A stretch of 64,000 nucleotides of DNA from a virus (IMGVR_UViG_3300032770_000005:62001-126000), one strand, 5' to 3'; counted from the first letter of the stretch, positions 1 through 64,000 are shown. Numbers and translations are program-made. The notes: generated by a model not told the origin, from the sequence alone.

Positions 1-1
1 A

Positions 2-247
2 GCGCGACGCGTGCTGGGCGTCACGCAAGAAGCGTTCGCTGGCATCCTCGGCGTGTCGTTCGTGACCGTGAACCGGTGGGAGAACGGTCACGCGGTTCCT
101 CTGCGGCCGGTGCAAGATCTCCTCGACGCCCTGCTTGCCGCCTCGTGTCGCGTCAGCCGCGAGAAGCTCAGGTCCGTGTGCACCCTCGATCGTCCCTCGT
201 TTCTGCGAGAGCTGTACGCGCTGGCGTACCCGAGGCGGCGCAGGTGA
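2..247 (+). CDS. Xre-type HTH regulator, 5' end cut by window
   Basis: This is the C-terminal part of a small DNA-binding protein. The reading frame is open to the window edge, and a GTG at 11 would begin inside the first helix of the fold, so the true start probably lies upstream. The motif GVTQEAFAGILGVSFVTVNR followed by WENG is a typical Xre/Cro helix-turn-helix with its recognition helix. The tail ends in RRRR. By family it should be a transcriptional regulator that binds operator DNA. Its target is unknown. Confidence 0.75.
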   Translation, partial: ARRVLGVTQEAFAGILGVSFVTVNRWENGHAVPLRPVQDLLDALLAASCRVSREKLRSVCTLDRPSFLRELYALAYPRRRR

Positions 248-311
248 CACAGCACCCGCGTTCGGTCGGACCACCTTGCTTCGACCACTGTTTCCAGCGA
301 AACTGCTCGAC

Positions 312-659
312 ATGATGGCCAGAGGCTCGGCCGCGCTGCCTTCCTACACGCCCTCGCTGTACCTGCCCGGCTCGATGGGCCGCTACCGGCAGTACCCGCG
401 CACCGTCGTCACACGCATCCCCGGCGCCGGCTACAAGGTCGGAAAGCTGGTCTGGGGCGAGCAGGTCCTGAACCTCGACGGCGCCGCGGTCGCGCCGTTC
501 AACTACGCGTCCGTGCCTCTGCTCGGCCTGGGGCAGATCTTGCCGGCCGCGATGACGGCGAGCCCGCTGCTCGTGGCTGGCGCGCTCATCCTCATCTCGA
601 ATCTCGCAAAGTCACGCGGCTCGGTCGCGAGCAACGCGCGCCGCCGGAGCCGACGATGA
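312..659 (+). CDS. Small membrane protein with Arg-rich tail
   Basis: 115 residues from ATG 312; the ATG at 315 is equally possible and no clear Shine-Dalgarno site is present. The N-terminal half is rich in Tyr, Pro and Gly. One hydrophobic segment near the C-terminus (SPLLVAGALILISNL) is followed by the basic tail ARRRSRR, so one membrane span with a positively charged end is likely. It overlaps the next gene by ATGA. No family is recognised. The design matches other single-span basic proteins in the window, and a virion membrane role is an inference. Confidence 0.6.
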   Translation: MMARGSAALPSYTPSLYLPGSMGRYRQYPRTVVTRIPGAGYKVGKLVWGEQVLNLDGAAVAPFNYASVPLLGLGQILPAAMTASPLLVAGALILISNLAKSRGSVASNARRRSRR

Positions 660-1147
660 GCTACGCGAAGGTGCTCACGGCCGCGCAGGCGAACGCTCAG
701 ATGGGCTGGACGCCGGCGAAGATGCAGAGCTACTGGCGCCAGCGGGCGCAGCGATGCAGGGGCTTCGCCGACGAGGGCGCCTGCCTCGCTCGTGTCGCGC
801 GCCATGCGCCGGTCACGATCGTGCCCGCAGGGCTTGGTCAGACGACCGCAGCTGACGTCGGCACGACGATCGCCGACGTCACGTCGGTCGTCGCCGGTCT
901 GCTCGCGAACCCGGACCAGACGCTCCAGCAGCGGGGGCCGGCGATCGTGACCGCGCTCGACTCGTACGTCGTCGGCCCGCTCGTCGACGCGGCGGCGGCG
1001 CGTGCGACGCCCTATCTGGTCGGCTACCTGGGCCCGCCGGTCGTCGCGATGTACGTCATGGTCGCGCTGAGCACCTGGTTCTCGTACCAGGTCTTCGTTC
1101 AGAACCGCGACCGAGGTGTCGCGAAGAACAGGCGACGACGACGCTGA
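656..1147 (+). CDS. Small membrane protein with poly-Arg tail
   Basis: 163 residues, starting at the ATG of an ATGA overlap with the gene before. The N-terminal 60 residues are soluble and contain two Cys. The middle is Ala- and Val-rich, and a hydrophobic segment near residues 125-150 (PPVVAMYVMVALSTWF) is followed by a basic tail ending in NRRRRR. Topology suggests one or two membrane spans with the Arg tail on the nucleic-acid side. No known family is recognised. Gene order and tail type link it with its upstream neighbour. Confidence 0.6.
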   Translation: MSYAKVLTAAQANAQMGWTPAKMQSYWRQRAQRCRGFADEGACLARVARHAPVTIVPAGLGQTTAADVGTTIADVTSVVAGLLANPDQTLQQRGPAIVTALDSYVVGPLVDAAAARATPYLVGYLGPPVVAMYVMVALSTWFSYQVFVQNRDRGVAKNRRRRR

Positions 1148-1170
1148 GGGAAGGAGAGTCGGGGCACGCC

Positions 1171-1782
1171 ATGGCGATCAATCAGATCTCGAAGCAGGAC
1201 ATCATGCAGCTCGACCCGGTGCGTGCACGCGCAGGGCAGCGCTGGTGGCAGGAGACGGAACAGCGCGGCCGCATCGGCCGGCAGTCGGTGAACGCCGAGG
1301 AGGCAGCGCCGAAGACGTGGCTGCTCTGGAAGAACGCCTGGCAAGGCGAGGTCGAGGCGGTCATCGAGTGCGAGATCTACATCCAGCCGCGGGCGTCGGA
1401 CCCGCGTGAGATGGTCGGCGTCCTGCACGGGATGTGTCCGAAGTGCGGCGAGACGTTCCTCGTGCGTGAGGACAACAAGGAGATGGCGCTCGACTGGGTG
1501 ATCTATCGCGAGAGCAAGGGGCACCTCAGGGCATCGTGGGCGCAGTTCTGCCGCGAGCGAGGTCGATCGCCGCGGCAGGAGGACAAGATCGCAGTCGTGT
1601 CGTCGCCCGAGCGATGGCAGTGCGACTACTGCAAGAGCTGGTGCGTGCGTGTGACGGACTCCATCGCCATCACCGACATGACCGGCGCTACGCAGCTGTA
1701 CGTGACGGGCTCTCTCCGCAAGCGAGAGGACGGCACGGACGAGCTGGTGGTGGCGACGAAGGAGTCCGAGATCCTCCTCTGA
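1171..1782 (+). CDS. Zinc-ribbon protein of unknown function
   Basis: 203 residues with ATG at 1171, preceded by a purine-rich GGAAGGAGAG stretch at 1148-1157 that may act as ribosome binding site at long spacing. Two Cys pairs, CPKCGE near residue 87 and CDYCKSWC near residue 150, should bind one zinc ion as a split ribbon. The region between them is charged and contains a WVIYRES segment. Membership of a named family is not clear. A DNA- or RNA-binding or structural zinc protein is possible. Confidence 0.6.
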   Translation: MAINQISKQDIMQLDPVRARAGQRWWQETEQRGRIGRQSVNAEEAAPKTWLLWKNAWQGEVEAVIECEIYIQPRASDPREMVGVLHGMCPKCGETFLVREDNKEMALDWVIYRESKGHLRASWAQFCRERGRSPRQEDKIAVVSSPERWQCDYCKSWCVRVTDSIAITDMTGATQLYVTGSLRKREDGTDELVVATKESEILL

Positions 1783-1794
1783 CCGGAGAGCCGC

Positions 1795-2166
1795 ATGTCC
1801 TACCAGATTCAGTCGCGCACGTATCCCATCGGTCCCGGCTACTACCGGGAGCCGCAGACCTATCCGCTGTCGTACGGCATGCGGGGCATGGGCCAGCTCG
1901 CGCCGGCGCCGCCCGTGGCCACCGGCATCGGGGGCGCGGGCATCACGGTGCAGCAGATCGTGATCGGGGTCGTCGTGGTGATCATCGCGATCGTGGCGCT
2001 CTGGTACATGACCAAGGCGGCGAAGGCCGGTCGCAAGGTCGAGCGGAACGCCGTGGTGCAGCGCATCAGCACGAAGGAGCTGGCGCAGCGGCTCTTCGAG
2101 CGGCTGGAGAAGCGCGGCTACACGAACAAGGACACGCTCCGCTCGCTCGACCGTCTCGCGCGATGA
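1795..2166 (+). CDS. Single-span membrane protein
   Basis: 123 residues. The N-terminal 50 residues are rich in Tyr, Pro and Gly. A strong membrane span follows (VQQIVIGVVVVIIAIVALWY), then a basic helical tail of about 50 residues (KAAKAGRKVERN, KELAQRLFERLEKRGY). The ATG follows GGAGAGCCGC, a reasonable ribosome site. It overlaps the next gene by ATGA. It resembles small integral proteins of membrane-containing virions in design, but I recognise no homologous family. Confidence 0.65.
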   Translation: MSYQIQSRTYPIGPGYYREPQTYPLSYGMRGMGQLAPAPPVATGIGGAGITVQQIVIGVVVVIIAIVALWYMTKAAKAGRKVERNAVVQRISTKELAQRLFERLEKRGYTNKDTLRSLDRLAR

Positions 2167-2567
2167 GCGTTGTGGTCGCAGTGCTGTTGTCGGGTGTCGG
2201 CATCGTCTTTGCGGCCGTCATGGGGTACTCGTTTGGCCGCGTCGACCGCGAGGCTGAGCGCGAGGCCCGCGTCTCGCCTGCTGCGCCTCCGGAGCGCCCC
2301 GATGTGTTCGAGATCGGACAGCCGGTGTTGGTGCGCATGAGCAAGGACAACGTGTGGGTCGAGGGCGTGCTCCTTGGGTTCAGGTCGAGCGATGGCGCTA
2401 ACACGGCTGCGGTGCGCCTGAAGATGGCTGAGCGGCCTGTCGCCAACGTCGTTACCGACTGGGACGCGCCCCTCGACAGGATCCGCCGGGTCGGTCGCAC
2501 GCGCGTGGAGATCGACGAAGATGCGGGCTATCGCGAGAACGCTCGCAAGGAAAGGACGCTCTCATGA
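2163..2567 (+). CDS. Membrane-anchored small beta-domain protein
   Basis: 134 residues, starting at an ATGA overlap. Residues 1-22 (VVVAVLLSGVGIVFAAVMGY) form an N-terminal membrane anchor. After a charged, Pro-rich linker comes a compact domain (IGQPVLVRMSKDNVWVEGVL) resembling an SH3-like or KOW-like barrel, with the signature 'property of the path being wide or set by G-x-V-L'. It ends in a second ATGA overlap with the zinc-finger gene. The binding partner is unknown. Confidence 0.55.
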   Translation: MSVVVAVLLSGVGIVFAAVMGYSFGRVDREAEREARVSPAAPPERPDVFEIGQPVLVRMSKDNVWVEGVLLGFRSSDGANTAAVRLKMAERPVANVVTDWDAPLDRIRRVGRTRVEIDEDAGYRENARKERTLS

Positions 2568-3121
2568 TCCTGTGGAAGTGCGACGTGTGCTCGAAAGTGG
2601 CCGACAGTCCCACGTCCCTCGCACAATGGCGCATCATGCCCAAGCACTGGCGCCGTCGCGCCGGGTTCGTGAAGAAGGGCAGCGAACGCTACGAGGTCGA
2701 CGTCCACGTGTGCTCTGAGTCGTGCGCGAAGGCGTATGACCGGCTGGAGATCGAAAGCGGCGAAGCGTTTTCGTGGTGGAGGTCAGAAGAGACGGCGGAT
2801 CAGGTGTTCCCCCTCAAGTCTACGAGCGCCGCTGCGTCCGTGAACGTCCGTGTTGCCAAGGAGTCGGAGCGCTTTCACAAGGCGCTGCCGAAGCTCATGA
2901 AGTCTCGCGCGATGAGGGGCAAGGCGGTCGTGTTCCTTGGCGGCCGCGTGCGCTCGACGCATGACACGATGGAGCAAGCGTATGCCTCGGCGCTGAACGA
3001 GTTCGGCATCGACGGCGGCTACGTGATCGGCGTGGTTGACCAGTTCAACGTGCCGCGCGTGGTCGATGTGAGTGGCATGCGCGATCGTGCACGGAGGCGG
3101 GCTCGCGGCGCTGGCTCTTGA
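2564..3121 (+). CDS. Zinc-finger protein of unknown function
   Basis: 185 residues, translationally coupled to the gene before by ATGA. The N-terminal 60 residues hold CDVC (residues 6-9) and CSESC (about 50-54), a treble-clef-like zinc site. The C-terminal half has the pattern FLGGRVRSTHDTMEQAYASA then FGIDGGYVIGVVDQ, which looks like a small domain of the type found after retropepsin-like or substrate-binding modules. Function is not recognised. It ends in a basic tail, RARRRARGAGS. Confidence 0.55.
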   Translation: MILWKCDVCSKVADSPTSLAQWRIMPKHWRRRAGFVKKGSERYEVDVHVCSESCAKAYDRLEIESGEAFSWWRSEETADQVFPLKSTSAAASVNVRVAKESERFHKALPKLMKSRAMRGKAVVFLGGRVRSTHDTMEQAYASALNEFGIDGGYVIGVVDQFNVPRVVDVSGMRDRARRRARGAGS

Positions 3122-3142
3122 CCGCGCGGCCGGCTTGCGGCA

Positions 3143-3177
3143 GTGTCCGACACCATGTCCGACACAGTGTCCGACAC
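3143..3177 (+). repeat. Three tandem 12-bp copies of a GTGTCCGACAC palindrome
   Basis: The 11-base odd palindrome GTGTCCGACAC occurs at 3143-3153 and 3167-3177, with a one-base variant (ATGTCCGACAC) at 3155-3165, a 12-bp period. The run overlaps the start of the first glycosyltransferase gene. The same 11-mer recurs in two non-coding places, 41723-41733 and 46690-46700, which suggests an operator for a dimeric regulator rather than a coding repeat. Confidence 0.45.
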
Positions 3178-4552
3178 CAAGTCACCGCCCGAGACCGCTC
3201 AGGCAGATCTGACCGCAGCAGCGGAAGCGTTCGAGGGCCCGCAGAAGGGCGCCGCGGCGGTGAGCGAGGTCATCGGCGAGCGGATTGCCGGCTACTCCTA
3301 CGTCGCGCCGCCGGCCCCGGGCTCCGACGTGCACGGGCTGTGGCACTACTTCCCCTGCCACGACCGGTCGGGCTACGCCGCGCACGCAATCGCCATGCAC
3401 GCGATGATGCAAGACCGGCTGAAGGTCCCCGTGTCGCTCGTGCCGACGCGCTCCGCAGCGATCGACATCGACTACTTCCCGCGCGACCGCTTCGACATGC
3501 TGCTCCGGTGGAACAAGGACACGTGCGGTCATCCCGAGGCGATGATCGTGTCGCTGCCGCCGTCGCGCGAGTCGTTCCGCGAGTGGGACCGCACGCGTGC
3601 GTTCGTCATGTACTGCGCCTACGAGGCCACCGCGGTCAGCGAGTTCGCCGTGCAGATCTGCAACGACGACCGCGTGACCGCGCTCTGGTGCGTCAGCCCC
3701 TTCACGGCTCGGGCGTTCATCGACTCCGGCGTCGAGCCCGGCAAGGTGTTCGTCCTGCCGCCGCCCATCTGCGATGGGCCGTGGCTCGACATGCTCGACG
3801 ACACGGGGCCTGCGTCCGAGCCCGAGGGCATCTTCCGGTTCACGACCATGGGGACGTGGCACGAGCGCAAGGGGTTCCACGATCTGATCCGCGCCTACTT
3901 CTCCACGTTCAAGCGCGAGGAGCCGGTCGAGCTGGCCATCCGCACGTCGAGCCTCGGTGACGGCGACACGCTGCGGAAGTTCAAGGAGCGGGTCATCGAC
4001 GAGATCGCGAGCATCGCTCGCGCGTACGGCGACGCTCGCTACCCGCACTCGATGAAGATGCCGCGCATCCGCATGCTGCTCGGCACGGACCTGACCGACC
4101 GCGAGGTCATGAGCTGGCTCTGCAAGTTCAGCGACTGCTTCGTCAACGCGTCCTACGGCGAGGGGCTTGGGATTCCGGCGATGTGGGCCGCGGCGCACGG
4201 CATCCCGATCGTGTCGTCGGACTTCGGCGCGGTCGGGGAGTTCCTCGCGGACGCTCAGGTGGCGGCGCCAGTCGGCGACGTGCTGCACATGTTCCCGGCG
4301 AAGGTGGCGCCGGTGCCGACGACGATGCTGCGCTTCAACAGCCTCTTCGATCCGAACGCGCAGTGGGGCTCGTACGACGTTCCCGAGCTGGGCGCGGCCA
4401 TGCGCCGGGCATTCAGTGCTGGCCGCCGGCGCAACGACGCGCTCGCTCGGTACACGCGCTCGCGGTTCTCCTACGACAGGTGCGAGCATCCTGCGGCCGT
4501 GGCGCTGAAGTTCATCAGTCGCCCCGAGACGCTCGCGCGGTGGGGCTTGTGA
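3155..4552 (+). CDS. GT4-type glycosyltransferase
   Basis: 465 residues from ATG 3155; GTG 3143 would add four residues. The C-terminal half has the GT-B nucleotide-sugar site: FTTMGTWHERKGFHDLIRAY (beta-strand and phosphate-binding helix) and later NASYGEGLGIPAMWAAAHG, the E-x7-E region typical of family 4 retaining transferases. It should transfer a sugar from an activated donor to a glycan or protein in the cytoplasm. It overlaps the second GT4 gene by GTGA, so the two are probably made together. The SDT-rich N-terminus comes from the 12-bp repeats. Confidence 0.85.
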   Translation: MSDTVSDTKSPPETAQADLTAAAEAFEGPQKGAAAVSEVIGERIAGYSYVAPPAPGSDVHGLWHYFPCHDRSGYAAHAIAMHAMMQDRLKVPVSLVPTRSAAIDIDYFPRDRFDMLLRWNKDTCGHPEAMIVSLPPSRESFREWDRTRAFVMYCAYEATAVSEFAVQICNDDRVTALWCVSPFTARAFIDSGVEPGKVFVLPPPICDGPWLDMLDDTGPASEPEGIFRFTTMGTWHERKGFHDLIRAYFSTFKREEPVELAIRTSSLGDGDTLRKFKERVIDEIASIARAYGDARYPHSMKMPRIRMLLGTDLTDREVMSWLCKFSDCFVNASYGEGLGIPAMWAAAHGIPIVSSDFGAVGEFLADAQVAAPVGDVLHMFPAKVAPVPTTMLRFNSLFDPNAQWGSYDVPELGAAMRRAFSAGRRRNDALARYTRSRFSYDRCEHPAAVALKFISRPETLARWGL

Positions 4553-5667
4553 TCGACCTGGTCGGCCACTTCGGGTCGCGCTTCAGCTACGCGACCGTGT
4601 CGTACCAGCTCATGCTCGGGCTCCGAGAGCTGTTTGTGCTGGGTTCGGTGACGAACCTCGATGCCGACACCGTCTACGACGACGTCCGCTCGGAGGCGAA
4701 GTCCGCTGGGCATGCGGTCATCGTGGTGTCAGACCCACAAGCGCACGTGGTCGATCCCCTCTTCGAGCTGTACGGCGAGACCGGCGTGGCGCTGTTCCTG
4801 TCGCCCAACACCACCAACCTCGACCAGAAGCGCACGGAGATCTGCGGGCGCGCTGGGCGCATCTACGTGCCGTCGCGGTACTGCGAACGCACCGTCCAGC
4901 GCGCTCTCGTGCACGGCCATCATGTCAGCGCGGACGTGGTCGTGATGCCGCTCGGTGTTGCGAGCGCATTCCTTAGAAGCGAGCGCCGCGTCGAGCGGGA
5001 CTGGTCCTTGTCCAACCTCTCCGGCCTACGCATGTTGCACCTCAGTACCGACGGCTACTGGCCCGGGCGCAAGGGCACGGACGAACTGCTGGTCGCTTGG
5101 AAGCTATGGGAGAAGCAGGTGCGATCTCCCGTCCGCGGATTCTCTCTCACCGTGCACGTGACGCCGTCGCTGGCCGACGTGGTGACCCGGCGGATCGGCG
5201 ATCTGGCTCTGGAGAACGTGCGCGTCGAGGTGGGACCGGAGCGCGGCATGCAAGATTACGCGCTTCGTGCGTTGTTCGACGCGCATGACGTGCTGGTGCA
5301 GCCGTCGCGGTGCGAGGGGTTCGGCATCATGCCGCTCTCCGCGCTCTGCTTTGGTCTGCTCGTGTACACGACGGCGGACACGGGGCAGGCAGAGTATCTC
5401 TTCCCGGAGGCGGAGCCCCGTGGAGAGACGCAGGGCGTCACCGCCTGCTCGCCCTGGAGCAACTGGGTGCAGATCCCCACGCTGGCTCCTGCGCCGCTTG
5501 CGGGAGAGTTCGGCGAGGCGCCCGAGATCGACCCGGAGCAGCTCGGCGGCGTTCTCGTGCGCGACCAGGTGCGCCCGCCACAGCGGCGTCCTGACGTTCA
5601 CGAGTGGTCGTGGGAGACCAGGCGGAGGCGATGGGCCAGTTCGCTGGCAGAATGGAGCATGAGATGA
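4549..5667 (+). CDS. GT4-type glycosyltransferase
   Basis: 372 residues starting at GTG 4549, coupled to the previous gene by GTGA. The GT-B features are HLSTDGYWPGRKGTDELLVA for the start of the donor domain and VQPSRCEGFGIMPLSALCFG for the E-x7-E sugar-donor loop. The N-terminal domain is shorter than in typical bacterial GT4 enzymes. It probably acts after or with the upstream GT4 enzyme on the same glycan. It ends in an ATGA overlap with a small gene of unknown role. Confidence 0.8.
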   Translation: MIDLVGHFGSRFSYATVSYQLMLGLRELFVLGSVTNLDADTVYDDVRSEAKSAGHAVIVVSDPQAHVVDPLFELYGETGVALFLSPNTTNLDQKRTEICGRAGRIYVPSRYCERTVQRALVHGHHVSADVVVMPLGVASAFLRSERRVERDWSLSNLSGLRMLHLSTDGYWPGRKGTDELLVAWKLWEKQVRSPVRGFSLTVHVTPSLADVVTRRIGDLALENVRVEVGPERGMQDYALRALFDAHDVLVQPSRCEGFGIMPLSALCFGLLVYTTADTGQAEYLFPEAEPRGETQGVTACSPWSNWVQIPTLAPAPLAGEFGEAPEIDPEQLGGVLVRDQVRPPQRRPDVHEWSWETRRRRWASSLAEWSMR

Positions 5668-5975
5668 GCGAGATGGACGAGGTGCTGGAAGAGATCGGCG
5701 GCGGGCAGGTCGAGGTGGTGCTGCGGGCGCAGGAGTTCGTGATGCGCCCGGTCCCCAACCTCCAGCGTCCGGGCGAAGCCGCTGGCATCGCCACGGGGCA
5801 GGACAACGTGCGCTTCACCGCGCGGTCCTATCGTCGCGTGCGCACCGCTTGGGCGTTCTTCCTCGAAGAGGACGTGATGGACCCGCAGACCCGGGCGCCG
5901 CGCAAGGTGCGCTCCACCGTCTACATCCAGGCGAGCGACATCCTGTACCTGAACGTGGTCTCTTCGCTCGCCTGA
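5664..5975 (+). CDS. Small protein of unknown function
   Basis: 103 residues from ATG 5664 in an ATGA overlap, with GGAG eight bases upstream. The N-terminus is acidic (MDEVLEEIGGG). The rest alternates hydrophobic and charged residues as in a small beta-sheet protein (VEVVLRAQEFVMRP, KVRSTVYIQASDILYL). No family is recognised. Position within the glycosylation block suggests an accessory or virion role, but nothing in the sequence proves it. Confidence 0.55.
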   Translation: MSEMDEVLEEIGGGQVEVVLRAQEFVMRPVPNLQRPGEAAGIATGQDNVRFTARSYRRVRTAWAFFLEEDVMDPQTRAPRKVRSTVYIQASDILYLNVVSSLA

Positions 5976-6001
5976 GGGCAGCTCGGGAGGTCCGACGCAA
6001 C

Positions 6002-6259
6002 GTGATCGACTGGGAAGACAAGCTGGGCTCGACCAACGTTCGGATCACCTTCCGGACCTACAAGGTCTACGTCCAGAAGCTGACCGTCGTGGCGCGAGCG
6101 CACGGCTTCCGTCTGGGCGCTAGGCTATCGCTCGGCGCTGCGTTGAACCACATCATCGGCAGGTACGACGACACGGAAGAGACGGCGAAGGTGGCGTCCA
6201 TGCCTCCGGAGCCAGAACCGGTGCGGCGGCGCAAGAAGCGCCCGAGGAGGAGATCATGA
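6002..6259 (+). CDS. Small basic protein, possible ribbon-helix-helix
   Basis: 85 residues from GTG 6002, with CGGGAGG 12 bases upstream. The order of a beta strand (VRITFRTYKVYV) then helices (VVARAHGF, LSLGAALNHIIGRY) could fit a ribbon-helix-helix-like DNA-binding fold. The C-terminus is strongly basic (RRRKKRPRRRS), as in many proteins here. It overlaps the next gene by ATGA. The assignment to ribbon-helix-helix is tentative. Confidence 0.45.
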   Translation: MIDWEDKLGSTNVRITFRTYKVYVQKLTVVARAHGFRLGARLSLGAALNHIIGRYDDTEETAKVASMPPEPEPVRRRKKRPRRRS

Positions 6260-6819
6260 GCGACCAGAAGCCCCCCAACATGACCGACGAGCAGCTCGCG
6301 GAGTACATCCGGCAGCGCAAGCAGGAGGAGTTCGATCCCAACGCGCCGCTGCCGCCATCGACCGGCGTCGCGCCTCTCGCGCGCGTCACGGGTGACGGCC
6401 GAGCGCTCGCGCGCCGAGCCGCTGGCGAGATCCCGCCGAACGAGCTGCGGTTCCACTGCGGCAGCTGCGGGCAGGACAAGCAGCTTCAGTTCGACGAGGA
6501 CGAGATCGCGGCGCTGGGCGGTGACATCCGCGAGTACACCGGGCCGTGCTGGAACTGCGGCACGATGATGCTGCGTCCCTACAACGACTACTGGGGCAAG
6601 GACTTCCCCTCGATGTCGGACATGGCGAGCAAGGCGCGGCGCGAGGAGTACCGCGAGCAGGCGCAGGTCTTCGCGGACACGATCGCCGACAAGGCCGCCT
6701 CCATGCTCGTGCCGAAGCCGTCGCCCGCGGCCACCGCCGATGCTGCGCCCGCGCCGGCGGATGCGCCCGAGGACGATCTGCCCGAGGACGTCGACGTCAG
6801 CGAGCTGAAGCCGAGGTGA
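6256..6819 (+). CDS. Zinc-ribbon protein
   Basis: 187 residues. A zinc ribbon is formed by HCGSCGQ near residue 74 and CWNCGT near residue 98. It is flanked by an N-terminal charged helix (DEQLAEYIRQRKQEEFDP) and a C-terminal helix followed by an Ala-, Pro- and Asp-rich acidic tail. It overlaps the next gene by GTGA. The ribbon could bind nucleic acid or a protein partner. No named family is recognised. Confidence 0.55.
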   Translation: MSDQKPPNMTDEQLAEYIRQRKQEEFDPNAPLPPSTGVAPLARVTGDGRALARRAAGEIPPNELRFHCGSCGQDKQLQFDEDEIAALGGDIREYTGPCWNCGTMMLRPYNDYWGKDFPSMSDMASKARREEYREQAQVFADTIADKAASMLVPKPSPAATADAAPAPADAPEDDLPEDVDVSELKPR

Positions 6820-7346
6820 CCCTCGAAGCGCGCTACCGAGATGCTTGCGTCGCGCCGAGCGACATCAACGAGCATCTGCCCACGCTACGGCGGCTCGCGG
6901 CGACATGCGGCGGCCACGTGACGGAGATGGGCGTCAGGCACGGGGTGAGCACGATCGCCCTGCTCGCCGCGCAGCCGCGCGTGCTGCGCTGCTACGACAT
7001 CCTCCAGTACGACTGGTCGAGCATCATGCCGCTGCGTGGGGCGACCGATCTGCTCTTCACGGTCGCGGACTCGCGCGCCATCGACATCGAGGAGACGGAC
7101 CTGCTCTTCATCGACACGTGGCACGTGTACGACCAGCTCAAGGTCGAGCTGAGTCGTCACTCGCCGCGGGTCCGGCGGTGGATCGCGATGCACGACACGG
7201 TGACCTTCGGGGCCAGGGGCGAGGACCCGAAGTATGGCGGCCTCTGGGCAGCGGTACAGGAGTTCGTCGCGGGTGGCTGGTGGAAGATCATCGAGCACCA
7301 TCCGAACAACAACGGCCTCACGGTCGTCGAGCGTTGTGGGAAGTAG
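6816..7346 (+). CDS. Class I methyltransferase-like protein
   Basis: 176 residues from GTG 6816. VTEMGVRHGVSTIALLA fits the glycine-rich SAM-binding loop of class I methyltransferases, and LLFIDTWHVYDQL resembles the strand-4 region of the methyltransferase-24 group, often found with glycosyltransferases. The protein is short, and a catalytic residue set cannot be confirmed by eye. Its stop codon TAG (7344-7346) lies inside the left copy of an 11-bp direct repeat flanking an inserted cassette, so the next gene of the operon is now displaced. Confidence 0.6.
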   Translation: MTLEARYRDACVAPSDINEHLPTLRRLAATCGGHVTEMGVRHGVSTIALLAAQPRVLRCYDILQYDWSSIMPLRGATDLLFTVADSRAIDIEETDLLFIDTWHVYDQLKVELSRHSPRVRRWIAMHDTVTFGARGEDPKYGGLWAAVQEFVAGGWWKIIEHHPNNNGLTVVERCGK

Positions 7347-8033
7347 CAGTCATGCTTATCCGGTTGGACGCGCAAAGAAGGAGGCGCGAACCGATGACTA
7401 ACGATGACTACGAGGAGTTCGTGGACGGTCTGGCGCTGATTGGTATCACGCCACAGCCGGTGTCGCCGGAGACATTGCTGCGCGCGCTGCTCGATCAGAA
7501 TGGCCACTACGTTTCGGACAAGATCGTCGAGTTGATGGAAGTGGTTGGGTGCAGCCCGCGCACTGGCTGGGCCGTCGTCATTCCGCAGGTCGAGGCGGGC
7601 CAGCGCTGCATCCTGCCACCCGGCTTTTCCTATCGCGAGAGCGGTGAGAGATACGGCGCTTTCTTTTACGAGGAATCGCATGGCAAAAACCATGGGCCGT
7701 GGGTCATCGATCCACGCAAGGACCGCGATGCGTTCTATGCAGCGGCCAAGGACCCGCTACTCGTAGATGTCTGCCGAATCGCGTGCGCGCGGTGGGGCGA
7801 GCCGAGCGAGAGCACCAACTCGCGCGGCCAACGCCTGACGTATTTCCCATGGGGACTGGCACATCCGACAGAGTCGGTACCTGACGCCGGTGTCCAGCAT
7901 GCGCGCTGGTTTGTAGAGGGGGAGCCGGCCGCCGCTGTGGCTGTGGCAGCAGGTCGTCTAGGACACGATGCTCTTGCGATCGTCGGTGCACGCTGGATGT
8001 TCAACAATGGGCGAAAACCGGATAGCAGTCATG
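7344..8033. mobile_element. Cassette A: inverted-repeat element with target duplication
   Basis: TAGCAGTCATG is present at 7344-7354 and again at 8023-8033. Between the copies the left end reads CTTATCCGGTT and the right end reads AACCGGA, an inverted repeat. An internal GGGCGAAAACCGGAT at the right matches cassette B. Removing the insert puts the stop TAG of the methyltransferase gene four bases before the ATG of the next operon gene, which is the expected uninterrupted order. One gene of lower GC is carried and there is no transposase. Confidence 0.65.
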
Positions 8034-8041
8034 ACGGGTGA
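7394..8041 (+). CDS. Unknown cargo protein of cassette A
   Basis: 215 residues from ATG 7394, with a strong AAGGAGG eight bases upstream. It is acidic at the N-terminus, with an SPETLLRALLDQNG helix. The middle has WAVVIPQVEAGQRCILPPGF and then a WVIDPRKDRDAF segment. No family is recognised. Base composition is visibly lower in GC than its neighbours. The last codons read through the right inverted repeat and the duplicated target, so the cargo gene may have ended elsewhere before insertion. Confidence 0.6.
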   Translation: MTNDDYEEFVDGLALIGITPQPVSPETLLRALLDQNGHYVSDKIVELMEVVGCSPRTGWAVVIPQVEAGQRCILPPGFSYRESGERYGAFFYEESHGKNHGPWVIDPRKDRDAFYAAAKDPLLVDVCRIACARWGEPSESTNSRGQRLTYFPWGLAHPTESVPDAGVQHARWFVEGEPAAAVAVAAGRLGHDALAIVGARWMFNNGRKPDSSHDG

Positions 8042-8348
8042 GGAGCTTCCGCCGCTGTCGAAAGGAGAGACCGTGTTTCTCCTTTGCGGCCGCATCGATC
8101 ACGACGGACTCTCTTTGGATCCGGACAACGACGATCAGCCGGTTCTGGACCCGCGGAGCTTTTCGTGGCTCTCCGCAGAGGTGCGTGGCCGCGAGAGTTT
8201 CGATTCCTACGAGATCGTCTTTCCGGACGGTAGCGTTACGGAATACGAGCGCCGATTTCTTTTGACCCGCACCGAGGCGACGCGGTTCGCTGAAGTCGGC
8301 CTGGTGGAGTTGAAGTCAGTGGAAGCGCGCGAGCGAACTGCGCGATGA
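8031..8348 (+). CDS. Small acidic protein of unknown function
   Basis: 105 residues. ATG 8031 lies in the right copy of the cassette A target duplication and was probably the native start just after the methyltransferase gene; a longer form from ATG 8007 would begin inside the cassette end. The fold looks all-beta (ETVFLLCGRIDHDGLSLDP, FDSYEIVFPDGSVTEYERR). It overlaps the GT17 gene by ATGA and so belongs to the glycosylation operon. Function is unknown. Confidence 0.55.
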   Translation: MTGEELPPLSKGETVFLLCGRIDHDGLSLDPDNDDQPVLDPRSFSWLSAEVRGRESFDSYEIVFPDGSVTEYERRFLLTRTEATRFAEVGLVELKSVEARERTAR

Positions 8349-9112
8349 TCTACGACGGGTTCATGTTCTTCAACGAGCTGGACCTGCTGGAGATCCGCCT
8401 CCACGAGCTGAAGGACGTCGTCGACCGCTTCATCCTCGTCGAGTCGACCCTGACGCACTCGGGCAAGCAGAAGCCGCTCTACTTCGCCAACGCGAAGCAC
8501 GAGGCGCGCTTCGCGCCATTCGTGGACCGCATCGAGCACGTCGTGGCCGAGCTGCCTACTGGCGCGGGCCACGAACCGTCCTGGCGTCGCGAGAACGAGC
8601 AGCGACGCGCCATAGGTCGCGGGTTCACGAGGTTCGGGCACGGAGACCTGCTGCTCGTCAGCGATGCCGATGAGATCCCCTCGGCCGAGGCAGTCCGCCG
8701 GTACGTGCCGGGTACGGGGGTCGCGGGGCTAGAGCAGGTGTTGAGCTACTTCTACGCGAACGCTCTTGGTGGCGGGTGGATCGGAACGCGCATCGTGCCG
8801 TACGAGGAGTACATCCGCCGCCCCGACATCCAGGTCTACCGCACGCATCTCGACTGCTCGATCCCCCGCGGCGGATGGCACTGGTCGTACCTCGGCGGCG
8901 CGGACCGTGTGCGAGAGAAGCTCGCGAGCTTCGCTCACACCGAACTCGACACGCCGGCCTTCATGTCACGTGTCGACGAGTCCGTGCGCGATGCCAAGCT
9001 CATCTGGGACGCGGCACAGCGGTGCCGCGTGGTGCCCGTCGACGACAGCTTCCCGTCGTACCTGATCGCGAACCAGGAACGCTTCGCCCATCTACTGAAG
9101 GCGGTCGCATGA
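8345..9112 (+). CDS. GT17-family glycosyltransferase
   Basis: 255 residues. The opening MIYDGFMFFNELDLLEIRLH is the signature of family 17 (beta-1,4-mannosyl-glycoprotein GlcNAc-transferase type), followed by FILVESTLTHSG and LLLVSDADEIPSAEAV, which supplies the acidic metal-binding motif. GWHWSYLGG near residue 178 is also conserved in the family. The length is normal for bacterial and viral members. It probably adds N-acetylglucosamine or a related sugar to the same glycan as its neighbours. Confidence 0.85.
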   Translation: MIYDGFMFFNELDLLEIRLHELKDVVDRFILVESTLTHSGKQKPLYFANAKHEARFAPFVDRIEHVVAELPTGAGHEPSWRRENEQRRAIGRGFTRFGHGDLLLVSDADEIPSAEAVRRYVPGTGVAGLEQVLSYFYANALGGGWIGTRIVPYEEYIRRPDIQVYRTHLDCSIPRGGWHWSYLGGADRVREKLASFAHTELDTPAFMSRVDESVRDAKLIWDAAQRCRVVPVDDSFPSYLIANQERFAHLLKAVA

Positions 9113-9699
9113 GCTTCACGGAGAACTGGTACTCGGAGCAGCAGCTGGTCGAACTGCAACGCGCGGTGCGTCGCGTGCGAGCGCTCAGCGGCGAGATCAT
9201 CGAGCTGGGCTGCTGGGAGGGCAAGAGCACCTGCGCGCTTGCCGTGGCCGCCGAGCCCGAGCCCGTGATCGCGGTCGACAACTGGACCGGGAGCCACTCC
9301 GAAGGCGAGGGTCATCCGACCGTGCAGATCGCCAAGCAGCGCGACGTTCTGGCCGTGTTCAGGGAGAACGTGGCGATGTACACGCGTGGCAACGTCGTGA
9401 TCGTGAGGTTGGACCACGACGCGTTCATCGGGTCGCTGGGTTTCCCGTCGCTGGAGTTTCCCGTGGCGAACGCGGTGGTGAAGTTCGTGCACATCGACGG
9501 CGCGCATGACTATGCGTCGGTGCGCCGGCAGATCCTGGGCCTGAAGCCGCACATGGTCCCGGGCGGCATCATCTGCGGGGACGACTTCCTCACGGCGAGC
9601 GCGCAGAGGCACGACCTGGGCGGCGGCGTCGAGCGCGCTGTCCGCGAGTGCTGCCCGAACTTCGAGCTGCACGGAAACCTCTGGCTCTGGGTGCGGTGA
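9109..9699 (+). CDS. Class I SAM methyltransferase (methyltransferase-24 type)
   Basis: 196 residues with the SAM-binding loop IIELGCWEGKSTCALAVAA, the strand-2 acidic end VIAVDNW and the motif VHIDGAHDYASVRRQI, which gives the aspartate and histidine typical of this family. PGGIICGDDFL completes the core. It probably methylates a sugar of the glycan built by the adjacent transferases. It is coupled by ATGA to the GT17 gene and by TGATG to the GT2 gene. Confidence 0.8.
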   Translation: MSFTENWYSEQQLVELQRAVRRVRALSGEIIELGCWEGKSTCALAVAAEPEPVIAVDNWTGSHSEGEGHPTVQIAKQRDVLAVFRENVAMYTRGNVVIVRLDHDAFIGSLGFPSLEFPVANAVVKFVHIDGAHDYASVRRQILGLKPHMVPGGIICGDDFLTASAQRHDLGGGVERAVRECCPNFELHGNLWLWVR

Positions 9700-10343
9700 T
9701 GCGTGTCGTGCTCGGCGTGCCTACGCTCAATCGCTACGACCTGCTGGCCGACCTGGTCGCGTCCGCACGAGCGAGTTCGCGGCCGCCGGATGAGATCGTG
9801 ATCGTCGACAACGGCGGCACGCTCGCGATGGAGCAGGTGACCATCATGCGGCCGGGTCGCAACGTCGGCGTGGGGCCTGCGTGGAACATGATCGCGCGAG
9901 CCGCCTTCCACGGGCGTGACGACAGGCTGCTGCTCGTGGGCGACGACGTGCGGCTTGCCACGGATGCGATCGAGGTACTGCTGCGCACGCACGAGCAGAC
10001 CGGCGCGGACATGGTCTATCCGGGACATCTAGCGGGGAACATCTTCTCCTGCTTCATGTGCACGCCGATGCTCTTCGGTCGGGTCGGCTACTTCGACGAG
10101 GACTTCGCGCCGGCGTACTTCGAGGACAACGACTTCCACTACCGCATGCGCCTGTGCGGCGTGAAAGACGCGGCGGCGCCATGCGTCGTGGCACACCAGG
10201 GGAGCGCGACGTTGGCTCGGTTCTCAGCTGCGCAGCTGGAAGAGCATCACCGTAACTTCGAGCGACTGCGGCAGCTGTACGTGCGCAAGTGGGGCGGCGT
10301 CCCGGGCTCCGAGGCGTACATCACGCCCTACAACAAGGGTTGA
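9699..10343 (+). CDS. GT2-type glycosyltransferase
   Basis: 214 residues. VVLGVPTLNRYDLLADLVAS, EIVIVDNGG and then LLLVGDDVRLATDA give the GT-A nucleotide-binding strand and a DxD-like acidic motif. YFDEDFAPAYFEDNDFHYRM is the ED-type catalytic base region of inverting family 2 (rhamnosyl-transferase-like) enzymes. Short but complete in these motifs. It completes the sugar cassette that runs from 3.1 kb. Confidence 0.85.
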   Translation: MRVVLGVPTLNRYDLLADLVASARASSRPPDEIVIVDNGGTLAMEQVTIMRPGRNVGVGPAWNMIARAAFHGRDDRLLLVGDDVRLATDAIEVLLRTHEQTGADMVYPGHLAGNIFSCFMCTPMLFGRVGYFDEDFAPAYFEDNDFHYRMRLCGVKDAAAPCVVAHQGSATLARFSAAQLEEHHRNFERLRQLYVRKWGGVPGSEAYITPYNKG

Positions 10344-10354
10344 AGGAGATCGCG

Positions 10355-10618
10355 ATGAAGAAGGTCAAGAAGAGTCAGAAGGTCACGACGAAGGACGAGG
10401 GGGACGAGAACCCGGTGTTCGAGTACGCAGCGACCGAAGACGACCGCGCTATGCTGCTGAAGTCAGACGCGTTGCCGAGCGGCACCGCGGCAGAGCGGGC
10501 CTGGACGAGTTTCGCGTGCGCGGCGATCGCCGGAAGGTTGACCTTCAACGCTCTGGGCGCTGCCGAAGCGGCGGACAGCATGCTTGCCGAATGGCGGAGG
10601 CGATGGGGGCCGGAGTGA
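10355..10618 (+). CDS. Small unknown protein
   Basis: 87 residues from ATG 10355, with AAGGAG seven bases upstream. The N-terminus is Lys-rich (KKVKKSQKVTTKDE). The C-terminal 45 residues form an Ala-rich helical hairpin (AWTSFACAAIAGRLTFNALG, DSMLAEWRRRWG). No family is recognised. It is the last gene before the first repeat-bearing intergenic region. Confidence 0.55.
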   Translation: MKKVKKSQKVTTKDEGDENPVFEYAATEDDRAMLLKSDALPSGTAAERAWTSFACAAIAGRLTFNALGAAEAADSMLAEWRRRWGPE

Positions 10619-10631
10619 GCGACCACGGCGC

Positions 10632-10937
10632 GCCGGCGCGAGGGCTTCGTACTCGCAACTCGGAGGAGGATAGTGCGAAGCCAGCGCGGGGGCCGAGTGC
10701 CTGCGAGCGAGCGCGTCCGGTCTCGTCGTCGCGAGGCCTGCGCGGGGGCCTGATGCCTGCGACCGGTCCATCGGAGTCTCCTTTTGCTGTTGTGCGAGGT
10801 CGCAGGGCCAGCGCGGGGGCCTTGCGCTCGCGACACAATGAACCGGACGCTCGTCCGGTAGCCAGCGCAGAGGCTTCATGTCTGCGACCGCATCGCTGGT
10901 AGGCGAAAGGCCAGCGCAGGGGCCGAATGCCTGCGAC
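10632..10937 (+). repeat. Repeat cluster 1: six palindromic 36-bp units
   Basis: This non-coding gap of about 345 bases holds six units of the window-wide repeat (core CCAGCGCGGGGGCC, end TGCCTGCGAC). The best are at 10728-10763 and 10799-10834, each with a GTCGC left arm and GCGAC right arm. Other units lie near 10632, 10678, 10853-10888 and 10902-10937. Spacers vary from about 13 to 35 bases, so this is looser than the 44-kb array. I see no gene in the gap. Confidence 0.8.
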
Positions 10938-10963
10938 GCGATCGCCTCGCATGAAGGCTGGCT

Positions 10964-11374
10964 TCAGACGCGGTACGGCGCAGTCCAGACGGCGTAGCAG
11001 CCGTACCCCACGCCGGCTCCGATTAGTCCGCCGGCGATCGGGTTCTTGGTCACGGCGCCGATGATCCCAGCGACCAGGCCGCCCACGCCAGAGGCGAGGC
11101 TGCCGGCATTGATCAAGCTCTGCGTCTGCGTCGTCCACTGCTGGTTGAGCGCACTGTCGGAGCACGCGATGCTCGTCAGCAGCCCCTGGCCGAGCCCGCG
11201 GTACGGGTCGCGCCCGAACAGATAGATGTCGGGCTCGCCGGTCACGTCCGATCCGTACTGGATGTAGCCCGGCATCGGCAGCCCAGGCATGCGCGTACGG
11301 CCCGGCGGCAGCGTCGCGAAGTTGACCTGGCCAGGCACCACGACCTGTCCAAGCGCACGGCGGCGGTAGCTCAT
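10964..11374 (-). CDS. Small membrane protein, likely virion-associated
   Basis: 136 residues beginning MSYRRRALGQ, like other MSY-starting membrane proteins in the window. The C-terminal half is Gly- and Ala-rich with a hydrophobic segment (LASGVGGLVAGIIGAVTKN then GLIGAGVGYGCYAVW), predicted to span the membrane once or twice. A TACCAT hexamer lies six bases before the ATG on this strand, with no Shine-Dalgarno site, so the mRNA is probably leaderless. A virion membrane role is an inference. Confidence 0.6.
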   Translation of the reverse strand: MSYRRRALGQVVVPGQVNFATLPPGRTRMPGLPMPGYIQYGSDVTGEPDIYLFGRDPYRGLGQGLLTSIACSDSALNQQWTTQTQSLINAGSLASGVGGLVAGIIGAVTKNPIAGGLIGAGVGYGCYAVWTAPYRV

Positions 11375-11380
11375 GCAGCG

Positions 11381-11386
11381 ATGGTA
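11381..11386 (-). promoter_or_regulatory. -10 element for a leaderless start
   Basis: On the minus strand TGCTACCAT sits exactly six bases before the ATG at 11374. The TAnnnT hexamer with upstream TG fits an extended -10 box, placing the transcription start on or near the A of the ATG. The same arrangement is seen at seven other first genes. Confidence 0.5.
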
Positions 11387-11407
11387 GCAGGGGCATGGCG
11401 CTCAGTG

Positions 11408-11413
11408 TAGGAT
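11408..11413 (+). promoter_or_regulatory. -10 element for a leaderless start
   Basis: TAGGAT lies seven bases before ATG 11421, preceded by TG. No Shine-Dalgarno site is present. It drives the kinase-like gene and is back to back with the promoter of the minus-strand gene at 11374. Confidence 0.45.
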
Positions 11414-11420
11414 GGCGGTC

Positions 11421-12182
11421 ATGCTCCAGGGGTACGGCCAAGATCTGCATTCGGGCGCGGGCACGGAATGGGACGAGCTGACCAAGCGCGTCCACTGGCC
11501 GCTCGGCGCCGTGATGACGTCCGCCTACGCCGAGCCGCTTCGAGCGCTGCGGCTGCACGACCCTGTCGAGCAGCGACTCGGGTACGGCGGCTTCGGTGCC
11601 GCGTACCGCGTGCGGCTACGCGGCATCGATAGCGTGCTGAAGCTGACGCGAGACCCGTACGAGGTCATCGCGGCCTGGAACCTGAAGCGCAAGCACACCA
11701 AGCGCGTGGTCCCGGTGTACGAGGTCTGGTCGCTCCCGAAGCTCCAGCAGTACGACCACTGGGCGTCGTGGTGGGTGGTCCATCGTGGCTACCTCGCGCC
11801 GCTGTCGAAGGCCGACCTCGACCTCACCGAGCTGATCTTCGACCTCTGGGACGACGACGACCTCGACCTGAGCGTGCCGCGGCACGGCGAGGTCGGGCGC
11901 AGCATGCGCTCGAAGTGGAAGATCGTGCTCGATCAGGAGACAGATCTGAACGGCCAGGAGAAGGCACGCCTGCTGCTGCTGCTCGACCAGATCGCATTCG
12001 GCATCCGCGAGATGGGCCAGCACGGCATCGACTGGACGGACATCATGCCCGACAACCTGCTCCGGGCTCCCGACGGCGGCATGATGATCGCGGACTTCGG
12101 GTTCGGTCGCCCCAAGAAGGACTCGGACGTCAACCCGCCAGAGCTGACCGTGCAGCTCGCTCGCGAGTACGCTGGTGGCTGA
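11421..12182 (+). CDS. Protein-kinase-like protein
   Basis: 253 residues. ATG 11421 is chosen over ATG 11412 because the latter overlaps the -10 hexamer. Kinase-like features are a glycine loop (RLGYGGFGAAYRV), a lysine in SVLKLTRD, a catalytic-loop-like IDWTDIMPDN (with Asp and Asn) and ADFGF, the DFG metal motif. The N-lobe and C-lobe are shorter than in standard Ser/Thr kinases and the HRD triad is replaced. It may phosphorylate host proteins or be an inactive fold. It is followed by Nudix with a one-base TGATG overlap. Confidence 0.7.
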   Translation: MLQGYGQDLHSGAGTEWDELTKRVHWPLGAVMTSAYAEPLRALRLHDPVEQRLGYGGFGAAYRVRLRGIDSVLKLTRDPYEVIAAWNLKRKHTKRVVPVYEVWSLPKLQQYDHWASWWVVHRGYLAPLSKADLDLTELIFDLWDDDDLDLSVPRHGEVGRSMRSKWKIVLDQETDLNGQEKARLLLLLDQIAFGIREMGQHGIDWTDIMPDNLLRAPDGGMMIADFGFGRPKKDSDVNPPELTVQLAREYAGG

Positions 12183-12598
12183 TGCGCTGGGGCGCAGCCG
12201 GCGCTGGGCTACTGCTGGTCGCTTCTGACACGCGCCGAGTTCTGCTGCTGCTGAGGAGCGCGGGCGTCACGGAGCCAGGCACGTGGGGCGTGCCAGGCGG
12301 CCGTCTCGAACCCGGCGAGGCTCCGCTCGATGGCGCCATGCGCGAGGCGGCCGAGGAGATCGACTTCCGCGGCCCGGTCGCGATCGTCGGCAGCTACGTG
12401 TACCGCGAGAGCGGCTTCGAGTTCACGACCTTCGTCGGGATGGTGGAATCGGAGTTCCGACCGCGCCTGAACTGGGAGAGCGATGACGCGCGGTGGTTCA
12501 TGCCGGACGAGTGGCCGGACAATCTTCACTTCGGCGTGCGGCACGTGCTTCAGACCATGCTTATCCGGTTGTCGCCCACGCCAAGTAGACAGAGATAG
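12182..12598 (+). CDS. Nudix hydrolase, C-terminus replaced by an insertion
   Basis: 138 residues. The Nudix box is complete (GGRLEPGEAPLDGAMREAAE then EI), with the REUxEE metal-binding glutamates. The enzyme should hydrolyse a nucleoside diphosphate linked to another group, for example NTPs, ADP-ribose or capped RNA. Residues after HVLQT (about 126) come from cassette B: the target duplication CTTCAGAC is followed by the cassette end. Removing the cassette joins the frame to a Cys-rich tail now at 13041-13202, so the ancestral protein was longer. Confidence 0.8.
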   Translation: MRWGAAGAGLLLVASDTRRVLLLLRSAGVTEPGTWGVPGGRLEPGEAPLDGAMREAAEEIDFRGPVAIVGSYVYRESGFEFTTFVGMVESEFRPRLNWESDDARWFMPDEWPDNLHFGVRHVLQTMLIRLSPTPSRQR

Positions 12599-13048
12599 CG
12601 ATGTTCTGTAGGATTCTTTCGCAAGGGAGCGTTTCCATGAGGAAAAAAACCAAGCGAACGACACGGAACACAGCGCAGGTGTGGGATTACGATGATATCC
12701 GCGACCCGACAGACAAGACGTACATGCTGACATTCCAACCGTACTTGGAAACGCCAGACGGTCAGAAGGCGGAACTGACGATCGGCTACCTACCGCGTCG
12801 TCGTGGCTACGGCTACGGAAGGTGGGAAGAGTTCTTCCTCACTCTGCCAGAAGCGAGGCGTCGCATGGACTTTCTTGCATCCGCAAGGGCGATCGAGGAC
12901 GCCGAGATCCGAAAGGAAATCCCAGGCGGCGGGATGATGACCACACTCGTGGACGCATGGCGCGACGAAGAGGGCGACGAAGACTGAGACATTCGCCGGG
13001 GCTTGGAGCGCTGTTTTTGGGCAAAAACCGGATGAGCATGCTTCAGAC
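12546..13048. mobile_element. Cassette B: inverted-repeat element with target duplication
   Basis: TGCTTCAGAC occurs at 12546-12555 and 13039-13048. The left end CATGCTTATCCGGTT and the reverse complement of the right end CATGCTCATCCGGTT differ at one base. Both ends extend to a GCCCA. The same ends flank cassette A. The insertion lies inside the Nudix gene, and its removal (493 bases) restores one open frame. One low-GC gene is carried. I see no transposase, so mobilisation in trans, or a decayed element, is inferred. Confidence 0.7.
12637..12987 (+). CDS. Unknown cargo protein of cassette B
   Basis: 116 residues from ATG 12637, chosen over 12601 because AAGGGAG lies about eight bases upstream. 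The N-terminus is basic (RKKTKRTTRNT). The middle is rich in aromatic and charged residues (WDYDDIRDPTDKTYMLTF, RRRGYGYGRWEEFFLTLPEA) and the end is acidic. Base composition is the lowest of the neighbourhood, with A runs in the first codons, consistent with recent transfer. No family is recognised. Confidence 0.6.
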   Translation: MRKKTKRTTRNTAQVWDYDDIRDPTDKTYMLTFQPYLETPDGQKAELTIGYLPRRRGYGYGRWEEFFLTLPEARRRMDFLASARAIEDAEIRKEIPGGGMMTTLVDAWRDEEGDED

Positions 13049-13202
13049 GAGCCGGCCGGCCGCTGCTGCGCCGGTCCGCGCCTGCGTGTGGTGCAGCGGC
13101 ACCGGCACGATCCCCGCGACGCGGATGATCTGTCGGACGTGCGGGGGGGACTGGCTTCGGCGTCTGAAGAGCAGCTGCGCGAGTCAGATTAGGGACAGCT
13201 GA
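13032..13202 (+). CDS. Displaced Cys-rich tail of the Nudix protein
   Basis: 56 residues reading MSMLQT followed by a zinc-binding pattern CVWCSGTGTIPATRMICRTC, which is like the CxxCxGxG motif of DnaJ-type zinc fingers. The first residues LQT duplicate those of the split Nudix gene, so it is best read as the separated 3' part. Its start codon lies in the cassette end. Whether it is still translated is unknown. Its last 19 bases overlap the helicase gene on the other strand. Confidence 0.5.
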   Translation: MSMLQTSRPAAAAPVRACVWCSGTGTIPATRMICRTCGGDWLRRLKSSCASQIRDS

Positions 13203-15244
13203 CCGGCGGGCGCGGCGACCCTTTTGCCGACCTCTTCGGTTGGCGTCACGCCGAACTCGGGCAGGTAGGGCGAGACGGTCACCTCGTCGACCGTCGCGTC
13301 ATCGGCGTAGGCGTGCGAGTAGAACCACAGCTCTTGCGCGGCGCGAGTCACCGCGACGTACAGCAGCCTGCGCTCGTCGGTCGGATTGCCCCAGGGCACG
13401 GGCCAGATCTTGCTCGTCATGCCGGGCATGTACACGACCTGCCACTCGGCGCCCTTCACGCGGTGCACGGTGCTGATGGTCACCGCGTTGCGTGAGGCCG
13501 CCGCACGACGCTGCGCGACGTGTAGCTCGTCGACGGTGTCGAGCAGCTCGGCGAGCGTGTTGAACGCGCTCATGAAGTCGACGACGCGGTCGAAGTTCAT
13601 GCCGGCGTCGACGTCGGGCTCGGCCTCGCTGGCACTCGCGATCCAGCGCCCGAAGTCGGTCACCTTGCAGATCTTCTCGAAGAGCTGCCGCGGCGTGGCG
13701 TTCTTCGCGAGCGACGTGCGCCAGTCGCGCACCTTCCACATGAAGTCGTGAGCGTTGCCCGTGTACCGGCGATCGTGGACGACGGACAGCCCCTCCATCA
13801 GGTCGATCCAGTCGAAGCCGTTGGTGGTCTCCTGAGGAGCAGCCTTCGTCACGGCGTCGGTGAACACGCGTCCGAGATAGCGCGTGGGCGACAGGATGGC
13901 CTCGGTGAAGTCGCTGTGGTCTGCCCGGTTCGCGATCACGCGCATGTACGCGAGGACGACCTTGGTCGCCTTGGCCGCGAAGAAGCTAGCGCCGGCAGCG
14001 ACGCGGCACGGGATCTTGGCCTTGAGCAGCTCCAGCTCGATCGGAGCGCTCTGAGCGTTGACGCGAAGGAGGATCGCCTGATCGCGCCACTCGATGCCGG
14101 ACTCGTGGTGCGCGTTGATGTTGCGCGCCAGATCGACCGCCTCGGCCGACGGAGCGTCATGCACGCGATAGCCCAGGAAGCCGACGTCCGATCGTGTGCC
14201 GATCATCTTCATCGGCAGGCGTGCGCTGAGCGGGATGCCCGCGAGCGCGATGTTGCCGCTCTCGATGATCTTGCTGGCGCTCCGGAAGTTGTGCTCCATG
14301 TACACGACGCGGACGTTCGGGCGCTTGGCGAACGCGAGGAAGTGCTCGGGGCGAGCGCCGCGAAAGCTGTAGATGCACTGGCCTGGGTCGCCGACGATCG
14401 TCAGGTTGCGCGTGCGTCGAGCGAGCGCGTCCACGATGCGCCACTGCGCTTCGCAGAGGTCCTGCGCCTCGTCGACGACGACGTAGTCGAACTGCTCCTG
14501 CCAGCGAGCGAGCAGGCCAGGATCGCGGTCGAACGCGCGCACCGACTCGACGAGCAGATCGTCGAAGCCCACGAACCGCGCCCGCGTCGCGTTGTCGTGG
14601 AGCAGCACGCCCTGCGTGTCGCGTACCGTCTCGGCAGCGAAGAAGATGGCGATCAGGTCGTCGGGATGCTGCGCGCAGTCACGCTTCGCTCGGATCACCG
14701 CCTCCGCCGCGTCGAGCAGCTGCGGCGCGGTGAGTCCGAGCAGCCGCTGGTCGACGACCTCGTCGGTCACGAGCATGTCGTTCTTCACTCGCGACGAGAA
14801 GCGTCGGACCACGTCGAGGTCGAAGGTCCCCTGCCGGATGCCGAGCGTGTTGACCGCCTCGCGGATCGCGCGGTTCTGGAGGCTGCCGTTCTTGTCGAGC
14901 GTGAACCCCCTGGCACCCGACGTATCGGACCAGATCGAATGCGCGAGCGAATGGAGCGTGCGCGCGACGGTGACGTCGCCCTTGAGGCCGAGACGCTTCT
15001 TGAGCTTGCGGTTGAGCTGCGTGGCCGCGTCGACGTTGAAGGCCAAGAGGCAGATCTTGTCCAGCGGGACGCCGCTCTGCGCGAGCCGCGCCGTGCGCTC
15101 GATGAGCGTCGTGGACTTGCCGCTGCCGGCGACGGCGCCGACGAGCATGAGCCCGAGGTTGTGCTCGATCACGACCTGCTGCGCCGGCGTGAACGTGGGT
15201 CCCGCCGCCGGCGCCTCGGCCTTCTTCTTCCGCTTCGCACTCAC
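13184..15244 (-). CDS. UvrD/PcrA-type superfamily 1 helicase
   Basis: 686 residues from GTG 15244 in a GTGA overlap. All helicase motifs are present: Walker A GAVAGSGKST, motif Ia TLHSLAHSI, motif II VVVDEAQD, motif III GDPGQCIYSFRGA, motif IV EHNFRS, motif V STVHRVKGAEW and motif VI LYVAVTRA. A Lys-rich N-terminus precedes the first motif. The enzyme should unwind DNA 3'-5' using ATP, in replication, repair or displacement of bound proteins. It lies on the minus strand, convergent with the Nudix tail. Confidence 0.9.
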   Translation of the reverse strand: MSAKRKKKAEAPAAGPTFTPAQQVVIEHNLGLMLVGAVAGSGKSTTLIERTARLAQSGVPLDKICLLAFNVDAATQLNRKLKKRLGLKGDVTVARTLHSLAHSIWSDTSGARGFTLDKNGSLQNRAIREAVNTLGIRQGTFDLDVVRRFSSRVKNDMLVTDEVVDQRLLGLTAPQLLDAAEAVIRAKRDCAQHPDDLIAIFFAAETVRDTQGVLLHDNATRARFVGFDDLLVESVRAFDRDPGLLARWQEQFDYVVVDEAQDLCEAQWRIVDALARRTRNLTIVGDPGQCIYSFRGARPEHFLAFAKRPNVRVVYMEHNFRSASKIIESGNIALAGIPLSARLPMKMIGTRSDVGFLGYRVHDAPSAEAVDLARNINAHHESGIEWRDQAILLRVNAQSAPIELELLKAKIPCRVAAGASFFAAKATKVVLAYMRVIANRADHSDFTEAILSPTRYLGRVFTDAVTKAAPQETTNGFDWIDLMEGLSVVHDRRYTGNAHDFMWKVRDWRTSLAKNATPRQLFEKICKVTDFGRWIASASEAEPDVDAGMNFDRVVDFMSAFNTLAELLDTVDELHVAQRRAAASRNAVTISTVHRVKGAEWQVVYMPGMTSKIWPVPWGNPTDERRLLYVAVTRAAQELWFYSHAYADDATVDEVTVSPYLPEFGVTPTEEVGKRVAAPAGQLSLI

Positions 15245-15924
15245 TCGCGTAGGGCTGGCCTCACGTACCCGGTGTTGGCCGTGAAGCCGTCGCAGTGAAC
15301 CTCGATGAGGCCCACAGCGTCTGCGTGTCGGTGATCGATGCGGCCGCCCCAGTCGGTGATCGGCTCGTCGCACAGGTAGAGCGCGGTGGGACCGGGCGCG
15401 AAGTCGTCGAGCGTCATGCGTGCGATCCCGCTCGCGAGACGCCATGCGTGCGTCCAGGCCCGCACGGCGTGATGCCACGGCACGGACCCGCGCCAGTGGA
15501 GCGGCGTCGCCGAGAACGGCGCGTCACCGACGTACATGGTCCACGCGTTGATGTCGCCGGGGGACGGCTCCATGAGGCGCCCGTGGGAGTAGGCGAGCGC
15601 GAACGCGAGGTAGCGCTGTGCGAACGACAGCGCGGTGCCTGCCTGACGCATGCGCTCGGCCCCGCGCAGCAGCACCTGATGCAGCAGGTAGCAGTCGTCG
15701 CCCCAGAGGACCCCGTGGTCTCGCTGCTGCACCCATCGGTCGACGGTCCCGTCCTCGTCCTCGTCGAGGCCGTAGGGCAGAGACGCCTCGTGCACGCACA
15801 GCGACGTGAGCACGCGTACGGGCGTCCATGGCTGACCACCCGGCGATCGCGTGGGCAGCTGAGCAGCCGCGTGGCCGCACATGAGCCCGAGAACGAGAAC
15901 AGCTACGATGATGTTGGTACGCAT
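15241..15924 (-). CDS. Secreted or periplasmic protein, possible cell-wall enzyme
   Basis: 227 residues. The N-terminus (MRTNIIVAVLVLGLMCGHAAA) is a signal peptide with a probable cleavage site after AAA. The mature part has LTSLCVHEASLPYGLDEDED and DINAWTMYVGDAPFS, which resemble lysozyme-like or muramidase surroundings, but a catalytic pair cannot be fixed. It might act on the cell envelope at infection or release. The ATG has TAAGAC six bases upstream and no ribosome site, so a leaderless mRNA is likely. Confidence 0.5.
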   Translation of the reverse strand: MRTNIIVAVLVLGLMCGHAAAQLPTRSPGGQPWTPVRVLTSLCVHEASLPYGLDEDEDGTVDRWVQQRDHGVLWGDDCYLLHQVLLRGAERMRQAGTALSFAQRYLAFALAYSHGRLMEPSPGDINAWTMYVGDAPFSATPLHWRGSVPWHHAVRAWTHAWRLASGIARMTLDDFAPGPTALYLCDEPITDWGGRIDHRHADAVGLIEVHCDGFTANTGYVRPALRE

Positions 15925-15930
15925 CGGCTC

Positions 15931-15936
15931 GTCTTA
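15931..15936 (-). promoter_or_regulatory. -10-like element for a leaderless start
   Basis: TAAGAC on the minus strand ends six bases before ATG 15924. It departs from TAnnnT at the last base. It lies between the secreted protein gene and the 13-bp hairpin downstream of parB. Confidence 0.35.
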
Positions 15937-15955
15937 GACCGAGTCACAGAACGGC

Positions 15956-15989
15956 GCCAAGCGGGCATCATGCAACATGCCCGCTTGGC
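15956..15989 (-). terminator. Perfect 13-bp hairpin downstream of parB
   Basis: GCCAAGCGGGCAT (15956-15968) pairs with ATGCCCGCTTGGC (15977-15989) around an 8-base loop. It stands 11 bases past the parB stop. No T run follows on either strand, so it may be a terminator that needs a factor, or a palindromic protein-binding site such as a ParB or KorB operator. Confidence 0.5.
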
Positions 15990-16000
15990 ACACGATCTGC

Positions 16001-16921
16001 CTACTCCGCGTCGCTCAGCACGCCGGCGTCGCGCAGCGCCTTGCGGAGCCCGGGCACCTTGCGGTCCCAGGAGCCGTCTTCGCCGATGATCCACGCGAGC
16101 AGCGCACGCGCGGAGTGGTCGAGGCCGCCGACGAACTCCTCGTTCGCGTGGACCTTGCGGAGCACGCTGACGCTGATGCCCTTGCCGCGCAGCGAGGGCC
16201 CGTTCTTGCTCTGCCCGCGCTTCACGCGCCCGCGCTCCGCACGCTGCCGCCTGGCCTCGGGCACGGAGATCACCACGCCGGCCTCGATCGCCGCCGCGAT
16301 CTTCGCGTCCTGCTCCTCCTGCGACATGTCCGCGTACGTCGCCGCCGCGGTCGCCGTGATCAGCCCCTTCTCGACGAGCCCCTGCATCTTGGGGGACAGC
16401 TCCAGCACGCGCAGATGGTTCTTCAGGACCTCCAGCGTCATGCCCATCTTGCGCGCCACGACCTCCTCGGACTCGCCGCGCGACAGCAGCCGGCGCGCGT
16501 TCCTCGCGCTCGTGAGCATGTCGTCGTCGTGACGGATGCGGTTCTCCGCCTCGATCGCGCCGGTGAGCCCGCTCTCGTCGTTGTCCTTGCGCAAGACCGA
16601 GCGAAGGAAGAACGAGGGGGCGTCGCCCGCAGCGCGGAGCTGCTTCTTCACCTCGCGTCCCGCCAGCACGCGGTTGCGCCCAACCACGCACTCCACCTTG
16701 TCGCCGTTCTTGCGGACGACGATGTTCTGCTGCTGTCCCTCGGCGATGAGCGAGGCGACCAGCCCGGGGCGCGAGAAGCCCTCGCGCTTGAGCTTCATCA
16801 CCCGCTCGTTCACGAGCGGATGCTCCAGCCCGTCCTTCGTGTCGTACCCGACGATCACGATCTCGTCGGGGTCCAGCAGCCACAGGTTCTCTCGCGACGC
16901 ATCCAACGCGGTCTTCGCCAT
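16001..16921 (-). CDS. parB: ParB/KorB-like DNA-binding protein
   Basis: 306 residues. An N-terminal ParB-like domain contains VVRKNGDKVECVVGRNRVLA, matching the GxRR-type nucleotide pocket, here as GRNR. It is followed by a helix-turn-helix (EEVVARKMGMTLEVLKNHLR) and a KorB-like helical region (VLELSPKMQGLVEKG). A basic linker and a C-terminal domain complete it. ParB proteins load on parS sites and use CTP. Here it may act in partition or in gene control. No ParA is seen next to it. Confidence 0.75.
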   Translation of the reverse strand: MAKTALDASRENLWLLDPDEIVIVGYDTKDGLEHPLVNERVMKLKREGFSRPGLVASLIAEGQQQNIVVRKNGDKVECVVGRNRVLAGREVKKQLRAAGDAPSFFLRSVLRKDNDESGLTGAIEAENRIRHDDDMLTSARNARRLLSRGESEEVVARKMGMTLEVLKNHLRVLELSPKMQGLVEKGLITATAAATYADMSQEEQDAKIAAAIEAGVVISVPEARRQRAERGRVKRGQSKNGPSLRGKGISVSVLRKVHANEEFVGGLDHSARALLAWIIGEDGSWDRKVPGLRKALRDAGVLSDAE

Positions 16922-16948
16922 CTCACACGCTCCTTTCAGTTCGCACCA

Positions 16949-17251
16949 CTACCACTTCAGAACGAGCTGCGCGCTGACGTCGACCACGATCGGGTCGGCG
17001 CGCAGCAGCATGATCTCGGGCATGTTCGTCGCGTCGAGCTTCAGCGACGCGAGCGTCTTGCTCACGTCGGCCTTGCTGTCGCAGCGGTGCCGCGTGAACA
17101 GCCGCTCCTCGATGAGCTTGCCGTCGGGCAGCTCGATGTGCCGCACACCGGCCGCGATCAGCAGCCACAGCGGCTTGCGCACCGGCGCCTTCCGCTTCGG
17201 TTGCGCATCCGCGCTCTCGCCTCCGTCGACCTCGGTCTCGTCGTCGCTCAT
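16949..17251 (-). CDS. Unknown small protein upstream of parB
   Basis: 100 residues from ATG 17251, chosen because GGAGG lies five bases upstream; longer forms up to 17359 have no ribosome site. The N-terminus is acidic, then a basic Pro-rich stretch (PKRKAPVRKPLW), then a globular part with ELPDGKLIEERLF and LLRADPIVVDV. No family is recognised. It shares the strand and a 27-base gap with parB and so may be transcribed with it. Confidence 0.5.
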   Translation of the reverse strand: MSDDETEVDGGESADAQPKRKAPVRKPLWLLIAAGVRHIELPDGKLIEERLFTRHRCDSKADVSKTLASLKLDATNMPEIMLLRADPIVVDVSAQLVLKW

Positions 17252-17426
17252 GCCGGCCTCCGTGCCCAAGATTGCCGACCTGTACCGCATCACGATCTGT
17301 CCGACAAGTTCTTTCGACATACCCGTCCACAAAAAGTGACGCGCCTTGCGGACAGCCATTGCGGAGCCCGACGGAGGCGCGTACGTTCGTCTGCGTAAAC
17401 CGACTGTTCCAGTGAGGAGGCCCGCG

Positions 17427-17834
17427 ATGTCCGATTCGATCCCGCTGCACGAGAAGCTCTACGAGGCGTGCGCGCGTGCGGCACACGAGGTGAACCGCGC
17501 CTACTGCCGCTCGCTCGGCGACGACTCGCAGCCGGCGTGGGAAAACGCGCCCGAGTGGCAGAAGACGAGCGCTCGCAAGGGCGTGGAGGGCGCGCTAGCC
17601 GGCAACACGCCCGAGCAGTCGCACGAGTCCTGGCTCGCAGAAAAGCGAGCGACCGGATGGAGGTACGGCCCCGTCAAGAACCCGGACACGAAAGAGCATC
17701 CGTGCTTCGTGCCCTATGCGGAACTTCCGCCCGCTCAGCAGACGAAGGACGCGCTGTACCTCGCGACGGTGCGCGCGACCGCGCTCGCGTTCGAGGCTGG
17801 TCTTGCGGCGCAGGCGGCCCTTCGGCTGGAGTAA
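17427..17834 (+). CDS. RyR-domain protein
   Basis: 135 residues from ATG 17427, with GAGGAGG six bases upstream. The ryanodine-receptor-type domain spans nearly the full length: AHEVNRAYCRSLGD, WQKTSARKGVEGAL, the core GWRYGPVKNPDTKEHPCFVP, then YAELPPAQQTKDALY. Prokaryotic RyR domains occur with nucleotide-signalling and defence systems and are proposed to bind nucleotide ligands. In a virus it might bind an immune signal; that is inference. Repeat cluster 2 begins right after its stop. Confidence 0.8.
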   Translation: MSDSIPLHEKLYEACARAAHEVNRAYCRSLGDDSQPAWENAPEWQKTSARKGVEGALAGNTPEQSHESWLAEKRATGWRYGPVKNPDTKEHPCFVPYAELPPAQQTKDALYLATVRATALAFEAGLAAQAALRLE

Positions 17835-17835
17835 A

Positions 17836-18106
17836 GTCCGGCGCAGAGACTCGTGTCTGCCGTCGCTACTCGTCCTTCATCTCGACACGGCGTCGCAGGC
17901 ACCCCTGCGGTTCGCGGGCACATTCGGAAGCGGGCTGGTCACCATGTCGCGAGCACGAGGCCCCCGCGCTGGCCAGACGCGCGCCGCGCCGGGCGTCACG
18001 TAGTCGACGTGTCGCGAGTACCAAGCCCTCGCGCTGGCTTCCGACCACGAGAGACGGGTCCACTACGTCCTCGACGCGAGCACGAAGCCCTCGCGCTGGC
18101 TTCGCC
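17836..18106. repeat. Repeat cluster 2: five palindromic units
   Basis: At least five units lie between the RyR gene and the next coding frame. Those near 17891, 17946, 18011 and 18072 are in reverse orientation (start GTCGCGAGCAC, core GCCCTCGCGCTGGC). The first at 17836 is degenerate and in the other orientation. The last unit runs into the open frame of the following gene and seems to have replaced its 5' part. Confidence 0.7.
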
Positions 18107-18142
18107 CCGAGCCGCCGTCTCGACTACGAGTGCCGCACGATC

Positions 18143-18580
18143 GTGGTGCGAGAGGCGCGGCTACACGTGCCCGCGAGCGAAGAGCAGGCCCTCGCGGCGA
18201 TCGACAACATGCTCGCGTTGCTCGACCGGGCGGCTGCGGGTGGCGAAGTCAGCGCACAGGAGTGGTCGGCCGCGATGGGCGCATCGCGCCGCGTGCAAGC
18301 GGTGACGTATGCGGCAGCGACGTATGCGGTAGCGGCGGCGGCGGAGACCGCGGACTGGTCGTGGTCGTGGTCGTCGAGGTCGTGGTCGTCGACGGAGGTA
18401 GTGGCGCCGCCGTGGGGGGCGTGGTGGGCGGCGATGCGGGAAGCGGCGTGGGCGGCGTGGGCGGCGCGACCGGCGCGGGCGACCGCGGAGGCGGCGGTGA
18501 AGCGGGCACCTGAGGACCGGATGATCGACCAGATGCTCTCGGCGATGGAGCGCGAAGTGCGCGCGCATGTGAGGCCCTAG
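18143..18580 (+). CDS. Truncated paralogue of the Arg-rich protein at 53 kb
   Basis: 145 residues from GTG 18143; conserved sequence already begins at 18113 with RLDYECR, before any good start codon. It matches the minus-strand protein at 52868-53578 in three blocks: RLDYxCRxIVV, LLxRxAAG..VS..E...AMG and a C-terminal MLxAMExE. The middle is low-complexity Trp, Ser and Ala (SWSWSSRSWSS). The N-terminal half found in the paralogue is missing and its place is taken by repeat cluster 2. It may be a decayed or recombined gene. Confidence 0.45.
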   Translation: MVREARLHVPASEEQALAAIDNMLALLDRAAAGGEVSAQEWSAAMGASRRVQAVTYAAATYAVAAAAETADWSWSWSSRSWSSTEVVAPPWGAWWAAMREAAWAAWAARPARATAEAAVKRAPEDRMIDQMLSAMEREVRAHVRP

Positions 18581-18615
18581 ACCAGCGGGTATAAGGGGTC
18601 TTACCCGTTGTCTAC

Positions 18616-18636
18616 TTGACAAGCCTGCAACAGGCT
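18616..18636 (+). promoter_or_regulatory. TTGACA -35 box with palindromic operator
   Basis: TTGACA (18616-18621) is followed directly by AGCCTG-CAA-CAGGCT (18622-18636), a perfect 6-bp inverted repeat that fills the promoter spacer. The -10 region is weak (GAAGAT). A second imperfect repeat, CGGGTA...TACCCG, lies just upstream near 18586-18607. A repressed promoter for the 18.6-33.9 kb operon is plausible. Confidence 0.35.
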
Positions 18637-18642
18637 GCGAAG

Positions 18643-19392
18643 ATGGGGGCCGACATGGGCGAAGAGAAGAAGAATCCCGACCTCGGCAGCGACGTGCGCG
18701 GGCTCGTGCAGGCCGTGCTCGACGATCGCCGTCTGCAAGACCTCCATCATCACGCGGTAGCTGCGGGCGTGCACGACGGGCGTGGCGACCAACGGCTCCG
18801 CAAGACGGAGAGCGCTCGCGTCAATGCGCTCCTGTGGGAGTTTGGCTTCGTCTCGGGCCTCGCGATCCTCGACGAGCATGACTCCGCGCGACTGCCCGAC
18901 CGCCTTCTCGCTCTTCTCGACATCGAGCTGCCGACGTGGCGCGACCGTGCCTGGGGCCAGCTGCTCGCGACGCATGTCGCTGGCGCGCAGCAGTTCGTGT
19001 TCTGGGTCGGGTCGGTCGACGTCATCATCGGCGACCTGCTTCCGCCGGAACCGTGGGAGCGCGCCGTGTGGCTCACGCGTGCCGCCGTCTATCGCGGCGA
19101 GGTGCGGCCGGAGCTGGGGCGCCGACTCTGGGAGGCGTGCACGCGCGAACCGCAGGGCGCGGGCGGGTCGCAAGAACTCGCTCGCTGTGCGGAGCTGGAG
19201 ATCGAACGCGCCAAGCTGGCCGCGCAGCTGGACGCGCTGCGCAAGGGCCGCAAGGCGATCGAAGCCGCGCTTGCTCTACTGCCTCAAGCCATGGTGAAGG
19301 TCTGGGAGACGTATCTGGGCGTCGCCGCCGCCGTGGATTGGGGCGCGAGCCCGGAGGCGAGCGGCACGCCCGACATCGAAGGCAAGCCGTGA
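18643..19392 (+). CDS. Unknown protein with a repeated 'PTWRxRAWG' module
   Basis: 249 residues from ATG 18643; ATG 18655 is also possible. A central module, LLDIELPTWRDRAWGQLLAT, then PPEPWERAVWL and RPELGRRLWEA, recurs twice in the protein two genes downstream. The C-terminus is a coiled-coil-like helix (ELEIERAKLAAQLDALRKG). It probably folds as a helical protein with an unknown partner. It starts the long plus-strand accessory operon and overlaps the next gene by GTGA. Confidence 0.55.
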   Translation: MGADMGEEKKNPDLGSDVRGLVQAVLDDRRLQDLHHHAVAAGVHDGRGDQRLRKTESARVNALLWEFGFVSGLAILDEHDSARLPDRLLALLDIELPTWRDRAWGQLLATHVAGAQQFVFWVGSVDVIIGDLLPPEPWERAVWLTRAAVYRGEVRPELGRRLWEACTREPQGAGGSQELARCAELEIERAKLAAQLDALRKGRKAIEAALALLPQAMVKVWETYLGVAAAVDWGASPEASGTPDIEGKP

Positions 19393-19835
19393 CGCGAGAG
19401 AAGAAGGCGCCGAAGATCGGCGACGGAGGGGCGGACTGCACTTGCGACGGATGCGTCGCCGCGTGCAAGCACAAGCCCGGCTGGCTCGCGCCGGGGGACG
19501 CGGAGAAGATCGCGGCGCACCTCGACGTCCCGGTCGAGCGCCTGTTCCGCGAGAGGCTCGCGATCGACTGGTGGGTCGGCGGGGTCGACGGTGACGAGGA
19601 CGTGCTCGTCCTCTCGCCGGTCGCGGTGGGGCGCGAGCCCGGAGGCGAGTACGGCGAGGACCCCGGCGGCTGGTGCACGTTCCTCGTGAACGACCGCTGT
19701 TCGATCCACGCCGTGAAGCCGCGGGAGTGCCGCCTCGTCGGCCATCCGACGCCGCCAGATCTGCACCGGGAGATGGCGCGCATGTGGGAGACGGCGCAGG
19801 ACCAGATCGTCGAGCTGCGGAAGAACGCTCGCTAG
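19389..19835 (+). CDS. YkgJ-like Cys-cluster protein
   Basis: 148 residues. The Cys pattern CTCDGCVAAC in the N-terminus and, later, WCTFLVNDRCSIHAVKPREC match the CxxxCxxC cluster family known as YkgJ or UPF0153, proposed to bind zinc or an iron-sulphur cluster. KPGWLAPGDAEKIAAHL fits the family's helical insertion. The biochemical role of the family is not established. Starts at GTG in a GTGA overlap. Confidence 0.65.
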   Translation: MTREKKAPKIGDGGADCTCDGCVAACKHKPGWLAPGDAEKIAAHLDVPVERLFRERLAIDWWVGGVDGDEDVLVLSPVAVGREPGGEYGEDPGGWCTFLVNDRCSIHAVKPRECRLVGHPTPPDLHREMARMWETAQDQIVELRKNAR

Positions 19836-19849
19836 AGGAGAGGCTGAAC

Positions 19850-20839
19850 ATGGACGAGCAGAAGAACACGTACGACGATGACTGCCCGCAGGCTCGCGTG
19901 GCCAAGGATGGCGTGCCCATCCGGGTCGACCTCGACCTCGTGTTCCATCGACTCGACATCGAGTTTCCTCGGTGGCGTACATGCGGATGGGGAGAAACGA
20001 TTGCGACGCACACCGACGAGCGCGGAGCGATCGTGTTCTACGTGGCTTCGCCACGCCTCCACGACTACATCTACAATCCTCCGCCAGACGAGCCCTGGGA
20101 GCGCGCCGTGTGGCTGGTGCGCACCAGGGTTCCGGTCCCGCCGCCTCTTCGGCCTGGGCTCAGCTCCTCCCTATGGGACACGTGGAGGTTCTCGGGTGCG
20201 CGCCAGCGCGAAGGACCGGCGCCGCAGCACGAAGCCTCCGTCCAGAACCGATCGGATGTGGGGCGACGAGAGCCGATGGACGAGCTGCCGGCGGGCGAGC
20301 CGGTGATGCTCGGCGGTGGACTGCTCGCCATTCTCGACGCCGAGCTGCCGACGTGGCGAACGCGTGCGTGGGGCGAGACGTTTGCGACGCACGCTCATGA
20401 GCGCGGGACGGCCGTGTTCTACGTGAACACGGCCGCTCAGAGCATCGAGCCGTGGGTGCGCGCCGGCATCGCGCCGGCCGAGCCGTGGGTGCGCGCGGCG
20501 TGGGTGGTACTCAGGAACGCGTACTTCCTGCCTTCGCTTCGGCCGGAGCTTGGGCGCCGGCTCTGGGACGCGCTCCATACGCGCGAGCCCGACGAGCGGG
20601 AGTTCACTCGCGACGAACTGCTGGCGCAGCTGAAGGAGGAGGGCGCGAGGAGCGCGGATCGACTGCGCGCCTGTGTCGGATGGGAGAACGAATGCCTCAA
20701 GCTGACGCGCAAGTGTGCCGCGCTGGAGGCGGAACTGGACGCCATGCGCGCACGGTGCGGTAAGGCGGAAGCGGCGATCGCTGCGCTGTATCGGGCGTAT
20801 CAGCAGGTCCACGACGTGGGCGACGCTCTGGGCCTCTGA
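19850..20839 (+). CDS. Protein with two copies of the 'PTWRxRAWG' module
   Basis: 329 residues, with AGAGGAGAGG upstream of ATG 19850. Module one: LDIEFPRWRTCGWGETIATH with PPDEPWERAVWLV. Module two: LDAELPTWRTRAWGETFATH with RPELGRRLWDALH. Both match the single copy in the protein at 18643, so this gene arose by duplication and fusion. The C-terminal 80 residues form a coiled coil. The Gln- and Glu-rich linker near residue 120 may derive from inserted DNA. Function is unknown. Confidence 0.55.
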   Translation: MDEQKNTYDDDCPQARVAKDGVPIRVDLDLVFHRLDIEFPRWRTCGWGETIATHTDERGAIVFYVASPRLHDYIYNPPPDEPWERAVWLVRTRVPVPPPLRPGLSSSLWDTWRFSGARQREGPAPQHEASVQNRSDVGRREPMDELPAGEPVMLGGGLLAILDAELPTWRTRAWGETFATHAHERGTAVFYVNTAAQSIEPWVRAGIAPAEPWVRAAWVVLRNAYFLPSLRPELGRRLWDALHTREPDEREFTRDELLAQLKEEGARSADRLRACVGWENECLKLTRKCAALEAELDAMRARCGKAEAAIAALYRAYQQVHDVGDALGL

Positions 20840-21225
20840 TGCGTCGAACGGCGGAGCAAGCCATGAAGGTGATCGACGATCTCGAAGCGAAGCTCGCGGC
20901 GGCAACGCCCGGGCCGTGGCTGGCGGACGTGACGACGCCCGACGACGTGGTCATCTGGGGGCCCGAAGGAAGCGCCGGCGACGGCGACAGCACATTCATC
21001 TTGAACGTGGGCTCTACGCGCGTCAGTCGCGTCGGCGTGGCGTTCGATGCGGACGCCCGGAACGCTGTTCTGATCGCCGCCGCCGTCAACGCGCTGCCAG
21101 CGTTGCTCGCGGTCGTGAAGGCGGCGCAACGCGTGCAAGATGCGTGGATCCGATTCGGGCGCGATGCCGAGGCCGAGAACCACCTCTTCGATTGCCTCGC
21201 GGTGCTTGAGCGGCGCGACCAGTGA
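20839..21225 (+). CDS. Phage-type unknown protein with ATPGPW motif
   Basis: 128 residues, TGATG overlap. LEAKLAAATPGPWLADVTTP is a motif widespread in small phage proteins (Ead/Ea22-like), and ARNAVLIAAAVNALPALLAV fits the second conserved block. The middle holds GVAFDADARNA. In phages these proteins are encoded in accessory early operons and have no established function. It ends in a TGATG overlap with the next gene. Confidence 0.6.
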   Translation: MRRTAEQAMKVIDDLEAKLAAATPGPWLADVTTPDDVVIWGPEGSAGDGDSTFILNVGSTRVSRVGVAFDADARNAVLIAAAVNALPALLAVVKAAQRVQDAWIRFGRDAEAENHLFDCLAVLERRDQ

Positions 21226-21743
21226 TGACGGCCAGCGAGGCGCGGGGCCAGGAGAAAACGATGGAACACGACGAGCAAGAGCTGAGGAAGATGTGGGTGG
21301 CGCGTGCGCGCGACAGGTCGATGACCATGGAGACGCTGCCGGCCTTCCTGAAGGAGCTGGCGGACTTCGAGCACGACTACGGCTCGATCTGCGTCGCCAT
21401 CGGCGCCGCGGCGCTCGCGGCCGCTCACGTCATCGACCGCAGTCCTCGCGGCGGCATCACCGGGTTCCAGGCCGGCGCGGTCGGGTGGGAGTTCCTCCGC
21501 GGCTGGCACCAGTGGCCGGAGGACGGTGTGGGGCACCAGTTGATCGACTTCGATCACCTGCTCTATCCGCAGTACGAGGCGACCTTCACCACGATGTCAC
21601 GCGACGTGTTCGGACGGCTGCAAGAAGCCGCACGCAAGCATCTCGCGGAAGCGGACGCGCACATGCACCCCAACGTGCGCTCGCACCTGCAAAAGATCGT
21701 CAAGGGCCGGGTTCCGTTCGGCCTTGGGCTCAGGGAGCGATGA
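21225..21743 (+). CDS. Phage-type unknown helical protein
   Basis: 172 residues from ATG 21225; ATG 21261 has a better ribosome site (AGGAGAAAACG). The middle has VAIGAAALAAAHVIDRSPRG then GITGFQAGAVGWEFLRGW, which I associate with phage proteins of unknown function. Mostly helical. It overlaps Tad2 by four bases. Confidence 0.5.
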   Translation: MTASEARGQEKTMEHDEQELRKMWVARARDRSMTMETLPAFLKELADFEHDYGSICVAIGAAALAAAHVIDRSPRGGITGFQAGAVGWEFLRGWHQWPEDGVGHQLIDFDHLLYPQYEATFTTMSRDVFGRLQEAARKHLAEADAHMHPNVRSHLQKIVKGRVPFGLGLRER

Positions 21744-22423
21744 TGGGCACGCGGATGGAAGGAGCAATGATGATGGGCACGCAGATGGGGTTCGCTCGGG
21801 CGCTCGTGCTGCTGAAGGACGGGGGTCGCGTTGCCAGGTCCGGATGGGGCAGCAGCATGTGGAGCATGTGGCTCGTGTTGGTACGTGATCGTTATGGAGG
21901 GCCTGGCTTCTCCTACGAGGTTACGTGCAATCATCAGACGCTTGCGGCGGATGATCTGCCACTGCGTCCGCTTCCGTGGATCGGCATGAAGACCGCGGAC
22001 AATGGCTTGGTGCCATGGGCATGTTCGTCGGCCGACCTCCTCGCTGAGGACTGGGAACAGGTGGGCGAGACATACGCGGAAGTGCTTGAGCGCAGCGGTC
22101 GCGATCACGCCGCGGCGCTCGGGCGCGACCGGGCCGAACCTGCGCCGGCCGCCGCGGTGGGTGAGACGGCAGCGAGGCCCGGTGCGTCCCTTCAGGAACC
22201 GGCGCCCGATATCCTGTCGATGCGGGACGCCGAGTACGGCGACGGTGTCGCGGCGAAGATCGAGCGTCAGGTGGCCGGCGGCGACCCGAAGCTGGCCCGC
22301 TACGCAGCTGGCTACGCGCGAGCGGTGCGACCGCTGCTCCTGCGCCTGGCGGAGTCAGAGCGCAGCCGCCTTGCGCTCGCCGAACGACTGTTGACGGCCG
22401 AGCGAAAGGGCGGCGCACGGTGA
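21740..22423 (+). CDS. tad2: Tad2-like Thoeris anti-defence protein (DUF2829)
   Basis: 227 residues. The N-terminal 105 residues match the Tad2/DUF2829 pattern: FARALVLLKDGGRVARSGWG, MWLVLV, LPWIGMKTADNGLVPWACSS and then DLLAEDWEQV. Tad2 proteins bind cyclic ADP-ribose isomers made by Thoeris TIR proteins and block signalling. The C-terminal 115 residues are an added domain not found in typical Tad2. The start region is duplicated: ATGATGGGCACGC occurs at 21740 and again near 21770, so ATG 21740, 21767 or 21773 could be used. Confidence 0.75.
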   Translation: MMGTRMEGAMMMGTQMGFARALVLLKDGGRVARSGWGSSMWSMWLVLVRDRYGGPGFSYEVTCNHQTLAADDLPLRPLPWIGMKTADNGLVPWACSSADLLAEDWEQVGETYAEVLERSGRDHAAALGRDRAEPAPAAAVGETAARPGASLQEPAPDILSMRDAEYGDGVAAKIERQVAGGDPKLARYAAGYARAVRPLLLRLAESERSRLALAERLLTAERKGGAR

Positions 22424-22833
22424 CGCGCGAAGCGGCCGAGAAGCCGACTGGGCTGCGGGAAGCCGCGGCCGCAGTCGCAGAGTACCTCGCCGACCCGGTG
22501 CGCTTCGCGGGACCAGAAGTCTTGGAGCAACGCCGCCGGGCGCTCGTCGCTGCACTCGCCGCGACGCATCCGCGCCCCGAGCCCGTGCCGAGCGCGTTGG
22601 AGTCGGCGTGTGCCTGGCTGGACCGAGAGCACACGCCGGGACGCTGGCTCGCGACCATCAGCGGCAAGCGCGACGAGACGTTGGCACATGCGATCGAGCG
22701 CATCGCTCGCGAGTGCGGCTGGATGCCGCCGGCAGAGCTTGCTCGCGTGTCGCAGTTGCGGACGAGGGCGGAGCAAGAGCTTGCGGCGCACTTCGGCCAG
22801 CGTTCCGACGAGCGCGAGGAGGGCGGGCGATGA
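22420..22833 (+). CDS. Unknown helical protein with PSALESACAWL module
   Basis: 137 residues from GTG 22420, GTGA overlap with Tad2. The module ATHPRPEPVPSALESACAWL followed by IARECGWMPP recurs in the larger protein at 23209, so these are shared building blocks. Otherwise Ala-, Arg- and Glu-rich helices. No family is recognised. Confidence 0.5.
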   Translation: MTREAAEKPTGLREAAAAVAEYLADPVRFAGPEVLEQRRRALVAALAATHPRPEPVPSALESACAWLDREHTPGRWLATISGKRDETLAHAIERIARECGWMPPAELARVSQLRTRAEQELAAHFGQRSDEREEGGR

Positions 22834-23051
22834 CGTGCAGGACTCCCGAGACGTTCGAGGATCTGATGCGACGAGCGCGCAGGTTCATCGACAGGCGGCC
22901 TGTCGAACTGCCGCGGCCCAAGCCGTGGGCCTCGGAACAGGTGCCGCGGCCGACGCCATGGGCCTCGGAACAGGTGCCGCGGCCCAAGCCGTGGGCCGCG
23001 GAGCACTGCGACTGTGGTCGACGACGAGAGCACGACGAGGGCGGACGATGA
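22830..23051 (+). CDS. Small protein with 11-residue PRPKPW repeats
   Basis: 73 residues, ATGA overlap. Residues 28-59 consist of three copies of an 11-residue unit (PRPKPWASEQV), encoded by a 33-bp tandem repeat at about 22909-23007. The end has CDCGRRRE, a possible metal site. Low complexity; function unknown. The repeat may vary in copy number between isolates. Confidence 0.45.
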   Translation: MTCRTPETFEDLMRRARRFIDRRPVELPRPKPWASEQVPRPTPWASEQVPRPKPWAAEHCDCGRRREHDEGGR

Positions 23052-23212
23052 GCGCACGTACTCAATGGAGGTACATCGCCTGGACGCGCTCTCTGCACTA
23101 TGGAGAGCCATTCCGCGCGTGGCTGCTACGCACGTCGAACCGGCTCGATCGACAGGAAGGCCCGCCATCGCTCGTATGCCGTGTGCTCGATCGTCTCGCG
23201 GGGTGGCCATGA
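23048..23212 (+). CDS. Small basic protein
   Basis: 54 residues between ATGA overlaps at both ends, which supports a real gene. MSARTQWRYIAWTRSLHYGE is followed by a Trp- and Arg-rich helix. No family and no membrane span. Possibly a small regulator or inhibitor; this is not shown by the sequence. Confidence 0.4.
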   Translation: MSARTQWRYIAWTRSLHYGEPFRAWLLRTSNRLDRQEGPPSLVCRVLDRLAGWP

Positions 23213-24423
23213 CCGCTCGTACCCTCATCGACCGTGACGCGGTGGTCGCGAGGCTTCGACAGCGTGCCGAGGCCGCCGAGCGCGCAGGCCGGCACCAGTC
23301 CGGGCCACACATGATGCCGGAGCACTGGCTCCGCGAAGAGGCCGCCGCTATCGAGCGCGAGCCAGCCGCGTCGGTGCCACCAGCGAGCATCCCGGAGCGC
23401 GAGCGAGCGCTGGTGCGGGAGATGTTCAACGAAGTAGTCGAATTCTGCGCGGAGCTGTACGGCGCGTCGCCAGACGGCTTGAGCGACGAAGATGTTGCGC
23501 GAATCGTCGCTCGGGTGGACGCCACACATCCGCACTCCGAACCAAGGCCAGCGCGGGGGCTTGGTGCCTGCGACGGAGCATCTCCGGCCGCCGCGCCGAA
23601 GGTGTCGTGCAGCAAGTGCCTCGGAACGCGGCGCGTGCTCGACTGTCGAGGTAACGACGACGATCGGTGCCCATGGTGCGCCGACCCGAAGCCCGTGCCG
23701 AGCGGGTTGCGGGAGTGGTTCTCGCGCGTGCTGGACGCTGCTGCCGAGCGTGGGCTCGTCGTCTCGTCGGATGAGCGTGGCATCACCGAGGCGCTCGCCA
23801 GCGTCGGCCTGCCGCCCACCGAGCCCGTGCCGAGCGCGTTGGAGTCGGCGTGCGCGTTCTTGCAAGAGCACAGGCAACAGGTGCGCGAGATCGCATCTGC
23901 CGGCGACGGCACATCGTGGTCCGCTGAGGTTGGTGCGACCAGCTACGGACGGGCGCCGACGCTCACGGGATGCCTGTTCGCCACGGCGCGCTCCCTCGGT
24001 TGGATGCCACCCACGGAACCCAGCCAGAACCCGTTGGAGCGCGCGATGGTGCGTCACGACGCCATCGCACATCAGGCTGACGTGCTCATCGCTCGGTACG
24101 ATGAGCGAGAGCGGTGCGCGAAGGCGTGCGATGAAGCGGCCGACAGGCGCGAAGGAACGTCGCAGGATTTCTGCGTCTCCGCTCTGCGCAATCTCGCCGC
24201 CTGCATCCGCTCGCTCGGTCCCGCCGCGCCGGCGCCGCGCGCGGAAGAGGTGGCGAACATCATGACGAAGCTGATCGTGAAGAAGCTGCGCGAAGAAGTG
24301 CGCGTGCTCCGCGAGCACGAGCGCACGACGCCGAACGAACACCATGCGCTCAAGGCATGTGGTGCAGCGGATGCGTTCGAAGAACTGGCCGCCCGCATCG
24401 AGCGCGAAGGGAGCTGGCGATGA
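23209..24423 (+). CDS. Modular unknown protein with an inserted repeat unit
   Basis: 404 residues. The first 50 (LIDRDAVVARLRQRAEAAER) recur in the next gene. Residues 139-160 contain CSKCLGTRRVLDCRGN and CPWC, a zinc ribbon. A module PSALESACAFL followed by ARSLGWMPP matches the protein at 22420. DERERCAKACDEAADRREG is a common phage motif. Residues near 112-122 (PRPARGLGACDG) are coded by one complete copy of the palindromic repeat at 23539-23574, inserted in frame. Function is unknown. Confidence 0.55.
   Translation: MTARTLIDRDAVVARLRQRAEAAERAGRHQSGPHMMPEHWLREEAAAIEREPAASVPPASIPERERALVREMFNEVVEFCAELYGASPDGLSDEDVARIVARVDATHPHSEPRPARGLGACDGASPAAAPKVSCSKCLGTRRVLDCRGNDDDRCPWCADPKPVPSGLREWFSRVLDAAAERGLVVSSDERGITEALASVGLPPTEPVPSALESACAFLQEHRQQVREIASAGDGTSWSAEVGATSYGRAPTLTGCLFATARSLGWMPPTEPSQNPLERAMVRHDAIAHQADVLIARYDERERCAKACDEAADRREGTSQDFCVSALRNLAACIRSLGPAAPAPRAEEVANIMTKLIVKKLREEVRVLREHERTTPNEHHALKACGAADAFEELAARIEREGSWR
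23539..23574 (+). repeat. Palindromic repeat unit inside a coding region
   Basis: The unit ends CCTGCGAC and has the core GGCCAGCGCGGGGGCTTGG. It interrupts a module (ATHPHSEP...) that in a paralogous gene continues as ATHPRPEPVPSALES. It is in frame and adds about 12 residues. This suggests that the repeat can insert into new sites. Confidence 0.7.
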
Positions 24424-25631
24424 CGCCCGAAGAGCAGGTGCGGCTCGAACCGCGCCAGGTGGTTCTCGATCTCGTACTTGCATACTGCGCGACGATGCCG
24501 ACGTTCGGCCATGCCGCAGTACTGCACGGCAGCCTCGTGTTCGCGGCATGCAACCATCGCGGGCAGTACGTGCACATGTCGCTCCCCGTGCACTTCGATG
24601 GTGAGCCGTTCGGTGGCGACGAGTCGCGGCCGCCTCACTGGGTGCTACGCCAGCTCGGGCCGACCGTGTGGAAGCTGTCGCCGTCAGTGCTCGACGCGCA
24701 GATCCACGCGTACATCACGATCGTGAACGTCCCCGAGGGGGCGTGGACGTCAGGAGGTGTGGTGACCATCGTCGACCGAATCGCGCAACTGCGGGAGGCC
24801 GTATCGAGCCGTGTGCCCGGCCATGGACTCTCGCCTACGGAAGCGAAGCGCGTCTACGACGAAGTACGGCAGCTCGCTGACGCCATCGAGCGCGATGCGG
24901 GCGCGGAGCGCGCCGCCATGCGCGCGATCGTCGCTGCGCTGTTCCCGAAAGAGCCCGACGCGGAGCCGCCGCTCGGCGACATGCTCATGGAGATCGAAGG
25001 GCTGCGGCTCACCAGCGCTACCGCGCCGCGCCCTGGGCGCGCCATCATCGACCGAGACGCGCTGGTGGCCCAACTGCGTGAGACGGCTGCGAAGTACGAC
25101 GGCGACGGTCAGGGCATGGCTGCGCGGGCCTTCGACCTCTACGCCGACCACTTGGAGCGCAACGTAGGGGCTCATGCGGTGCACGACGCGATCTACGTCG
25201 CGTCTTCCTGGAAGAACGAGGAGCAGCCGCGTGTGGTCGAGGCACTGCGGGCCGACGGCTTCGACGTGTACGACTTCCGCAACGACGAGAGCGGCTTCCG
25301 CTGGGTCGATGTGGCGGGTCCGAAGCCGTGGAGCGCCGAGACGCTGACGCAGGCGCTGCTGCACCCGATGGCGGCACGTGCATTCTCATCCGATTTCGGC
25401 GGCATGCTCCGTGCGGCGGCGTGCGTGCTCGTGCTTCCGTGCGGCAAGAGCGCGCACCTGGAGGCCGGATGGTTCGCGGGCCAGAGCCGCCCGCTGGTCG
25501 TGTACATGCCCGAAGCGAGCGAGCCCGAGCTGATGTATCGTCTCGCGCCGCAGCTGCGGGTCGTCTCGTCGCTCGCAGACATCGGCCCGGCGCTGCGAGC
25601 AGTGCTGAAGCGAGAGGAGAGCGGACGATGA
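24420..25631 (+). CDS. Protein with deoxyribosyltransferase-like C-terminal domain
   Basis: 403 residues. The N-terminal 130 residues are of unknown type. Residues 130-255 repeat the IIDRDALVAQLRETAAKYD module. The C-terminal 150 residues (AIYVASSWKNEEQPRVVEAL, GFDVYDFRNDE and VLVLPCGKSAHLEAGWFAG) match the Rossmann-like fold of nucleoside 2-deoxyribosyltransferases, a relative of TIR and other base-glycoside hydrolases. It may cut or transfer a base from nucleosides or NAD-like molecules. The catalytic Glu is probably that of HLEAGW. Confidence 0.65.
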   Translation: MTPEEQVRLEPRQVVLDLVLAYCATMPTFGHAAVLHGSLVFAACNHRGQYVHMSLPVHFDGEPFGGDESRPPHWVLRQLGPTVWKLSPSVLDAQIHAYITIVNVPEGAWTSGGVVTIVDRIAQLREAVSSRVPGHGLSPTEAKRVYDEVRQLADAIERDAGAERAAMRAIVAALFPKEPDAEPPLGDMLMEIEGLRLTSATAPRPGRAIIDRDALVAQLRETAAKYDGDGQGMAARAFDLYADHLERNVGAHAVHDAIYVASSWKNEEQPRVVEALRADGFDVYDFRNDESGFRWVDVAGPKPWSAETLTQALLHPMAARAFSSDFGGMLRAAACVLVLPCGKSAHLEAGWFAGQSRPLVVYMPEASEPELMYRLAPQLRVVSSLADIGPALRAVLKREESGR

Positions 25632-26182
25632 AGCGCACACCCAAGAAGAAGACGCGGAAGCCGCTCTCCGGTGACATCTTCGGGATCGGACTACCGCGTG
25701 CGACGAGCGGTAACTTCCGAGTCTACGGAGACGATCCGATCGGCGTGAACCGCGACCGTTGGTTCGCTCGCAAGCGTGATGCTGAGACGGCGGCACGAAA
25801 GCGCTCGCTGCTACGACCAGGCGTCGTCTATGTCATGCACGCTCCGACGGGGTACTGGTCTAAGTACATCGGGGGCACTCGTCGCGTCATCGCGAGCGGC
25901 ACGCGCCGCACACGCCGCAACCAGCCCGTTAGGGTTGTGCTCGTCTCGTACCACGCTGATGGCAGTACTCCATATACCGGCATGCTTCACGACGAGGCCG
26001 ACAACAGTCTTGGACAGGCGGCGCGCGGCTCGCCGCTGCGTCGCGCGATTGCGGCGTCCGGAGCAGCGGATGGCGACGAGATCGAGGTTCGTGTCGTCCG
26101 CACCGGACGGCGTCCATTCGGAGATCGGAAGGTCAGGCTGGTGGCGCCCCACAAGTACGAGCGCGAGGAGAGCGGACGGTGA
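25628..26182 (+). CDS. Unknown basic protein
   Basis: 184 residues, ATGA overlap. The start KRTPKKKTRKPLSGDIFG is Lys-rich. The core holds RDRWFARKRDAETAARKRS and VYVMHAPTGYWSKYIGG, and the end is EREESGR as in its neighbours. A short fingerprint GDEIEVRVVRTGRRPFG looks like beta structure. No family. GC is slightly lower than in neighbours. Confidence 0.5.
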   Translation: MKRTPKKKTRKPLSGDIFGIGLPRATSGNFRVYGDDPIGVNRDRWFARKRDAETAARKRSLLRPGVVYVMHAPTGYWSKYIGGTRRVIASGTRRTRRNQPVRVVLVSYHADGSTPYTGMLHDEADNSLGQAARGSPLRRAIAASGAADGDEIEVRVVRTGRRPFGDRKVRLVAPHKYEREESGR

Positions 26183-27033
26183 CGCGTGACGAAGCAAGCC
26201 GCTTGCGTGAACTGGTCCAGGCGGCGCACGAGTTCGGCGTTCGCTCGCGCGACGTCGCGCAGGGACAGTGCGGCCCCGAGACATGGGCCGCTTCTCAGCG
26301 GCGCCTGCAATTCGCTGCCGTGGCGCTCTCGCTCGACGACCTGCCCCCGGAGCCGGCGGCCGGGAGCCCGGAAGCTCTCGCGCCAGTATGGGCGCTCGTC
26401 CGCGTGGTCGAGGAGGCGTGCGGCAACGACGCGGGCAAGGTTCTATCGAACATCGACGAGATGGTGCGCAAGACCATCGCCACGGCCCTCGCGATGGAGC
26501 GAGAGCGGTGCGCGAAGGTGTGCGACGAGCGCGCGGACGAGTTCGCCAAGATGCTCAGCGAGTTCCTCGCGCAGGGCGGCTTGAAGGGCGACGCTTGGGT
26601 AAGGACGCAGATGTATTGTGAGCAGGCGTGCACCGGCGACGCGCATCGCATCCGTACTCTGGGTCCTGCTGCGCCTGCATCGCAAGAGCCGTTGCACGCC
26701 GTTGCGGCGGAGCGCGAGCGGATCCTCGCGCTCTGCGCAAAGCATTACAATGCCGCAGTCCAACTGCGACAGCGGCTCGGCGCCGGTGGTGAGCCGCTGC
26801 TGATCGCGAAAGCGAACGCCGCGACTGACGCGGTGGGCTCGCTGTCGGACGAGATCCGCGCTCTCGGCCCCGCCGCGCCGCCCTCGTCTCACGCCGAGGT
26901 GGTGGCGAGGATCGTGGCGAACCTGCGGGAACGAGCAGAGGAATGGAGCCGTGCCCAGAGCGAGAGCGGGTACATCGCGCTTGTTGCTGCGGCAGACGCC
27001 ATCGAGCGCGAGGAGAGCGGGCGGAAGCCGTGA
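26179..27033 (+). CDS. Unknown helical protein with ERERCAK motif
   Basis: 284 residues from GTG 26179. Two modules, ALAMERERCAKVCDERAD and AAERERILALCAKHYNAA, are typical of phage accessory proteins. HAEVVARIVANLRERAEEW matches an element of the upstream genes (EEVANIMTKLI). The common ending AIEREESGR is shared with three neighbours. The operon therefore looks like a family of shuffled modules. Function unknown. Confidence 0.5.
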   Translation: MTRDEASRLRELVQAAHEFGVRSRDVAQGQCGPETWAASQRRLQFAAVALSLDDLPPEPAAGSPEALAPVWALVRVVEEACGNDAGKVLSNIDEMVRKTIATALAMERERCAKVCDERADEFAKMLSEFLAQGGLKGDAWVRTQMYCEQACTGDAHRIRTLGPAAPASQEPLHAVAAERERILALCAKHYNAAVQLRQRLGAGGEPLLIAKANAATDAVGSLSDEIRALGPAAPPSSHAEVVARIVANLRERAEEWSRAQSESGYIALVAAADAIEREESGRKP

Positions 27034-27293
27034 GCCCGTACCGAGAACCAGCGCCGAAGGAGAAGGCCAAGATGTGGAGCAAGGTCAGTGTGTTCTGGCG
27101 CATCACCGGCGCCGCGTGGATGGCGTGGCTCTCGTTCGGCGTCGCGTTCGACTCGCTCCCGACGCTGGACGAGGTGGTGCGCTGGATCGCCATCGGCATG
27201 GCCGTGACTTGGTCGTGCGTCGTATTCGCGCTGGTGGCACGCTGGATCGCCGCGGAGGCGGACAAGCATGGGCGGCACGGAGACGGCACATGA
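27030..27293 (+). CDS. Small membrane protein with two spans
   Basis: 87 residues from GTG 27030 (GTGA overlap); ATG 27072 has AAGGAG upstream and would give 73 residues. Two hydrophobic helices: ITGAAWMAWLSFGVAF and WIAIGMAVTWSCVVFALVA. A short basic N-terminus faces the cytoplasm by the positive-inside rule. No family is recognised; its place beside MazG suggests an accessory role in infection. Confidence 0.5.
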   Translation: MSPYREPAPKEKAKMWSKVSVFWRITGAAWMAWLSFGVAFDSLPTLDEVVRWIAIGMAVTWSCVVFALVARWIAAEADKHGRHGDGT

Positions 27294-27820
27294 CTGATCT
27301 CAGGGAGATCGCCCAACGTTCGGGGCGCACCGCCATCGACCGCGGCTTCGAGCCGCCTTCGTGGACGAACTACCCCGTGAAGATGATGGGCGTGGTGACC
27401 GAGATCGAAGAGGCCATCGCGGCGCTGGAGGCCGAGAGCCTCACGGATGCAGGCGAAGAACTCGCCGACATCGTGCTGCGCGCCACCGACATGCTCGAAA
27501 CGGTCTGGGGTGCCGACTGGAGCGCGTCGCGCATCGAAGATCGTGAGCCCATGACCAGGCTGCTCATGTGCGAGCCGCGCATGGCCTTCGCGCCGCACAT
27601 GAAGATGGTGTGGAAGAGCATCCAGTACTGGCGGCAGACGCTCGATCCGCGAGATCCGGCTCGCGGCGTGGACACGCGCATCGCGCTGGAGCTGATCGTA
27701 CTGGAGACGTTCCGTCTCGCAGACCGGCTCGGCGTCGACCTCATGCTCGTGATGTCCGCGAAGCTCGACTACAATGCGCAGCGGCCGAAGCTGCACGGCA
27801 AGGTCCAGGCGTCGTTCTAG
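27290..27820 (+). CDS. MazG-like nucleotide pyrophosphohydrolase
   Basis: 176 residues. The metal site of all-alpha NTP pyrophosphatases is present: EIEEAIAALEAE (ExxEA type) and EELADIVLRATDML (ExxD type). Flanking helices contain KMVWKSIQYWRQTLD and ALELIVLETFRLAD. The family removes pyrophosphate from NTPs or from signalling nucleotides such as ppGpp. In a virus it may clean the nucleotide pool or disarm alarms. ATG 27290 lies in an ATGA overlap. Confidence 0.7.
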   Translation: MTDLREIAQRSGRTAIDRGFEPPSWTNYPVKMMGVVTEIEEAIAALEAESLTDAGEELADIVLRATDMLETVWGADWSASRIEDREPMTRLLMCEPRMAFAPHMKMVWKSIQYWRQTLDPRDPARGVDTRIALELIVLETFRLADRLGVDLMLVMSAKLDYNAQRPKLHGKVQASF

Positions 27821-27837
27821 CATCCAGAGAGGCGATC

Positions 27838-28923
27838 GTGACCAAGCTCTCCAAGAAGCCCACGTATCTAGGATGTAAACAGGGTCCCACACTCAGTCAC
27901 GTTCGTACGGAGCCATGGGTATGCCGGCGGTGTGGAAAACAGGCATGCGCGCGCTGTGTCAAGCACTTTTGGAAGAGTTTAGGCGGTCACACCGAGCCAG
28001 AAGCCTCCGGGGGTTGGAGATTCGTGGGCCAACGAGTGGCCACATGCGCAACGTGTTCGCATGAGCTTGCGCAGACCAAGAAGACGATACGTAGCAACGT
28101 GCTCCTCGCCAAGCCGCCGAGAGTCGTCCATCGCCTCATCGACACGCGCGGCTTCCGACGTCTGTTCGGCCGAGCACCACGCGACTCCGACTACGAGGGC
28201 GTGCACACGACGGGCAGTCGGCTGATCGCCGGCGCGTACGCGATGAGCAGCTGGCACGACCCCCGCAGCTATCCCCGCGGCTACCCAGTCATCGTCACGC
28301 TCGACGTGAGCGGGCTCAAGCCGCTGCCCGACGTCGACGCCCTGCTCTTCGGCGCCCAGGCCGTCGCCGACCTCTTGCCGCAGTACCGCGAACGCGCCGC
28401 CGCCGGTGAGACCTTCTACGCGATGCTGAACGACGACGACTTCTCCGAGGCCGAGGTCCAGGTCGGCGACGATCCCGCCGCCTTCATCTTCGAGGACGTC
28501 GGTACGCATGTGCTGAACGCTATCGATGGGGAGCGAGACCCAGAAGCGGTGTTCCGGGAGTTCCTCAAGACCGGCGCGCTGCCCGACAGCGTGCTCACGC
28601 GTCTGGTCGATCAGCAGCGCTATCTCGACGACTTCGACCTCGACCGCGTCGTACGCGTCGAAGCGCTGCGTCCGTGGTGGCACGAGGTGCTGCACGCTGA
28701 TGACGAGATGATTCCGGCGATCGAACGGAGCGGCTACACGGTCTTCACGATCGATGACTGGCCGTTCACCGCTGTCGGCCCGACCAAGACGGTGTGGCAG
28801 GCGCCGGACGCCGAGGCGCGCGAGGACGTCGAGTACCACGGAACGACGAGCATCGTGATCTCGCTGGCGTTCCCTGGGCTCATCCCCGAGAAGTCGCCGT
28901 TTCCGATCGAGCAAGACGAATGA
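27838..28923 (+). CDS. Zinc-finger protein with possible ART-like domain
   Basis: 361 residues from GTG 27838, with AGAGAGG upstream. The N-terminal 80 residues hold CRRCGKQACARCVKHF and CATC, a zinc finger. The centre has YEGVHTTGSRLIAGAYAMSS and YPVIVTLDVSGLKPLPD, which resemble the strands of ADP-ribosyltransferase-fold proteins, and EYHGTTS occurs near the C-terminus. The order of these elements is not the usual one, so the assignment is weak. The 5' part of the gene is lower in GC than its surroundings. Confidence 0.45.
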   Translation: MTKLSKKPTYLGCKQGPTLSHVRTEPWVCRRCGKQACARCVKHFWKSLGGHTEPEASGGWRFVGQRVATCATCSHELAQTKKTIRSNVLLAKPPRVVHRLIDTRGFRRLFGRAPRDSDYEGVHTTGSRLIAGAYAMSSWHDPRSYPRGYPVIVTLDVSGLKPLPDVDALLFGAQAVADLLPQYRERAAAGETFYAMLNDDDFSEAEVQVGDDPAAFIFEDVGTHVLNAIDGERDPEAVFREFLKTGALPDSVLTRLVDQQRYLDDFDLDRVVRVEALRPWWHEVLHADDEMIPAIERSGYTVFTIDDWPFTAVGPTKTVWQAPDAEAREDVEYHGTTSIVISLAFPGLIPEKSPFPIEQDE

Positions 28924-29480
28924 CCGGGCGACGAGGCGACCCGTCGTACACGCCGCCGACCGACGAGGAGCGACGCCTCGGCTACTACCTCGACTGCGTC
29001 AGCTGCGGCCGCCCGTGGGCGCTGCGCAGCTGCGTGCCGCACTTGCATCGCTGCCGCTCCTGCGCTCGCTCGTGGTGGCGCGACTACCGCCAGGCGGCGC
29101 GCCAAGGGCTGCCGCGGCCGAGCCTGCTAGGGCAGATCGCGCCGCATCCCTTCGCCTCGAAGGCGCTGAACCGCACGGTCGATCTGAACGCTCCGGGGCT
29201 CCTCGACCTGGTCGAGCAGGACCCGAAGTTCGCGAAGGAGCTGGACGCGTACATCGCCAGCCTGCGGCACGCCGACAGCAGCAAGCCGCCGCTGCGCGGC
29301 GCGGCCCTGAGCCTATCGGGACGGCCGCGTCGCCGCGCCGTGCGCGTGCCGCTCGATGAAGACCCTACGCCCGAGCCGCCCATCTCCCGAGCGGCAGCCA
29401 AGGAGGTCGAGCGCCTGGTCGACGAGGTGCTCGTCGGCGACGTGATCGATGCCGGAGCGGTGCCGCGTCGGCGCGCGTGA
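28920..29480 (+). CDS. Zinc-ribbon protein of unknown function
   Basis: 186 residues, ATGA overlap. CVSCGRPW and CRSCARSWWRDY make a zinc ribbon in the first 60 residues. The rest is charged, with LDLVEQDPKFAKELDAYIAS and a C-terminal helix EVERLVDEVLVGDV. It may bind nucleic acid. Repeat cluster 3 starts at its stop codon. Confidence 0.5.
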   Translation: MTGRRGDPSYTPPTDEERRLGYYLDCVSCGRPWALRSCVPHLHRCRSCARSWWRDYRQAARQGLPRPSLLGQIAPHPFASKALNRTVDLNAPGLLDLVEQDPKFAKELDAYIASLRHADSSKPPLRGAALSLSGRPRRRAVRVPLDEDPTPEPPISRAAAKEVERLVDEVLVGDVIDAGAVPRRRA

Positions 29481-29705
29481 GAGGCCTGCGCGGGGGCATG
29501 GTGCTCGCGACGCGCTCGCGACGAACCACGAGAGCCGGCGACGCGCCCATCCCGAAGCCAGCGCGGGGGCTTCGTGCCTGCGACTCGTGACGGAAGTTTC
29601 TCGTGGCTGACCTGTTGCATTCTGTCGAAAGGCCAGCGCGGAGGCTCTCATGTCCGCGACATGCAGTTCCACGACTGAGCCAGCGCGAGGGCTTGTGCTC
29701 GCGAC
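29478..29705 (+). repeat. Repeat cluster 3: four palindromic units
   Basis: Units end near 29511, 29584, 29660 and 29705, each with GCGAC. The last two and the 18-base spacer between them (29661-29678) are nearly identical to the reverse complement of two units and their spacer in the 44-kb array (about 44240-44320). The gap to the next gene (29706-29781) holds no other feature I can see. Confidence 0.75.
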
Positions 29706-29781
29706 GGTGTCACGTTCACTGGCGCTTCTGCGACGCGATGCCCGCTAGCCGACGTCCGGCGCCCATGCGACGATCGCGGTG

Positions 29782-30192
29782 ATGTTGTCCAACGGCAGCA
29801 GCTCCTCCTACGGGTCCAACGCGTACAACACCGCGTCCAACGCGCCGTACACGACTGGCACATGGTCCCGGTTCTACGACAACGGCGGCACGACCTGGTC
29901 TCGACAGCCGCCTCGCGTGGCCGACCGCAGGCTGAGCAAGGTCGGCGAGCGCATCCACCAGCGCCTCACGGAGATGGCCCGCCAGCTCGACCTGACCATC
30001 GACGAAACCGCCGTGCTCATGGAGGCCGAGGTCGCACGTCAGCATCGCGCGCTCCAGCTCCGCACGCTCGGCGTCGAGTGCCAGAGCACGCAGGCCCGGG
30101 CGACCGCTCGCCGACACCAGCGCCCAGCCGCGCCCACGGCCCAGGCACAGGCCGCGCTCTCCGTCAGGCGGTTCGCGCAGAGGGTGCGCTGA
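29782..30192 (+). CDS. Unknown protein with Ser/Tyr/Gly-rich N-terminus
   Basis: 136 residues from ATG 29782; GTG 29779 is adjacent. The first 45 residues are low-complexity (SNGSSSSYGSNAYNTASN). The rest is a long helix with KVGERIHQRLTEMARQLDLT and a basic C-terminus (ARRHQRP, RRFAQRVR). It could be a structural or scaffolding-like protein. It overlaps the next gene by TGATG. Confidence 0.45.
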   Translation: MLSNGSSSSYGSNAYNTASNAPYTTGTWSRFYDNGGTTWSRQPPRVADRRLSKVGERIHQRLTEMARQLDLTIDETAVLMEAEVARQHRALQLRTLGVECQSTQARATARRHQRPAAPTAQAQAALSVRRFAQRVR

Positions 30193-31133
30193 TGCGCAAG
30201 AACCCGCGGCCGCCCCTCGCTCCCGACTTCGACGAGCTGGTGCGCATCTGGTTGCAGCGCCGCGACGACTTCAAGCTGTGCGCCGAGCTGTCGAACGTCG
30301 CGCCGCCACACTTGAGGATCTGGCCCGAGAAGCGCGGCTACGGATGCTTCGCAGAGGTCAGCCCGACACACAAGCGCGTCGTCATGTACCGGCGCGGCTT
30401 CCTCGACCGGCCCACCGACATCGCGGCGATGGCCTTGGTCGCCGAGACGGGGCTGCTGGACGACTACGAGATCTTCGAGACCGACGAGGTGACCAACGAG
30501 CTGGTGCCCGTAGGGCTCACGATGCGCTCGCTGCTCTCTGCGATCCACGAGGTGCAGGAAGAGAGCATCGTCCGACACGATCCTCGAAGCGATCTGCCCG
30601 ACGAGCCGCGCACGTTCAAGTACCTCGCGCGGTACAGCCCGCAGGAGATGGAGTGGTACCACGCGACGCTCGCCTCCCGCGTGCCTTCAATCTTGAAGCA
30701 CGGCCTGTTGCCGTCCTCGCTCCAGGAAGGGCGGGTCGAAGGCTGGTCGCCTAGCTGGAACTTCGGCCTCCAGCCGGCCGTGTACCTCACGGCCTACGAG
30801 GACCGAGCCGCGAGGATTGCCGAGACGCTGGCGCTGCGCAACGCGGAGCCCGCGACCCTGCTGGTCGTCGACGGTGCGGGCCTGATCGACACCAAGCTCC
30901 TCACCTACGACGAAGATGCTCTACGCAACGAGTTCTCGTCGTACCCGTACTACGAGCACTACGACCAAGCCTTCCCGCAGTGGGTCACGAGCGCCGAGCA
31001 TCGCGGCACCGAGTCCATCGCCTACCTCGGCCGCATCGGGCCTTCCGCAATCCACCCGCTCGCCACCGTGCGCCTGGTCGAGCACGATGGCGAGGTCGAT
31101 CTGGAGTGGGACGATGAGCAAGACCGAGACTGA
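30192..31133 (+). CDS. ADP-ribosyltransferase-fold (KptA/DarT-like) protein
   Basis: 313 residues. Residues 155-300 carry EWYHATLASRVPSILKHGLL (the YHxT strand and helix), PAVYLTAYEDRAARIAE and then ESIAYLGRIGPSAI, a pattern shared by KptA, DarT and related NAD-using transferases (H-Y-E type). The N-terminal 150 residues, with MYRRGFLDRPTDIAAMALV, are a separate domain. It may modify RNA, DNA or proteins with ADP-ribose. The family relation is by motif only; catalytic activity is not proven. Confidence 0.6.
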   Translation: MRKNPRPPLAPDFDELVRIWLQRRDDFKLCAELSNVAPPHLRIWPEKRGYGCFAEVSPTHKRVVMYRRGFLDRPTDIAAMALVAETGLLDDYEIFETDEVTNELVPVGLTMRSLLSAIHEVQEESIVRHDPRSDLPDEPRTFKYLARYSPQEMEWYHATLASRVPSILKHGLLPSSLQEGRVEGWSPSWNFGLQPAVYLTAYEDRAARIAETLALRNAEPATLLVVDGAGLIDTKLLTYDEDALRNEFSSYPYYEHYDQAFPQWVTSAEHRGTESIAYLGRIGPSAIHPLATVRLVEHDGEVDLEWDDEQDRD

Positions 31134-32454
31134 GGACGCGCAGCTGCAACTCGTGGGCGATGCCCTCCTCCGGTTCGCGGCGGAGTTCCCTGGTCGCGTC
31201 TTCACGAACGCGTACACATGGGTCTGGGGCGCCGGCAGATACGTCTCCATCCATGGCGCGCTCGTGGGCAGCGCACGCAAGGTCGCCGCCTACTTCGGTC
31301 ACATGGCGACCATGAACGAGGAGCACGAGTTCGGCATGAGCGGCCAGGTGCTCGATCACATCGCTCGCCGCGTGTTCGGCGCCGACGCCGACATCTTCCG
31401 GTACGAGCGCCGTGTGCACCTAGCAGAGTTCCTCCAGCGCCTGGCGAACCTGATGCCGGAGGAGGCGACGCTGACCTTCATCCCCGACGGCGGCTACCCG
31501 TGGCCCGTCGATCGGTACTGGAACGCACGGCTTGAGCGGTTCGTGCGGCCCAAGGAGCCCGCGGGGCTGATCCACGTGCCGTCGCGCGAAAACCCGACCA
31601 AGACCGAGCTGGGGCTCGATCCGTGCACGGTGTTCGAGGCAGATCGCGATACGCCGGTCTCTCCGTACGACCCGGTGATGGGCAGCCTTGGCGGCGATCC
31701 TCTCATGGCCGCGCACTCGATGGACCTCCACGAAGGGCCCACCATGGCCAACGCACCGAAGATTCGGCAATGCGGTGGTCTGCTGTTCCCGTCGCTCTCG
31801 GTCGGTCCGGTCCCGGCCTCGAACTTCGGCCACGCATGCCTCGTGGCTCGCCTCAGCCTGGTGCTCGACGGCCTCAAGCCCTACCGCAAGCGCGGGACTG
31901 AAGAGCAGGTCTGGATCTACCCGACCGACGTGTGGACTGGCACCGTGACGCAGTTCATGACCTCGATGGCCAGCGACCTGTTCGACGAGCTGCACGGTCA
32001 CGCCGACTACGTCTACGGGCATGGCCTGACGGTGCTGGGGATCCCGGCGGTCGAGTACGGCGGTCCTTCCGGCGGTGCGGAGGCGTTCGACTCGACGAGC
32101 CAGCTCAAGCGGACCCTCAAGAAGCGCATGGTGCGATGGATGCGGGTCTGCAACGAGCGCGAGTTCGAGGAACTGGCGCACGAACTCGGCGGCACGGGGG
32201 CGTACTACGCCTACTGCGAGGCGAAGGGGCGAACGGTCGTCTCGCTGAGCGAGTTCCCGTACCTGATCGTACCGGACTGGATGCGCGACAAGGCGGAGCA
32301 CTGGGCGCAAGCGGCGGGGTTCGAGGGGCAGATCGTAGCGCCGCAGTGGCCGTACACGCTCGACAGGGGCGGCGGAAGCTGGGACATGTGGCAGTGGGCT
32401 CTGAAGGTGAGCGAGACCGTCGCCGGTCTACGCCCGGTCGTGGAGGTGCGCTGA
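31114..32454 (+). CDS. Unknown protein of 446 residues
   Basis: Starts 20 bases before the end of the ART-like gene. N-terminal WVWGAGRYVSIHGALVGSAR looks globular. The middle has WIYPTDVWTGTVTQFMTSM and HADYVYGHGLTVLGIPAVEY. A charged helical stretch follows (LKRTLKKRMVRWMRVCNERE). No membrane span, signal or known motif is visible. It is probably a soluble protein of the same operon as the ART-like and PcfJ-like genes. Confidence 0.55.
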   Translation: MSKTETEDAQLQLVGDALLRFAAEFPGRVFTNAYTWVWGAGRYVSIHGALVGSARKVAAYFGHMATMNEEHEFGMSGQVLDHIARRVFGADADIFRYERRVHLAEFLQRLANLMPEEATLTFIPDGGYPWPVDRYWNARLERFVRPKEPAGLIHVPSRENPTKTELGLDPCTVFEADRDTPVSPYDPVMGSLGGDPLMAAHSMDLHEGPTMANAPKIRQCGGLLFPSLSVGPVPASNFGHACLVARLSLVLDGLKPYRKRGTEEQVWIYPTDVWTGTVTQFMTSMASDLFDELHGHADYVYGHGLTVLGIPAVEYGGPSGGAEAFDSTSQLKRTLKKRMVRWMRVCNEREFEELAHELGGTGAYYAYCEAKGRTVVSLSEFPYLIVPDWMRDKAEHWAQAAGFEGQIVAPQWPYTLDRGGGSWDMWQWALKVSETVAGLRPVVEVR

Positions 32455-33890
32455 TGTTGCTGCAAGACGCTACGTCGGAACGGGAGGTCGAGGAAGTGCT
32501 GGCCGGCGCGCGTGGCGACGAGGAAGCCGCCGAGCTGCGGACCGACATCGAGACCGAGCTGGACTACGCCATGCGGCGGTTCGACGAGCACTTCTACAAG
32601 TACGTCGAGCCATCTGAGCCGACGGAGCTGCGGGACTTCGTGCAAGACAACGATGGATTCATCGACGAGCTAATCAGCGACAGCGCGCAGACCACGTACG
32701 ACCTATCGATCGTCCCGCGTGAGGACGTGGTCACCGCGGTGCGCTGGGAGGTGACGTCGCGACGGTCCTCATACAAGCATAGGTTTGGGATCTTCGAGTT
32801 GGGCGAGCCGCGAGACGTCGACGCATCGGGCTTCAGCTACGACATGCCCACCGAAGCGAACGTCGTCTTTCCCGACAGGCTCCTGCCGACCAACTACGAG
32901 TTCGTGCCACGCGAGATGGCGACGGAGTTCTGGAAGGGCATTGCGCATGACCACGACATCGAGTGGTACGGCGACACGGACCGGTTGGGTGACAACCAGG
33001 GCTCGATGCCGGGCGAGCCGCTCCGTATCGGCGTCGCGGAAGATCGCTTCGAGGAGTGGTGCCGCGACCTGATCGCCGAGCACGCGAACAAGATCGCAGA
33101 GCAGCATCCGGACCAGCTCATCGAGATGTTCTGGACTCGGCTCCGTCAATCCGATGTCCGGATGGCAGCCGAGTTCAAGGCGATGCAGCCGCGGCGGGAG
33201 GACGTGCTCGACCTGGCCGTGCAGTGGATCAGCGGCAACCACGACGATGTCGCCGAGGAGATCGCGCAGTACCTCGACTCGGCCAAGGAGCGCGGGGAGG
33301 CAGAGAAAGCGGAGTACGAGCCCGTCGACTCGCTCCTGACCGGCGAGCCCATCGTGCTCAACGACGACGTGCTGCGGCAGCTGGGCGTCACGAGCGGCGT
33401 GTTCTGGGAGGAGCGCCCGTGGCACCTCGTGAGGCTCGAAGCGCGTGACCTAGGTCGCGAGGGCCGGCAGATGCGGCACTGCGTCGGCGACAAGGGCATG
33501 GGCTACATCCGTGCGCTCAACAACGGCGAGATCGAAGTCTGGTCTCTGCGCTCCCGCGACGACAAGCCGCGGTTCACGCTCCAGGTCGACGCGTCGTTCT
33601 TCGCGAAGGGCGCGACGCCAGAGACGCGCGGCAAGGCGATCCAACAGGTCAAGGGCAAGGCGAACCGGGTGCCGGGCTATGCCGACGCGTACGGCCGCTC
33701 GGGGAACGTGAAGTTCCCGGAGGAGATCGTCATCTGGAGCTGGATCTTCGAGCAGCTCATGGTCGATCCGCTCGTCGTCGAAGACTTCAAGGGCTACAAG
33801 GCGCTTCCCTCGCGTGCTACGCCGCTCGCGTCGAACATGACTGGCCAGCAGTGCGTGGGCTTCGATCTGCCGTACCGACCGCTGCGATGA
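32454..33890 (+). CDS. PcfJ-like protein
   Basis: 478 residues from ATG 32454 in a TGATG overlap. Near residues 325-385 the pattern LEARDLGREGRQMRHCVGDK, then ALNNGEIEVWSLRSRDDKPR, resembles the PcfJ domain (HCVG, then ILSLR and thermo-conserved T-L-x-V), common in plasmids and phages. The N-terminal 300 residues are acidic and helical. PcfJ proteins have no settled function. It is the last gene of the plus-strand operon. Confidence 0.6.
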   Translation: MLLQDATSEREVEEVLAGARGDEEAAELRTDIETELDYAMRRFDEHFYKYVEPSEPTELRDFVQDNDGFIDELISDSAQTTYDLSIVPREDVVTAVRWEVTSRRSSYKHRFGIFELGEPRDVDASGFSYDMPTEANVVFPDRLLPTNYEFVPREMATEFWKGIAHDHDIEWYGDTDRLGDNQGSMPGEPLRIGVAEDRFEEWCRDLIAEHANKIAEQHPDQLIEMFWTRLRQSDVRMAAEFKAMQPRREDVLDLAVQWISGNHDDVAEEIAQYLDSAKERGEAEKAEYEPVDSLLTGEPIVLNDDVLRQLGVTSGVFWEERPWHLVRLEARDLGREGRQMRHCVGDKGMGYIRALNNGEIEVWSLRSRDDKPRFTLQVDASFFAKGATPETRGKAIQQVKGKANRVPGYADAYGRSGNVKFPEEIVIWSWIFEQLMVDPLVVEDFKGYKALPSRATPLASNMTGQQCVGFDLPYRPLR

Positions 33891-33924
33891 CGGCCGTTGG
33901 CATGTGAGCAGTGCAGGTGCTATC

Positions 33925-34232
33925 GCAGCATGCGCCAGCGCGAGGGCCTGGTGCTCGCGACCAGGCCTGAAGAGCCCTGCGGTCACGAAGCCTGCGCAGG
34001 GGTCTCATGCCTGCGACGAGGAGTGCCATGCCATCCATCATCTGCGGGACCTGCTTCTGGTTGCAGGGCCAGCGCGGGGGTCTCATACCTGCAACGAGAG
34101 CATCGAACGATGGAACGCTCGGAGGCGTGAACGTCCGAGGCCGGCGCGAGGGCCTGGTGCCTGCGACCTGTTCTTCCGCTGGTGGAGAACCGCATCGTCG
34201 CGAGCACCAAGCCCCCGCGCCGGCCTTTCGAC
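33925..34232. repeat. Repeat cluster 4: five palindromic units
   Basis: Four forward units (about 33925-33961, 33982-34017, 34060-34095, 34133-34167) and one reverse unit (34197-34232) fill the gap between convergent genes. The third has both arms changed, GTTGC and GCAAC, so pairing is kept: a compensatory change. The gap of about 360 bases has no gene that I can support. Confidence 0.75.
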
Positions 34233-34253
34233 CGAAGTACCCGAGAGCACGGC

Positions 34254-35027
34254 TCAGCGCGTCATGACCTCTGCGGTCTTGGCCAACGCGCCGTCGATGT
34301 CGTCGAGCAGCTTCGCGAGGTGCTCTCGTTTCGACCGCAGGGCGCGTAGCTCCGCATCAACCCGACCATCCGCCGCCAACAGCGCCAGGGCACGGCGCAC
34401 GCTGTACGGTTCGTACATGAGCGTCGCGGGCTCGACGTCGAGCGCCAGCGCCAGCGCATCGAACGCATCGGCCTTCCTGAGCCGCTCTTGGACCTCAGCC
34501 ATCTTCACGCGTACTCGCGCTTCGATCTCCGCTTCTCGCCGACGCGCCTCCTCCTCATCGATCTCCGCCTGCGGCCGCGGCTGGTGCGCTTGCTCCAGGG
34601 CGCGGCGCAAGAGGTTGATGACGATCTCCCGCGGCAGCGGCTCGGCCTTTCGTTTCGCCGCCTGCACCGTGACCTTCAGGCCGCGAGGGCCGAGCACCAT
34701 GAGCCCCCAGCCATCGGGCAGCTCGTCGCGGCGCACGACCTCGTCGCTGCCGGCTACGATCCACCAGCGCTCGCAGTAGATGGCCATCGCCTCGGCTTTA
34801 GCGGGGTCCGCCAGCTCGCGCAGCCAGTCGCTCCGGCTCGCCTTGATCTCGAACCCCTGCATCCCGTGCCCACGGCTCTTCCAGATGCCGAGCGCGACCG
34901 CGTCGCAGCTGCGCGTCGCGTAGAAGCTGGTCCGGTCACGCACCTCTTCCAGGAAGGCCCAGCTCGGCCACGAGTACTTCTTCCGTAGCGCGTCGACGAT
35001 CGGCGAGTTGCTGATGTAGTACTTCAT
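34254..35027 (-). CDS. MmcB-like nuclease-fold protein
   Basis: 257 residues. AVALGIWKSRGHGMQGFEIK followed by ASRSDWLRELADPAKAEAMA fits the PD-(D/E)xK-type core (the E-x-K of FEIK) seen in MmcB-like and related phage proteins. DELPDGWGLMVLGPRGL follows. The C-terminal half is a long coiled coil (EEEARRREAEIEARVRVKMA). A DNA-processing enzyme with a helical tail is likely. It is transcribed towards repeat cluster 4. Confidence 0.6.
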   Translation of the reverse strand: MKYYISNSPIVDALRKKYSWPSWAFLEEVRDRTSFYATRSCDAVALGIWKSRGHGMQGFEIKASRSDWLRELADPAKAEAMAIYCERWWIVAGSDEVVRRDELPDGWGLMVLGPRGLKVTVQAAKRKAEPLPREIVINLLRRALEQAHQPRPQAEIDEEEARRREAEIEARVRVKMAEVQERLRKADAFDALALALDVEPATLMYEPYSVRRALALLAADGRVDAELRALRSKREHLAKLLDDIDGALAKTAEVMTR

Positions 35028-35039
35028 GAGCCAGTCCGG

Positions 35040-35300
35040 CTAGTGCCCAACGGCAAGCAACCAGCCCCATCCGGCCACGTAGAGTCTCGTGCCCGAGTAG
35101 AGCACGACCTCGTACCACTCGTAGTCGAGGTGGCCTTGAGGATGTGGGCCACAATCCGCACGCTCGATGCGACCGAGCTGTCCCGCGTACGGACCGCAAG
35201 CAACACGCACCACATCGCCTGTCCGAAACGATGCCCCGGTATCCGCCGGTCCGAGCAGCTCTCCTGGATCGTACAGATCGAACATCGTCGTAGTGATCAT
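35040..35300 (-). CDS. Small KOW/SH3-like protein
   Basis: 86 residues; ATG 35300 is used, and ATG 35285 is possible. SFRTGDVVRVACGPYAGQLG then RIERAD is a KOW-type motif for a small beta-barrel, often nucleic-acid or ribosome related. A short beta tail, EWYEVVLYSGTRLYVAGWGW, follows. It sits in the minus-strand metabolic block; partner unknown. Confidence 0.5.
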   Translation of the reverse strand: MITTTMFDLYDPGELLGPADTGASFRTGDVVRVACGPYAGQLGRIERADCGPHPQGHLDYEWYEVVLYSGTRLYVAGWGWLLAVGH

Positions 35301-35304
35301 GCCG

Positions 35305-35637
35305 TCACCGCTCGCAGACTTGACGATCTAGAGCCGCACCTACAGCCGCTCGAAGCGCACGACATGCCTCTTCCAAGGCGCTGGTGTTGGCGTCGCGGTC
35401 GTCATCGCCGGTCGTAAACCAAGCCATGGCGGCTCGAACGACCGCGCGCTCCGCATCGGCCACGCTCAGCAACGGAATGTGCTCGACCCAGCTGACGTGA
35501 TGAACACGGTAGAGCCTTCCCAGGGCAAGACCTCGCCACTCGATCTCGACCTCGTCTCCCCGCACGGCCACGACCGTGCCCGTGTAGGACTTCTGCCCCA
35601 CGTCGCGAACGTCGTCACCGACCTTGAACTGTGTCAT
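35305..35637 (-). CDS. Small barrel protein with helical tail
   Basis: 110 residues from ATG 35637, with AAGGGG upstream on the minus strand. The start FKVGDDVRDVGQKSYTGTVV followed by AVRGDEVEIEW is an SH3/KOW-like barrel. The C-terminal helix contains ADAERAVVRAAMAWF. It lies four bases from the KOW-like gene, so the two are probably co-expressed. Confidence 0.5.
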   Translation of the reverse strand: MTQFKVGDDVRDVGQKSYTGTVVAVRGDEVEIEWRGLALGRLYRVHHVSWVEHIPLLSVADAERAVVRAAMAWFTTGDDDRDANTSALEEACRALRAAVGAALDRQVCER

Positions 35638-35650
35638 CTGCCGGCCCCTT

Positions 35651-35917
35651 CTACTTGGTGCCGCGCTGGATGGCGACGAGCGCAGCCGCCTTGATGCTCT
35701 TGAGCTGCTCGCGCTGCATGAGGCGCACGAGCGCGGCGTAGGTCGCGGCATCGACCTGCACGCCGATGGTCTTCACGGTACCGACGGCGGGCACCTGGCC
35801 CTTCGGCGTCGATGGCTGACGAGCGGGAGCGTGGGTCTCTTCCATGGGCGACTCCTTGAGCGCGGCACGCTCGGCTTGCAGTTGGGCGAGGTGACGTTGG
35901 ATCTGTTCGAGCAGCAT
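35651..35917 (-). CDS. Small helical protein, possible ribbon-helix-helix
   Basis: 88 residues. An N-terminal helix (LEQIQRHLAQLQAERAALKE), a Pro-rich linker, then VKTIGVQVDAATYAALVRLM which fits a strand followed by a helix, and KSIKAAALVAIQRG, a second helix. This order matches ribbon-helix-helix regulators. DNA binding is inferred, not proven. Confidence 0.5.
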   Translation of the reverse strand: MLLEQIQRHLAQLQAERAALKESPMEETHAPARQPSTPKGQVPAVGTVKTIGVQVDAATYAALVRLMQREQLKSIKAAALVAIQRGTK

Positions 35918-35919
35918 GG

Positions 35920-36210
35920 TCAGACAGGCGTCCGGCGAGTCACAGCAGCTTCACCAGCCTCTGCCGGAAGCTCCGTGGCGAGTGTCACCACCTGCCAGTC
36001 TTCCGCCAGATAGTCTTCGGGCTTGAAGGCGCTGCGACACGTCACAGAGACCCATGCCCACTTGGTCCATGGGCTCCGCCCCTGCGAGCGAAAGAAGAAC
36101 CCGCGCTCGTCGTAGCCGAACGCGTCGAGGCGCTTGAACGTGTTGTCCATCCCCGAACGGTTCACCAGCTTGCCCGCGAGCATCTCTCGGACTGCTTCGA
36201 CAAAGGTCAT
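35920..36210 (-). CDS. Tad2/DUF2829-like protein
   Basis: 96 residues from ATG 36210 in an ATGA overlap with the exonuclease gene. MTFVEAVREMLAGKLVNRSG begins like a DUF2829 domain, and WAWVSVTCRSAF with EDYLAEDWQVV matches its C-terminal signature (LAEDW). The middle is shorter and lacks the clear MKTxDG block of the 21.7-kb protein. It may be a divergent Tad2 or a related small fold. It sits next to replication genes rather than in the anti-defence operon. Confidence 0.5.
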   Translation of the reverse strand: MTFVEAVREMLAGKLVNRSGMDNTFKRLDAFGYDERGFFFRSQGRSPWTKWAWVSVTCRSAFKPEDYLAEDWQVVTLATELPAEAGEAAVTRRTPV

Positions 36211-37049
36211 GGACCTGCCCCCATGCGCACGATGCCTGGCGCAGGCGCTCGGAAATCGCCGATGGGCACCTCGCAGTGCAGAGGCAGCGCGAGCTGGCGC
36301 GACAAGTGCGCGCTCTCCCGCCCCGCATCGAGACGCTGCCACAGCTTTTGACCGAAGACCTCGCTCACCGCGGTCTCACCGCGCAGATAGATGTCGTCGA
36401 ACGAATCGAAGTGCTGGAGCAGCTTGACCGCGGTGTGGTGGCCGATGCCTGGCACGCCCGGAATGCCGTCGCTGCTGTCGCCGACCAGCGCAAGGTAGTC
36501 GACGACGTGATGAGCCGATACGCCCAGGCGCTCACGGCAGACCCGGTTGTTGACCAGGCGCTTCATGGCCGGGTCATAGACGCCGCGCACGCCGTGCACG
36601 CCGATCCACTGCCAGAGGTCCTGGTCGATGCTCACGATGAGCTTCGGCACGTCGCGCAGGTCGTGGTGGCACACGTAGGCGCCGATGATGTCGTCCGCCT
36701 CGTACCCGTCGATGCGCACGACGGACACGTCGAGGTCCGCCAGCGTCTCGTAGAACCGCGGCGCCTGACGCGCGAAGACCGGCAGGTGAGCCTTGCGCCC
36801 CGCCTTGTAGCCGTCCCAGACCTCGCACCGCTTCAGCGGCGCGAACGAGTCGCCGACGACCACCATGCGCGTGGTGCGGAGGTCATCCATCGTCCGCGCC
36901 AGCATCACCCGAGCGTGCTCGATGAAGCGCGTGTTGTCAGGATCGACCGTCGGCGCTCGCGCGCCGTAGCAGGCGTACATCGCACGATGCAAGAACGAAG
37001 CGACGTCGACCAGATGCAGTTCGTCGGGCACGTGTAGCTCGTCGGACAC
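36207..37049 (-). CDS. 5'-3' exonuclease (FEN / PolA N-domain type)
   Basis: 280 residues from GTG 37049, with AGGAG about six bases upstream. Metal-site acidic residues lie in LVDVASFLHRA, VVVGDSFAPLKR, RIDGYEADDIIGAY, IVSIDQDLWQ and ALVGDSSDGIPGVPGIGHHT, where the last contains the helix-hairpin-helix DNA-binding motif. The length fits T4 RNase H- or T5-like phage exonucleases. It should remove primers and flaps in replication. Follows ThyX by nine bases. Confidence 0.85.
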   Translation of the reverse strand: MSDELHVPDELHLVDVASFLHRAMYACYGARAPTVDPDNTRFIEHARVMLARTMDDLRTTRMVVVGDSFAPLKRCEVWDGYKAGRKAHLPVFARQAPRFYETLADLDVSVVRIDGYEADDIIGAYVCHHDLRDVPKLIVSIDQDLWQWIGVHGVRGVYDPAMKRLVNNRVCRERLGVSAHHVVDYLALVGDSSDGIPGVPGIGHHTAVKLLQHFDSFDDIYLRGETAVSEVFGQKLWQRLDAGRESAHLSRQLALPLHCEVPIGDFRAPAPGIVRMGAGP

Positions 37050-37057
37050 GGAGTCTC

Positions 37058-37927
37058 CTACTGCCCGACCGGAGCCGGCGGAAAGAGCGCCGGCCAGCGT
37101 GCACGTGCGACCTCCTGCCACTTCCGTGCGAGGCGCTGGAACTCCCCATCCGCCGCCGGCGAGCACCGCTCCGCGAACAGCTTGTTGAGCGCGATGGGAT
37201 TGGTCGTCCACAGGAACGACGTGCACGCCTGCATCGGCAGAAGGCCCGCCGCGGCCTCGTAGATGCGCTTGCGCTCGATGCCCACGGGAGATCGACCATG
37301 GGCCTCGAAGAACGCCGTCGTCCTGCCCGTGATGAAGCGGCGGTACGCGTCGTAGAAGGCCTGACAGTGCTTCTCGTACGGGTCGAGCAGGTCGTGCTCG
37401 ACGTAGTAGGGCGGCACCGCGAAGTGGCCCGGATGGAACGTGTAGCGGGTGCTCTCCTGACTCGGCGAGCCCTCCTCGGTGCGGTCCGCGCCCACGTAGT
37501 GGCGGATCAGCTCGTGACTGACCCGCCGGCTCACGCCCGCGATGAAGAAGGTCATCTTCGCGTGGTAGGCCGTGCTCGCATGAGGCAGGGACCCCGCCTC
37601 GGCGGGAAAGAGCATGTGCCGCACGTACTCGACGTTCGACTTGCGGCCAGCCCGCAGACCGTAGCTGTGGTAACAGCTGCGGCCCGCCAGCTCGACGAGC
37701 AGTTCGTTGTCGGTCAGCGCCCGGGCGGCTTCCTTCCCTCCGTGCGGGAACAGCGCCATCGCGCGGTCTTCCGCGTCGGCGGGCAGGTCCGTAGGCACGC
37801 ACTCGGGCCGGTAGTCGCGAACCCAGTCGAGCAGCTGGTTCATGCCCTCGGTGTCGAGGGCCATGGACGCCACGACGAGCACCGTCGGCTCGGTGATGAG
37901 CCGTACGGCGCCCTCCTTCTCCGCCAC
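37058..37927 (-). CDS. thyX: Flavin-dependent thymidylate synthase
   Basis: 289 residues from GTG 37927. The ThyX signature is present as RHYVGADRTEEGSPSQESTR followed by Y, with the usual RHRxxSxNExSxRY partly changed. ITGRTTAFFEAHG and ERKRIYEAAAGLLPMQACTS complete the active-site area. It makes dTMP from dUMP using folate, FAD and NADPH. Common in viruses; it would support DNA synthesis independent of the host ThyA. Upstream helix-turn-helix gene ends four bases before its start. Confidence 0.85.
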   Translation of the reverse strand: MAEKEGAVRLITEPTVLVVASMALDTEGMNQLLDWVRDYRPECVPTDLPADAEDRAMALFPHGGKEAARALTDNELLVELAGRSCYHSYGLRAGRKSNVEYVRHMLFPAEAGSLPHASTAYHAKMTFFIAGVSRRVSHELIRHYVGADRTEEGSPSQESTRYTFHPGHFAVPPYYVEHDLLDPYEKHCQAFYDAYRRFITGRTTAFFEAHGRSPVGIERKRIYEAAAGLLPMQACTSFLWTTNPIALNKLFAERCSPAADGEFQRLARKWQEVARARWPALFPPAPVGQ

Positions 37928-37931
37928 GGGC

Positions 37932-38330
37932 TCAGCCCTTCGGATAGTACTTGGTGGCCCGCTTGACGCCCTTCTTGCCGATCGTCTTGCTGCGGAGCAG
38001 CTTCGCGATCGGCAACGTCAGGTCCTTCGTCGGCATCGCGAGGCCCGTGCCGATGGCCTCGATGCTGGAGCCCGGATGCGCCTTCACGAACGCCGCGACC
38101 TTGCTGACCGTCGCCGCGATGACCTTCGGGTCCCGCTTCTGCCCGAACGACGACGACTGAGCGCGGGCCTGGACGTGGGCCTTGCCGTTCGTGCCGTTCG
38201 CGTGCTTCGGTGCGCTCGCGCTCACGCCGCCGAGGCCCTGGGCCACTGCGTTGAGCACCTGATCGCGGATGAGCGCCTCCAGTTCGTTCACGAACTCGTC
38301 GAGCTTCTGCTTGATGTTCATCGACTCCAT
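37932..38330 (-). CDS. Winged-helix DNA-binding protein
   Basis: 132 residues from ATG 38330, with AAGGAG about 11 bases upstream. The N-terminus is a short coiled coil (KLDEFVNELEALIRDQVLNA). The C-terminal 60 residues, VAAFVKAHPGSSIEAIGTGL then TLPIAKLLRSKTIGKKGVKR, fit a winged helix of the kind found in small basic regulators or nucleoid proteins. It may control the metabolic operon. The recognition helix is probably the LPIAKLL segment. Confidence 0.55.
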   Translation of the reverse strand: MESMNIKQKLDEFVNELEALIRDQVLNAVAQGLGGVSASAPKHANGTNGKAHVQARAQSSSFGQKRDPKVIAATVSKVAAFVKAHPGSSIEAIGTGLAMPTKDLTLPIAKLLRSKTIGKKGVKRATKYYPKG

Positions 38331-38444
38331 GATGTGTCTCTCCTTGACGCGCCCCGGCGCGGAAGGTGTGACTGTATGGCTGCTTGACTCAGAACGCAAG
38401 GCTCAAGAGGCGAAAAACACGCCAACAGGTCGACGACGATGTCA

Positions 38445-38592
38445 CGGTCTTTCAAGGCGCCGCGCAGCCTCTCCCGCCATCGGGCACTCGTCGCAGGCAC
38501 CAAGCCCACGCGCTGGCCTTGGCGAACAACACGACCCCTGATCTTCGGTCACCTCGGCGCGGTCTTCCAAGGCGCCGCACGGCCTCTTCTCC
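38445..38592 (+). repeat. Direct repeat pair around a single palindromic unit
   Basis: About 31 bases starting CGGTCTTTCAAGGCGCCG at 38445 recur with a few changes from 38560 to 38592. Between them is one reverse-orientation copy of the window-wide palindromic repeat at about 38490-38527. The gap 38331-38591 has no gene that I can support. Confidence 0.5.
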
Positions 38593-39110
38593 TATGCGCG
38601 GTAGCGGCGTGTGCCGCCTTGGAGCAGCTGCTGCAACGCAGGATCGTCCGAACGGGCGATGATCTTGCGCTCACGCGCATCCCGGTTGCGCTTCATGCGA
38701 CCGCAGATACCGGCCCGGAGATCGCCCACCGCCTCACGCGCACGGACCGTCGCCTCTGACGTGATCACGACCTCGTCGGCCGGCGGTCGGTTCGCCATCT
38801 TCGTGAAGTCGTCGACATCGACCAGCGTGAGGATGCACGGCGAGAACGCATACGAGACCACCCAGGTGCGCGCATGGTTCCTCAGTGGCAACGCATTCGC
38901 GTCGCCGTAGACGGAGCCCTGGCCCTCGTGCGGCCCAAGCGCCTCGGCGAGCCAGGCCATCTCGGCGACGACCTGCTCTTCGCCACACGCCCGAAGGCTC
39001 ACGAGCACGATGGTGCCGTGCTCGAAGAGCCACCACCGTACATTGGCCGCGCGACTCGGTGCGGCGCTGAAGACCTCCTGCGCGATCGAGATCGCCTTGC
39101 TGCTGTCCAT
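38592..39110 (-). CDS. Unknown protein
   Basis: 172 residues, with GGAGAG about nine bases upstream of ATG 39110. The N-terminal 100 residues alternate beta and helix (NVRWWLFEHGTIVLVSLRAC; WVVSYAFSPCILTLVDVDDF). The C-terminus is basic (RMKRNRDARERKIIARSDDP). No family is recognised. Confidence 0.5.
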   Translation of the reverse strand: MDSSKAISIAQEVFSAAPSRAANVRWWLFEHGTIVLVSLRACGEEQVVAEMAWLAEALGPHEGQGSVYGDANALPLRNHARTWVVSYAFSPCILTLVDVDDFTKMANRPPADEVVITSEATVRAREAVGDLRAGICGRMKRNRDARERKIIARSDDPALQQLLQGGTRRYRA

Positions 39111-39137
39111 GTGTTGTCTCTCCTCGAACTCGGAAGA

Positions 39138-39671
39138 CTAGCGATCGATCAACCAGTACCGTTCGCGTAGGCGCGGCGGCGTCTGACCTCGGGGCAGCTC
39201 GCGCGCTTCGTCCCATGTCCAGCCGCGAGCCACGCGCGCATGGATGCCCTGCCGCGTCAGCGTCGTCTTCACGACGGCTTGCTGCGGCGCGAGGGCGCGG
39301 CTAGCGCGGTCGTTCTTGACGCAGGTCACGCAGCCCTGAAGACCCGTGCGGCGCCGTCGTCGCAGGTAGCGCATCGACGCGGTGATCTCGGCACCGCACT
39401 TCATGCAGCGCGCGACCACGATGCGGCTACGCTGAGCGAAGTCGTCGGTGTCGCGTAAGATCTGCCAGCCGTTGTGCTGCTCGCCTGCGTAGCGCCGCCG
39501 AGCCCTCGGGCCTGATGCCGCGCAGCTGGCGCATCGCTTCGTCATGTGCGAGCGCAGGTTGCCGCGCACGACGAGCGTCTCACGGCCGCAGCTGCACCGG
39601 CAGAGCGCTCGGGCGCCCGAGGCGTACGGCTGTAACACCGTCCACTGGCCGTACCGCTCGCCCGCGAGCAC
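39138..39671 (-). CDS. Zinc-binding protein of the homing-endonuclease-associated type
   Basis: 177 residues from GTG 39671. The opening GERYGQWTVLQPYASGARAL then CRCSCGRETLVVRGNL and CASC is the zinc domain seen in HNH/AP2-type phage proteins (GxRFGxLTV...CxCxCG). A second set, CMKCGAEITAS and GCVTC, follows. The C-terminal GIHARVARGWTWDEARELP resembles the small DNA-binding repeat of the same proteins. No HNH nuclease core is seen, so it may be a regulator or a domesticated remnant. Confidence 0.6.
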   Translation of the reverse strand: MLAGERYGQWTVLQPYASGARALCRCSCGRETLVVRGNLRSHMTKRCASCAASGPRARRRYAGEQHNGWQILRDTDDFAQRSRIVVARCMKCGAEITASMRYLRRRRRTGLQGCVTCVKNDRASRALAPQQAVVKTTLTRQGIHARVARGWTWDEARELPRGQTPPRLRERYWLIDR

Positions 39672-39672
39672 G

Positions 39673-39963
39673 TCAGACCGCGCCGTCGACGCCGTAGCCG
39701 TACGGCGTCTTGATCCAACCGTCGTCGCCGTCGAGAACGGCGTACACGACGACCCGCCGCTCGCTGTCGCGCTCCCAGGCCTGCGCGTGACCATCTTGGC
39801 GCCGCACGACGACACGGGGCACGCGCAGCTTGTTCAGTGCGTACTGGGCCGCGGCTTCCTCGGTCGCAGCGGTCACGAGCAGCACGCTACCGCGCGAGCC
39901 CCACGGCGTGGCCTGCCAGGTCGCATGACCCACGCGACTGACCTTCACTCCTCGACGAGCCAT
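39673..39963 (-). CDS. Small unknown protein
   Basis: 96 residues, with GAGGGAG upstream of ATG 39963. The start MARRGVKVSRVGHATWQAT is basic. EEAAAQYALNKLRVPRVVVR looks like a helix and strand, and the rest is aromatic and charged. Its stop overlaps the GTG start region of the next gene downstream. No family. Confidence 0.45.
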   Translation of the reverse strand: MARRGVKVSRVGHATWQATPWGSRGSVLLVTAATEEAAAQYALNKLRVPRVVVRRQDGHAQAWERDSERRVVVYAVLDGDDGWIKTPYGYGVDGAV

Positions 39964-39981
39964 ACGCGTCTCCCTCTTTCC

Positions 39982-40569
39982 TCACCACTTCGAGAACGAC
40001 TCGAAGGGCTGATCGCGGTGCACGTACAGCGGATGCCGAGGGGCGCCACTGTGCACGCGCCCAAGGCAGAGCACGGGCACGCTGCCGGCTACCAAGCGAC
40101 GGTGCACGTCGCGCTCGTGCTCGTGGCCGAAGCTCGGCCCGCTCGCGCCCCACGCGCAGACGATCGCGTGCACAGACGGGTCGTGCAGCACGAGGGTGAA
40201 CTGCGCGTCGTTCTTGGGGCCGACGACGCGTGAGATCCAGTCGATTCGATCGAGCTGGCTCCGCTCGACGGTGTGGTGCGGCTCGGGCGGCGGCGAGCGC
40301 AGGGCGGTCGGCGATGGCGAGCGCAGGGCGTAGAGGTTCAGGACGATCAGCCCGCCGCAGCCCTCGCGCTTGGAGAAGCCGATGCAGCGACGGATCGTAG
40401 GATCGTCGGTCTCCGCGTCCGCCGTGCTCGGGTTCAGCATCACCCACACGAGCACCTTCGCGGCAGGCGCCCACATACGCCAGAGGCGATAGCGGTACTC
40501 GCCGTCGATGATGGCGCCGGAGAGCGGCGGCGGCACGGTGGGCGCTGGCTCGGTGACATCGAGGCCCAT
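39982..40569 (-). CDS. DUF1643-family protein
   Basis: 195 residues from ATG 40569. YRYRLWRMWAPAAKVLVWVM then LNPSTADAETDDPTIRRCIG, and GGLIVLNLYALRSPSPTALR are characteristic of DUF1643, a family frequent in phages and prophages. The length is typical. Biochemical function is not established. It lies two bases after the preceding gene. Confidence 0.75.
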   Translation of the reverse strand: MGLDVTEPAPTVPPPLSGAIIDGEYRYRLWRMWAPAAKVLVWVMLNPSTADAETDDPTIRRCIGFSKREGCGGLIVLNLYALRSPSPTALRSPPPEPHHTVERSQLDRIDWISRVVGPKNDAQFTLVLHDPSVHAIVCAWGASGPSFGHEHERDVHRRLVAGSVPVLCLGRVHSGAPRHPLYVHRDQPFESFSKW

Positions 40570-40571
40570 CG

Positions 40572-41033
40572 CTATGCCGCCGCTTCCTGCGTGCCGACCA
40601 CGCCGTCGACCATCACCAGCGCGCTCGGAGGCGCGAGACGGTCTGCCTGCCGCGCCATGAGACGGCGCCAGGCCCAGAGCGGCCACTGCCACGGCACGCG
40701 GGGCAAGGGTTCGGACTGAAGTCGCAGCGAGACGTGCAGGTCGGTGCCCGTCGGCACCATCATGAACGAGTCGAAGCGCATGAAGCCCATGGTCCGCTCG
40801 CCGGACGGGAATACGGCATCGCCCGGAGCCGTGGCGAGCACGATCTCCTCGCCGATCATCACCGTGACCTCGATGCGGTCGAACACGCGGTAGCCCTCGC
40901 ACGACATCCGGACCGCGATCAGCGCCATCGCCTTGTCGGTCAACAGCGAGAACGAATGCTCGCGCTCTTCGTCGAAGCTGACGGGGCCGAAGTGCAGCGA
41001 CGCCATCCTGCCGAACGTGCGCTGAGCGCTCAC
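40572..41033 (-). CDS. Unknown protein
   Basis: 153 residues from GTG 41033 in a GTGA overlap. Beta-rich, with LIAVRMSCEGYRVFDRIEVT, FPSGERTMGFMRFDSFMMVP and a Trp-rich stretch WQWPLWAWRRLMARQ. No clear membrane span. No family. Probably co-transcribed with the DUF1643 gene. Confidence 0.5.
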   Translation of the reverse strand: MSAQRTFGRMASLHFGPVSFDEEREHSFSLLTDKAMALIAVRMSCEGYRVFDRIEVTVMIGEEIVLATAPGDAVFPSGERTMGFMRFDSFMMVPTGTDLHVSLRLQSEPLPRVPWQWPLWAWRRLMARQADRLAPPSALVMVDGVVGTQEAAA

Positions 41034-41584
41034 GGCGTGACCCGCAGCGCTGCTGCCTGCCGAGCCAGCTTCTCGGCCTCCGCGACCATGTACTCGATGG
41101 TCCGGTACTCCTCCGGTCGGCGGCTCGCGCGAAGCCTACCGTAGCCAGGCCGCGTGAGGTCGAACGGAGATAGATCGAAGGCGTGACATGCATCGAAGCC
41201 ATGCCACCACACATGCTCCGGCTCGCCCGGTCGCGCGACGTGGCAGATGTGGCCCGCGCACTCCGCGGAGTACGTGATGCCGCCGTGGACCTTCGGGTGG
41301 CCGCCCTCGACCCATTCGGCGTCCACCAGGCTGACGCCGTGCCACGGATGACCGGGCTCCACGCCGACGTAGCCGCACAGGTGCCAGCTCTCGGCGTGCC
41401 TCACGATCAAGCACGGGAAGCCGTGGGCGCGCCACTCGACGCGGTCCGGCTCGTGCGTCCACGGGCCCGCCGGCATCACGGCCCGCACGGCTGCGGGATC
41501 GCGCGATGCCACGGCGCCCTCCGGCAGACGCGGGGACAGGTTCTCGTGGCCAAGGTTCTGATCGACGGGTAGGCTCTGGGTCAT
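41030..41584 (-). CDS. Unknown phage-type protein
   Basis: 184 residues from ATG 41584. LCGYVGVEPGHPWHGVSLVD, HGGITYSAECAGH and WWHGFDACHAFDLSPFD are patterns I associate with a family of phage proteins of unknown role. The His, Cys and Asp residues could bind metal. Its ATG shares the palindrome CATG with the ATG of the divergent small gene on the plus strand. Confidence 0.55.
   Translation of the reverse strand: MTQSLPVDQNLGHENLSPRLPEGAVASRDPAAVRAVMPAGPWTHEPDRVEWRAHGFPCLIVRHAESWHLCGYVGVEPGHPWHGVSLVDAEWVEGGHPKVHGGITYSAECAGHICHVARPGEPEHVWWHGFDACHAFDLSPFDLTRPGYGRLRASRRPEEYRTIEYMVAEAEKLARQAAALRVTP
41570..41575 (+). promoter_or_regulatory. -10 element for a leaderless start
   Basis: TAGGCT stands seven bases before ATG 41583 and shares the pattern found at other first genes. 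Confidence 0.35.
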
Positions 41585-41699
41585 GACGACTGTCAACGTG
41601 GGCTGGAAGTACGCAACGTTCGCGCTCGGTGGTCTCGTGGTGGCGCAGTACTTCTGGTGGGCGAAGCGATGCCCGCAGGTCCTGCCGTGGAACCAGTAG
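41583..41699 (+). CDS. Very small single-span membrane protein
   Basis: 38 residues, MTTVNVGWKYATFALGGLVV followed by AQYFWWAKRC. One membrane span with a basic end. The TAGGCT hexamer seven bases upstream supports real expression. The start codon overlaps that of the minus-strand gene (shared CATG at 41582-41585), an unusual arrangement. It resembles the small membrane proteins at 312-2166 and 53591. Confidence 0.4.
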   Translation: MTTVNVGWKYATFALGGLVVAQYFWWAKRCPQVLPWNQ

Positions 41700-41722
41700 G
41701 CTCTCGCGTGTGTTGATACAAC

Positions 41723-41733
41723 GTGTCCGACAC
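41723..41733. promoter_or_regulatory. GTGTCCGACAC palindrome, intergenic copy
   Basis: An exact copy of the 11-mer repeated at 3143. It lies between the small membrane gene and repeat cluster 5 with no coding function, which favours an operator role. Confidence 0.35.
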
Positions 41734-41762
41734 TCACGTCAAGGGCCACGTCACGCGTTTTT

Positions 41763-42022
41763 GCGCGAGCCAGCGCGAGGGCTTGGTGCTCGCGACAACG
41801 ATCAGGTCGCACAAAAGCCCTCGCCGGGGCTTCGTGCCGGCGACGTCGAGGAGGTTGGCGCGTTGATCGCGAAGGGCCGCTCAGTGCGAGGCCAGCGCGG
41901 GGGCCGTTGTGCCTGCGACGATTCCCTCGGCGCGCTCTCGGCGTCAAGCCAACGCAGGGGCCTGGTGCCTGCGACGCGCGGCGTCTCCGCGAGGGCCTGT
42001 GCGAGGGCTTTGTGCTCGCGAC
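41763..42022 (+). repeat. Repeat cluster 5: five palindromic units
   Basis: Units end near 41797, 41848, 41919, 41975 and 42022. Arms differ among units in paired fashion (GCGAGC with GCTCGC in the first; CGAGGC with GCCTGCG in the third). Together with the 11-mer site they fill the gap 41700-42081. I see no gene there. Confidence 0.75.
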
Positions 42023-42081
42023 CGAGGATGCTCGCGATCGAAAACAAGCCTCTTAGCCGGCCAACGAAGGGAGCCTGAACC

Positions 42082-42366
42082 ATGCTGATCGTCCACTATG
42101 GAGCCCCCAGCCCGGACACCGAATACCCGCGCATCCCGCCCATTCTGACCGACCCGCGGCCAAACACCGTGACGCCGGGACCAGCGACGCCGGAGCCCGT
42201 GGCGCCGAAGCCGGACCAGATGCTCGCGGCGCTGACGAAGCGGCGCGTGCGGGTCGCGGTGAGGATCGACGAGGCCGGCCGCGTGCACGTGCGGGTCGAC
42301 GGTCCATTCGGTCTGGCCGCCGACGTCTCGGGCGAGAAGTCGATCACGATCGAGACCGAGGTCTGA
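42082..42366 (+). CDS. Small unknown protein
   Basis: 94 residues, with GGGAGCC upstream of ATG 42082. The first 40 residues are Pro- and Thr-rich (DPRPNTVTPGPATPEPVAPK). The end, RVRVAVRIDEAGRVHVRVDG, is beta structure. Lies between two repeat clusters. Function unknown. Confidence 0.5.
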   Translation: MLIVHYGAPSPDTEYPRIPPILTDPRPNTVTPGPATPEPVAPKPDQMLAALTKRRVRVAVRIDEAGRVHVRVDGPFGLAADVSGEKSITIETEV

Positions 42367-42367
42367 G

Positions 42368-42552
42368 CCGTGGCCCGCGCAGGGGCCTCGTGCCTGCGAC
42401 CATACCGAGCACCGGCACTCGTGCAGCCGCAGGGTCGGTTGCGAAGCCTGCGCAGGGGCCAGGTGCCTGCGACAAGTTGTACGACACGTACTTCCCGCGC
42501 GAAGTCGGGACGTGTTGTTGCGAAGCCGGCGCGAGGGCTTCGTGCTCGCGAC
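42368..42552 (+). repeat. Repeat cluster 6: three palindromic units
   Basis: Units at about 42368-42400, 42438-42473 and 42517-42552, all forward. The second and third begin GTTGCGAAGC and end GCGAC. The remaining gap (42553-42622) carries a leaderless promoter only. Confidence 0.7.
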
Positions 42553-42610
42553 CGCGGCTGCCGGGGTAGGCGCATGGCGTCGGCCAGCTGCCAGCCGTGA
42601 CTGGCTCTGT

Positions 42611-42616
42611 TAGGCT
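42611..42616 (+). promoter_or_regulatory. -10 element for a leaderless start
   Basis: TGTTAGGCT precedes ATG 42623 by six bases. No Shine-Dalgarno site. It serves the Kazal-domain membrane protein gene. Confidence 0.5.
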
Positions 42617-42622
42617 GCGCTC

Positions 42623-43363
42623 ATGACGTACGCGTGTGGAGCGGTGCTCGATCCGGTCTGCGACCCCTGGACCGGCGAGATGTACCCGAACCCCTGCGAG
42701 GCCGAGGCCGCCGGTGTCTTCGACTGGCAGCGCTCGTGCGACGGCGGCTTCGACGTCGACGTCTGGGGCCCCGGAACTATCGACTGGGGCTGGTCAGGCG
42801 CACCGGGGCTCGTCCGACGGCAGCGGCGGCGGCGGCGGCACGGCGGAGGACGCCCTGGCCGCCCAGGCGGCAAGCAGGCGACGCTGACGCCCGGTACGCT
42901 GACGCCCGGTACGCCGATCGGCGGACCGAAGACCGGCTCAGGCCGCGGCTTGCAGCTCTCGGCCGGGCCTGCGTCTGCTCCGCGGTCTGCTGGCCCACTG
43001 GCGCCGCTGTTCGAGGGCTCCGACCTCACGCCGAGCGCAGCGCTCGCGCCCGCGCCGATGCGGCTCTCTGCGACGCGTGGTGCCGCGCCCATGGCGCCCG
43101 GTTCCAAGCCGATGAGCTTCAGCGGTCTACGCCGCAGCGCCGGCACTCTGCGCGGACCGCTGTCGGCGGGGGCGCGGTACGCCAGCGCCAGTCGCAGCCT
43201 CCGGCCGGCCTCGCTCGTCAGTCGTGGCGGGCGCGTCGCCGCCCGCGGCATGCGCGGGCTCGGCCAGAACACGACCACGACGCTCGCGCTCGGTGGTGCC
43301 GGCATCGGAACGTTCGCGGCGCTGTGGCTCGCCGCCATCTACCTCTTCGGCCGGAACCGGTGA
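42623..43363 (+). CDS. Kazal-domain membrane protein, likely virion surface
   Basis: 246 residues. Residues 5-40 (CGAVLDPVCDPWTGEMYPNP then CEAEAAGVFDWQRSC) match the Kazal protease-inhibitor fold by Cys spacing. The middle is Pro-, Gly- and Arg-rich with two tandem LTPGT units. The C-terminus has one membrane span (LALGGAGIGTFAALWLAAIY) and a short basic end. This is a plausible external protein, binding a protease or another partner. The inhibitory loop is not confirmed. Confidence 0.6.
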   Translation: MTYACGAVLDPVCDPWTGEMYPNPCEAEAAGVFDWQRSCDGGFDVDVWGPGTIDWGWSGAPGLVRRQRRRRRHGGGRPGRPGGKQATLTPGTLTPGTPIGGPKTGSGRGLQLSAGPASAPRSAGPLAPLFEGSDLTPSAALAPAPMRLSATRGAAPMAPGSKPMSFSGLRRSAGTLRGPLSAGARYASASRSLRPASLVSRGGRVAARGMRGLGQNTTTTLALGGAGIGTFAALWLAAIYLFGRNR

Positions 43364-43385
43364 GCCAGGCCAGGAGGCGCTCGTC

Positions 43386-43790
43386 ATGACCATCAACAGG
43401 CTCGCGGTCCGACCGGCGGCAGCGTCCCTCACGAAAGAGCTGCTGGAGCAGCTCGACGACGGCCTGCTGATCGCGTGGCGCATCTCGAACAGCCGGCTCG
43501 ACTGGTCGATCATGAACCGGCCTCCGTCGATCCAGGACCACGCGCTCGCGACGGCGCTCGTGTTCGCGATGCCGAACTACAAGCTCGTCATCGACAAGAA
43601 GATCATGCGGCCCGAGAAGATCCTGCGCAGCGATGGCCGCGAGGTCACGTACAACGAGTACATCGACGTCGACTTCACGGATGGACGGATCCGCTCGTCG
43701 CGCAAGCGGGACATGACTCAGAAAGTGCTGGCTGCCATCGTCCACCAGCTCATGCAGAGCACAGCGCCGATGCCTGGCGTTCGCGGCTGA
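43386..43790 (+). CDS. Unknown small soluble protein
   Basis: 134 residues from ATG 43386, with AGGAGG about eight bases upstream. LTKELLEQLDDGLLIAWRIS is helical. Later DHALATALVFAMPNYKLVID and EVTYNEYIDVDF are beta. No family. It lies directly before the 20-unit array. Confidence 0.5.
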   Translation: MTINRLAVRPAAASLTKELLEQLDDGLLIAWRISNSRLDWSIMNRPPSIQDHALATALVFAMPNYKLVIDKKIMRPEKILRSDGREVTYNEYIDVDFTDGRIRSSRKRDMTQKVLAAIVHQLMQSTAPMPGVRG

Positions 43791-43823
43791 TTCGGCCGAG
43801 CTGCGTGCCGGCATCGACGTGAA

Positions 43824-45209
43824 GTCGCGGGCATTCGGCCCCCACGCTGGCCTGACGGCGACGGCGATGACCCACTGCTGCGCCATGTCGCAGGCACGAT
43901 GCCCCCACGCTGGCCCTGCAACGCGCACAACGCGCAGTACAAGCCGATGGCGCTCGGCGTGGCTCGGCGTGTCGCGAGCACCAAGCCCCCGCGCTGGCCT
44001 CGCCTGCATGACGATCTGCACCGAGTGCTTCTGCGTCCATCCGTCGCGGGCACTCGGCCCCCGCGCTGGCCTCGTAACAAGGGCTCTAGCTGACCGGTCA
44101 GCAGGACGACGCGCAGTCGCAGGCACGATGCCCCCGCGCTGGCTCTTCGAGACGCCGTCTCGGCCTTCCGGTCGCAGGCACCAGGCCCCTGCGCAGGCCT
44201 CGCAACAACTACACGCGAACCGAGCGCCTTCGCATATGCGTCGCGAGCACAAGCCCTCGCGCTGGCTCAGTCGTGGAACTGCATGTCGCGGACACCAGAG
44301 CCTCCGCGCAGGCTCGATCGTGGTCGCTCGGCTTGAGCGCGAGCCGGGCCTTCTCGCTCACTTCGCGAGCACCAAGCCCCCGCGCTGGCTTCGCGACTAC
44401 GTGGATGCGGCCGCTTCCCCTTGGTCCAGCGCCAGGTGCAGGCACGAGGCCCCTGCGCAGGCCTCGCGACGTCCTCGTCATGAACACCAATCTCGCGGAC
44501 ACGCAGTCGCAGGCACACGGCCCCCGCGCTGGCCTCGCGACGCATATGATCGGCGCTGGTACGCGTGCGGCGACCTCCAGTCGCAGGCACTCGGCCCCCG
44601 CGCTGGCCTCGCGACGCTCCGGCGCGCCGCGTGAGCATCACGACGTCGCGCTTCATGTCGCGAGCACTCGGCCCCCGCGCTGGCCTCGCGACCGGCAGAC
44701 CCGGGCGATGGTAGTGCTGCACGATGACGTCGCAGGCACACGGCCCCCGCGCTGGCCCCGCGACCAATGAACGGTGCCTTGTGGGCGGCCACGGGTCCCA
44801 GAGTCGCAGGCACACGGCCCCCGCGCTGGCCTCGCGACCCGCACAGCAGCGCGTTGAACGCGCCGCCCGCGAGAAAGTCGCAGGCACACGGCCCCCGCGC
44901 TGGCCTCGCGACGGCACTGCTCCGGCGCATGGGCTTCTGCGAGGAGCGCGGTCGCAGGCACACGGCCCCCGCGCTGGCCTCGCGACCGCGTCGCTGGCCA
45001 CCCGACACGCATGTATGTGCCTCCCGGTCGCAGGCACACGGCCCCCGCGCTGGCCTCGCGACGCACGTCGTGCACGGTCGGCGTTGTCGTAGTTCTCCTG
45101 TCGCAGGCACCAGGCCCCCGCGCCGGCCTCGCGACTAGAGGATCTGCGTGCGAGGAACGTTGTCGAAGAAGGAGTCGCAGGCACACGGCCCCCGCGCTGG
45201 CCTCGCGAC
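43824..45209 (-). repeat. Twenty-unit palindromic repeat array
   Basis: Twenty units of about 36 bases lie at 43824, 43887, 43971, 44043, 44116, 44171, 44240, 44285, 44362, 44435, 44506, 44580, 44657, 44729, 44803, 44877, 44951, 45027, 45100 and 45174 (starts). On the plus strand they read GTCGCAGGCAC at the left, CCCCCGCGCTGGCCTCGCGAC at the right. Left-hand units are degenerate and irregularly spaced; right-hand units are almost identical. The array ends next to the gene at 45135-45627. No cas gene is in the window. Confidence 0.85.
44506..45209 (-). CRISPR. CRISPR-like regular part of the array, ten repeats
   Basis: Ten 36-bp repeats, nearly all identical, with nine unique spacers of 38, 41, 36, 38, 38, 38, 40, 37 and 38 bases. 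Repeat ends form GTCGC/GCGAC arms. These sizes are typical of CRISPR arrays, and degeneration at one end (to the left) is typical too. Against CRISPR: related units are scattered singly and in both orientations across the window, and no cas genes are seen. It may be a CRISPR array fed by host Cas proteins, or another RNA hairpin array. Confidence 0.45.
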
Positions 45210-45627
45210 GGACTGCTCGCATCGGCCGTCATTCCGCATCACTGGGCGCCGCTTCGCGAGCGGTCCCCGCTGAGCAAGCCGCACAGCCTTCCTTGCCTTC
45301 GCTCGCGCCCATGTCTCGTCGTCTTGCCCAGCGGAATCGTTGACCTCTCGCGGCTCGCGAGCGACTCCGCCCTCTGCGATAGCACCGGCGTCGCTCGCAC
45401 ATCGATCGAGAAGCTCCAGAAATGGCGTCGGTAGCGGCATCGGCTTCACTTCGAGGATCTGCGGCCGCGAGTGCGGCGACTCCATCCACGCCTTCGAGAT
45501 ATCCTCGACGGTGTGCACCGTGTAGGGCACGCCCAGCTTGTCGAGCACCCCGAAGCGGGAAGTCCGCCGACACTCGCATCGGGACGAGCAGCCCGTCGAG
45601 CCTCACCTTGCTGTCCTTCTCGGTCAC
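45135..45627 (-). pseudogene. Frameshifted unknown gene abutting the array
   Basis: GTG 45627 has a strong AGGAGG upstream and codes TEKDSKVRLDGLLVPMRVSA, then DFPLRG. The continuation VLDKLGVPYTVHTVEDISKA lies in another frame. The switch is at the C run 45548-45551, so one extra base (or a programmed shift) is likely. The 3' part runs into the last repeat of the array (residues VARPARGPCACD) before a stop at 45135, so the repeat has probably replaced the native end. Confidence 0.5.
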
Positions 45628-45664
45628 TCAATCCTCCTGGCCACAGGATCGTGCCGCACTGCGG

Positions 45665-46246
45665 CTAGCGCCTGTAGAGCCCGCGCAGGACCAGACGGTC
45701 TGCGTCGTCGATCCTCGGCGGGAAGCCCTGCGGCTCGGCCAGCGTGCAGCACGCGCCGCCGCACATGATCGAGCCGGACCAGCAGTCATGAGCCAAGCCG
45801 AGGCAGTGACCCAGCTCGTGCTGGAGCACCAGCGCCCGCATCGTCGTGTCGCCCTCGTTGCGCGTCTCGACCTCACACCGCCGACTGCCAGGCGTGTACG
45901 TCGCGTCGCCACCAGGATCGCGCCAGCCAGCCTCGACCGGTGCACCGACCACTACGCGCACCTGACACGTCGGCACGTTGCTCACGACCAGCACCGTGAG
46001 CCCGAGCCGCTCGTTGATGGTCCCGACCACGTCGACCACGGCATCGAACGCCGCCCGGTTGTCGTCAGGCGCGCCGCCGTACATCGACACGCACACGGCG
46101 ATCGGCACGTCGGCCGCCGTGAAGCCAGGCCGCGCATCCATCAGCTCGGGCTCGCTGTGGTGCATGACGCCGTACACGACGAGCGACAGGACCAGGACCA
46201 CAAGCCCTGCGATCGCAGCGATCATCGCGATGGAGCCAGGCTTCAC
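45665..46246 (-). CDS. Membrane-anchored matrixin-like metalloprotease
   Basis: 193 residues from ATG 46246. Residues 7-29 (AMIAAIAGLVVLVLSLVVYG) form a membrane anchor. LVLQHELGHCLGLAHDCWSG then SIMCGG is the HExxHxxGxxHD zinc site with the Met-turn of metzincins. Additional Cys pairs suggest disulphides, so the domain is probably outside the cytoplasm. It could act on host surface or virion proteins. It overlaps the upstream small gene by ATGA. Confidence 0.75.
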   Translation of the reverse strand: MKPGSIAMIAAIAGLVVLVLSLVVYGVMHHSEPELMDARPGFTAADVPIAVCVSMYGGAPDDNRAAFDAVVDVVGTINERLGLTVLVVSNVPTCQVRVVVGAPVEAGWRDPGGDATYTPGSRRCEVETRNEGDTTMRALVLQHELGHCLGLAHDCWSGSIMCGGACCTLAEPQGFPPRIDDADRLVLRGLYRR

Positions 46247-46431
46247 GCCGCAGCCTTCCGCTGCCGATCGCCCACGCCACGGATGGTGCGCCGGTCGGTC
46301 TCGGACATGCCGGCCCAGAGCGCGTCCAGCTCCACCTGGTAGCGCTCGACCTCCTCCTCACCACGCAGCCGAGCACTGCGAAGCCGCTCTCGAACCGCTC
46401 GGTACCGCTCCACGAACATCGACTCGGACAT
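46243..46431 (-). CDS. Small helical protein
   Basis: 62 residues from ATG 46431, with GAGGTGG upstream. SESMFVERYRAVRERLRSAR then EVERYQVELDALWAGMSETD is an amphipathic helical hairpin. No family. It is coupled to the metalloprotease gene by ATGA, and might regulate or chaperone it. Confidence 0.5.
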   Translation of the reverse strand: MSESMFVERYRAVRERLRSARLRGEEEVERYQVELDALWAGMSETDRRTIRGVGDRQRKAAA

Positions 46432-46457
46432 GACCACCTCACTGCGTCCCAAAAGGA

Positions 46458-46489
46458 ACGAGGGCGCCCCGTTGAGAAGGCGCCCTCGT
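46458..46489 (-). terminator. Hairpin terminator
   Basis: ACGAGGGCGCC and GGCGCCCTCGT form a perfect 11-bp stem with a 10-base loop. On the minus strand the stem is followed by TCCTTTT, a short U-rich tract. It lies about 21 bases after the stop of the small gene at 46511 and upstream of the gene at 46431. Confidence 0.65.
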
Positions 46490-46510
46490 CAGGTTCTCCG
46501 AAGAAGAAGC

Positions 46511-46642
46511 CTACGCCGGAACGCCGCCCACTTGCCGGTTCTTGCTCTTGCTTTCGCTGGCCAACCACAGGCCGCCGGGCCGAACGGAAATCGTCGTCGG
46601 AACTCCGAGCGACGCGGCGGACCTGAAGCTGGTTCTGCACAT
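46511..46642 (-). CDS. Small unknown protein followed by a terminator
   Basis: 43 residues from ATG 46642; GTG 46648 lies five bases after AGGAG and may be the start. It reads MCRTSFRSAASLGVPTTISV, then PGGLWLASESKSKN. A Shine-Dalgarno site before and a terminator right after make a complete small unit. Basic, no span. Function unknown. Confidence 0.45.
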   Translation of the reverse strand: MCRTSFRSAASLGVPTTISVRPGGLWLASESKSKNRQVGGVPA

Positions 46643-46689
46643 GGGCACATCAACTCCTGCGGGAAGATCTGACACGACCGTTGTCGCAC

Positions 46690-46700
46690 GTGTCCGACAC
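46690..46700. promoter_or_regulatory. GTGTCCGACAC palindrome, intergenic copy
   Basis: Third site of the 11-mer, about 42 bases before the start of the small gene on the minus strand and next to a GACACG...CGTGTC inverted pair. A role in regulating that unit is possible. Confidence 0.35.
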
Positions 46701-46704
46701 CATG

Positions 46705-47103
46705 TCAATGAATCAGCTCGTCGACCGCATCACCGTCGAGCCACAGACGGCGCGGCTCCAGATACACGTAGGTGGGGATCGGCTTCCTGCGAGCCAGCGA
46801 GATCGAATGCATCGTGCCGGCAGACACGCCATCCCAGAGCGCCACCAACTCGTCGGATTCGTTCACGATGGCCTGGTTGCGGATGAATCCTGCCGAGCGG
46901 CCATGGAGGTGCCACTCGGCAGGAAAGACGATGGGCGCTGTGGAGCAGAGCCTGCGTGCGGCGCGCTCGGCCAGCGTGTCGGCGCCTTGCGCTCCGCCGC
47001 TGACGATGACGACCGACGGGTCGCGCTCCACCAGGCGCTTGACCACGCGCTCGACGAGCTGCCGATCGAAGAACGTCCTCGACCCGACGATCGCGACCTT
47101 CAC
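46705..47103 (-). CDS. SLOG-family (YspA/DUF2493) protein
   Basis: 132 residues. KVAIVGSRTFFDRQLVERVV, then VIVSGGAQGADTLAERAARR, FPAEWHLHGRSAGFIRN and LVALWDGVSAGTMHSI are the signature blocks of the YspA-type SLOG domain, a Rossmann-like fold that binds nucleotide-derived ligands. Such proteins occur in phages and near NAD- or ADP-ribose-using systems. The exact ligand is not known. Confidence 0.8.
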   Translation of the reverse strand: MKVAIVGSRTFFDRQLVERVVKRLVERDPSVVIVSGGAQGADTLAERAARRLCSTAPIVFPAEWHLHGRSAGFIRNQAIVNESDELVALWDGVSAGTMHSISLARRKPIPTYVYLEPRRLWLDGDAVDELIH

Positions 47104-47129
47104 TGCTCAGGCCAGGAGCGCGTCGGACT

Positions 47130-48473
47130 TCATCGGCTGCCCGCCAGGTTGGGATGCCGCGTCTTGAAGTACGGGTAGTAGATGGGCGTCTCCACTTCGA
47201 GCCCACGCTTGTTGAACCACTCCACGCTCGTGGAGCTGAGCACGTCGTCGAGATGGCTCTCCAGCTTGAGCGCGGTGATCATGCTCCGATCGTAGACGCG
47301 GACCTCGGCCATCGAGCCGACGTACATGACCGTGTCCTCGCGCTCCGGCTGCTCCCAGTCGCTCGGCGGCCGGACCTGCCAACCGTGCCGCAGGCGCCCT
47401 TCGCAGGCGTTCGCCCAGTCGGAGAGCCACACGCGCGAGCGAGCGCTGACGTCGAACCCGAGCGCCTGCGCGGCAGCAGGCTCGGCGCACAGCCAGTCGG
47501 CATCGAGCTGCGCTTCGACCACGCCGATCTGCTCGATGTCGATGTCCGCCAGCAGCCGCGGGCTCGTGTGCATGAAGAGCGGGTTGTACAGCTCGTGCTC
47601 CCAGTCGGCGAAGCTCAGCATGTACTTGTAGAACTCGAACCGCTGGTTCGCGGCGTAGTAGCCGAGGTCGCGCGCACTCAGCTCGCCCATCTCCGCGACG
47701 AGCTGTGGTGAGCCCCATGCCTGCGCCGCGTACGGCTTGCTGGCCCCGTGATGATAGAGGAGCCGCGGATCGACGAGCTGGTCGAGGTGCGCGACCAGCA
47801 CATCGAGCCGCACCCGATTCAGCCACGCGTGCTCGCCGGCGGTCACGGGCACGAGGCCCTGGTCGATGCGCACGACGTCATCGGGCGAGAGCCGCATGCT
47901 GTCGAGCTGCGACCGGGTCCCCTTCGGTGCGAGGCGGTGGCCTTCGATGATCATCTGCCCGAGCTGAAGCTCGCCGCGGGCTGCCAAGGCCAGCGCCCGC
48001 AGGCCGATGACGATCGCCTCCGCGATGCGCCTGTCGAGCGTGAAGCTCACCGACTCCGAGGGGCCGCCTCCCGTCGCGTGGATGTCGTCGCCGAGCATGC
48101 TGCGCGGCTTGAGGCCCTCGCTGAGCACTCGGTCGAGCGCGAGCGTCGCGTGGTACACACGGCGCCCCCGAGGCCAACGGAAGCCGCGTGGCTTCTCGCT
48201 GCTGTTCGGCATGAGCGGAGGCGGCAGATCTTCGACCGCCGCCACTGCCTGCTCGATCATGTCGGGCGTCAGGTGCAGCGCGCCGTAGGCCGCAGCCGAC
48301 CGCAGTCGGCTCTCCAGGATGATCCGTACGACGGTGGACACCGGCGCGACGGGATCGAAGGCGAACGCGCTCGCGACGTTGTTGGCGACCTCGGAGGCCA
48401 GATCAAGACCCACGATCGGCGTGAGGCGTGCAGCCACACGCGAAGCGAAGTCGTGCAGGCTCGCGCGGCTCAT
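47130..48473 (-). CDS. ADP-ribosyltransferase-fold protein
   Basis: 447 residues. Near residue 105, RRVYHATLALDRVLSEGLKP then SESVSFTLDRRIAEAIVIGL fits the YHxT and second-strand motifs of KptA/DarT-like transferases, as in the protein at 30192. The C-terminal 240 residues, with LSFADWEHELYNPLFMHTSP and TPIYYPYFKTRHPN, are of unknown type. A TAGCCT hexamer six bases before the ATG suggests a leaderless transcript. Confidence 0.55.
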   Translation of the reverse strand: MSRASLHDFASRVAARLTPIVGLDLASEVANNVASAFAFDPVAPVSTVVRIILESRLRSAAAYGALHLTPDMIEQAVAAVEDLPPPLMPNSSEKPRGFRWPRGRRVYHATLALDRVLSEGLKPRSMLGDDIHATGGGPSESVSFTLDRRIAEAIVIGLRALALAARGELQLGQMIIEGHRLAPKGTRSQLDSMRLSPDDVVRIDQGLVPVTAGEHAWLNRVRLDVLVAHLDQLVDPRLLYHHGASKPYAAQAWGSPQLVAEMGELSARDLGYYAANQRFEFYKYMLSFADWEHELYNPLFMHTSPRLLADIDIEQIGVVEAQLDADWLCAEPAAAQALGFDVSARSRVWLSDWANACEGRLRHGWQVRPPSDWEQPEREDTVMYVGSMAEVRVYDRSMITALKLESHLDDVLSSTSVEWFNKRGLEVETPIYYPYFKTRHPNLAGSR

Positions 48474-48479
48474 GCAGCG

Positions 48480-48485
48480 AGGCTA
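48480..48485 (-). promoter_or_regulatory. -10 element for a leaderless start
   Basis: TGCTAGCCT on the minus strand lies six bases before ATG 48473. The surrounding bases match those before ATG 11374 almost exactly (GCTA.C.TCGCTGCATGAGC), so the two genes share a promoter type. Confidence 0.5.
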
Positions 48486-48498
48486 GCACGGAAGTGTG

Positions 48499-48527
48499 TT
48501 GCAAGAACCAGCGTTGCCGGCTACCGT
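48499..48527 (+). promoter_or_regulatory. Promoter for the 48.5-kb plus-strand genes
   Basis: TTGCAA (48499-48504), a 17-base spacer and TACCGT (48522-48527), then six bases to ATG 48534. It is back to back with the minus-strand promoter. Confidence 0.5.
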
Positions 48528-48533
48528 GGGCCC

Positions 48534-48701
48534 ATGCAGCAGAAGCCGATCGAGCAGCAGCTCGCCGAGGCCCGACGGGAGATCACACGCCTCACCGAGC
48601 AGAATGACCTGCTCGTGCACATGATCAAGCGCGCCGCCAGAGAGATGAAGGCCGGCGGCAAGGACCTGCTCACCGACCTCGAACGCACACTGAAGGAGTG
48701 A
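48534..48701 (+). CDS. Small coiled-coil protein
   Basis: 55 residues. IEQQLAEARREITRLTEQND continues as a single amphipathic helix, probably a dimeric coiled coil. Its leaderless promoter and the following membrane gene make a short operon. Function unknown. Confidence 0.5.
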   Translation: MQQKPIEQQLAEARREITRLTEQNDLLVHMIKRAAREMKAGGKDLLTDLERTLKE

Positions 48702-48706
48702 CCACC

Positions 48707-49228
48707 ATGAAGCCGTGGACCCGCTGGCTGCTCTACCCGGCGCTCTTGCCGACAGACATCGTGGGCTGGCTGCTCGTGTGCGTGCTGCGCCTGCTGTTCG
48801 GCAAGGCGCTCGGCTGGGAGGACGGCGTGCTCATCGTCGACCTCGACCCCAACTCGTGGTTCGCCACGACGCTCTTCAAGAACTGGGGCGGCGCGACCAT
48901 CGGCCATGCGATCATCGTGCACAGCGTCAGTGCCGAGGCACGCAAGCGCATCTTGACCCACGAGCGCGTGCACGTGACGCAGCACGAGACGAACGCGCTC
49001 GCGGGACTGGTGCTCGCGCTTCCGACGTGCGTCATGCTGGACTTCCCGAGGCTCGCGGGCCTGGTGCTGCCGCTTGCCGGATTCGTGTGGACGATGACCC
49101 CGTGGCTGGTCTACGTCGCCGGCTACATCACCGGCGCCTGCTACGGGCTCAACGCGTATCTCGGCAACCCCGCCGAAGAGGCCGCTCGCGACCACACGCA
49201 GGTCGTGGACAGCACATCCGATTCGTGA
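48707..49228 (+). CDS. Membrane protein with HExxH-like motif
   Basis: 173 residues from ATG 48707, with AAGGAG eight bases upstream. Spans near residues 8-32 and 105-145 (VLALPTCVMLDFP and GLVLPLAGFVWTMTPWLVYV). Between them ILTHERVHVTQHE gives H-E-x-x-H and a second His, as in small membrane metalloproteases or related 'HERVH' domain proteins of bacteria and phages. Zinc binding is likely; proteolysis is not proven. Confidence 0.55.
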   Translation: MKPWTRWLLYPALLPTDIVGWLLVCVLRLLFGKALGWEDGVLIVDLDPNSWFATTLFKNWGGATIGHAIIVHSVSAEARKRILTHERVHVTQHETNALAGLVLALPTCVMLDFPRLAGLVLPLAGFVWTMTPWLVYVAGYITGACYGLNAYLGNPAEEAARDHTQVVDSTSDS

Positions 49229-49238
49229 GGTGAGCAGC

Positions 49239-49457
49239 ATGCCCGAGGACGACGCCAGCAAGAACATGGCAGACAGTTCATTCCGGACTGCCGACGAAGC
49301 CGAACTGTGGAAAAGCGTCTACTTGGCGTACCTGAGATCGACAATCACGGTATCTCACAACGACAAGGCTATGACCTTGACAGAACTTGCCGACAGCGCC
49401 GTCCTGCTCTACCGCAAGCGCCGCAAGCACCTCGACGCGAGCGGCCCGTACCGATGA
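49239..49457 (+). CDS. Small unknown protein
   Basis: 72 residues from ATG 49239. KNMADSSFRTADEAELWKSV then VYLAYLRSTITVSHNDKAMT is helical, ending in a basic RKRRKHLD. Lower GC than the neighbours. No family. Confidence 0.45.
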   Translation: MPEDDASKNMADSSFRTADEAELWKSVYLAYLRSTITVSHNDKAMTLTELADSAVLLYRKRRKHLDASGPYR

Positions 49458-49867
49458 GGCGCTGGGGACCAGCGAAGGGCACGCCGTTCGGGCTGCCTGA
49501 CAACTTCGTGGTCGGTGACCGGGTTTCGATCCGCCCGCATGGACGGCTCGGCGTCATCGCCGCGCTGCCGGTGCGGCTCGACGAGGGCTACCTCGTGCGC
49601 ATGGACGACGGAACCGACCTGCGCGCGAACTGGTTCATCGTCGACCGCGTGGAGCCGCTCATGGTCATCCAGAAGCGGCTAGCAGCCTTCCCAGCGAAAG
49701 CCGAGCAGCTCCATGCAGCAGGTCGCGAGGTCGCGCGCGACCGGGTCGGCGACCGACTCGCGTGCGAGCAGCCGCAGGAACAGGTGCAGCACCTGGAGGT
49801 CGCTGAAGACGACGGAGACGCCGTCGGGCTCGACGCGGACATCGAGGCGATCTTCGTACTGGAGTGA
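49454..49867 (+). CDS. KOW-like protein with antisense-overlapping tail
   Basis: 137 residues from ATG 49454, coupled by ATGA. The first 70 residues (NFVVGDRVSIRPHGRLGVIA, EGYLVRMDDGTDLRANWFIV) are a small beta-barrel like those at 35 kb. From about 49679 the frame overlaps the minus-strand gene for 189 bases; the part after VEPLM may be read-through into antisense sequence after loss of the native stop. Confidence 0.45.
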   Translation: MRRWGPAKGTPFGLPDNFVVGDRVSIRPHGRLGVIAALPVRLDEGYLVRMDDGTDLRANWFIVDRVEPLMVIQKRLAAFPAKAEQLHAAGREVARDRVGDRLACEQPQEQVQHLEVAEDDGDAVGLDADIEAIFVLE

Positions 49868-50050
49868 GATCGCAGCCGCGATGCGCGAGGCCACGCGCAC
49901 GGCTCGTGAGTCGTCGAGCGCGAAGCCGAACACGTAGGGCGGTGCGTGCAGCGCGGTCTGGCCCCGATCGTTCCTGTAGCGCCAGACGTGGCGCTTGAAC
50001 TCGTCGAAGGTCGGGACAGATCCAAACGGTAGCTCTGCCGGGACCGTCAT
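49679..50050 (-). CDS. Unknown protein
   Basis: 123 residues from ATG 50050, overlapping the upstream gene by ATGA. Opening TVPAELPFGSVPTFDEFKRH, then VFGFALDDSRAVRVASRIAA and LDVRVEPDGVSVVFSDLQVL, suggests a small alpha-beta fold. The 3' end overlaps an open frame on the plus strand. No family. Confidence 0.5.
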   Translation of the reverse strand: MTVPAELPFGSVPTFDEFKRHVWRYRNDRGQTALHAPPYVFGFALDDSRAVRVASRIAAAISLQYEDRLDVRVEPDGVSVVFSDLQVLHLFLRLLARESVADPVARDLATCCMELLGFRWEGC

Positions 50051-50598
50051 CTGTACCCGTAGACCCCGAGCAGCTTGGCGAGTTCGAGCATCTCGTGGTC
50101 GGTGAAGCCTTCGGGAACGAAGTGACGCGATTCACCGTAGTCTTCGCGGGTCTCGAAGAACCAGCTCGGTACGCCATGGCTCGTGTCCGCTTCCAGCGGT
50201 CCGGGCCGCTCATCGCCGATGAACCGCGCCGCCGCCTCGGCCCACGATTCTACGACATCGTCGTCGCGCTCACGGTCGTCGTTCCTGATGAGGATGCTTG
50301 GCAGCAGCCAGCCACGCTCGGCATCGCCTTCGGCCGCGCTCTCCTCCGTCACGATCTCATAGGTCATGTTGATCAATCGACAGCAGTCGCCACCGACCCG
50401 TGTGATCGTGTGACCGCCTACGGGGTCGTAGAACGACTCGCCTGGTGCGATCTGTGGCATCAACTGCATAGCGGCTGCACCAGATCCGGGGTCGAGATAG
50501 TCGACGATCGTCCACGGAAGATCTACGGGACCAGCCGGCGTTGGCACGGTAGCAACGAACGGTTCGCCGTCGACGAGGATGTAGTACGGATAGGGCAT
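50047..50598 (-). CDS. Unknown protein
   Basis: 183 residues from ATG 50598 in a TGATG overlap with the J-domain gene. PYYILVDGEPFVATVPTPAG is beta-rich, then GGDCCRLINMTYEIVTEESA. The C-terminus has EGFTDHEMLELAKLLGVYGY. No recognisable domain. It is co-expressed with the J-domain protein. Confidence 0.5.
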   Translation of the reverse strand: MPYPYYILVDGEPFVATVPTPAGPVDLPWTIVDYLDPGSGAAAMQLMPQIAPGESFYDPVGGHTITRVGGDCCRLINMTYEIVTEESAAEGDAERGWLLPSILIRNDDRERDDDVVESWAEAAARFIGDERPGPLEADTSHGVPSWFFETREDYGESRHFVPEGFTDHEMLELAKLLGVYGYR

Positions 50599-51182
50599 CA
50601 GGTAGCGGCTTTCCTGACGCGCATCATGACGTTGTAGGCGCGGTCGATCTTCTCGAACTCCGCCCGAGCGCGCTCGCGCTCGCCATCGGGAGCGCCAGGG
50701 GGCACGCGGTCGGGATGCCACTGCAACGCCAGCGCTCGGTAGGCGCGCTTCACCGTATCGGCGTCGGCGTCGCGAGCGACGCCCAAGATCTCCCACGGCA
50801 TCGGGCCCGGCGGCGGCTTCGGTCGAGCGCCGGCGGCGGCTTGACCAGCGACGTTCTTCGCGGCCTGCGCGGTCTGACTCCGCAGCGCCTCCAGCTTCTG
50901 CGCGAGGTTGTCGTACATGATCTTGAAGCAGCGGCGACAGGTGCCCCAGTGGTGACCTGCCTGAGGCGGATGAGGCGAGACGAACTCGACGTCGCTGATC
51001 GCGAACGACTGCCAGCACACGGCGCACTTGATCTGCGTCGCGTGCGGCAGGCGCGGCGTTGCATCGCGCTGTCGCTCGAAGAAGCCGTCGAGCATCTTGG
51101 TCGCGCGGTCGAAGACGGCGTCGACGCCCACGTCCACAGCGCGGTCGACCAGCTGCTCTGCTCGCATGCCCCGCTTCGGCAT
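50598..51182 (-). CDS. J-domain co-chaperone-like protein
   Basis: 194 residues. The C-terminal 70 residues are a J domain (PWEILGVARDADADTVKRAY then RALALQWHPDRV with the HPD triad). The N-terminal part has a zinc-binding CAVC and CRRC pair and a helical Ala-rich linker. J proteins stimulate Hsp70 (DnaK) ATPase. In a virus it could recruit host DnaK for virion assembly or replication; this is inference. Confidence 0.8.
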   Translation of the reverse strand: MPKRGMRAEQLVDRAVDVGVDAVFDRATKMLDGFFERQRDATPRLPHATQIKCAVCWQSFAISDVEFVSPHPPQAGHHWGTCRRCFKIMYDNLAQKLEALRSQTAQAAKNVAGQAAAGARPKPPPGPMPWEILGVARDADADTVKRAYRALALQWHPDRVPPGAPDGERERARAEFEKIDRAYNVMMRVRKAAT

Positions 51183-51373
51183 CAGAGCACCACGAGCGCG
51201 CCGAGCCCGTCACCGCTGTCGCCCATCGGGAAGTTCGTGACGGGCCGTGGCGCGTGGTTGGGCATCGTCACGTAGATCGTGGGCGGCGGCGGCCGCGGCC
51301 CGACGACGTAGGGCGGCGGCGGCGCAGCGGCGCGGATGAAGAGCGGACGAGCAGGCGTGCGGTGGTAGCTCAT
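51182..51373 (-). CDS. Small Pro-rich protein
   Basis: 63 residues from ATG 51373. MSYHRTPARPLFIRAAAPPP continues as a Pro-rich chain with PPPPTIYVTMPN. Leaderless promoter (TAGTGT six bases upstream). The MSY start matches other probable virion proteins at 656, 1795 and 10964. Function unknown. Confidence 0.5.
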   Translation of the reverse strand: MSYHRTPARPLFIRAAAPPPPYVVGPRPPPPTIYVTMPNHAPRPVTNFPMGDSGDGLGALVVL

Positions 51374-51379
51374 GAGCAA

Positions 51380-51385
51380 ACACTA
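51380..51385 (-). promoter_or_regulatory. -10 element for a leaderless start
   Basis: TGGTAGTGT on the minus strand, six bases before ATG 51373. Confidence 0.4.
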
Positions 51386-51392
51386 CCAGGCG

Positions 51393-52262
51393 TCAGCGCG
51401 GCCGGCGACTGGTTCGCCGGCTGGTCCGACGGTTCGGTGCGGTGTGCCGACCCTTCCACAACCGACGCGGTGGCGGCGCCGCCGGCCAGTGATCGTCGAG
51501 CGGCTCCAGCAGCCGCAAGAGCGCTTGCGCCCGCACCGGCGCGTACTGCGCAGCGCCTTGCACGTTCTGCGGCACGGGGAAGACGAGCAACGTCTCCATC
51601 GAGTCGTAGTGCGAGTACGGCGCGTTGTACCACCTGATGCGAATGCCAGAGCGCTGGTCGAGCGACTCGATGACGCCCTTGAAGCCTACCGGCACCTTCT
51701 GGTCGGCCGACCTGAACGTGCTCATCGGCTTCAGCGCCTTGACCACGGTGCCGGGAGCGTACGTCCGGAGAATCCACAACCACTCGTCCGACTCGTCGGT
51801 CGTCGGCGGCGGCGGAGCAGGGTTACCTACGATGGGGTTGGCCTCGATGTCCGGATGGATGGCGAAGTCGGGCACGCGTCCCACCATGTTGAGCAGCTGC
51901 GCGACCTCGTCCTGTGCATCTTGCCGCTCACTCAGCGACCAGCGGCCGCCCAGGTCCCACGCGACACGGGCCAGGCGCTCGTAGAAGAGCATGAGCGCGG
52001 CTCTGCTGAACACGACCGCGGTGCCCATGCGCCCTTCCAGCCGCCCCTCCACCTGCCCGGTCCTGAGCAGCTCGCGCGCGAGCGGCGTCAGCGTGCTCCA
52101 CTCGACGACCATGCGCTGCGGAAATGCCGGCGTCCGATCGCCGGCCATCTGCACGCGCAAGCCCGGCTGCGTCTGATCGAGCATCTGCTGAAGCGCTCGC
52201 CGCGACGCGAGCGATGCCGCCAGCGCCGGCGAGTACGCGCTCGGTCTGCGACGGCTACTCAT
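51393..52262 (-). CDS. Unknown protein, likely virion-associated
   Basis: 289 residues. The core has RMVVEWSTLTPLARELLRTG, then a domain EWLWILRTYAPGTVVKALKP with IRIRWYNAPYSHYDSMETLL, which resembles a region of the protein at 63096 (TWATRTFAPGTHVKWIAW). The C-terminus is Arg-rich (RRTSRRTSRRPR), a hallmark of this block. Likely a DNA-contacting or structural protein. Confidence 0.5.
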   Translation of the reverse strand: MSSRRRPSAYSPALAASLASRRALQQMLDQTQPGLRVQMAGDRTPAFPQRMVVEWSTLTPLARELLRTGQVEGRLEGRMGTAVVFSRAALMLFYERLARVAWDLGGRWSLSERQDAQDEVAQLLNMVGRVPDFAIHPDIEANPIVGNPAPPPPTTDESDEWLWILRTYAPGTVVKALKPMSTFRSADQKVPVGFKGVIESLDQRSGIRIRWYNAPYSHYDSMETLLVFPVPQNVQGAAQYAPVRAQALLRLLEPLDDHWPAAPPPRRLWKGRHTAPNRRTSRRTSRRPR

Positions 52263-52265
52263 GGC

Positions 52266-52847
52266 TCAGTAGTCGTCCTCGTAGTCTTCGGGACGATCGC
52301 GCTCGGCGTACTCCCTGTACGCCTCTTCTTCGTTCCAGTGCTCGTACGGACGCATCATGCGCCCCCCGAGGTCATGCAGCAGCTCCTCGATGACCTCGCG
52401 GCGCAGACGCAGTTCCTCGTCCCGCTCTCGGAGTTCGCCCTGGTGCTTCTTCCCCAGATCTTGCTGGATCTTGAGGACGGCCTGTCGTTCGCCACCAAGC
52501 GCCTCGATCTGCTCCGGCGACATGGCATCGACCTGCTCGCGGGCTTCGTCTTCAAGACGTTCCCAGAGCATCTCCATATCCGCCTCGCGATCTTCGCGCG
52601 AGCGGAACGAGCGTTGCTCTCGTTCTTCTTCGACCTGGTTCCACTCGCCGGCGAGCTTGCGGATCATCTCTTCGCGGATCTGCTGCTTGCGCGGGTCTTC
52701 GCCCTCGCGCGGCTCGACCTCGAACCCGCGCTCGTTGTAGTTGCGTCGCAGCGGCCGGACCGCGACTGGGCGCCGTGACGTCCGCCGCGGACGCGGTGAG
52801 TTCCGACGGGGCGACGGTGAATGACGGGGACGAGACGATCGACGCAT
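52266..52847 (-). CDS. Arg-rich / coiled-coil protein
   Basis: 193 residues. The first 30 residues (RRSSRPRHSPSPRRNSPRPR) are basic and nearly identical to the start of the protein at 52868, and look like a DNA-packing or targeting tail. The rest is an acidic, charged helix (EEREQRSFRSREDREADMEM, ALGGERQAVLKIQQDLGKKH), predicted coiled coil. No family. Confidence 0.55.
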   Translation of the reverse strand: MRRSSRPRHSPSPRRNSPRPRRTSRRPVAVRPLRRNYNERGFEVEPREGEDPRKQQIREEMIRKLAGEWNQVEEEREQRSFRSREDREADMEMLWERLEDEAREQVDAMSPEQIEALGGERQAVLKIQQDLGKKHQGELRERDEELRLRREVIEELLHDLGGRMMRPYEHWNEEEAYREYAERDRPEDYEDDY

Positions 52848-52867
52848 GGTGCACTCCTTCTACGAGG

Positions 52868-53578
52868 TCAGCTCTTCACCTTCGCACACTCGTACTCCAT
52901 GGCCGCAAGCATGCGGTCGACCGTCTCCTCATTCGTTTTCGCCTGATCGAGCCCGATCAGGTCGTACACGCGCGACGGCGCACGGAAGAACTCTTCCAGC
53001 GCGTGCTCTGCGGCGCCCACCGACGCGCTGGTCGAGGCTGCCGCAACGCGGGCGGCCCAGTCCAACAAGAACAGCAACAGCACGTCCGCGTGCTGAAGGT
53101 GCTTCGCGATGACCGCATCAGGACGAGCGGGGAACTCCAGTCCCATCGCTGCTTCGCCGAACTCTCTGCTGCTGACTACGCGCCCGGCTGCCCCGCGCTC
53201 AAGCAACTTCAGGACACGCTTGATCGCGCGTACCTCAGCCGTATGTTTTCGCGACGCTCCGCCAGTCCGTCGCAGTCCCATCGACACGAGCGCCAGCGCG
53301 ACCCCCACTACGATCGCACGACACTGGTAGTCCAGCCGACCACGGATGCGCCGGGGCACAAGCGGCAACCCGCGGCGCAACGATGCTACGCGCTGGCGGA
53401 TCTCCGCCGGATGATAGCGGTAGCCCCTGTGTTGCTGGATCTCGTCCAGCAGATAGTCCAGAGCACGCAGTTCAACCGCAGCGGTGCTCGTCGGGCGCCG
53501 TGACGTCCGCCGCGGTCGCGGTGAGTTCCGGCGCAGGGAGCGAGAGTGGTGGCGAGTGGGACGCGACGATCGGCGCAT
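52868..53578 (-). CDS. Arg-rich protein, paralogue of the gene at 18.1 kb
   Basis: 236 residues. The N-terminal 30 residues are basic with SLRRNSPRPRRTSRRP, as in the neighbour. A helical body follows, with RLDYQCRAIVVGVALALVSM, LLERGAAGRVVSSREFGEAA and a C-terminal ETVDRMLAAMEYECAKV. These blocks recur in the truncated gene at 18143, so the family is duplicated. One hydrophobic stretch may be a membrane span. Probably a virion protein. Confidence 0.5.
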   Translation of the reverse strand: MRRSSRPTRHHSRSLRRNSPRPRRTSRRPTSTAAVELRALDYLLDEIQQHRGYRYHPAEIRQRVASLRRGLPLVPRRIRGRLDYQCRAIVVGVALALVSMGLRRTGGASRKHTAEVRAIKRVLKLLERGAAGRVVSSREFGEAAMGLEFPARPDAVIAKHLQHADVLLLFLLDWAARVAAASTSASVGAAEHALEEFFRAPSRVYDLIGLDQAKTNEETVDRMLAAMEYECAKVKS

Positions 53579-53590
53579 GGTGCACTCCTG

Positions 53591-53770
53591 TCAGCTGCCA
53601 GGCTCAGCGGGACCGCCCAAGATCTTGTTGATGCCGATCGGCCCGCCGCTGAGCGGCCAGATGGCCCACCTGAGCTGGTTCACGGCGACCGCTGCGACGA
53701 AGCCGCATGCGAAGATGACCGCGGCAGTGCTGCCGCGACGGTTGCGTCGCATGCGGCGCGGCAGGCTCAT
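53591..53770 (-). CDS. Very small membrane protein with basic N-terminus
   Basis: 59 residues from ATG 53770 in an ATGA overlap. MSLPRRMRRNRRGSTAAVIF then ACGFVAAVAVNQLRWAIWPL: a basic N-terminus followed by one membrane span. It stands between Arg-rich genes. By design it is a virion membrane protein candidate. Confidence 0.5.
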   Translation of the reverse strand: MSLPRRMRRNRRGSTAAVIFACGFVAAVAVNQLRWAIWPLSGGPIGINKILGGPAEPGS

Positions 53771-54258
53771 GATTGCGCCTTGCGCGCTTCCTGACCGCGC
53801 TTGTGGCCGTCGAGGTAGGGGCTACCGCCCCACTCGTTTCGGCGCTTGCGCTTGCCAGTAAACCCGTCGGTGAAGCCGGCGCGGAAGTCATCGAAGTCCG
53901 CAAGCGACTCGGCTGTTGGCTGCTCAGCGAGAGCATATTCGTGGAGCTGGGACGTTGTGTACGGATCGCCCAAGATGAGGTACAGACGCTTGTCGTCACC
54001 ACGCACAATAGTCCCTGGTCCGCGATACTCGCCAGTGGCCGGAGTCCCGTCCAGGTTGCTGACGGGGATTTTTACATGGTATGTGCCGTACTCGTATGGC
54101 GCATGCGCCGCAGGACCGCTGACCGGACGCGCGTCAACGGTCTGCCACATGAAACCGTCAGCGACGAACACGCGACTCGGCGGATTGCGCCGCATGCGAC
54201 GCCGGGGTGTCCGCTTCTTGCGTGAACTGCGCTTCGGCTTGCGTGATGTTCGCTTCAC
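53767..54258 (-). CDS. Arg-rich protein of unknown function
   Basis: 163 residues from GTG 54258 in a GTGA overlap. MKRTSRKPKRSSRKKRTPRR then RMRRNPPSRVFVADGFMWQT. After the basic tail comes a small beta domain (GTYHVKIPVSNLDGTPATGE, GPGTIVRGDDKRLYLILGDP) and a basic C-terminus. A DNA- or membrane-facing virion protein is likely. Confidence 0.5.
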   Translation of the reverse strand: MKRTSRKPKRSSRKKRTPRRRMRRNPPSRVFVADGFMWQTVDARPVSGPAAHAPYEYGTYHVKIPVSNLDGTPATGEYRGPGTIVRGDDKRLYLILGDPYTTSQLHEYALAEQPTAESLADFDDFRAGFTDGFTGKRKRRNEWGGSPYLDGHKRGQEARKAQS

Positions 54259-55193
54259 GCCGCCTCCAGACCCGCGCGACGCAGTGCTTCCTCGACGCGG
54301 TACACGACACGACCGTGCGACCCGTAGCGCCTCAGCACCACCGGCCACTCGCCGTCCCAGTCGATGATGGTCGGCTCGCCGCCACGCTTGCCCGTCTCCT
54401 GGCCGTCGGCCATCGCCGCACAGAGGTCGGGCTTGCGTTCGAGGCGCGCTCCATGCGCGAGATAGATGCCGCTCGGCAGCGACGCCAGCGCTCGCCTCGC
54501 GCCCGCCGGTAGACGCTGCGGCAGTTCCTGCTCGCGCGCGACCCTGCCAGCCGCGAGCACCCTGCCAGCCGCCGCGGGCGACGTCTCGCTCTGCACGTAC
54601 TGCCGCTCGTCCTCGTCCTCAATCTCCGGCTCGGGCTCCGGTTCGGGAGCCGGCGCCGGCAAGACCGCCGGCGGCACGTGCACGCCGCCGACCCAGGGAG
54701 CCGCCGCCGACATCGGCGCGAGCGGCGGCGGGAGGGAGATCGACGGCACCGCCGGCGCCGCACGCGTAGCCGCGCGACGCTTGAGCATCGCGTCCGTCTT
54801 TCCGATCCACTCATCGAGCCTGCGCTCGGCGATCTGCTGCTCGCGTTCGAGCTGCCGCAGGTCGTGCGCGCCCCAGGCCGCGACGTCGTCCGTGATCGAG
54901 GCGAGGTGTGCGCTCGCATCGAGCATCGCCTCGGCGCAGAGCGTCTCCGCGATCAACCGCCGCAGCTCGTCGCCCGCGTAGTGCACGCGGAGATCGACGT
55001 CCGCGAGCGCGGCCGACCGCACGATCTCCTCGGGCATCGGCACGTCCGCGAGCGTGACCACGAAGAACACGCCGTTCGGGAAGCCGTGGATGCTGCTGTG
55101 GAACCGGCACCGGTTGCCGACGTACCGCAGCGTCATGGCGCCCATCGCGCGGTCGAAAGATCTGCGGATGTCGGTCCGATACAGCTGCCGCAC
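54255..55193 (-). CDS. Unknown protein, probable virion component
   Basis: 312 residues from GTG 55193, chosen because AGGAGG lies six bases upstream; a longer frame to 55277 lacks a ribosome site. The N-terminal 110 residues (AMGAMTLRYVGNRCRFHSSI, GFPNGVFFVVTLADVPMPEE) are beta-rich. A helix, then a Pro- and Glu-rich linker (PAPAPEPEPEPEIEDEDE) and a C-terminal domain ending in VVLRRYGSHGRVVYRVEEAL. No family is recognised. Confidence 0.5.
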   Translation of the reverse strand: MRQLYRTDIRRSFDRAMGAMTLRYVGNRCRFHSSIHGFPNGVFFVVTLADVPMPEEIVRSAALADVDLRVHYAGDELRRLIAETLCAEAMLDASAHLASITDDVAAWGAHDLRQLEREQQIAERRLDEWIGKTDAMLKRRAATRAAPAVPSISLPPPLAPMSAAAPWVGGVHVPPAVLPAPAPEPEPEPEIEDEDERQYVQSETSPAAAGRVLAAGRVAREQELPQRLPAGARRALASLPSGIYLAHGARLERKPDLCAAMADGQETGKRGGEPTIIDWDGEWPVVLRRYGSHGRVVYRVEEALRRAGLEAA

Positions 55194-55207
55194 GAGGACC
55201 TCCTGAA

Positions 55208-55326
55208 CGTGAGCCCGAAGCGAGGCGGGGCGTCCTGCTCTCAGGTTAGTTGGGGCACGCCTGGACCGGGGAAACACCCTTTGTGGGGTCCGCGATCAAG
55301 ACGCACCGCCCCGCTTCCGGCTCACG
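55208..55326. repeat. Long inverted repeat upstream of the 55.2-kb gene
   Basis: CGTGAGCCCGAAGCGAGGCG (from 55208) and, at 55307-55326, the reverse complement of CGTGAGCCGGAAGCGGGGCG: about 20 bases match with one substitution and a five-base gap. They enclose about 75 bases with no gene. Function unknown; two facing regulatory sites are possible. Confidence 0.45.
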
Positions 55327-55369
55327 TTCTACCAAGATTTCGTCCCTTCGCCCACATCGGGCCCGACCC

Positions 55370-56071
55370 TCACCGCTGCGGCCTGCTCACGATCTTGTCC
55401 AAGATCTCCTTCAGGTCCCCTTGGCCCATGTGGTAGCCGGAGATGCGCACGGAGAACATGCGGATCTCGAACTGCGGCGGCCGCAAGATCCAAGCGGTCG
55501 CGTTCACCTGCTGGCCGCTCACGGCGTACGTCGCGAACGCCTCGCCGAGCGGCTCCAAGGGACCCGCGAACGGGAAGATGGTGCCCTGCATCGGCAGCGG
55601 CGCGATCGACGTGCCGCGCGAGCCCTTGGTCGGGTCGTACTGGATGACCTGCCCGCGCATCGAGACGTTCGTGTTGTAGTCGAGCGGGCTGCGGTTCCCG
55701 ATGCTGATCTGAAAGCCGACGTACGTGGCGACGCGCGCCTGCGGCACGAGCGTCATGTCGTCGACGCCGATGCCGCTCGCCTCGTACGCCTCGAACTCGA
55801 AGCTCTTCAGCACGAAGGCCATGTTGTTCGGCACTTCGAGGTTGACCAGCGGCACCGGCACCGGGTACGGCGGCAGGTTGCCGACGAACAGCGGCCGCGG
55901 GTAGTTCGCGAAGTACACGCGGTCGAGGAACGTCGTCGATCTGGACGGCAGGAACTGCCAGAAGCCGTTCAAGATCTGCGTGTTGACCACGCGCGTCGCG
56001 CTCTCGACGTCGGGCAGCATGGACGGCGACTGCGAGAGCGTTGCCGCGCCTCGTCGGATCGAGCCGCTCAT
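55370..56071 (-). CDS. Capsid-candidate protein 1 (jelly-roll-like)
   Basis: 233 residues from ATG 56071, with GGAGGT about six bases upstream. The chain is beta-rich with Pro- and Gly-containing turns: VPLVNLEVPNNMAFVLKSFE, ARVATYVGFQISIGNRSPLD, FEIRMFSVRISGYHM. No Cys, no membrane span. Together with the next two genes it forms a set of three similar-sized beta proteins in tandem, which suits capsid jelly-roll proteins. I recognise no specific family, and a structural search is decisive. Confidence 0.5.
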   Translation of the reverse strand: MSGSIRRGAATLSQSPSMLPDVESATRVVNTQILNGFWQFLPSRSTTFLDRVYFANYPRPLFVGNLPPYPVPVPLVNLEVPNNMAFVLKSFEFEAYEASGIGVDDMTLVPQARVATYVGFQISIGNRSPLDYNTNVSMRGQVIQYDPTKGSRGTSIAPLPMQGTIFPFAGPLEPLGEAFATYAVSGQQVNATAWILRPPQFEIRMFSVRISGYHMGQGDLKEILDKIVSRPQR

Positions 56072-56111
56072 GGTGACCTCCGCTGTGCGGGCGTGCCCAT
56101 CCCGCTGTGTC

Positions 56112-57050
56112 TCAGACCGCCGGCGACTGCGCCTGGAGGATCTTGTATCCGAGCATCGTGAAGTAGAGGACGCCGCCGACCGCGAGCACCTGCCGGCCGA
56201 TGTTGCCCGACACCGTGGGGTCGGGCGGCGGCTGCGCATCGCCCTCGGCGAAGCCGTTCGGGAGCGCGGCGTAGTTGTTCTCGACGAAGCCGAGGTCGCG
56301 CGTCAGCGTCACGTTCAGCGTGATCACCGAGTTCTGCGTGAAGAAGTCGGACGCCGGCAGGTACGCCGGCCGGTCGAACTCCGTGAACAGGTAGCGCGAC
56401 GAGGAGGGGATCTCGTTCTGGCGCGTACGGTTGCTGCCGCTGTCCATGATCTCGAACAGGAAGTCGATGGTGCCCGGCCGGAACGTCTGCACGGCCTGCG
56501 CATCGGCGACCGTGTCGGGGCCGAGGCCCACGCCGATGTACGCGCCCGAGAACGGGTCGGCAGTGCTCGCGATCGGCCGCCACCGCCCGGTGAAGGGCGA
56601 GATGACCTCGGTGCCAATCGGCGGGTCTCCAGGTCGACCGTCCGGCGGATCGATCGTGCCGTACGGGCCGATCGAGTACGTCTTCATCAGGAACGCCGCC
56701 ATGAGCGACGTCGCGACGAAAGGACCGTCGGTGCTGATGGTCTGCGTCGCCGGCAGCCGCGACCCCGCGAGCGACACGCTCGGGTTCGAGGGGCCGGGGA
56801 TCGGGACGTTGAAGTTCAGGAAGTAGGGCACCCGCTTGCCCGGGATGTCCTCGATGTAGCGGATGCGCTCCGCCGCCTTCTTCACCGCGTCCCGCAGCTG
56901 TCCGATGACGAGCTGGTTGTCGCTGTTCTGCTGCGCGAGCTGCTTGTACGCCTTCAGGAGCGACTTCATCTGAGTCGCCATGCGCTGCTCGCGGTCCATC
57001 AGGCCGCGGAGATAGGCAGCAACCTGGGGATCATCGGTGATCGAGGGCAT
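56112..57050 (-). CDS. Capsid-candidate protein 2, with N-terminal helix and C-terminal anchor
   Basis: 312 residues from ATG 57050, with AGGAAGG upstream. The N-terminal 75 residues form a coiled coil (DREQRMATQMKSLLKAYKQL). Then beta-rich sequence: FLFEIMDSGSNRTRQNEIPS, FTEFDRPAYLPASDFFTQNS, ITLNVTLTRDLGF. The C-terminus has a short membrane-like segment (VLAVGGVLYFTMLGYKI). The DSGSNRTRQ...RPAYLP pattern resembles single jelly-roll virion proteins, but this is tentative. Confidence 0.45.
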   Translation of the reverse strand: MPSITDDPQVAAYLRGLMDREQRMATQMKSLLKAYKQLAQQNSDNQLVIGQLRDAVKKAAERIRYIEDIPGKRVPYFLNFNVPIPGPSNPSVSLAGSRLPATQTISTDGPFVATSLMAAFLMKTYSIGPYGTIDPPDGRPGDPPIGTEVISPFTGRWRPIASTADPFSGAYIGVGLGPDTVADAQAVQTFRPGTIDFLFEIMDSGSNRTRQNEIPSSSRYLFTEFDRPAYLPASDFFTQNSVITLNVTLTRDLGFVENNYAALPNGFAEGDAQPPPDPTVSGNIGRQVLAVGGVLYFTMLGYKILQAQSPAV

Positions 57051-57146
57051 CTGGGATCCGCCTTCCTCTTCCGCGTCTTTCAGCGGCGTTGGTTGGTGAC
57101 CAGGCGCCTCCTCAGCGCGAGGTCATGTGTCTCGTGAGAGACTGGC

Positions 57147-57182
57147 CGGGGATGGCCGCCGCAGGGACTGATGTCCTGCGAC
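57147..57182 (+). repeat. Single palindromic repeat unit between capsid genes
   Basis: A divergent copy (GCCGCAGGGACTGATGTCCT then GCGAC) of the window-wide repeat. It shows that repeats also reach the virion block. Confidence 0.55.
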
Positions 57183-57220
57183 CTCCGCTTACGACGCGAG
57201 CGGCGCAAGCAGAGGTCGCA

Positions 57221-57236
57221 GGGCGCCGAAGCGCCC
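57221..57236 (-). terminator. UUCG-capped hairpin after the main capsid-candidate gene
   Basis: On the minus strand GGGCGC-TTCG-GCGCCC, a 6-bp stem with the very stable UUCG tetraloop, begins 11 bases after the stop codon at 57247. No U run follows. It may stabilise the 3' end or act in termination. Confidence 0.5.
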
Positions 57237-57246
57237 CGCGATGCGT

Positions 57247-58020
57247 TCAGAGGACGTCGCGGCTGTGGACGCCATCGATCAGGTACTTGACGTCCTTCTC
57301 GATGTTGTCGATGCCGTTGACCGTCAGGTCGCCGGTGACCGGCTGGGTCACGCCGGGGCTGATCGCCGCCGCGGGACCCACCGTGCCGTCGATCTGGCCG
57401 GCGAGCTGGTCGATCATGTTCGCACCGGTCGACGGGCCGATCGGGCTCGCCGTGACGATGCACTGGAAGCCCTGACGCGGCGGGATGAGGATCGGCCGCG
57501 CGAGCCGCATGAGGGCCGACGAGGTCGGCACGCCGTTGTTGAACCGCGGCAGCCGCGAGTCCGAGCTGAAGCCGTCGAGACCACCGGCGAACGGCGTGTA
57601 CGCCGTGAACGTGGTGAGCTGCGGCTTGTCACCGGCCTGGAACTGCCAGAACAGCTGGTTCTCGGCCTGCATGTACAGCTTGTAGACGCGCTGCACACGA
57701 TCCGGGAACACGCCTGCCACCGAGCCCACCGACGTCTGCACCTGGTTGACCAGGAACTGCGCCTCCGGGTTGAACCGGAAGTACGTCCAGACGCGCACCG
57801 CGAGGGTGATGAACGTCTGGTCCGACGGCAGGAAGCCGCCGGTGGTGAGGTTGGTGATGGCGATGTCGCCACCGCCCTTGAGGAACAGCTGGGTGCGCGG
57901 CTGGGGCACGCTGAACGTGTTCAGCGGGTTGAGCCGCAGGTCGGTGGACCCGTCGACGCGGATGAGCGAGTCGTAGAACGGCTGATGGACGCGCTCGCGC
58001 GTCCCCACGATCTTGGGCAT
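57247..58020 (-). CDS. Capsid-candidate protein 3, probable major capsid protein
   Basis: 257 residues from ATG 58020, with AAGGAG about eight bases upstream. Beta-rich with typical jelly-roll segments: RTQLFLKGGGDIAITNLTTG, FLPSDQTFITLAVRVWTYFR, LMRLARPILIPPRQGFQCIV. It has no Arg-rich tail, no Cys except one, and no membrane span. It is first in the operon after a 185-base regulatory gap and has a strong ribosome site and a stable 3' hairpin, as expected for the most abundant virion protein. Identity as major capsid is an inference. Confidence 0.55.
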   Translation of the reverse strand: MPKIVGTRERVHQPFYDSLIRVDGSTDLRLNPLNTFSVPQPRTQLFLKGGGDIAITNLTTGGFLPSDQTFITLAVRVWTYFRFNPEAQFLVNQVQTSVGSVAGVFPDRVQRVYKLYMQAENQLFWQFQAGDKPQLTTFTAYTPFAGGLDGFSSDSRLPRFNNGVPTSSALMRLARPILIPPRQGFQCIVTASPIGPSTGANMIDQLAGQIDGTVGPAAAISPGVTQPVTGDLTVNGIDNIEKDVKYLIDGVHSRDVL

Positions 58021-58205
58021 GTCGTTCTCCTTCGAGACACCGTCCCGCGCCATAATTGGCTTGCGACGATGTTCGCTGTTCCACCACGACAGCACTTCCC
58101 ACTGTGCACAAGCCCTCACCATTGAGGACCTATCTGCGACCCGGAACCTCCCAGTGGTAGGAGGCTTTCACCCGTCGGCTACCGGGTCACAGCTAGCTGG
58201 TCAGT

Positions 58206-58934
58206 TCAGCCGGAAGCTCCGCTGAACAACATCCGAGAGAACATGCCGCCGGCCCATCCTCGGCCGTCCGGCGTCGCCATCTGCTCGCGGACCCTGCGGA
58301 CCGCTCTCTTCTTCACCACGGGGAACGCGAGGTCGATGGGGCTCACGGTCGAGATCGGCTCGTCCGAGTGCCGCACGTCGTTGATGACCGACTCGTCGTA
58401 CCCGTCGAGGCCGAACATGCCGCGGTACGGCGCGCCGGCGTGGCTGATGTCGATCATGTAGTTCGCGCCCATCCCCGAGACGGGCCCGGGCCCCATCGGC
58501 ACCATGGCCACGGGCGCGACCGGCGCGGGTGCGGGGGTCGGCGTCGGCAGCACGGTGTCCTGGATGAGCTGGAGCGGCAGCCACGGCTTCAGACCGCTCA
58601 CGCCAGCGCCGGCCGCGATGGACATCTGCGTCTCGGGCGAGAGACCGAGCGGCTGCCCCACCGCGTACGCCGCGATGGCGCTCGCGAGCGAGGCGCCGGT
58701 CGCGACGATGCGAGGATCCATGGTCGGCAGGTACGAGCCGCCGACCATGGAGCCCAGCCACTGCGCGAGGATCATGCCGCCCGTCGCCCCGAGAGCCGGC
58801 ACCACGACCTTGTCGACCAGGTCGGCGCTCCCGAGGTTGCGAGCGAGGCGCCGAACCGAGCTGAAGCCGCGCACGCGGCGGTTGTGCACCACCGCGTACG
58901 CGTTTCTGCTGACTCGGCGCCTTCGCTTGCTCAT
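58206..58934 (-). CDS. Arg-rich membrane protein, paralogue of the 58.9-kb protein
   Basis: 242 residues. MSKRRRRVSRNAYAVVHNRR is the basic head. Two membrane segments follow (VVPALGATGGMILAQWLGSM; TGASLASAIAAYAVGQ). A Pro- and Ala-rich linker leads to a C-terminus DGRGWAGGMFSRMLFSG, which matches the end of the adjacent protein (EGRGFAGGIFGRTLFSG). A virion membrane protein is likely. The gap 58021-58205 upstream of the capsid gene is non-coding. Confidence 0.6.
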   Translation of the reverse strand: MSKRRRRVSRNAYAVVHNRRVRGFSSVRRLARNLGSADLVDKVVVPALGATGGMILAQWLGSMVGGSYLPTMDPRIVATGASLASAIAAYAVGQPLGLSPETQMSIAAGAGVSGLKPWLPLQLIQDTVLPTPTPAPAPVAPVAMVPMGPGPVSGMGANYMIDISHAGAPYRGMFGLDGYDESVINDVRHSDEPISTVSPIDLAFPVVKKRAVRRVREQMATPDGRGWAGGMFSRMLFSGASG

Positions 58935-58943
58935 GACTGCTCC

Positions 58944-61403
58944 TCAGGCCTGCATCCCGGAGAACAGGGTGCGACCGAAGATGCCGCCCGCGAACCCGCG
59001 CCCCTCGTCGGTGGCGTAGTTCCGCTTCTGGACCTTCGTGTCGCGGTGCATCACGCCCGTGACGTCGGTGGCGATGTCCGCCGGCGTCTCGGTCGAGACG
59101 AACGGCGGCTGCGGGAGCGCCGGCGGCATGCCCGGCGGTCCGACCGGCGCCGGCGTCACCGCGCCCGTCACGACGGGCTGGATGGGCGGCGCCGCCGCAG
59201 CGGCCGCAGCCGTCGCGTCGTCACCGAAGCCCGCCGCAGCGTAGTACGTGCCCAGACCCGCCGCGGCCTCGTAGGGCCCACCGGCCGTCGCCTCCATGAC
59301 GTCCATCAGGCCGTCGATCGAGGAGTGGTCGGCGGGATCGATGCCCTCCTGGTAGCCCGCGGCCGCGTAGAACGTGCCCATGCCGCTGAGCGGCTGCTGC
59401 ACGTACTCGCCGACGCCGCTGAGCGGCTGCTGCACGTACTCGCCCATGCTCGGGTCCTGGACGTACGCGCCGACGCCGCTGAGCGGCTGCTGCACGTACT
59501 CGCCCATCCCCGCCGTGGCGTAGTAGGTCCCGAGGTACGGCGCCGCCTGCGTGCCGCGGAGGAGCCGCGCCATGAAGGCCGCACCCTCGCCGGCGACGAT
59601 CGCCGTGAGGTTCTGCCGGAGCATCGGGAACCGCGCCGCCGCGACGATGGTCGCCAGCGCGACCGCCAGGTTCGTGACCGACTTCGTCACGATGGCCTGA
59701 TCGGGCGTCTGACCCGCATCGAGCACGTTGCGCACCTGGTCGATGTTGGCGACCGCGTTCGCCGCACCGTTCGACGCCATGAGGCCACCGATCGCCCAGA
59801 CCGACGGCATGGCGACGTCGTTCATGAGATCGATCTGCGTCCCCATGATGCTGAGGTTCCGGCGCAGGTGGCGACGACGACGGTGGTTCGACCGCATGCT
59901 GTGGCGCTTGCTGTGGCGCTTGCTGTTGCGGCGCATCCGCCGATGATGTCGGTTGCGCACGACGATGTACTTGTTGGCGCTCACCCGCCGGCTCGACCGA
60001 CGCGACCGACGACGCTTGTTCCGACGCATGCCCATGGAGGTCCTCCTGTTCCTTCTGTTCGACGCGAGCGACTTGCGGCGACGCGAGCGCGCGTAGCCCT
60101 CGCGAAGCGCTCGCTCGTGAGCGCGCTTCGCTGCACCTCCGAACGTGAAGCGGCGCGTGTAGCTCCGCTCCGAGACGAACCCCGGCACGTACGTCGCGTA
60201 GCCGCGACGACGCGAGCGAGGTCCGAACTGGACCAGCTGGATGCGCTGGCCCGCTGCACGACCGCCACGCTGGGACGTGCGGCCGAGCAGGTTCGCTGCC
60301 ATGCGGATCCCCGCCGCGCCGTGCGCGTGCCGGGTCGTCGCGTGGATGTACGGCGGGTTGAAGAGCCGGCCCGTGTAGAACGGCGAGGCCGAGTAGCCCT
60401 TCACGCGCTTGTACCCGCGCACCTTCGTCGTGTAGTGGAACTTGCCCTGCTTCTTGCTGATCCGACCACGACGCTGCATGCCACGCGACACCGCTCGCGC
60501 GTGCGACTCCGCGCTCGCCGCGGCCGCCGCCGCCTTCGAGGCCTCGCGCTTCGCAGCGCTGGCTGCCTTCGAGGCAGCTCTCTTCGAGGTGGCCTTCGCC
60601 TTCTTGGCCTTCGAGACGGCCTTCTTGGCGTCCTTCTTCGCCTTCGAGGCCGCCTTGCGCGCCGACTTCGCCGCGGCCTTGGCCGCCTTCGGCGTCGAGG
60701 CGTGCTTCGCCTTCGATGCCGCCTTCTTCGCCCTGGACGCCGCCTTCTTCGACGCCCGAGCCGCGCTCTGCGCGCCCTTCGCCGTGACGCGACCACCCTT
60801 CACGGTGGGAGTGCTGTGGCGGCGGTGGTGCGAGCCGTGGCTCCGGCTGAGCCCGCGCGAGATGCGCCGGCGCTGGCGCGGCGTCAGCGACCCCATCGCC
60901 ATCGCGATCGGCGTCCCCGACACGCGACGGCTACGCCGCTTGCGGCTGTGGCTGCTGCCCGTGTCGACGGCGCGCGAAGCGGCCTTGATCGCTGCGCGAT
61001 CTTCCTCGGACATGTTCCGACGCATCGCGCGCTTGAGCGATTGCACGTTGTAGCCCATCGGTCGTCTCCCTCGTGCGTTTCTGCTGAGCACCTGTTTGCG
61101 GCTGAGCGGATGGGACAGCAGCGTCCCGTACTCGTCGACGGGGTAGAGCCGACCATGGCCCAACTCCGAGGCGTGCTTCTCGGCCCACCGCTTCGCACCG
61201 CGCACCGTTCGGTACGCGGGGCTCAGATGGTGATGGCTGCGCCCACGACCGCTGATCCACTGGAACGGGTTCCGACTCGGCGCACGACCGGGATTGATCA
61301 CGGTCATGTGCGTGACGCCGCCGCCCACGTTCGGCTCCATGCCGGGGCTGCGCTCGTACTTCCGAGCGACGTTCCGTGTCGTCTTGCGGTAGATCAGGGC
61401 CAC
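58944..61403 (-). CDS. Long H1-histone-like basic protein with membrane domain; internal start
   Basis: 819 residues in one frame from GTG 61403. Residues 1-115 are a basic domain. About 215-305 are Lys/Ala/Ser repeats (SRAKKAASKAKHASTPKAAK), as in H1-like proteins. 455-520 are Arg-rich (RRNKRRRSRRSSRRVSANKY), then membrane segments (VWAIGGLMASNGAANAV; NLAVALATIVAAARFP), and repeats of GEYVQQPLSGV near 630-675. ATG 60035 has AGGAGG six bases upstream and would give a separate 363-residue protein; ATG 61058 also has a ribosome site. DNA packing plus a membrane anchor is inferred. Confidence 0.65.
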   Translation of the reverse strand: MALIYRKTTRNVARKYERSPGMEPNVGGGVTHMTVINPGRAPSRNPFQWISGRGRSHHHLSPAYRTVRGAKRWAEKHASELGHGRLYPVDEYGTLLSHPLSRKQVLSRNARGRRPMGYNVQSLKRAMRRNMSEEDRAAIKAASRAVDTGSSHSRKRRSRRVSGTPIAMAMGSLTPRQRRRISRGLSRSHGSHHRRHSTPTVKGGRVTAKGAQSAARASKKAASRAKKAASKAKHASTPKAAKAAAKSARKAASKAKKDAKKAVSKAKKAKATSKRAASKAASAAKREASKAAAAAASAESHARAVSRGMQRRGRISKKQGKFHYTTKVRGYKRVKGYSASPFYTGRLFNPPYIHATTRHAHGAAGIRMAANLLGRTSQRGGRAAGQRIQLVQFGPRSRRRGYATYVPGFVSERSYTRRFTFGGAAKRAHERALREGYARSRRRKSLASNRRNRRTSMGMRRNKRRRSRRSSRRVSANKYIVVRNRHHRRMRRNSKRHSKRHSMRSNHRRRRHLRRNLSIMGTQIDLMNDVAMPSVWAIGGLMASNGAANAVANIDQVRNVLDAGQTPDQAIVTKSVTNLAVALATIVAAARFPMLRQNLTAIVAGEGAAFMARLLRGTQAAPYLGTYYATAGMGEYVQQPLSGVGAYVQDPSMGEYVQQPLSGVGEYVQQPLSGMGTFYAAAGYQEGIDPADHSSIDGLMDVMEATAGGPYEAAAGLGTYYAAAGFGDDATAAAAAAAPPIQPVVTGAVTPAPVGPPGMPPALPQPPFVSTETPADIATDVTGVMHRDTKVQKRNYATDEGRGFAGGIFGRTLFSGMQA
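60042..60047 (-). promoter_or_regulatory. Strong internal Shine-Dalgarno site
   Basis: AGGAGG on the minus strand, six bases before ATG 60035, inside the long basic protein frame. It uses AGG codons, which the local Arg codons otherwise avoid in favour of CGC. It suggests that the membrane domain protein is also made alone. Confidence 0.55.
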
Positions 61404-61413
61404 TTGGACGCAA

Positions 61414-61444
61414 CTCGCCTGCTCGACCCCTGAGAGCAGGCGAG
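61414..61444 (-). terminator. 11-bp hairpin before the basic protein gene
   Basis: CTCGCCTGCTC and GAGCAGGCGAG form a perfect stem with a 9-base loop, 10 bases before GTG 61403. It may end the upstream operon or control the start of the next one. It makes GTG 61403 itself a poor start; a downstream ATG such as 61058 may be the true one. Confidence 0.5.
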
Positions 61445-61514
61445 GCGCAAGGCCCCAGGTCTTCGGAGAGAACGCTACACGCGAGAGATCATCGGCGCAA
61501 GAAGAATCGCACGC

Positions 61515-61703
61515 TCACGCGGGCGCCGGTTTCTTCTCGGTCGTCGCATCCTGCGCAAGTTCGCGCAGCTCCTTGGGAATCGCGAACCCGCGGCTCGACT
61601 GCCGCGCCTTGCGTACTTCTCGCTGGAACTCGCCGACCGCCTGCTTCATCTGCTGCACGGCTGTCGGTTCGTCGTCTCGCTTGCGGTCTTCCTCGTCGCT
61701 CAT
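61515..61703 (-). CDS. Small charged helical protein
   Basis: 62 residues from ATG 61703, with GGGGAGG upstream. MSDEEDRKRDDEPTAVQQMK then EFQREVRKARQSSRGF. Highly charged, helical, no membrane span. Coupled by ATGA to the gene before it. It may be a scaffold or assembly protein; this is not shown. Confidence 0.5.
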   Translation of the reverse strand: MSDEEDRKRDDEPTAVQQMKQAVGEFQREVRKARQSSRGFAIPKELRELAQDATTEKKPAPA

Positions 61704-62059
61704 CTTGGCCTCCCCGGCGGAGATCGATCTCCGCGTGAGATCATCTCGAACCGCGCGTCCATCGCGCTGACCTTCGACTCCAAGCTGATCACCTTCTCGC
61801 GCAGGTCGACGAGGATCTCCATGATCTGCTCGTCCACCTGCCGCGTGGCGCCCGTCTCCCTGAGCGCCTGCGAGAACTCCTTCGTCGACTCCACGACCGT
61901 CGCCGTCACGGCTCGCGCGTCGTCCACGCGCGACTGCTGCACCTGGTTGAGGCGCTCGTATAGGCCGCGCGTGAAGACCGCGAGCGGCACGAGGATGAGC
62001 AGAAAGACGGCGCCGAATGCGCCCCACTGCTGCGTGATCTGCTCGGTGCCCGGCGGCAT
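61700..62059 (-). CDS. Membrane protein with coiled-coil tail
   Basis: 119 residues from ATG 62059. One N-terminal span (WGAFGAVFLLILVPLAVFTR) then a long coiled coil (VDEQIMEILVDLREKVISLE). It resembles small anchored spike or scaffold proteins. The frame overlaps the next gene downstream by ATGA. Function unknown. Confidence 0.5.
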   Translation of the reverse strand: MPPGTEQITQQWGAFGAVFLLILVPLAVFTRGLYERLNQVQQSRVDDARAVTATVVESTKEFSQALRETGATRQVDEQIMEILVDLREKVISLESKVSAMDARFEMISRGDRSPPGRPR

Positions 62060-62060
62060 G

Positions 62061-62762
62061 TCAGCCGTCGATCCCGTCCTTGAGCACGCGGAGCCGCCCA
62101 CCCTGGATGAAGCCCAAGAAGCCGACGTCACCGTTGCGCAGCTTGTGCGGCGCGTAGATGGCGAGCATGTGTCCGTCCGGCGCGGTGAGGAGCCACGCGT
62201 TGCGTGGGTTCACCGTGTGCCGCAGATCGTCGCTCGGATCGTCATCATCGTCGCGCCGCACGAACCAACCGAGGCACTTGCCGAGGCGCGCCCACGCCTT
62301 CGGGTACTTCAGCTTGGTCGTGCCGAAGCGCGCTCGATCTTCCGGCTCCAGGTCGGCGTTGGAGTAGAAGCGCGTGCCGGCCCCGGGCTCGTACTCCAGC
62401 TCCTCGCTCTTGCCGTGCAGGTGCTTGTAGTCGACGTCCTGCCCGTCCTCGTACCACTTGTCGCAGCGGTACATGACGCTCACGCAATCGCCGACCGGCA
62501 CGACGAGCTTCGGAGGCTCGTGGTCGATCTCGACGATGTCGATGGGCTGCTTCTGATGGAACAGCCGGTAGCGTGCGAGCGCGGCGTCGAGGTCGCGCCC
62601 CTCGGAACCGGCGATGCGCATCGGATCTTCGATGGAGCGCCCGTAGCGCTGCCCCATCGCACCCTCGGAGCCTCGCGGCGCCATCTCGCTCGACGGCGCG
62701 TTCGGGCGTAGGCGCCGGCTTGCTCTGCGGCTGCTGCTGCCACGACTGCTGCGCCTGGTCAT
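62061..62762 (-). CDS. Unknown protein with basic N-terminus, virion block
   Basis: 233 residues. Arg-rich head (TRRSSRGSSSRRASRRLRPN), then a mixed alpha-beta body: KLVVPVGDCVSVMYRCDKWY, AWARLGKCLGWFVRRDDDDD, NAWLLTAPDGHMLAIYAPHK. Two Cys could pair. The last part, RNGDVGFLGFIQGGRLRVLK, is beta. Coupled by ATGA to the gene upstream. Probable structural or DNA-binding protein. Confidence 0.5.
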   Translation of the reverse strand: MTRRSSRGSSSRRASRRLRPNAPSSEMAPRGSEGAMGQRYGRSIEDPMRIAGSEGRDLDAALARYRLFHQKQPIDIVEIDHEPPKLVVPVGDCVSVMYRCDKWYEDGQDVDYKHLHGKSEELEYEPGAGTRFYSNADLEPEDRARFGTTKLKYPKAWARLGKCLGWFVRRDDDDDPSDDLRHTVNPRNAWLLTAPDGHMLAIYAPHKLRNGDVGFLGFIQGGRLRVLKDGIDG

Positions 62763-63082
62763 CGCTGACTCCAGAGCCAGTATAGACCGACGCCGATCGC
62801 CGCGCCGATCAGATACTTCTGCATGTCGGCAGCGGCCGGCAGGTCGAGGCCGAGGCCTGAGCCCGCCACGCGTCGACGAACCTCGCCGCGGCACATCGTG
62901 TCGTAGCCGACGAATCTGGCGCTCGGCGGGAGCGGGTTGCACTGCGTGTCTGGGTCCGCGCCGAGGAAGTTGACGTCCGTCGGCCGTGGCGGCACCGGGT
63001 CGTCGCCGACGCTCACGGGCCGCGAGTCGCGGTACACCGCCCACGCGTTGTGATCCCAGTCCCAGACGGAGTACAAGGCCAT
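62759..63082 (-). CDS. Small membrane protein with C-terminal span
   Basis: 107 residues from ATG 63082; ATG 63112 is possible. ALYSVWDWDHNAWAVYRDSR then SVGDDPVPPRPT is a compact N-terminal part with aromatic residues. A membrane span near the C-terminus is LIGAAIGVGLYWLWSQ. Probably virion-associated by context. Confidence 0.5.
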   Translation of the reverse strand: MALYSVWDWDHNAWAVYRDSRPVSVGDDPVPPRPTDVNFLGADPDTQCNPLPPSARFVGYDTMCRGEVRRRVAGSGLGLDLPAAADMQKYLIGAAIGVGLYWLWSQR

Positions 63083-63095
63083 CGGTACCACCAGC

Positions 63096-64000
63096 CTACA
63101 CGTCGAGCCCATGCCGCCGCAGCAGCGATCGGAGGTTGCGGGTTGCGCGGACGTCCGATGGCGTCGAGCCCGTCACGATGGGCGGCACGCGCACGTCGGG
63201 CGACATGAACCGCACGTGGTTGCCCGGCGTCTTCTCGACGCGCCACCCCTGCGCCTCAGCCGCCGCAATCAGCGTCCGCAGCTCGGGACTCTGCGTGAGG
63301 CGACGACTGCCCGAGGTGTTGGGCCGTGGTCGGGCCCATCGCGGACGCGGCGATGCCCAGTTGTCGTCGAGCGCCACGAGCCTCTTGTCGAGGCTCATGA
63401 TGTGCTCGCGCACGATGTGCTGCCGCGACGCGATCGGACCGTGCAGGATGTACTCCAGCGCCTGCCGTTCCCGACCGTAGGGCATGTACGCCGTCGGGTC
63501 TTGCAGACGAATCGCGAGATAGGCAGGCCGTCCCATGTTGTCCGGGTGCCAGGCCACCACCACACCGCGAGCTTCCGGCGGCACAGCAGCGGTCGCCGCG
63601 GCACCGTGGCTTCCCAGCGGCACGGACACGTTCGCCCAAGCGATCCACTTCACGTGCGTGCCGGGCGCGAACGTCCTCGTGGCCCACGTCTCGTAGCTCG
63701 CGCCCGCCTGGTGCCACGACTGCGGCACGGGAGCCGGTGGAATCGGGTTCGGTGTGTACCGTCCCTTCCACTGACGCCCACGGTACACAGGCTGCTGCGA
63801 TGCCCAGTTGTCTTGGAGCGGGATGAGCCACTGAAGCATCGATGGCGCGATCGGCCGCTGAACCGTATTGGTTCCGTAGCTGTCGAGGATCTTCCAGAGG
63901 TCATCGATCTCAGCTATCTGCCAACGCGCACTGACTCCAGCTGGACGCGCGGCGTAGTACGAGTACCCACGTGCATCCTGCACCGTCACCACGATCTGAA
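63096..64000 (-). CDS. Protein with C-terminal HicA-like domain, may be partial
   Basis: At least 298 residues; the frame is open to the window edge, GTG 63992 being the first visible start. The middle has TWATRTFAPGTHVKWIAWAN, similar to the protein at 51393. The C-terminal 70 residues, LRTLIAAAEAQGWRVEKTPG then NHVRFMSPD and GSTPSDVRATRNLRSLLRRH, match the HicA/YcfA double-stranded-RNA-binding fold, including the key His of NHVRF. HicA toxins cut mRNA. As part of a larger protein it may bind RNA or DNA. Confidence 0.55.
   Translation of the reverse strand, partial: QIVVTVQDARGYSYYAARPAGVSARWQIAEIDDLWKILDSYGTNTVQRPIAPSMLQWLIPLQDNWASQQPVYRGRQWKGRYTPNPIPPAPVPQSWHQAGASYETWATRTFAPGTHVKWIAWANVSVPLGSHGAAATAAVPPEARGVVVAWHPDNMGRPAYLAIRLQDPTAYMPYGRERQALEYILHGPIASRQHIVREHIMSLDKRLVALDDNWASPRPRWARPRPNTSGSRRLTQSPELRTLIAAAEAQGWRVEKTPGNHVRFMSPDVRVPPIVTGSTPSDVRATRNLRSLLRRHGLDV

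Follow-up and report, generated by a model that had tools for sequence, protein, structure and literature searches.

Two short segments of a viral genome, each holding a single gene of low GC content between related inverted repeats, raise the question of whether they are mobile units and by what means they were moved. They lie in a stretch of 64,000 nucleotides that was analysed as a whole (the window) and that belongs to a linear virus record of 152,857 bp. This record is a metagenomic contig, in which an assembly error is possible. We consider it highly probable (about 92%) that the two segments, cassettes A and B, are non-autonomous mobile insertion cassettes (MICs) with ISAcr1-like IS1595 ends that were moved in trans. 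Their features and those of the flanking genes are collected in Table 1.

Table 1. Features of cassettes A and B and of the genes around them (positions counted from the first letter of the window; TIR, terminal inverted repeat; TSD, target duplication)
Feature	Position	Strand	Remark
Cassette A left TSD GTAGCAGT	7343..7350	.	8 bp directly outside the consensus TIR
Cassette A	7351..8023		
Cassette A left TIR CATGCTTATCCGGTTG(G)ACGCGCA	7351..7374	+	first 15 bp equal to the family consensus; further in, one inserted G and one mismatch
Cassette A cargo gene, 215 aa, without known relatives	7394..8041	+	ORF, GAAGGAGG upstream of the ATG
Cassette A right TIR, truncated, TGGGCGAAAACCGGAT	8008..8023	-	exact match to the pattern ATCCGGTTNNNGCCCA
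Cassette A right TSD remnant TAGCAGT (7 of 8 bp)	8023..8029	.	from the sequence
Next operon gene, start directly after cassette A	8031..8348	+	from the ORF list
Nudix hydrolase gene, 3' end interrupted by cassette B	12182..12598	+	PF00293, E=1.5e-17
Cassette B left TSD CTTCAGAC	12548..12555	.	exact match to the right copy
Cassette B	12556..13040		
Cassette B left TIR CATGCTTATCCGGTTGTCGCCCA	12556..12578	+	22/23 against the family consensus (1 mismatch)
Cassette B cargo gene, 116 aa, without known relatives	12637..12987	+	possible upstream start 12601
Cassette B right TIR, CATGCTCATCCGGTTTTTGCCCA on the minus strand	13018..13040	-	19/23 against the consensus (4 mismatches)
Cassette B right TSD CTTCAGAC	13041..13048	.	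exact match to the left copy
CxxCxGxG-type tail, formerly the C-terminal part of the Nudix frame, now lying downstream of cassette B	13049..13202	+	from frame restoration

Cassette B was found to be bounded by 23-bp TIRs and by an exact 8-bp TSD, the prior chance of which is about 1/65,536, and its target agrees with the family target consensus given below. The left end of cassette A has the same first 15 bp as that of cassette B. An earlier note on this DNA had drawn the inverted ends of both cassettes at CTTATCCGGTT; such ends are present, and the true ends of the elements lie outside them, in the 23-bp TIR CATGCTTATCCGGTTGACGCCCA. The GCCCA extension described there was recovered at three of the four ends, the left end of A reading GCGCA instead. 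The flanking direct repeats proved to be real, with a TSD of 8 bp and not of 10-11 bp, the extra bases coinciding by chance: the 11-bp repeat TAGCAGTCATG proposed for cassette A consists of the TSD and of CATG, shared between the end of the TIR and the start codon that follows. The low GC content of both cassettes was borne out, with 56.5% in B (the lowest 0.08% of equal-sized stretches) and 61.8% in A (the lowest 1.3%) against 67.6% in the window. When 60 shuffled windows were scanned with the 23-bp TIR, the best match reached 18/23, compared with 22/23 in the real window, and over the whole record good matches to the repeat were seen only at the four ends of A and B.

These ends also occur far beyond this record. 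When IMG/VR was scanned with the pattern TTATCCGGTTNNNGCCCA, 64 stretches were returned, in several of which the ends formed inward-facing pairs; with CRTGCTTATCCGGTTNNNRCCCA as a second pattern, the yield was 117 stretches from IMG/VR and 97 from the genomes of bacteria and archaea. The TIR thus recurs in numerous phage contigs and bacterial genomes; the earlier note had suggested a search of the host and of related viruses. Pairing of the ends yielded 127 candidate elements. An exact 8-bp TSD stood at the expected offset in 83 of these TIR pairs, and the 20 neighbouring offsets used as controls gave one such pair in total. After removal of duplicates, and with at most one TSD mismatch allowed, 67 non-redundant TSD-confirmed elements were retained (50 from virus contigs, 16 from bacterial genomes, and cassette B), 63 of them with an exact 8-bp TSD. 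The family TIR consensus is C[A/G]TGCTTATCCGGTTGACGCCCA, and the family target consensus is the weak palindrome GTTYRAAC. In the bacterial set complete insertion sequences (ISs) were also found, and the transposase-less elements were mostly MITEs, 100-265 bp long and without a convincing gene. Viral and bacterial transposase-less elements differed significantly in size (Fisher p ~1e-6 at 280 bp), in a sample that was drawn by pattern and is unbalanced.

The earlier note had also proposed to look for a transposase that has these terminal repeats, and had named no family for it. Such an enzyme was obtained: 13 of the 67 elements (10 viral and 3 bacterial) encode a transposase of the IS1595 family (PF12762 and PF12760). 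Its closest named plasmid relative is that of ISAcr1, with 68% amino-acid identity, and the ISAcr1-type copy on the Acidiphilium plasmid pACMV6 has the ends CTTGCCTATCCGGTTGACTCCCA and CTTGCCTATCCGGTTGTTACCCA, an 8-bp TSD (GAATCAGC) and a TIR near-identical to that of the family. Two autonomous viral elements (L174 and L221) hold both the transposase and a DNA methyltransferase inside the same TIRs, and elements of this type are plausible intermediates between an insertion sequence and a cassette. Siguier is said to have described, in 2009, IS1595-family 'transporter IS' with passenger genes, which these two elements resemble and from which A and B differ in being without a transposase. No IS1595 transposase (PF12762) was found in the 152,857-bp record. 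It is for this reason that we infer movement in trans for A and B. The earlier suggestion that they resemble a MITE-like or gene-cassette family mobilised in trans is supported, the family itself being documented by the 67 elements and their IS1595 transposase.

Most of the elements on viral contigs were without a transposase and carried one gene each, usually preceded by a Shine-Dalgarno-like sequence just inside one TIR. Among the recognisable cargos, D12 methyltransferases were encoded in three elements (L010, L219 and L194), other DNA methyltransferases in two (L244 and L038), Mom-like modification proteins in two (L009 and L017), PAPS-reductase-like proteins in three (L048, L187 and L169) and a DHH phosphoesterase in one (L206); MazG-like and DUF1643 proteins were present too, as were many unknowns, among them those of A and B. 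Modification genes give the impression of being enriched, as judged from this tally and not against a matched background. The cargo genes of A and B, both oriented like the surrounding genes, gave no relatives in Pfam, in phages or in IMG/VR, nor did that of B in PHROGs, and because of this the two are not demonstrable as transferred genes. Their single-sequence structure predictions had a mean pLDDT of 32 and 39, and the models were too poor for use.

Such cargo bears on the possibility that A and B arose by decay of autonomous insertion sequences, the transposase of which was deleted and the ORFs of which are relics or arose by chance. Their ends are indeed of the IS1595-family type, and short MITEs without cargo but with these ends do exist in bacterial genomes. 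However, neither cargo ORF resembles a transposase, many of the cargos in the family are recognisable phage genes, and the longest ORF fills on average 80% of an element against 43% after shuffling, as measured over 39 elements (the 38 transposase-less viral elements of >=240 bp, and B). We thus regard decay from an autonomous element as very unlikely, and mobile insertion cassettes as the better reading.

Empty sites had been proposed as a further check, and a precise one was obtained for a sister cassette. In L219, a cassette of 765 bp with a D12 methyltransferase is flanked by CAATGAAC and CAATGAGC; three related loci (L282, L283 and L288, ~87% nucleotide identity), which came from a targeted search around L219, read ...GGGTGAAACAATGAGCATCGATG... 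at this place, with neither cassette nor duplication. When all joined flanks were compared by blast with the fetched loci, no empty sites were obtained. The cassettes of L010 and L219 are 78% identical from end to end and lie in 1-kb flanks that do not align, and therefore the unit moved as a whole. The empty sites and the occurrence of similar cargo in different places lend indirect support to mobilisation in trans. In another contig, L228, a cassette of 258 bp lies within an Endonuclease VII gene, the frame of which is continuous (PF02945, E=5.6e-20) once the unit and one TSD are left out.

Cassette B likewise interrupts a gene. The Nudix domain is complete before the insertion (profile positions 5-132 of 134), and when the cassette and one TSD were left out the frame resumed at 13049 and extended to 175 codons with a CxxCxGxG-type tail; a longer Nudix frame on excision of B had been read in the earlier note. 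L228, which came to light only through its own sister element, belongs to a contig of 30.9 kb that shows synteny with the window (identities of 60% for the kinase, 56% for Nudix and 54% for the helicase, and more genes upstream), and its Nudix gene is uninterrupted and without a TIR; cassette B is therefore a lineage-specific insertion. Downstream of the insertion point, L228 is rearranged relative to the window, and because of this the empty site of B is one-sided and holds at the protein level only. The restored Nudix frame gave no match when searched for directly, and a pattern search for helicase relatives in IMG/VR gave none. The TIR holds a stop codon in one frame (ACC GGA TAA) and terminates in CATG, the final ATG in cassette B being in frame with the former Nudix tail; as read from these codons, the TIR may serve to close one frame and to open the next. 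With two seemingly intact ends, cassette B could still be mobilised.

Cassette A is damaged on its right side, where it stops at 8023 with AACCGGAT and the outer 7 bp, AAGCATG, are missing. A 9-bp deletion between two TA dinucleotides (microhomology) would explain this end exactly, and cassette A is probably fixed, the outer bases of its right end having been lost. The stop codon of its cargo gene lies just outside the element, inside the next gene. An empty site for cassette A was not found: relatives of the gene upstream were without the gene that follows A and so gave none, the G001 region likewise gave none, and L228, in which the surroundings of A are not conserved, provided no such comparison.

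Taken against known systems, both cassettes carry TIRs of a known IS group, shared with elements that encode an IS1595 transposase (the right TIR of A being truncated). Each has a passenger gene as its single ORF, with no Pfam match and no transposase, and the TSD has the size of that of the cognate IS (exact 8 bp in B, 7/8 bp in A). They thereby resemble MICs such as MIC231 of Bacillus cereus and those of qnrD and qnrS2, in which IS ends enclose passenger genes, a transposase is absent and mobilisation is presumed to occur in trans (defined in PMC3129680; MIC231 cited in PMC2266710). They differ from these in that the ends are of the IS1595 type and not of the IS4/IS231 type, the carriers are phages, and the family is large, with cargo that often modifies DNA. 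The likeness to ISAcr1 of the IS1595 family extends to the TIR core TATCCGGTTGAC-CCCA, the 8-bp TSD and the transposase of the autonomous phage copies, but A and B hold an unrelated gene instead of a transposase; because none is encoded in A, in B or elsewhere in the record, we file them as MICs and not as insertion sequences. TIMEs, the Tn3-derived miniature elements, are also non-autonomous, bounded by TIRs, able to carry modules and moved in trans, but have 38-bp Tn3-type TIRs and TSDs of 5-6 bp and reside in bacterial replicons (PMC4133298), and this identity was rejected for A and B.

Ultra-small mobile elements of mycobacteriophages, the MPME class (MPME1 and MPME2), here compared by description, resemble the cassettes in size (439 bp), in having a single short ORF, in inverted repeats close to the ends and in occurring in phages. 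Instead of an 8-bp TSD, however, MPMEs have 6 extra, unexplained bp at the left end, and neither a known transposase nor a link to IS1595 is described for them (PMC3029335), whereas cassette B has its exact TSD; membership in this class is extremely improbable. Equally little weight can be given to integron-type gene cassettes, which a tyrosine recombinase would move at att sites. One small promoterless gene per unit, the varied cargo and transcription borrowed from the target operon all fit such cassettes, but an integron cassette leaves no TSD and bears a single attC, at one end. The exact 8-bp TSDs contradict this reading, as do the inverted repeats of 23 bp on either side and the existence of a transposase whose own ends are the same. 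That the likeness of A and B is due to chance or to an operator- or terminator-like repeat of the phage is hardly credible, since short repeats are common in DNA of 68% GC but the same TIR pairs recur with exact TSDs in unrelated contigs, and within the record good matches are confined to the ends of the two cassettes.

The mobile-cassette reading suggests a course of events for A and B that takes in the movement in trans, the source of the transposase, and the expression and presumed benefit of the cargo. A DDE transposase made elsewhere (by a resident host IS, a prophage or a co-infecting phage) would bind the 23-bp inverted repeats during infection. It would cut out or copy the unit and join it to a loosely palindromic, GTTYRAAC-like target, which would give rise to the 8-bp duplication, and after insertion into a phage operon the single cargo gene would be read from the operon promoter.

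MICs (PMC3129680, PMC2266710) and, by the work ascribed to Siguier, the passenger genes of IS1595 elements are themselves already known. In open papers, the literature covered here, phage cassettes with IS1595 ends were not found described, and a large phage-borne pool with varied cargo seems, provisionally, to be new to it. Whether phages share such a pool of single-gene cassettes with ISAcr1/IS1595 ends, shuffled in trans by transposases of hosts or co-infecting phages and enriched for genes of DNA modification and host interaction, we judge to be about evenly balanced; if true, phages would have a transposition-based form of gene exchange with a role comparable to that of integron cassettes in bacteria. 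To our knowledge, the mechanisms by which phages gain and lose single genes ("morons") are mostly unknown, and here a concrete mechanism comes into view, with defined ends, a defined TSD, an identified transposase family and precise empty sites. Because the cargo includes DNA methyltransferases and Mom-like, MazG-like and PAPS-reductase-like proteins, the TIR may be used as a probe for new anti-defence candidates among the cassettes of unknown function, A and B included.

A gene for TnpB/OrfB was found in a 1136-bp unit bounded by the terminal inverted repeats (TIRs) of the family, as shown for the copy in L033, one of the fetched loci matching the TIR pattern. The unit was observed at several distinct sites, none of which had a matching 8-bp duplication, in contrast to most family members; it is perhaps TnpB-related or else recombined.

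Coordinates of the 1136-bp unit (fetched loci) and of the 28-bp repeat (window)
Feature	Location	Strand
1136-bp unit, family TIRs	L033:9803-10938; L071:6830-7965; L052:4200-5335; L197:654-1789	
28-bp repeat GGCCAGCGCGGGGGCCNNNNGCCTGCGA	43825-45200	minus
28-bp repeat, further places	10679-10940, 33933-34220, 42372-42470	
28-bp repeat, single copies	17947, 23546, 29483, 29556, 38491, 41947	

At L237:3546-4580, GAAAGAAC precedes the left TIR twice and also follows one right TIR, which looks like a tandem pair of cassettes with one common duplication; the neighbouring cassettes at 9394-9826 and 9872-10287 of L029 (9394-10287) possibly form a cassette array. Many of the CAMATZ01 contigs (L078, L082, L097 and others), from a MAG titled Bordetella parapertussis, end approximately 120-150 bp past a TIR, which is the pattern that assembly breaks at a multi-copy element bearing the family TIRs would produce.

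The 28-bp repeat is present in about 36 copies in the window. Its runs are spaced at about 74 bp, with intervening sequence differing from copy to copy; this spacing is CRISPR-like, yet lone copies are also dispersed between genes.

The 117-kb phage contig IMGVR_UViG_3300050119_000104 (loci L008, L012, L052, L056 and L061) carries many near-identical MITEs of 233-256 bp with family TIRs, several of them beside exact target-site duplications. These MITEs are a recent transposition burst inside the phage genome.
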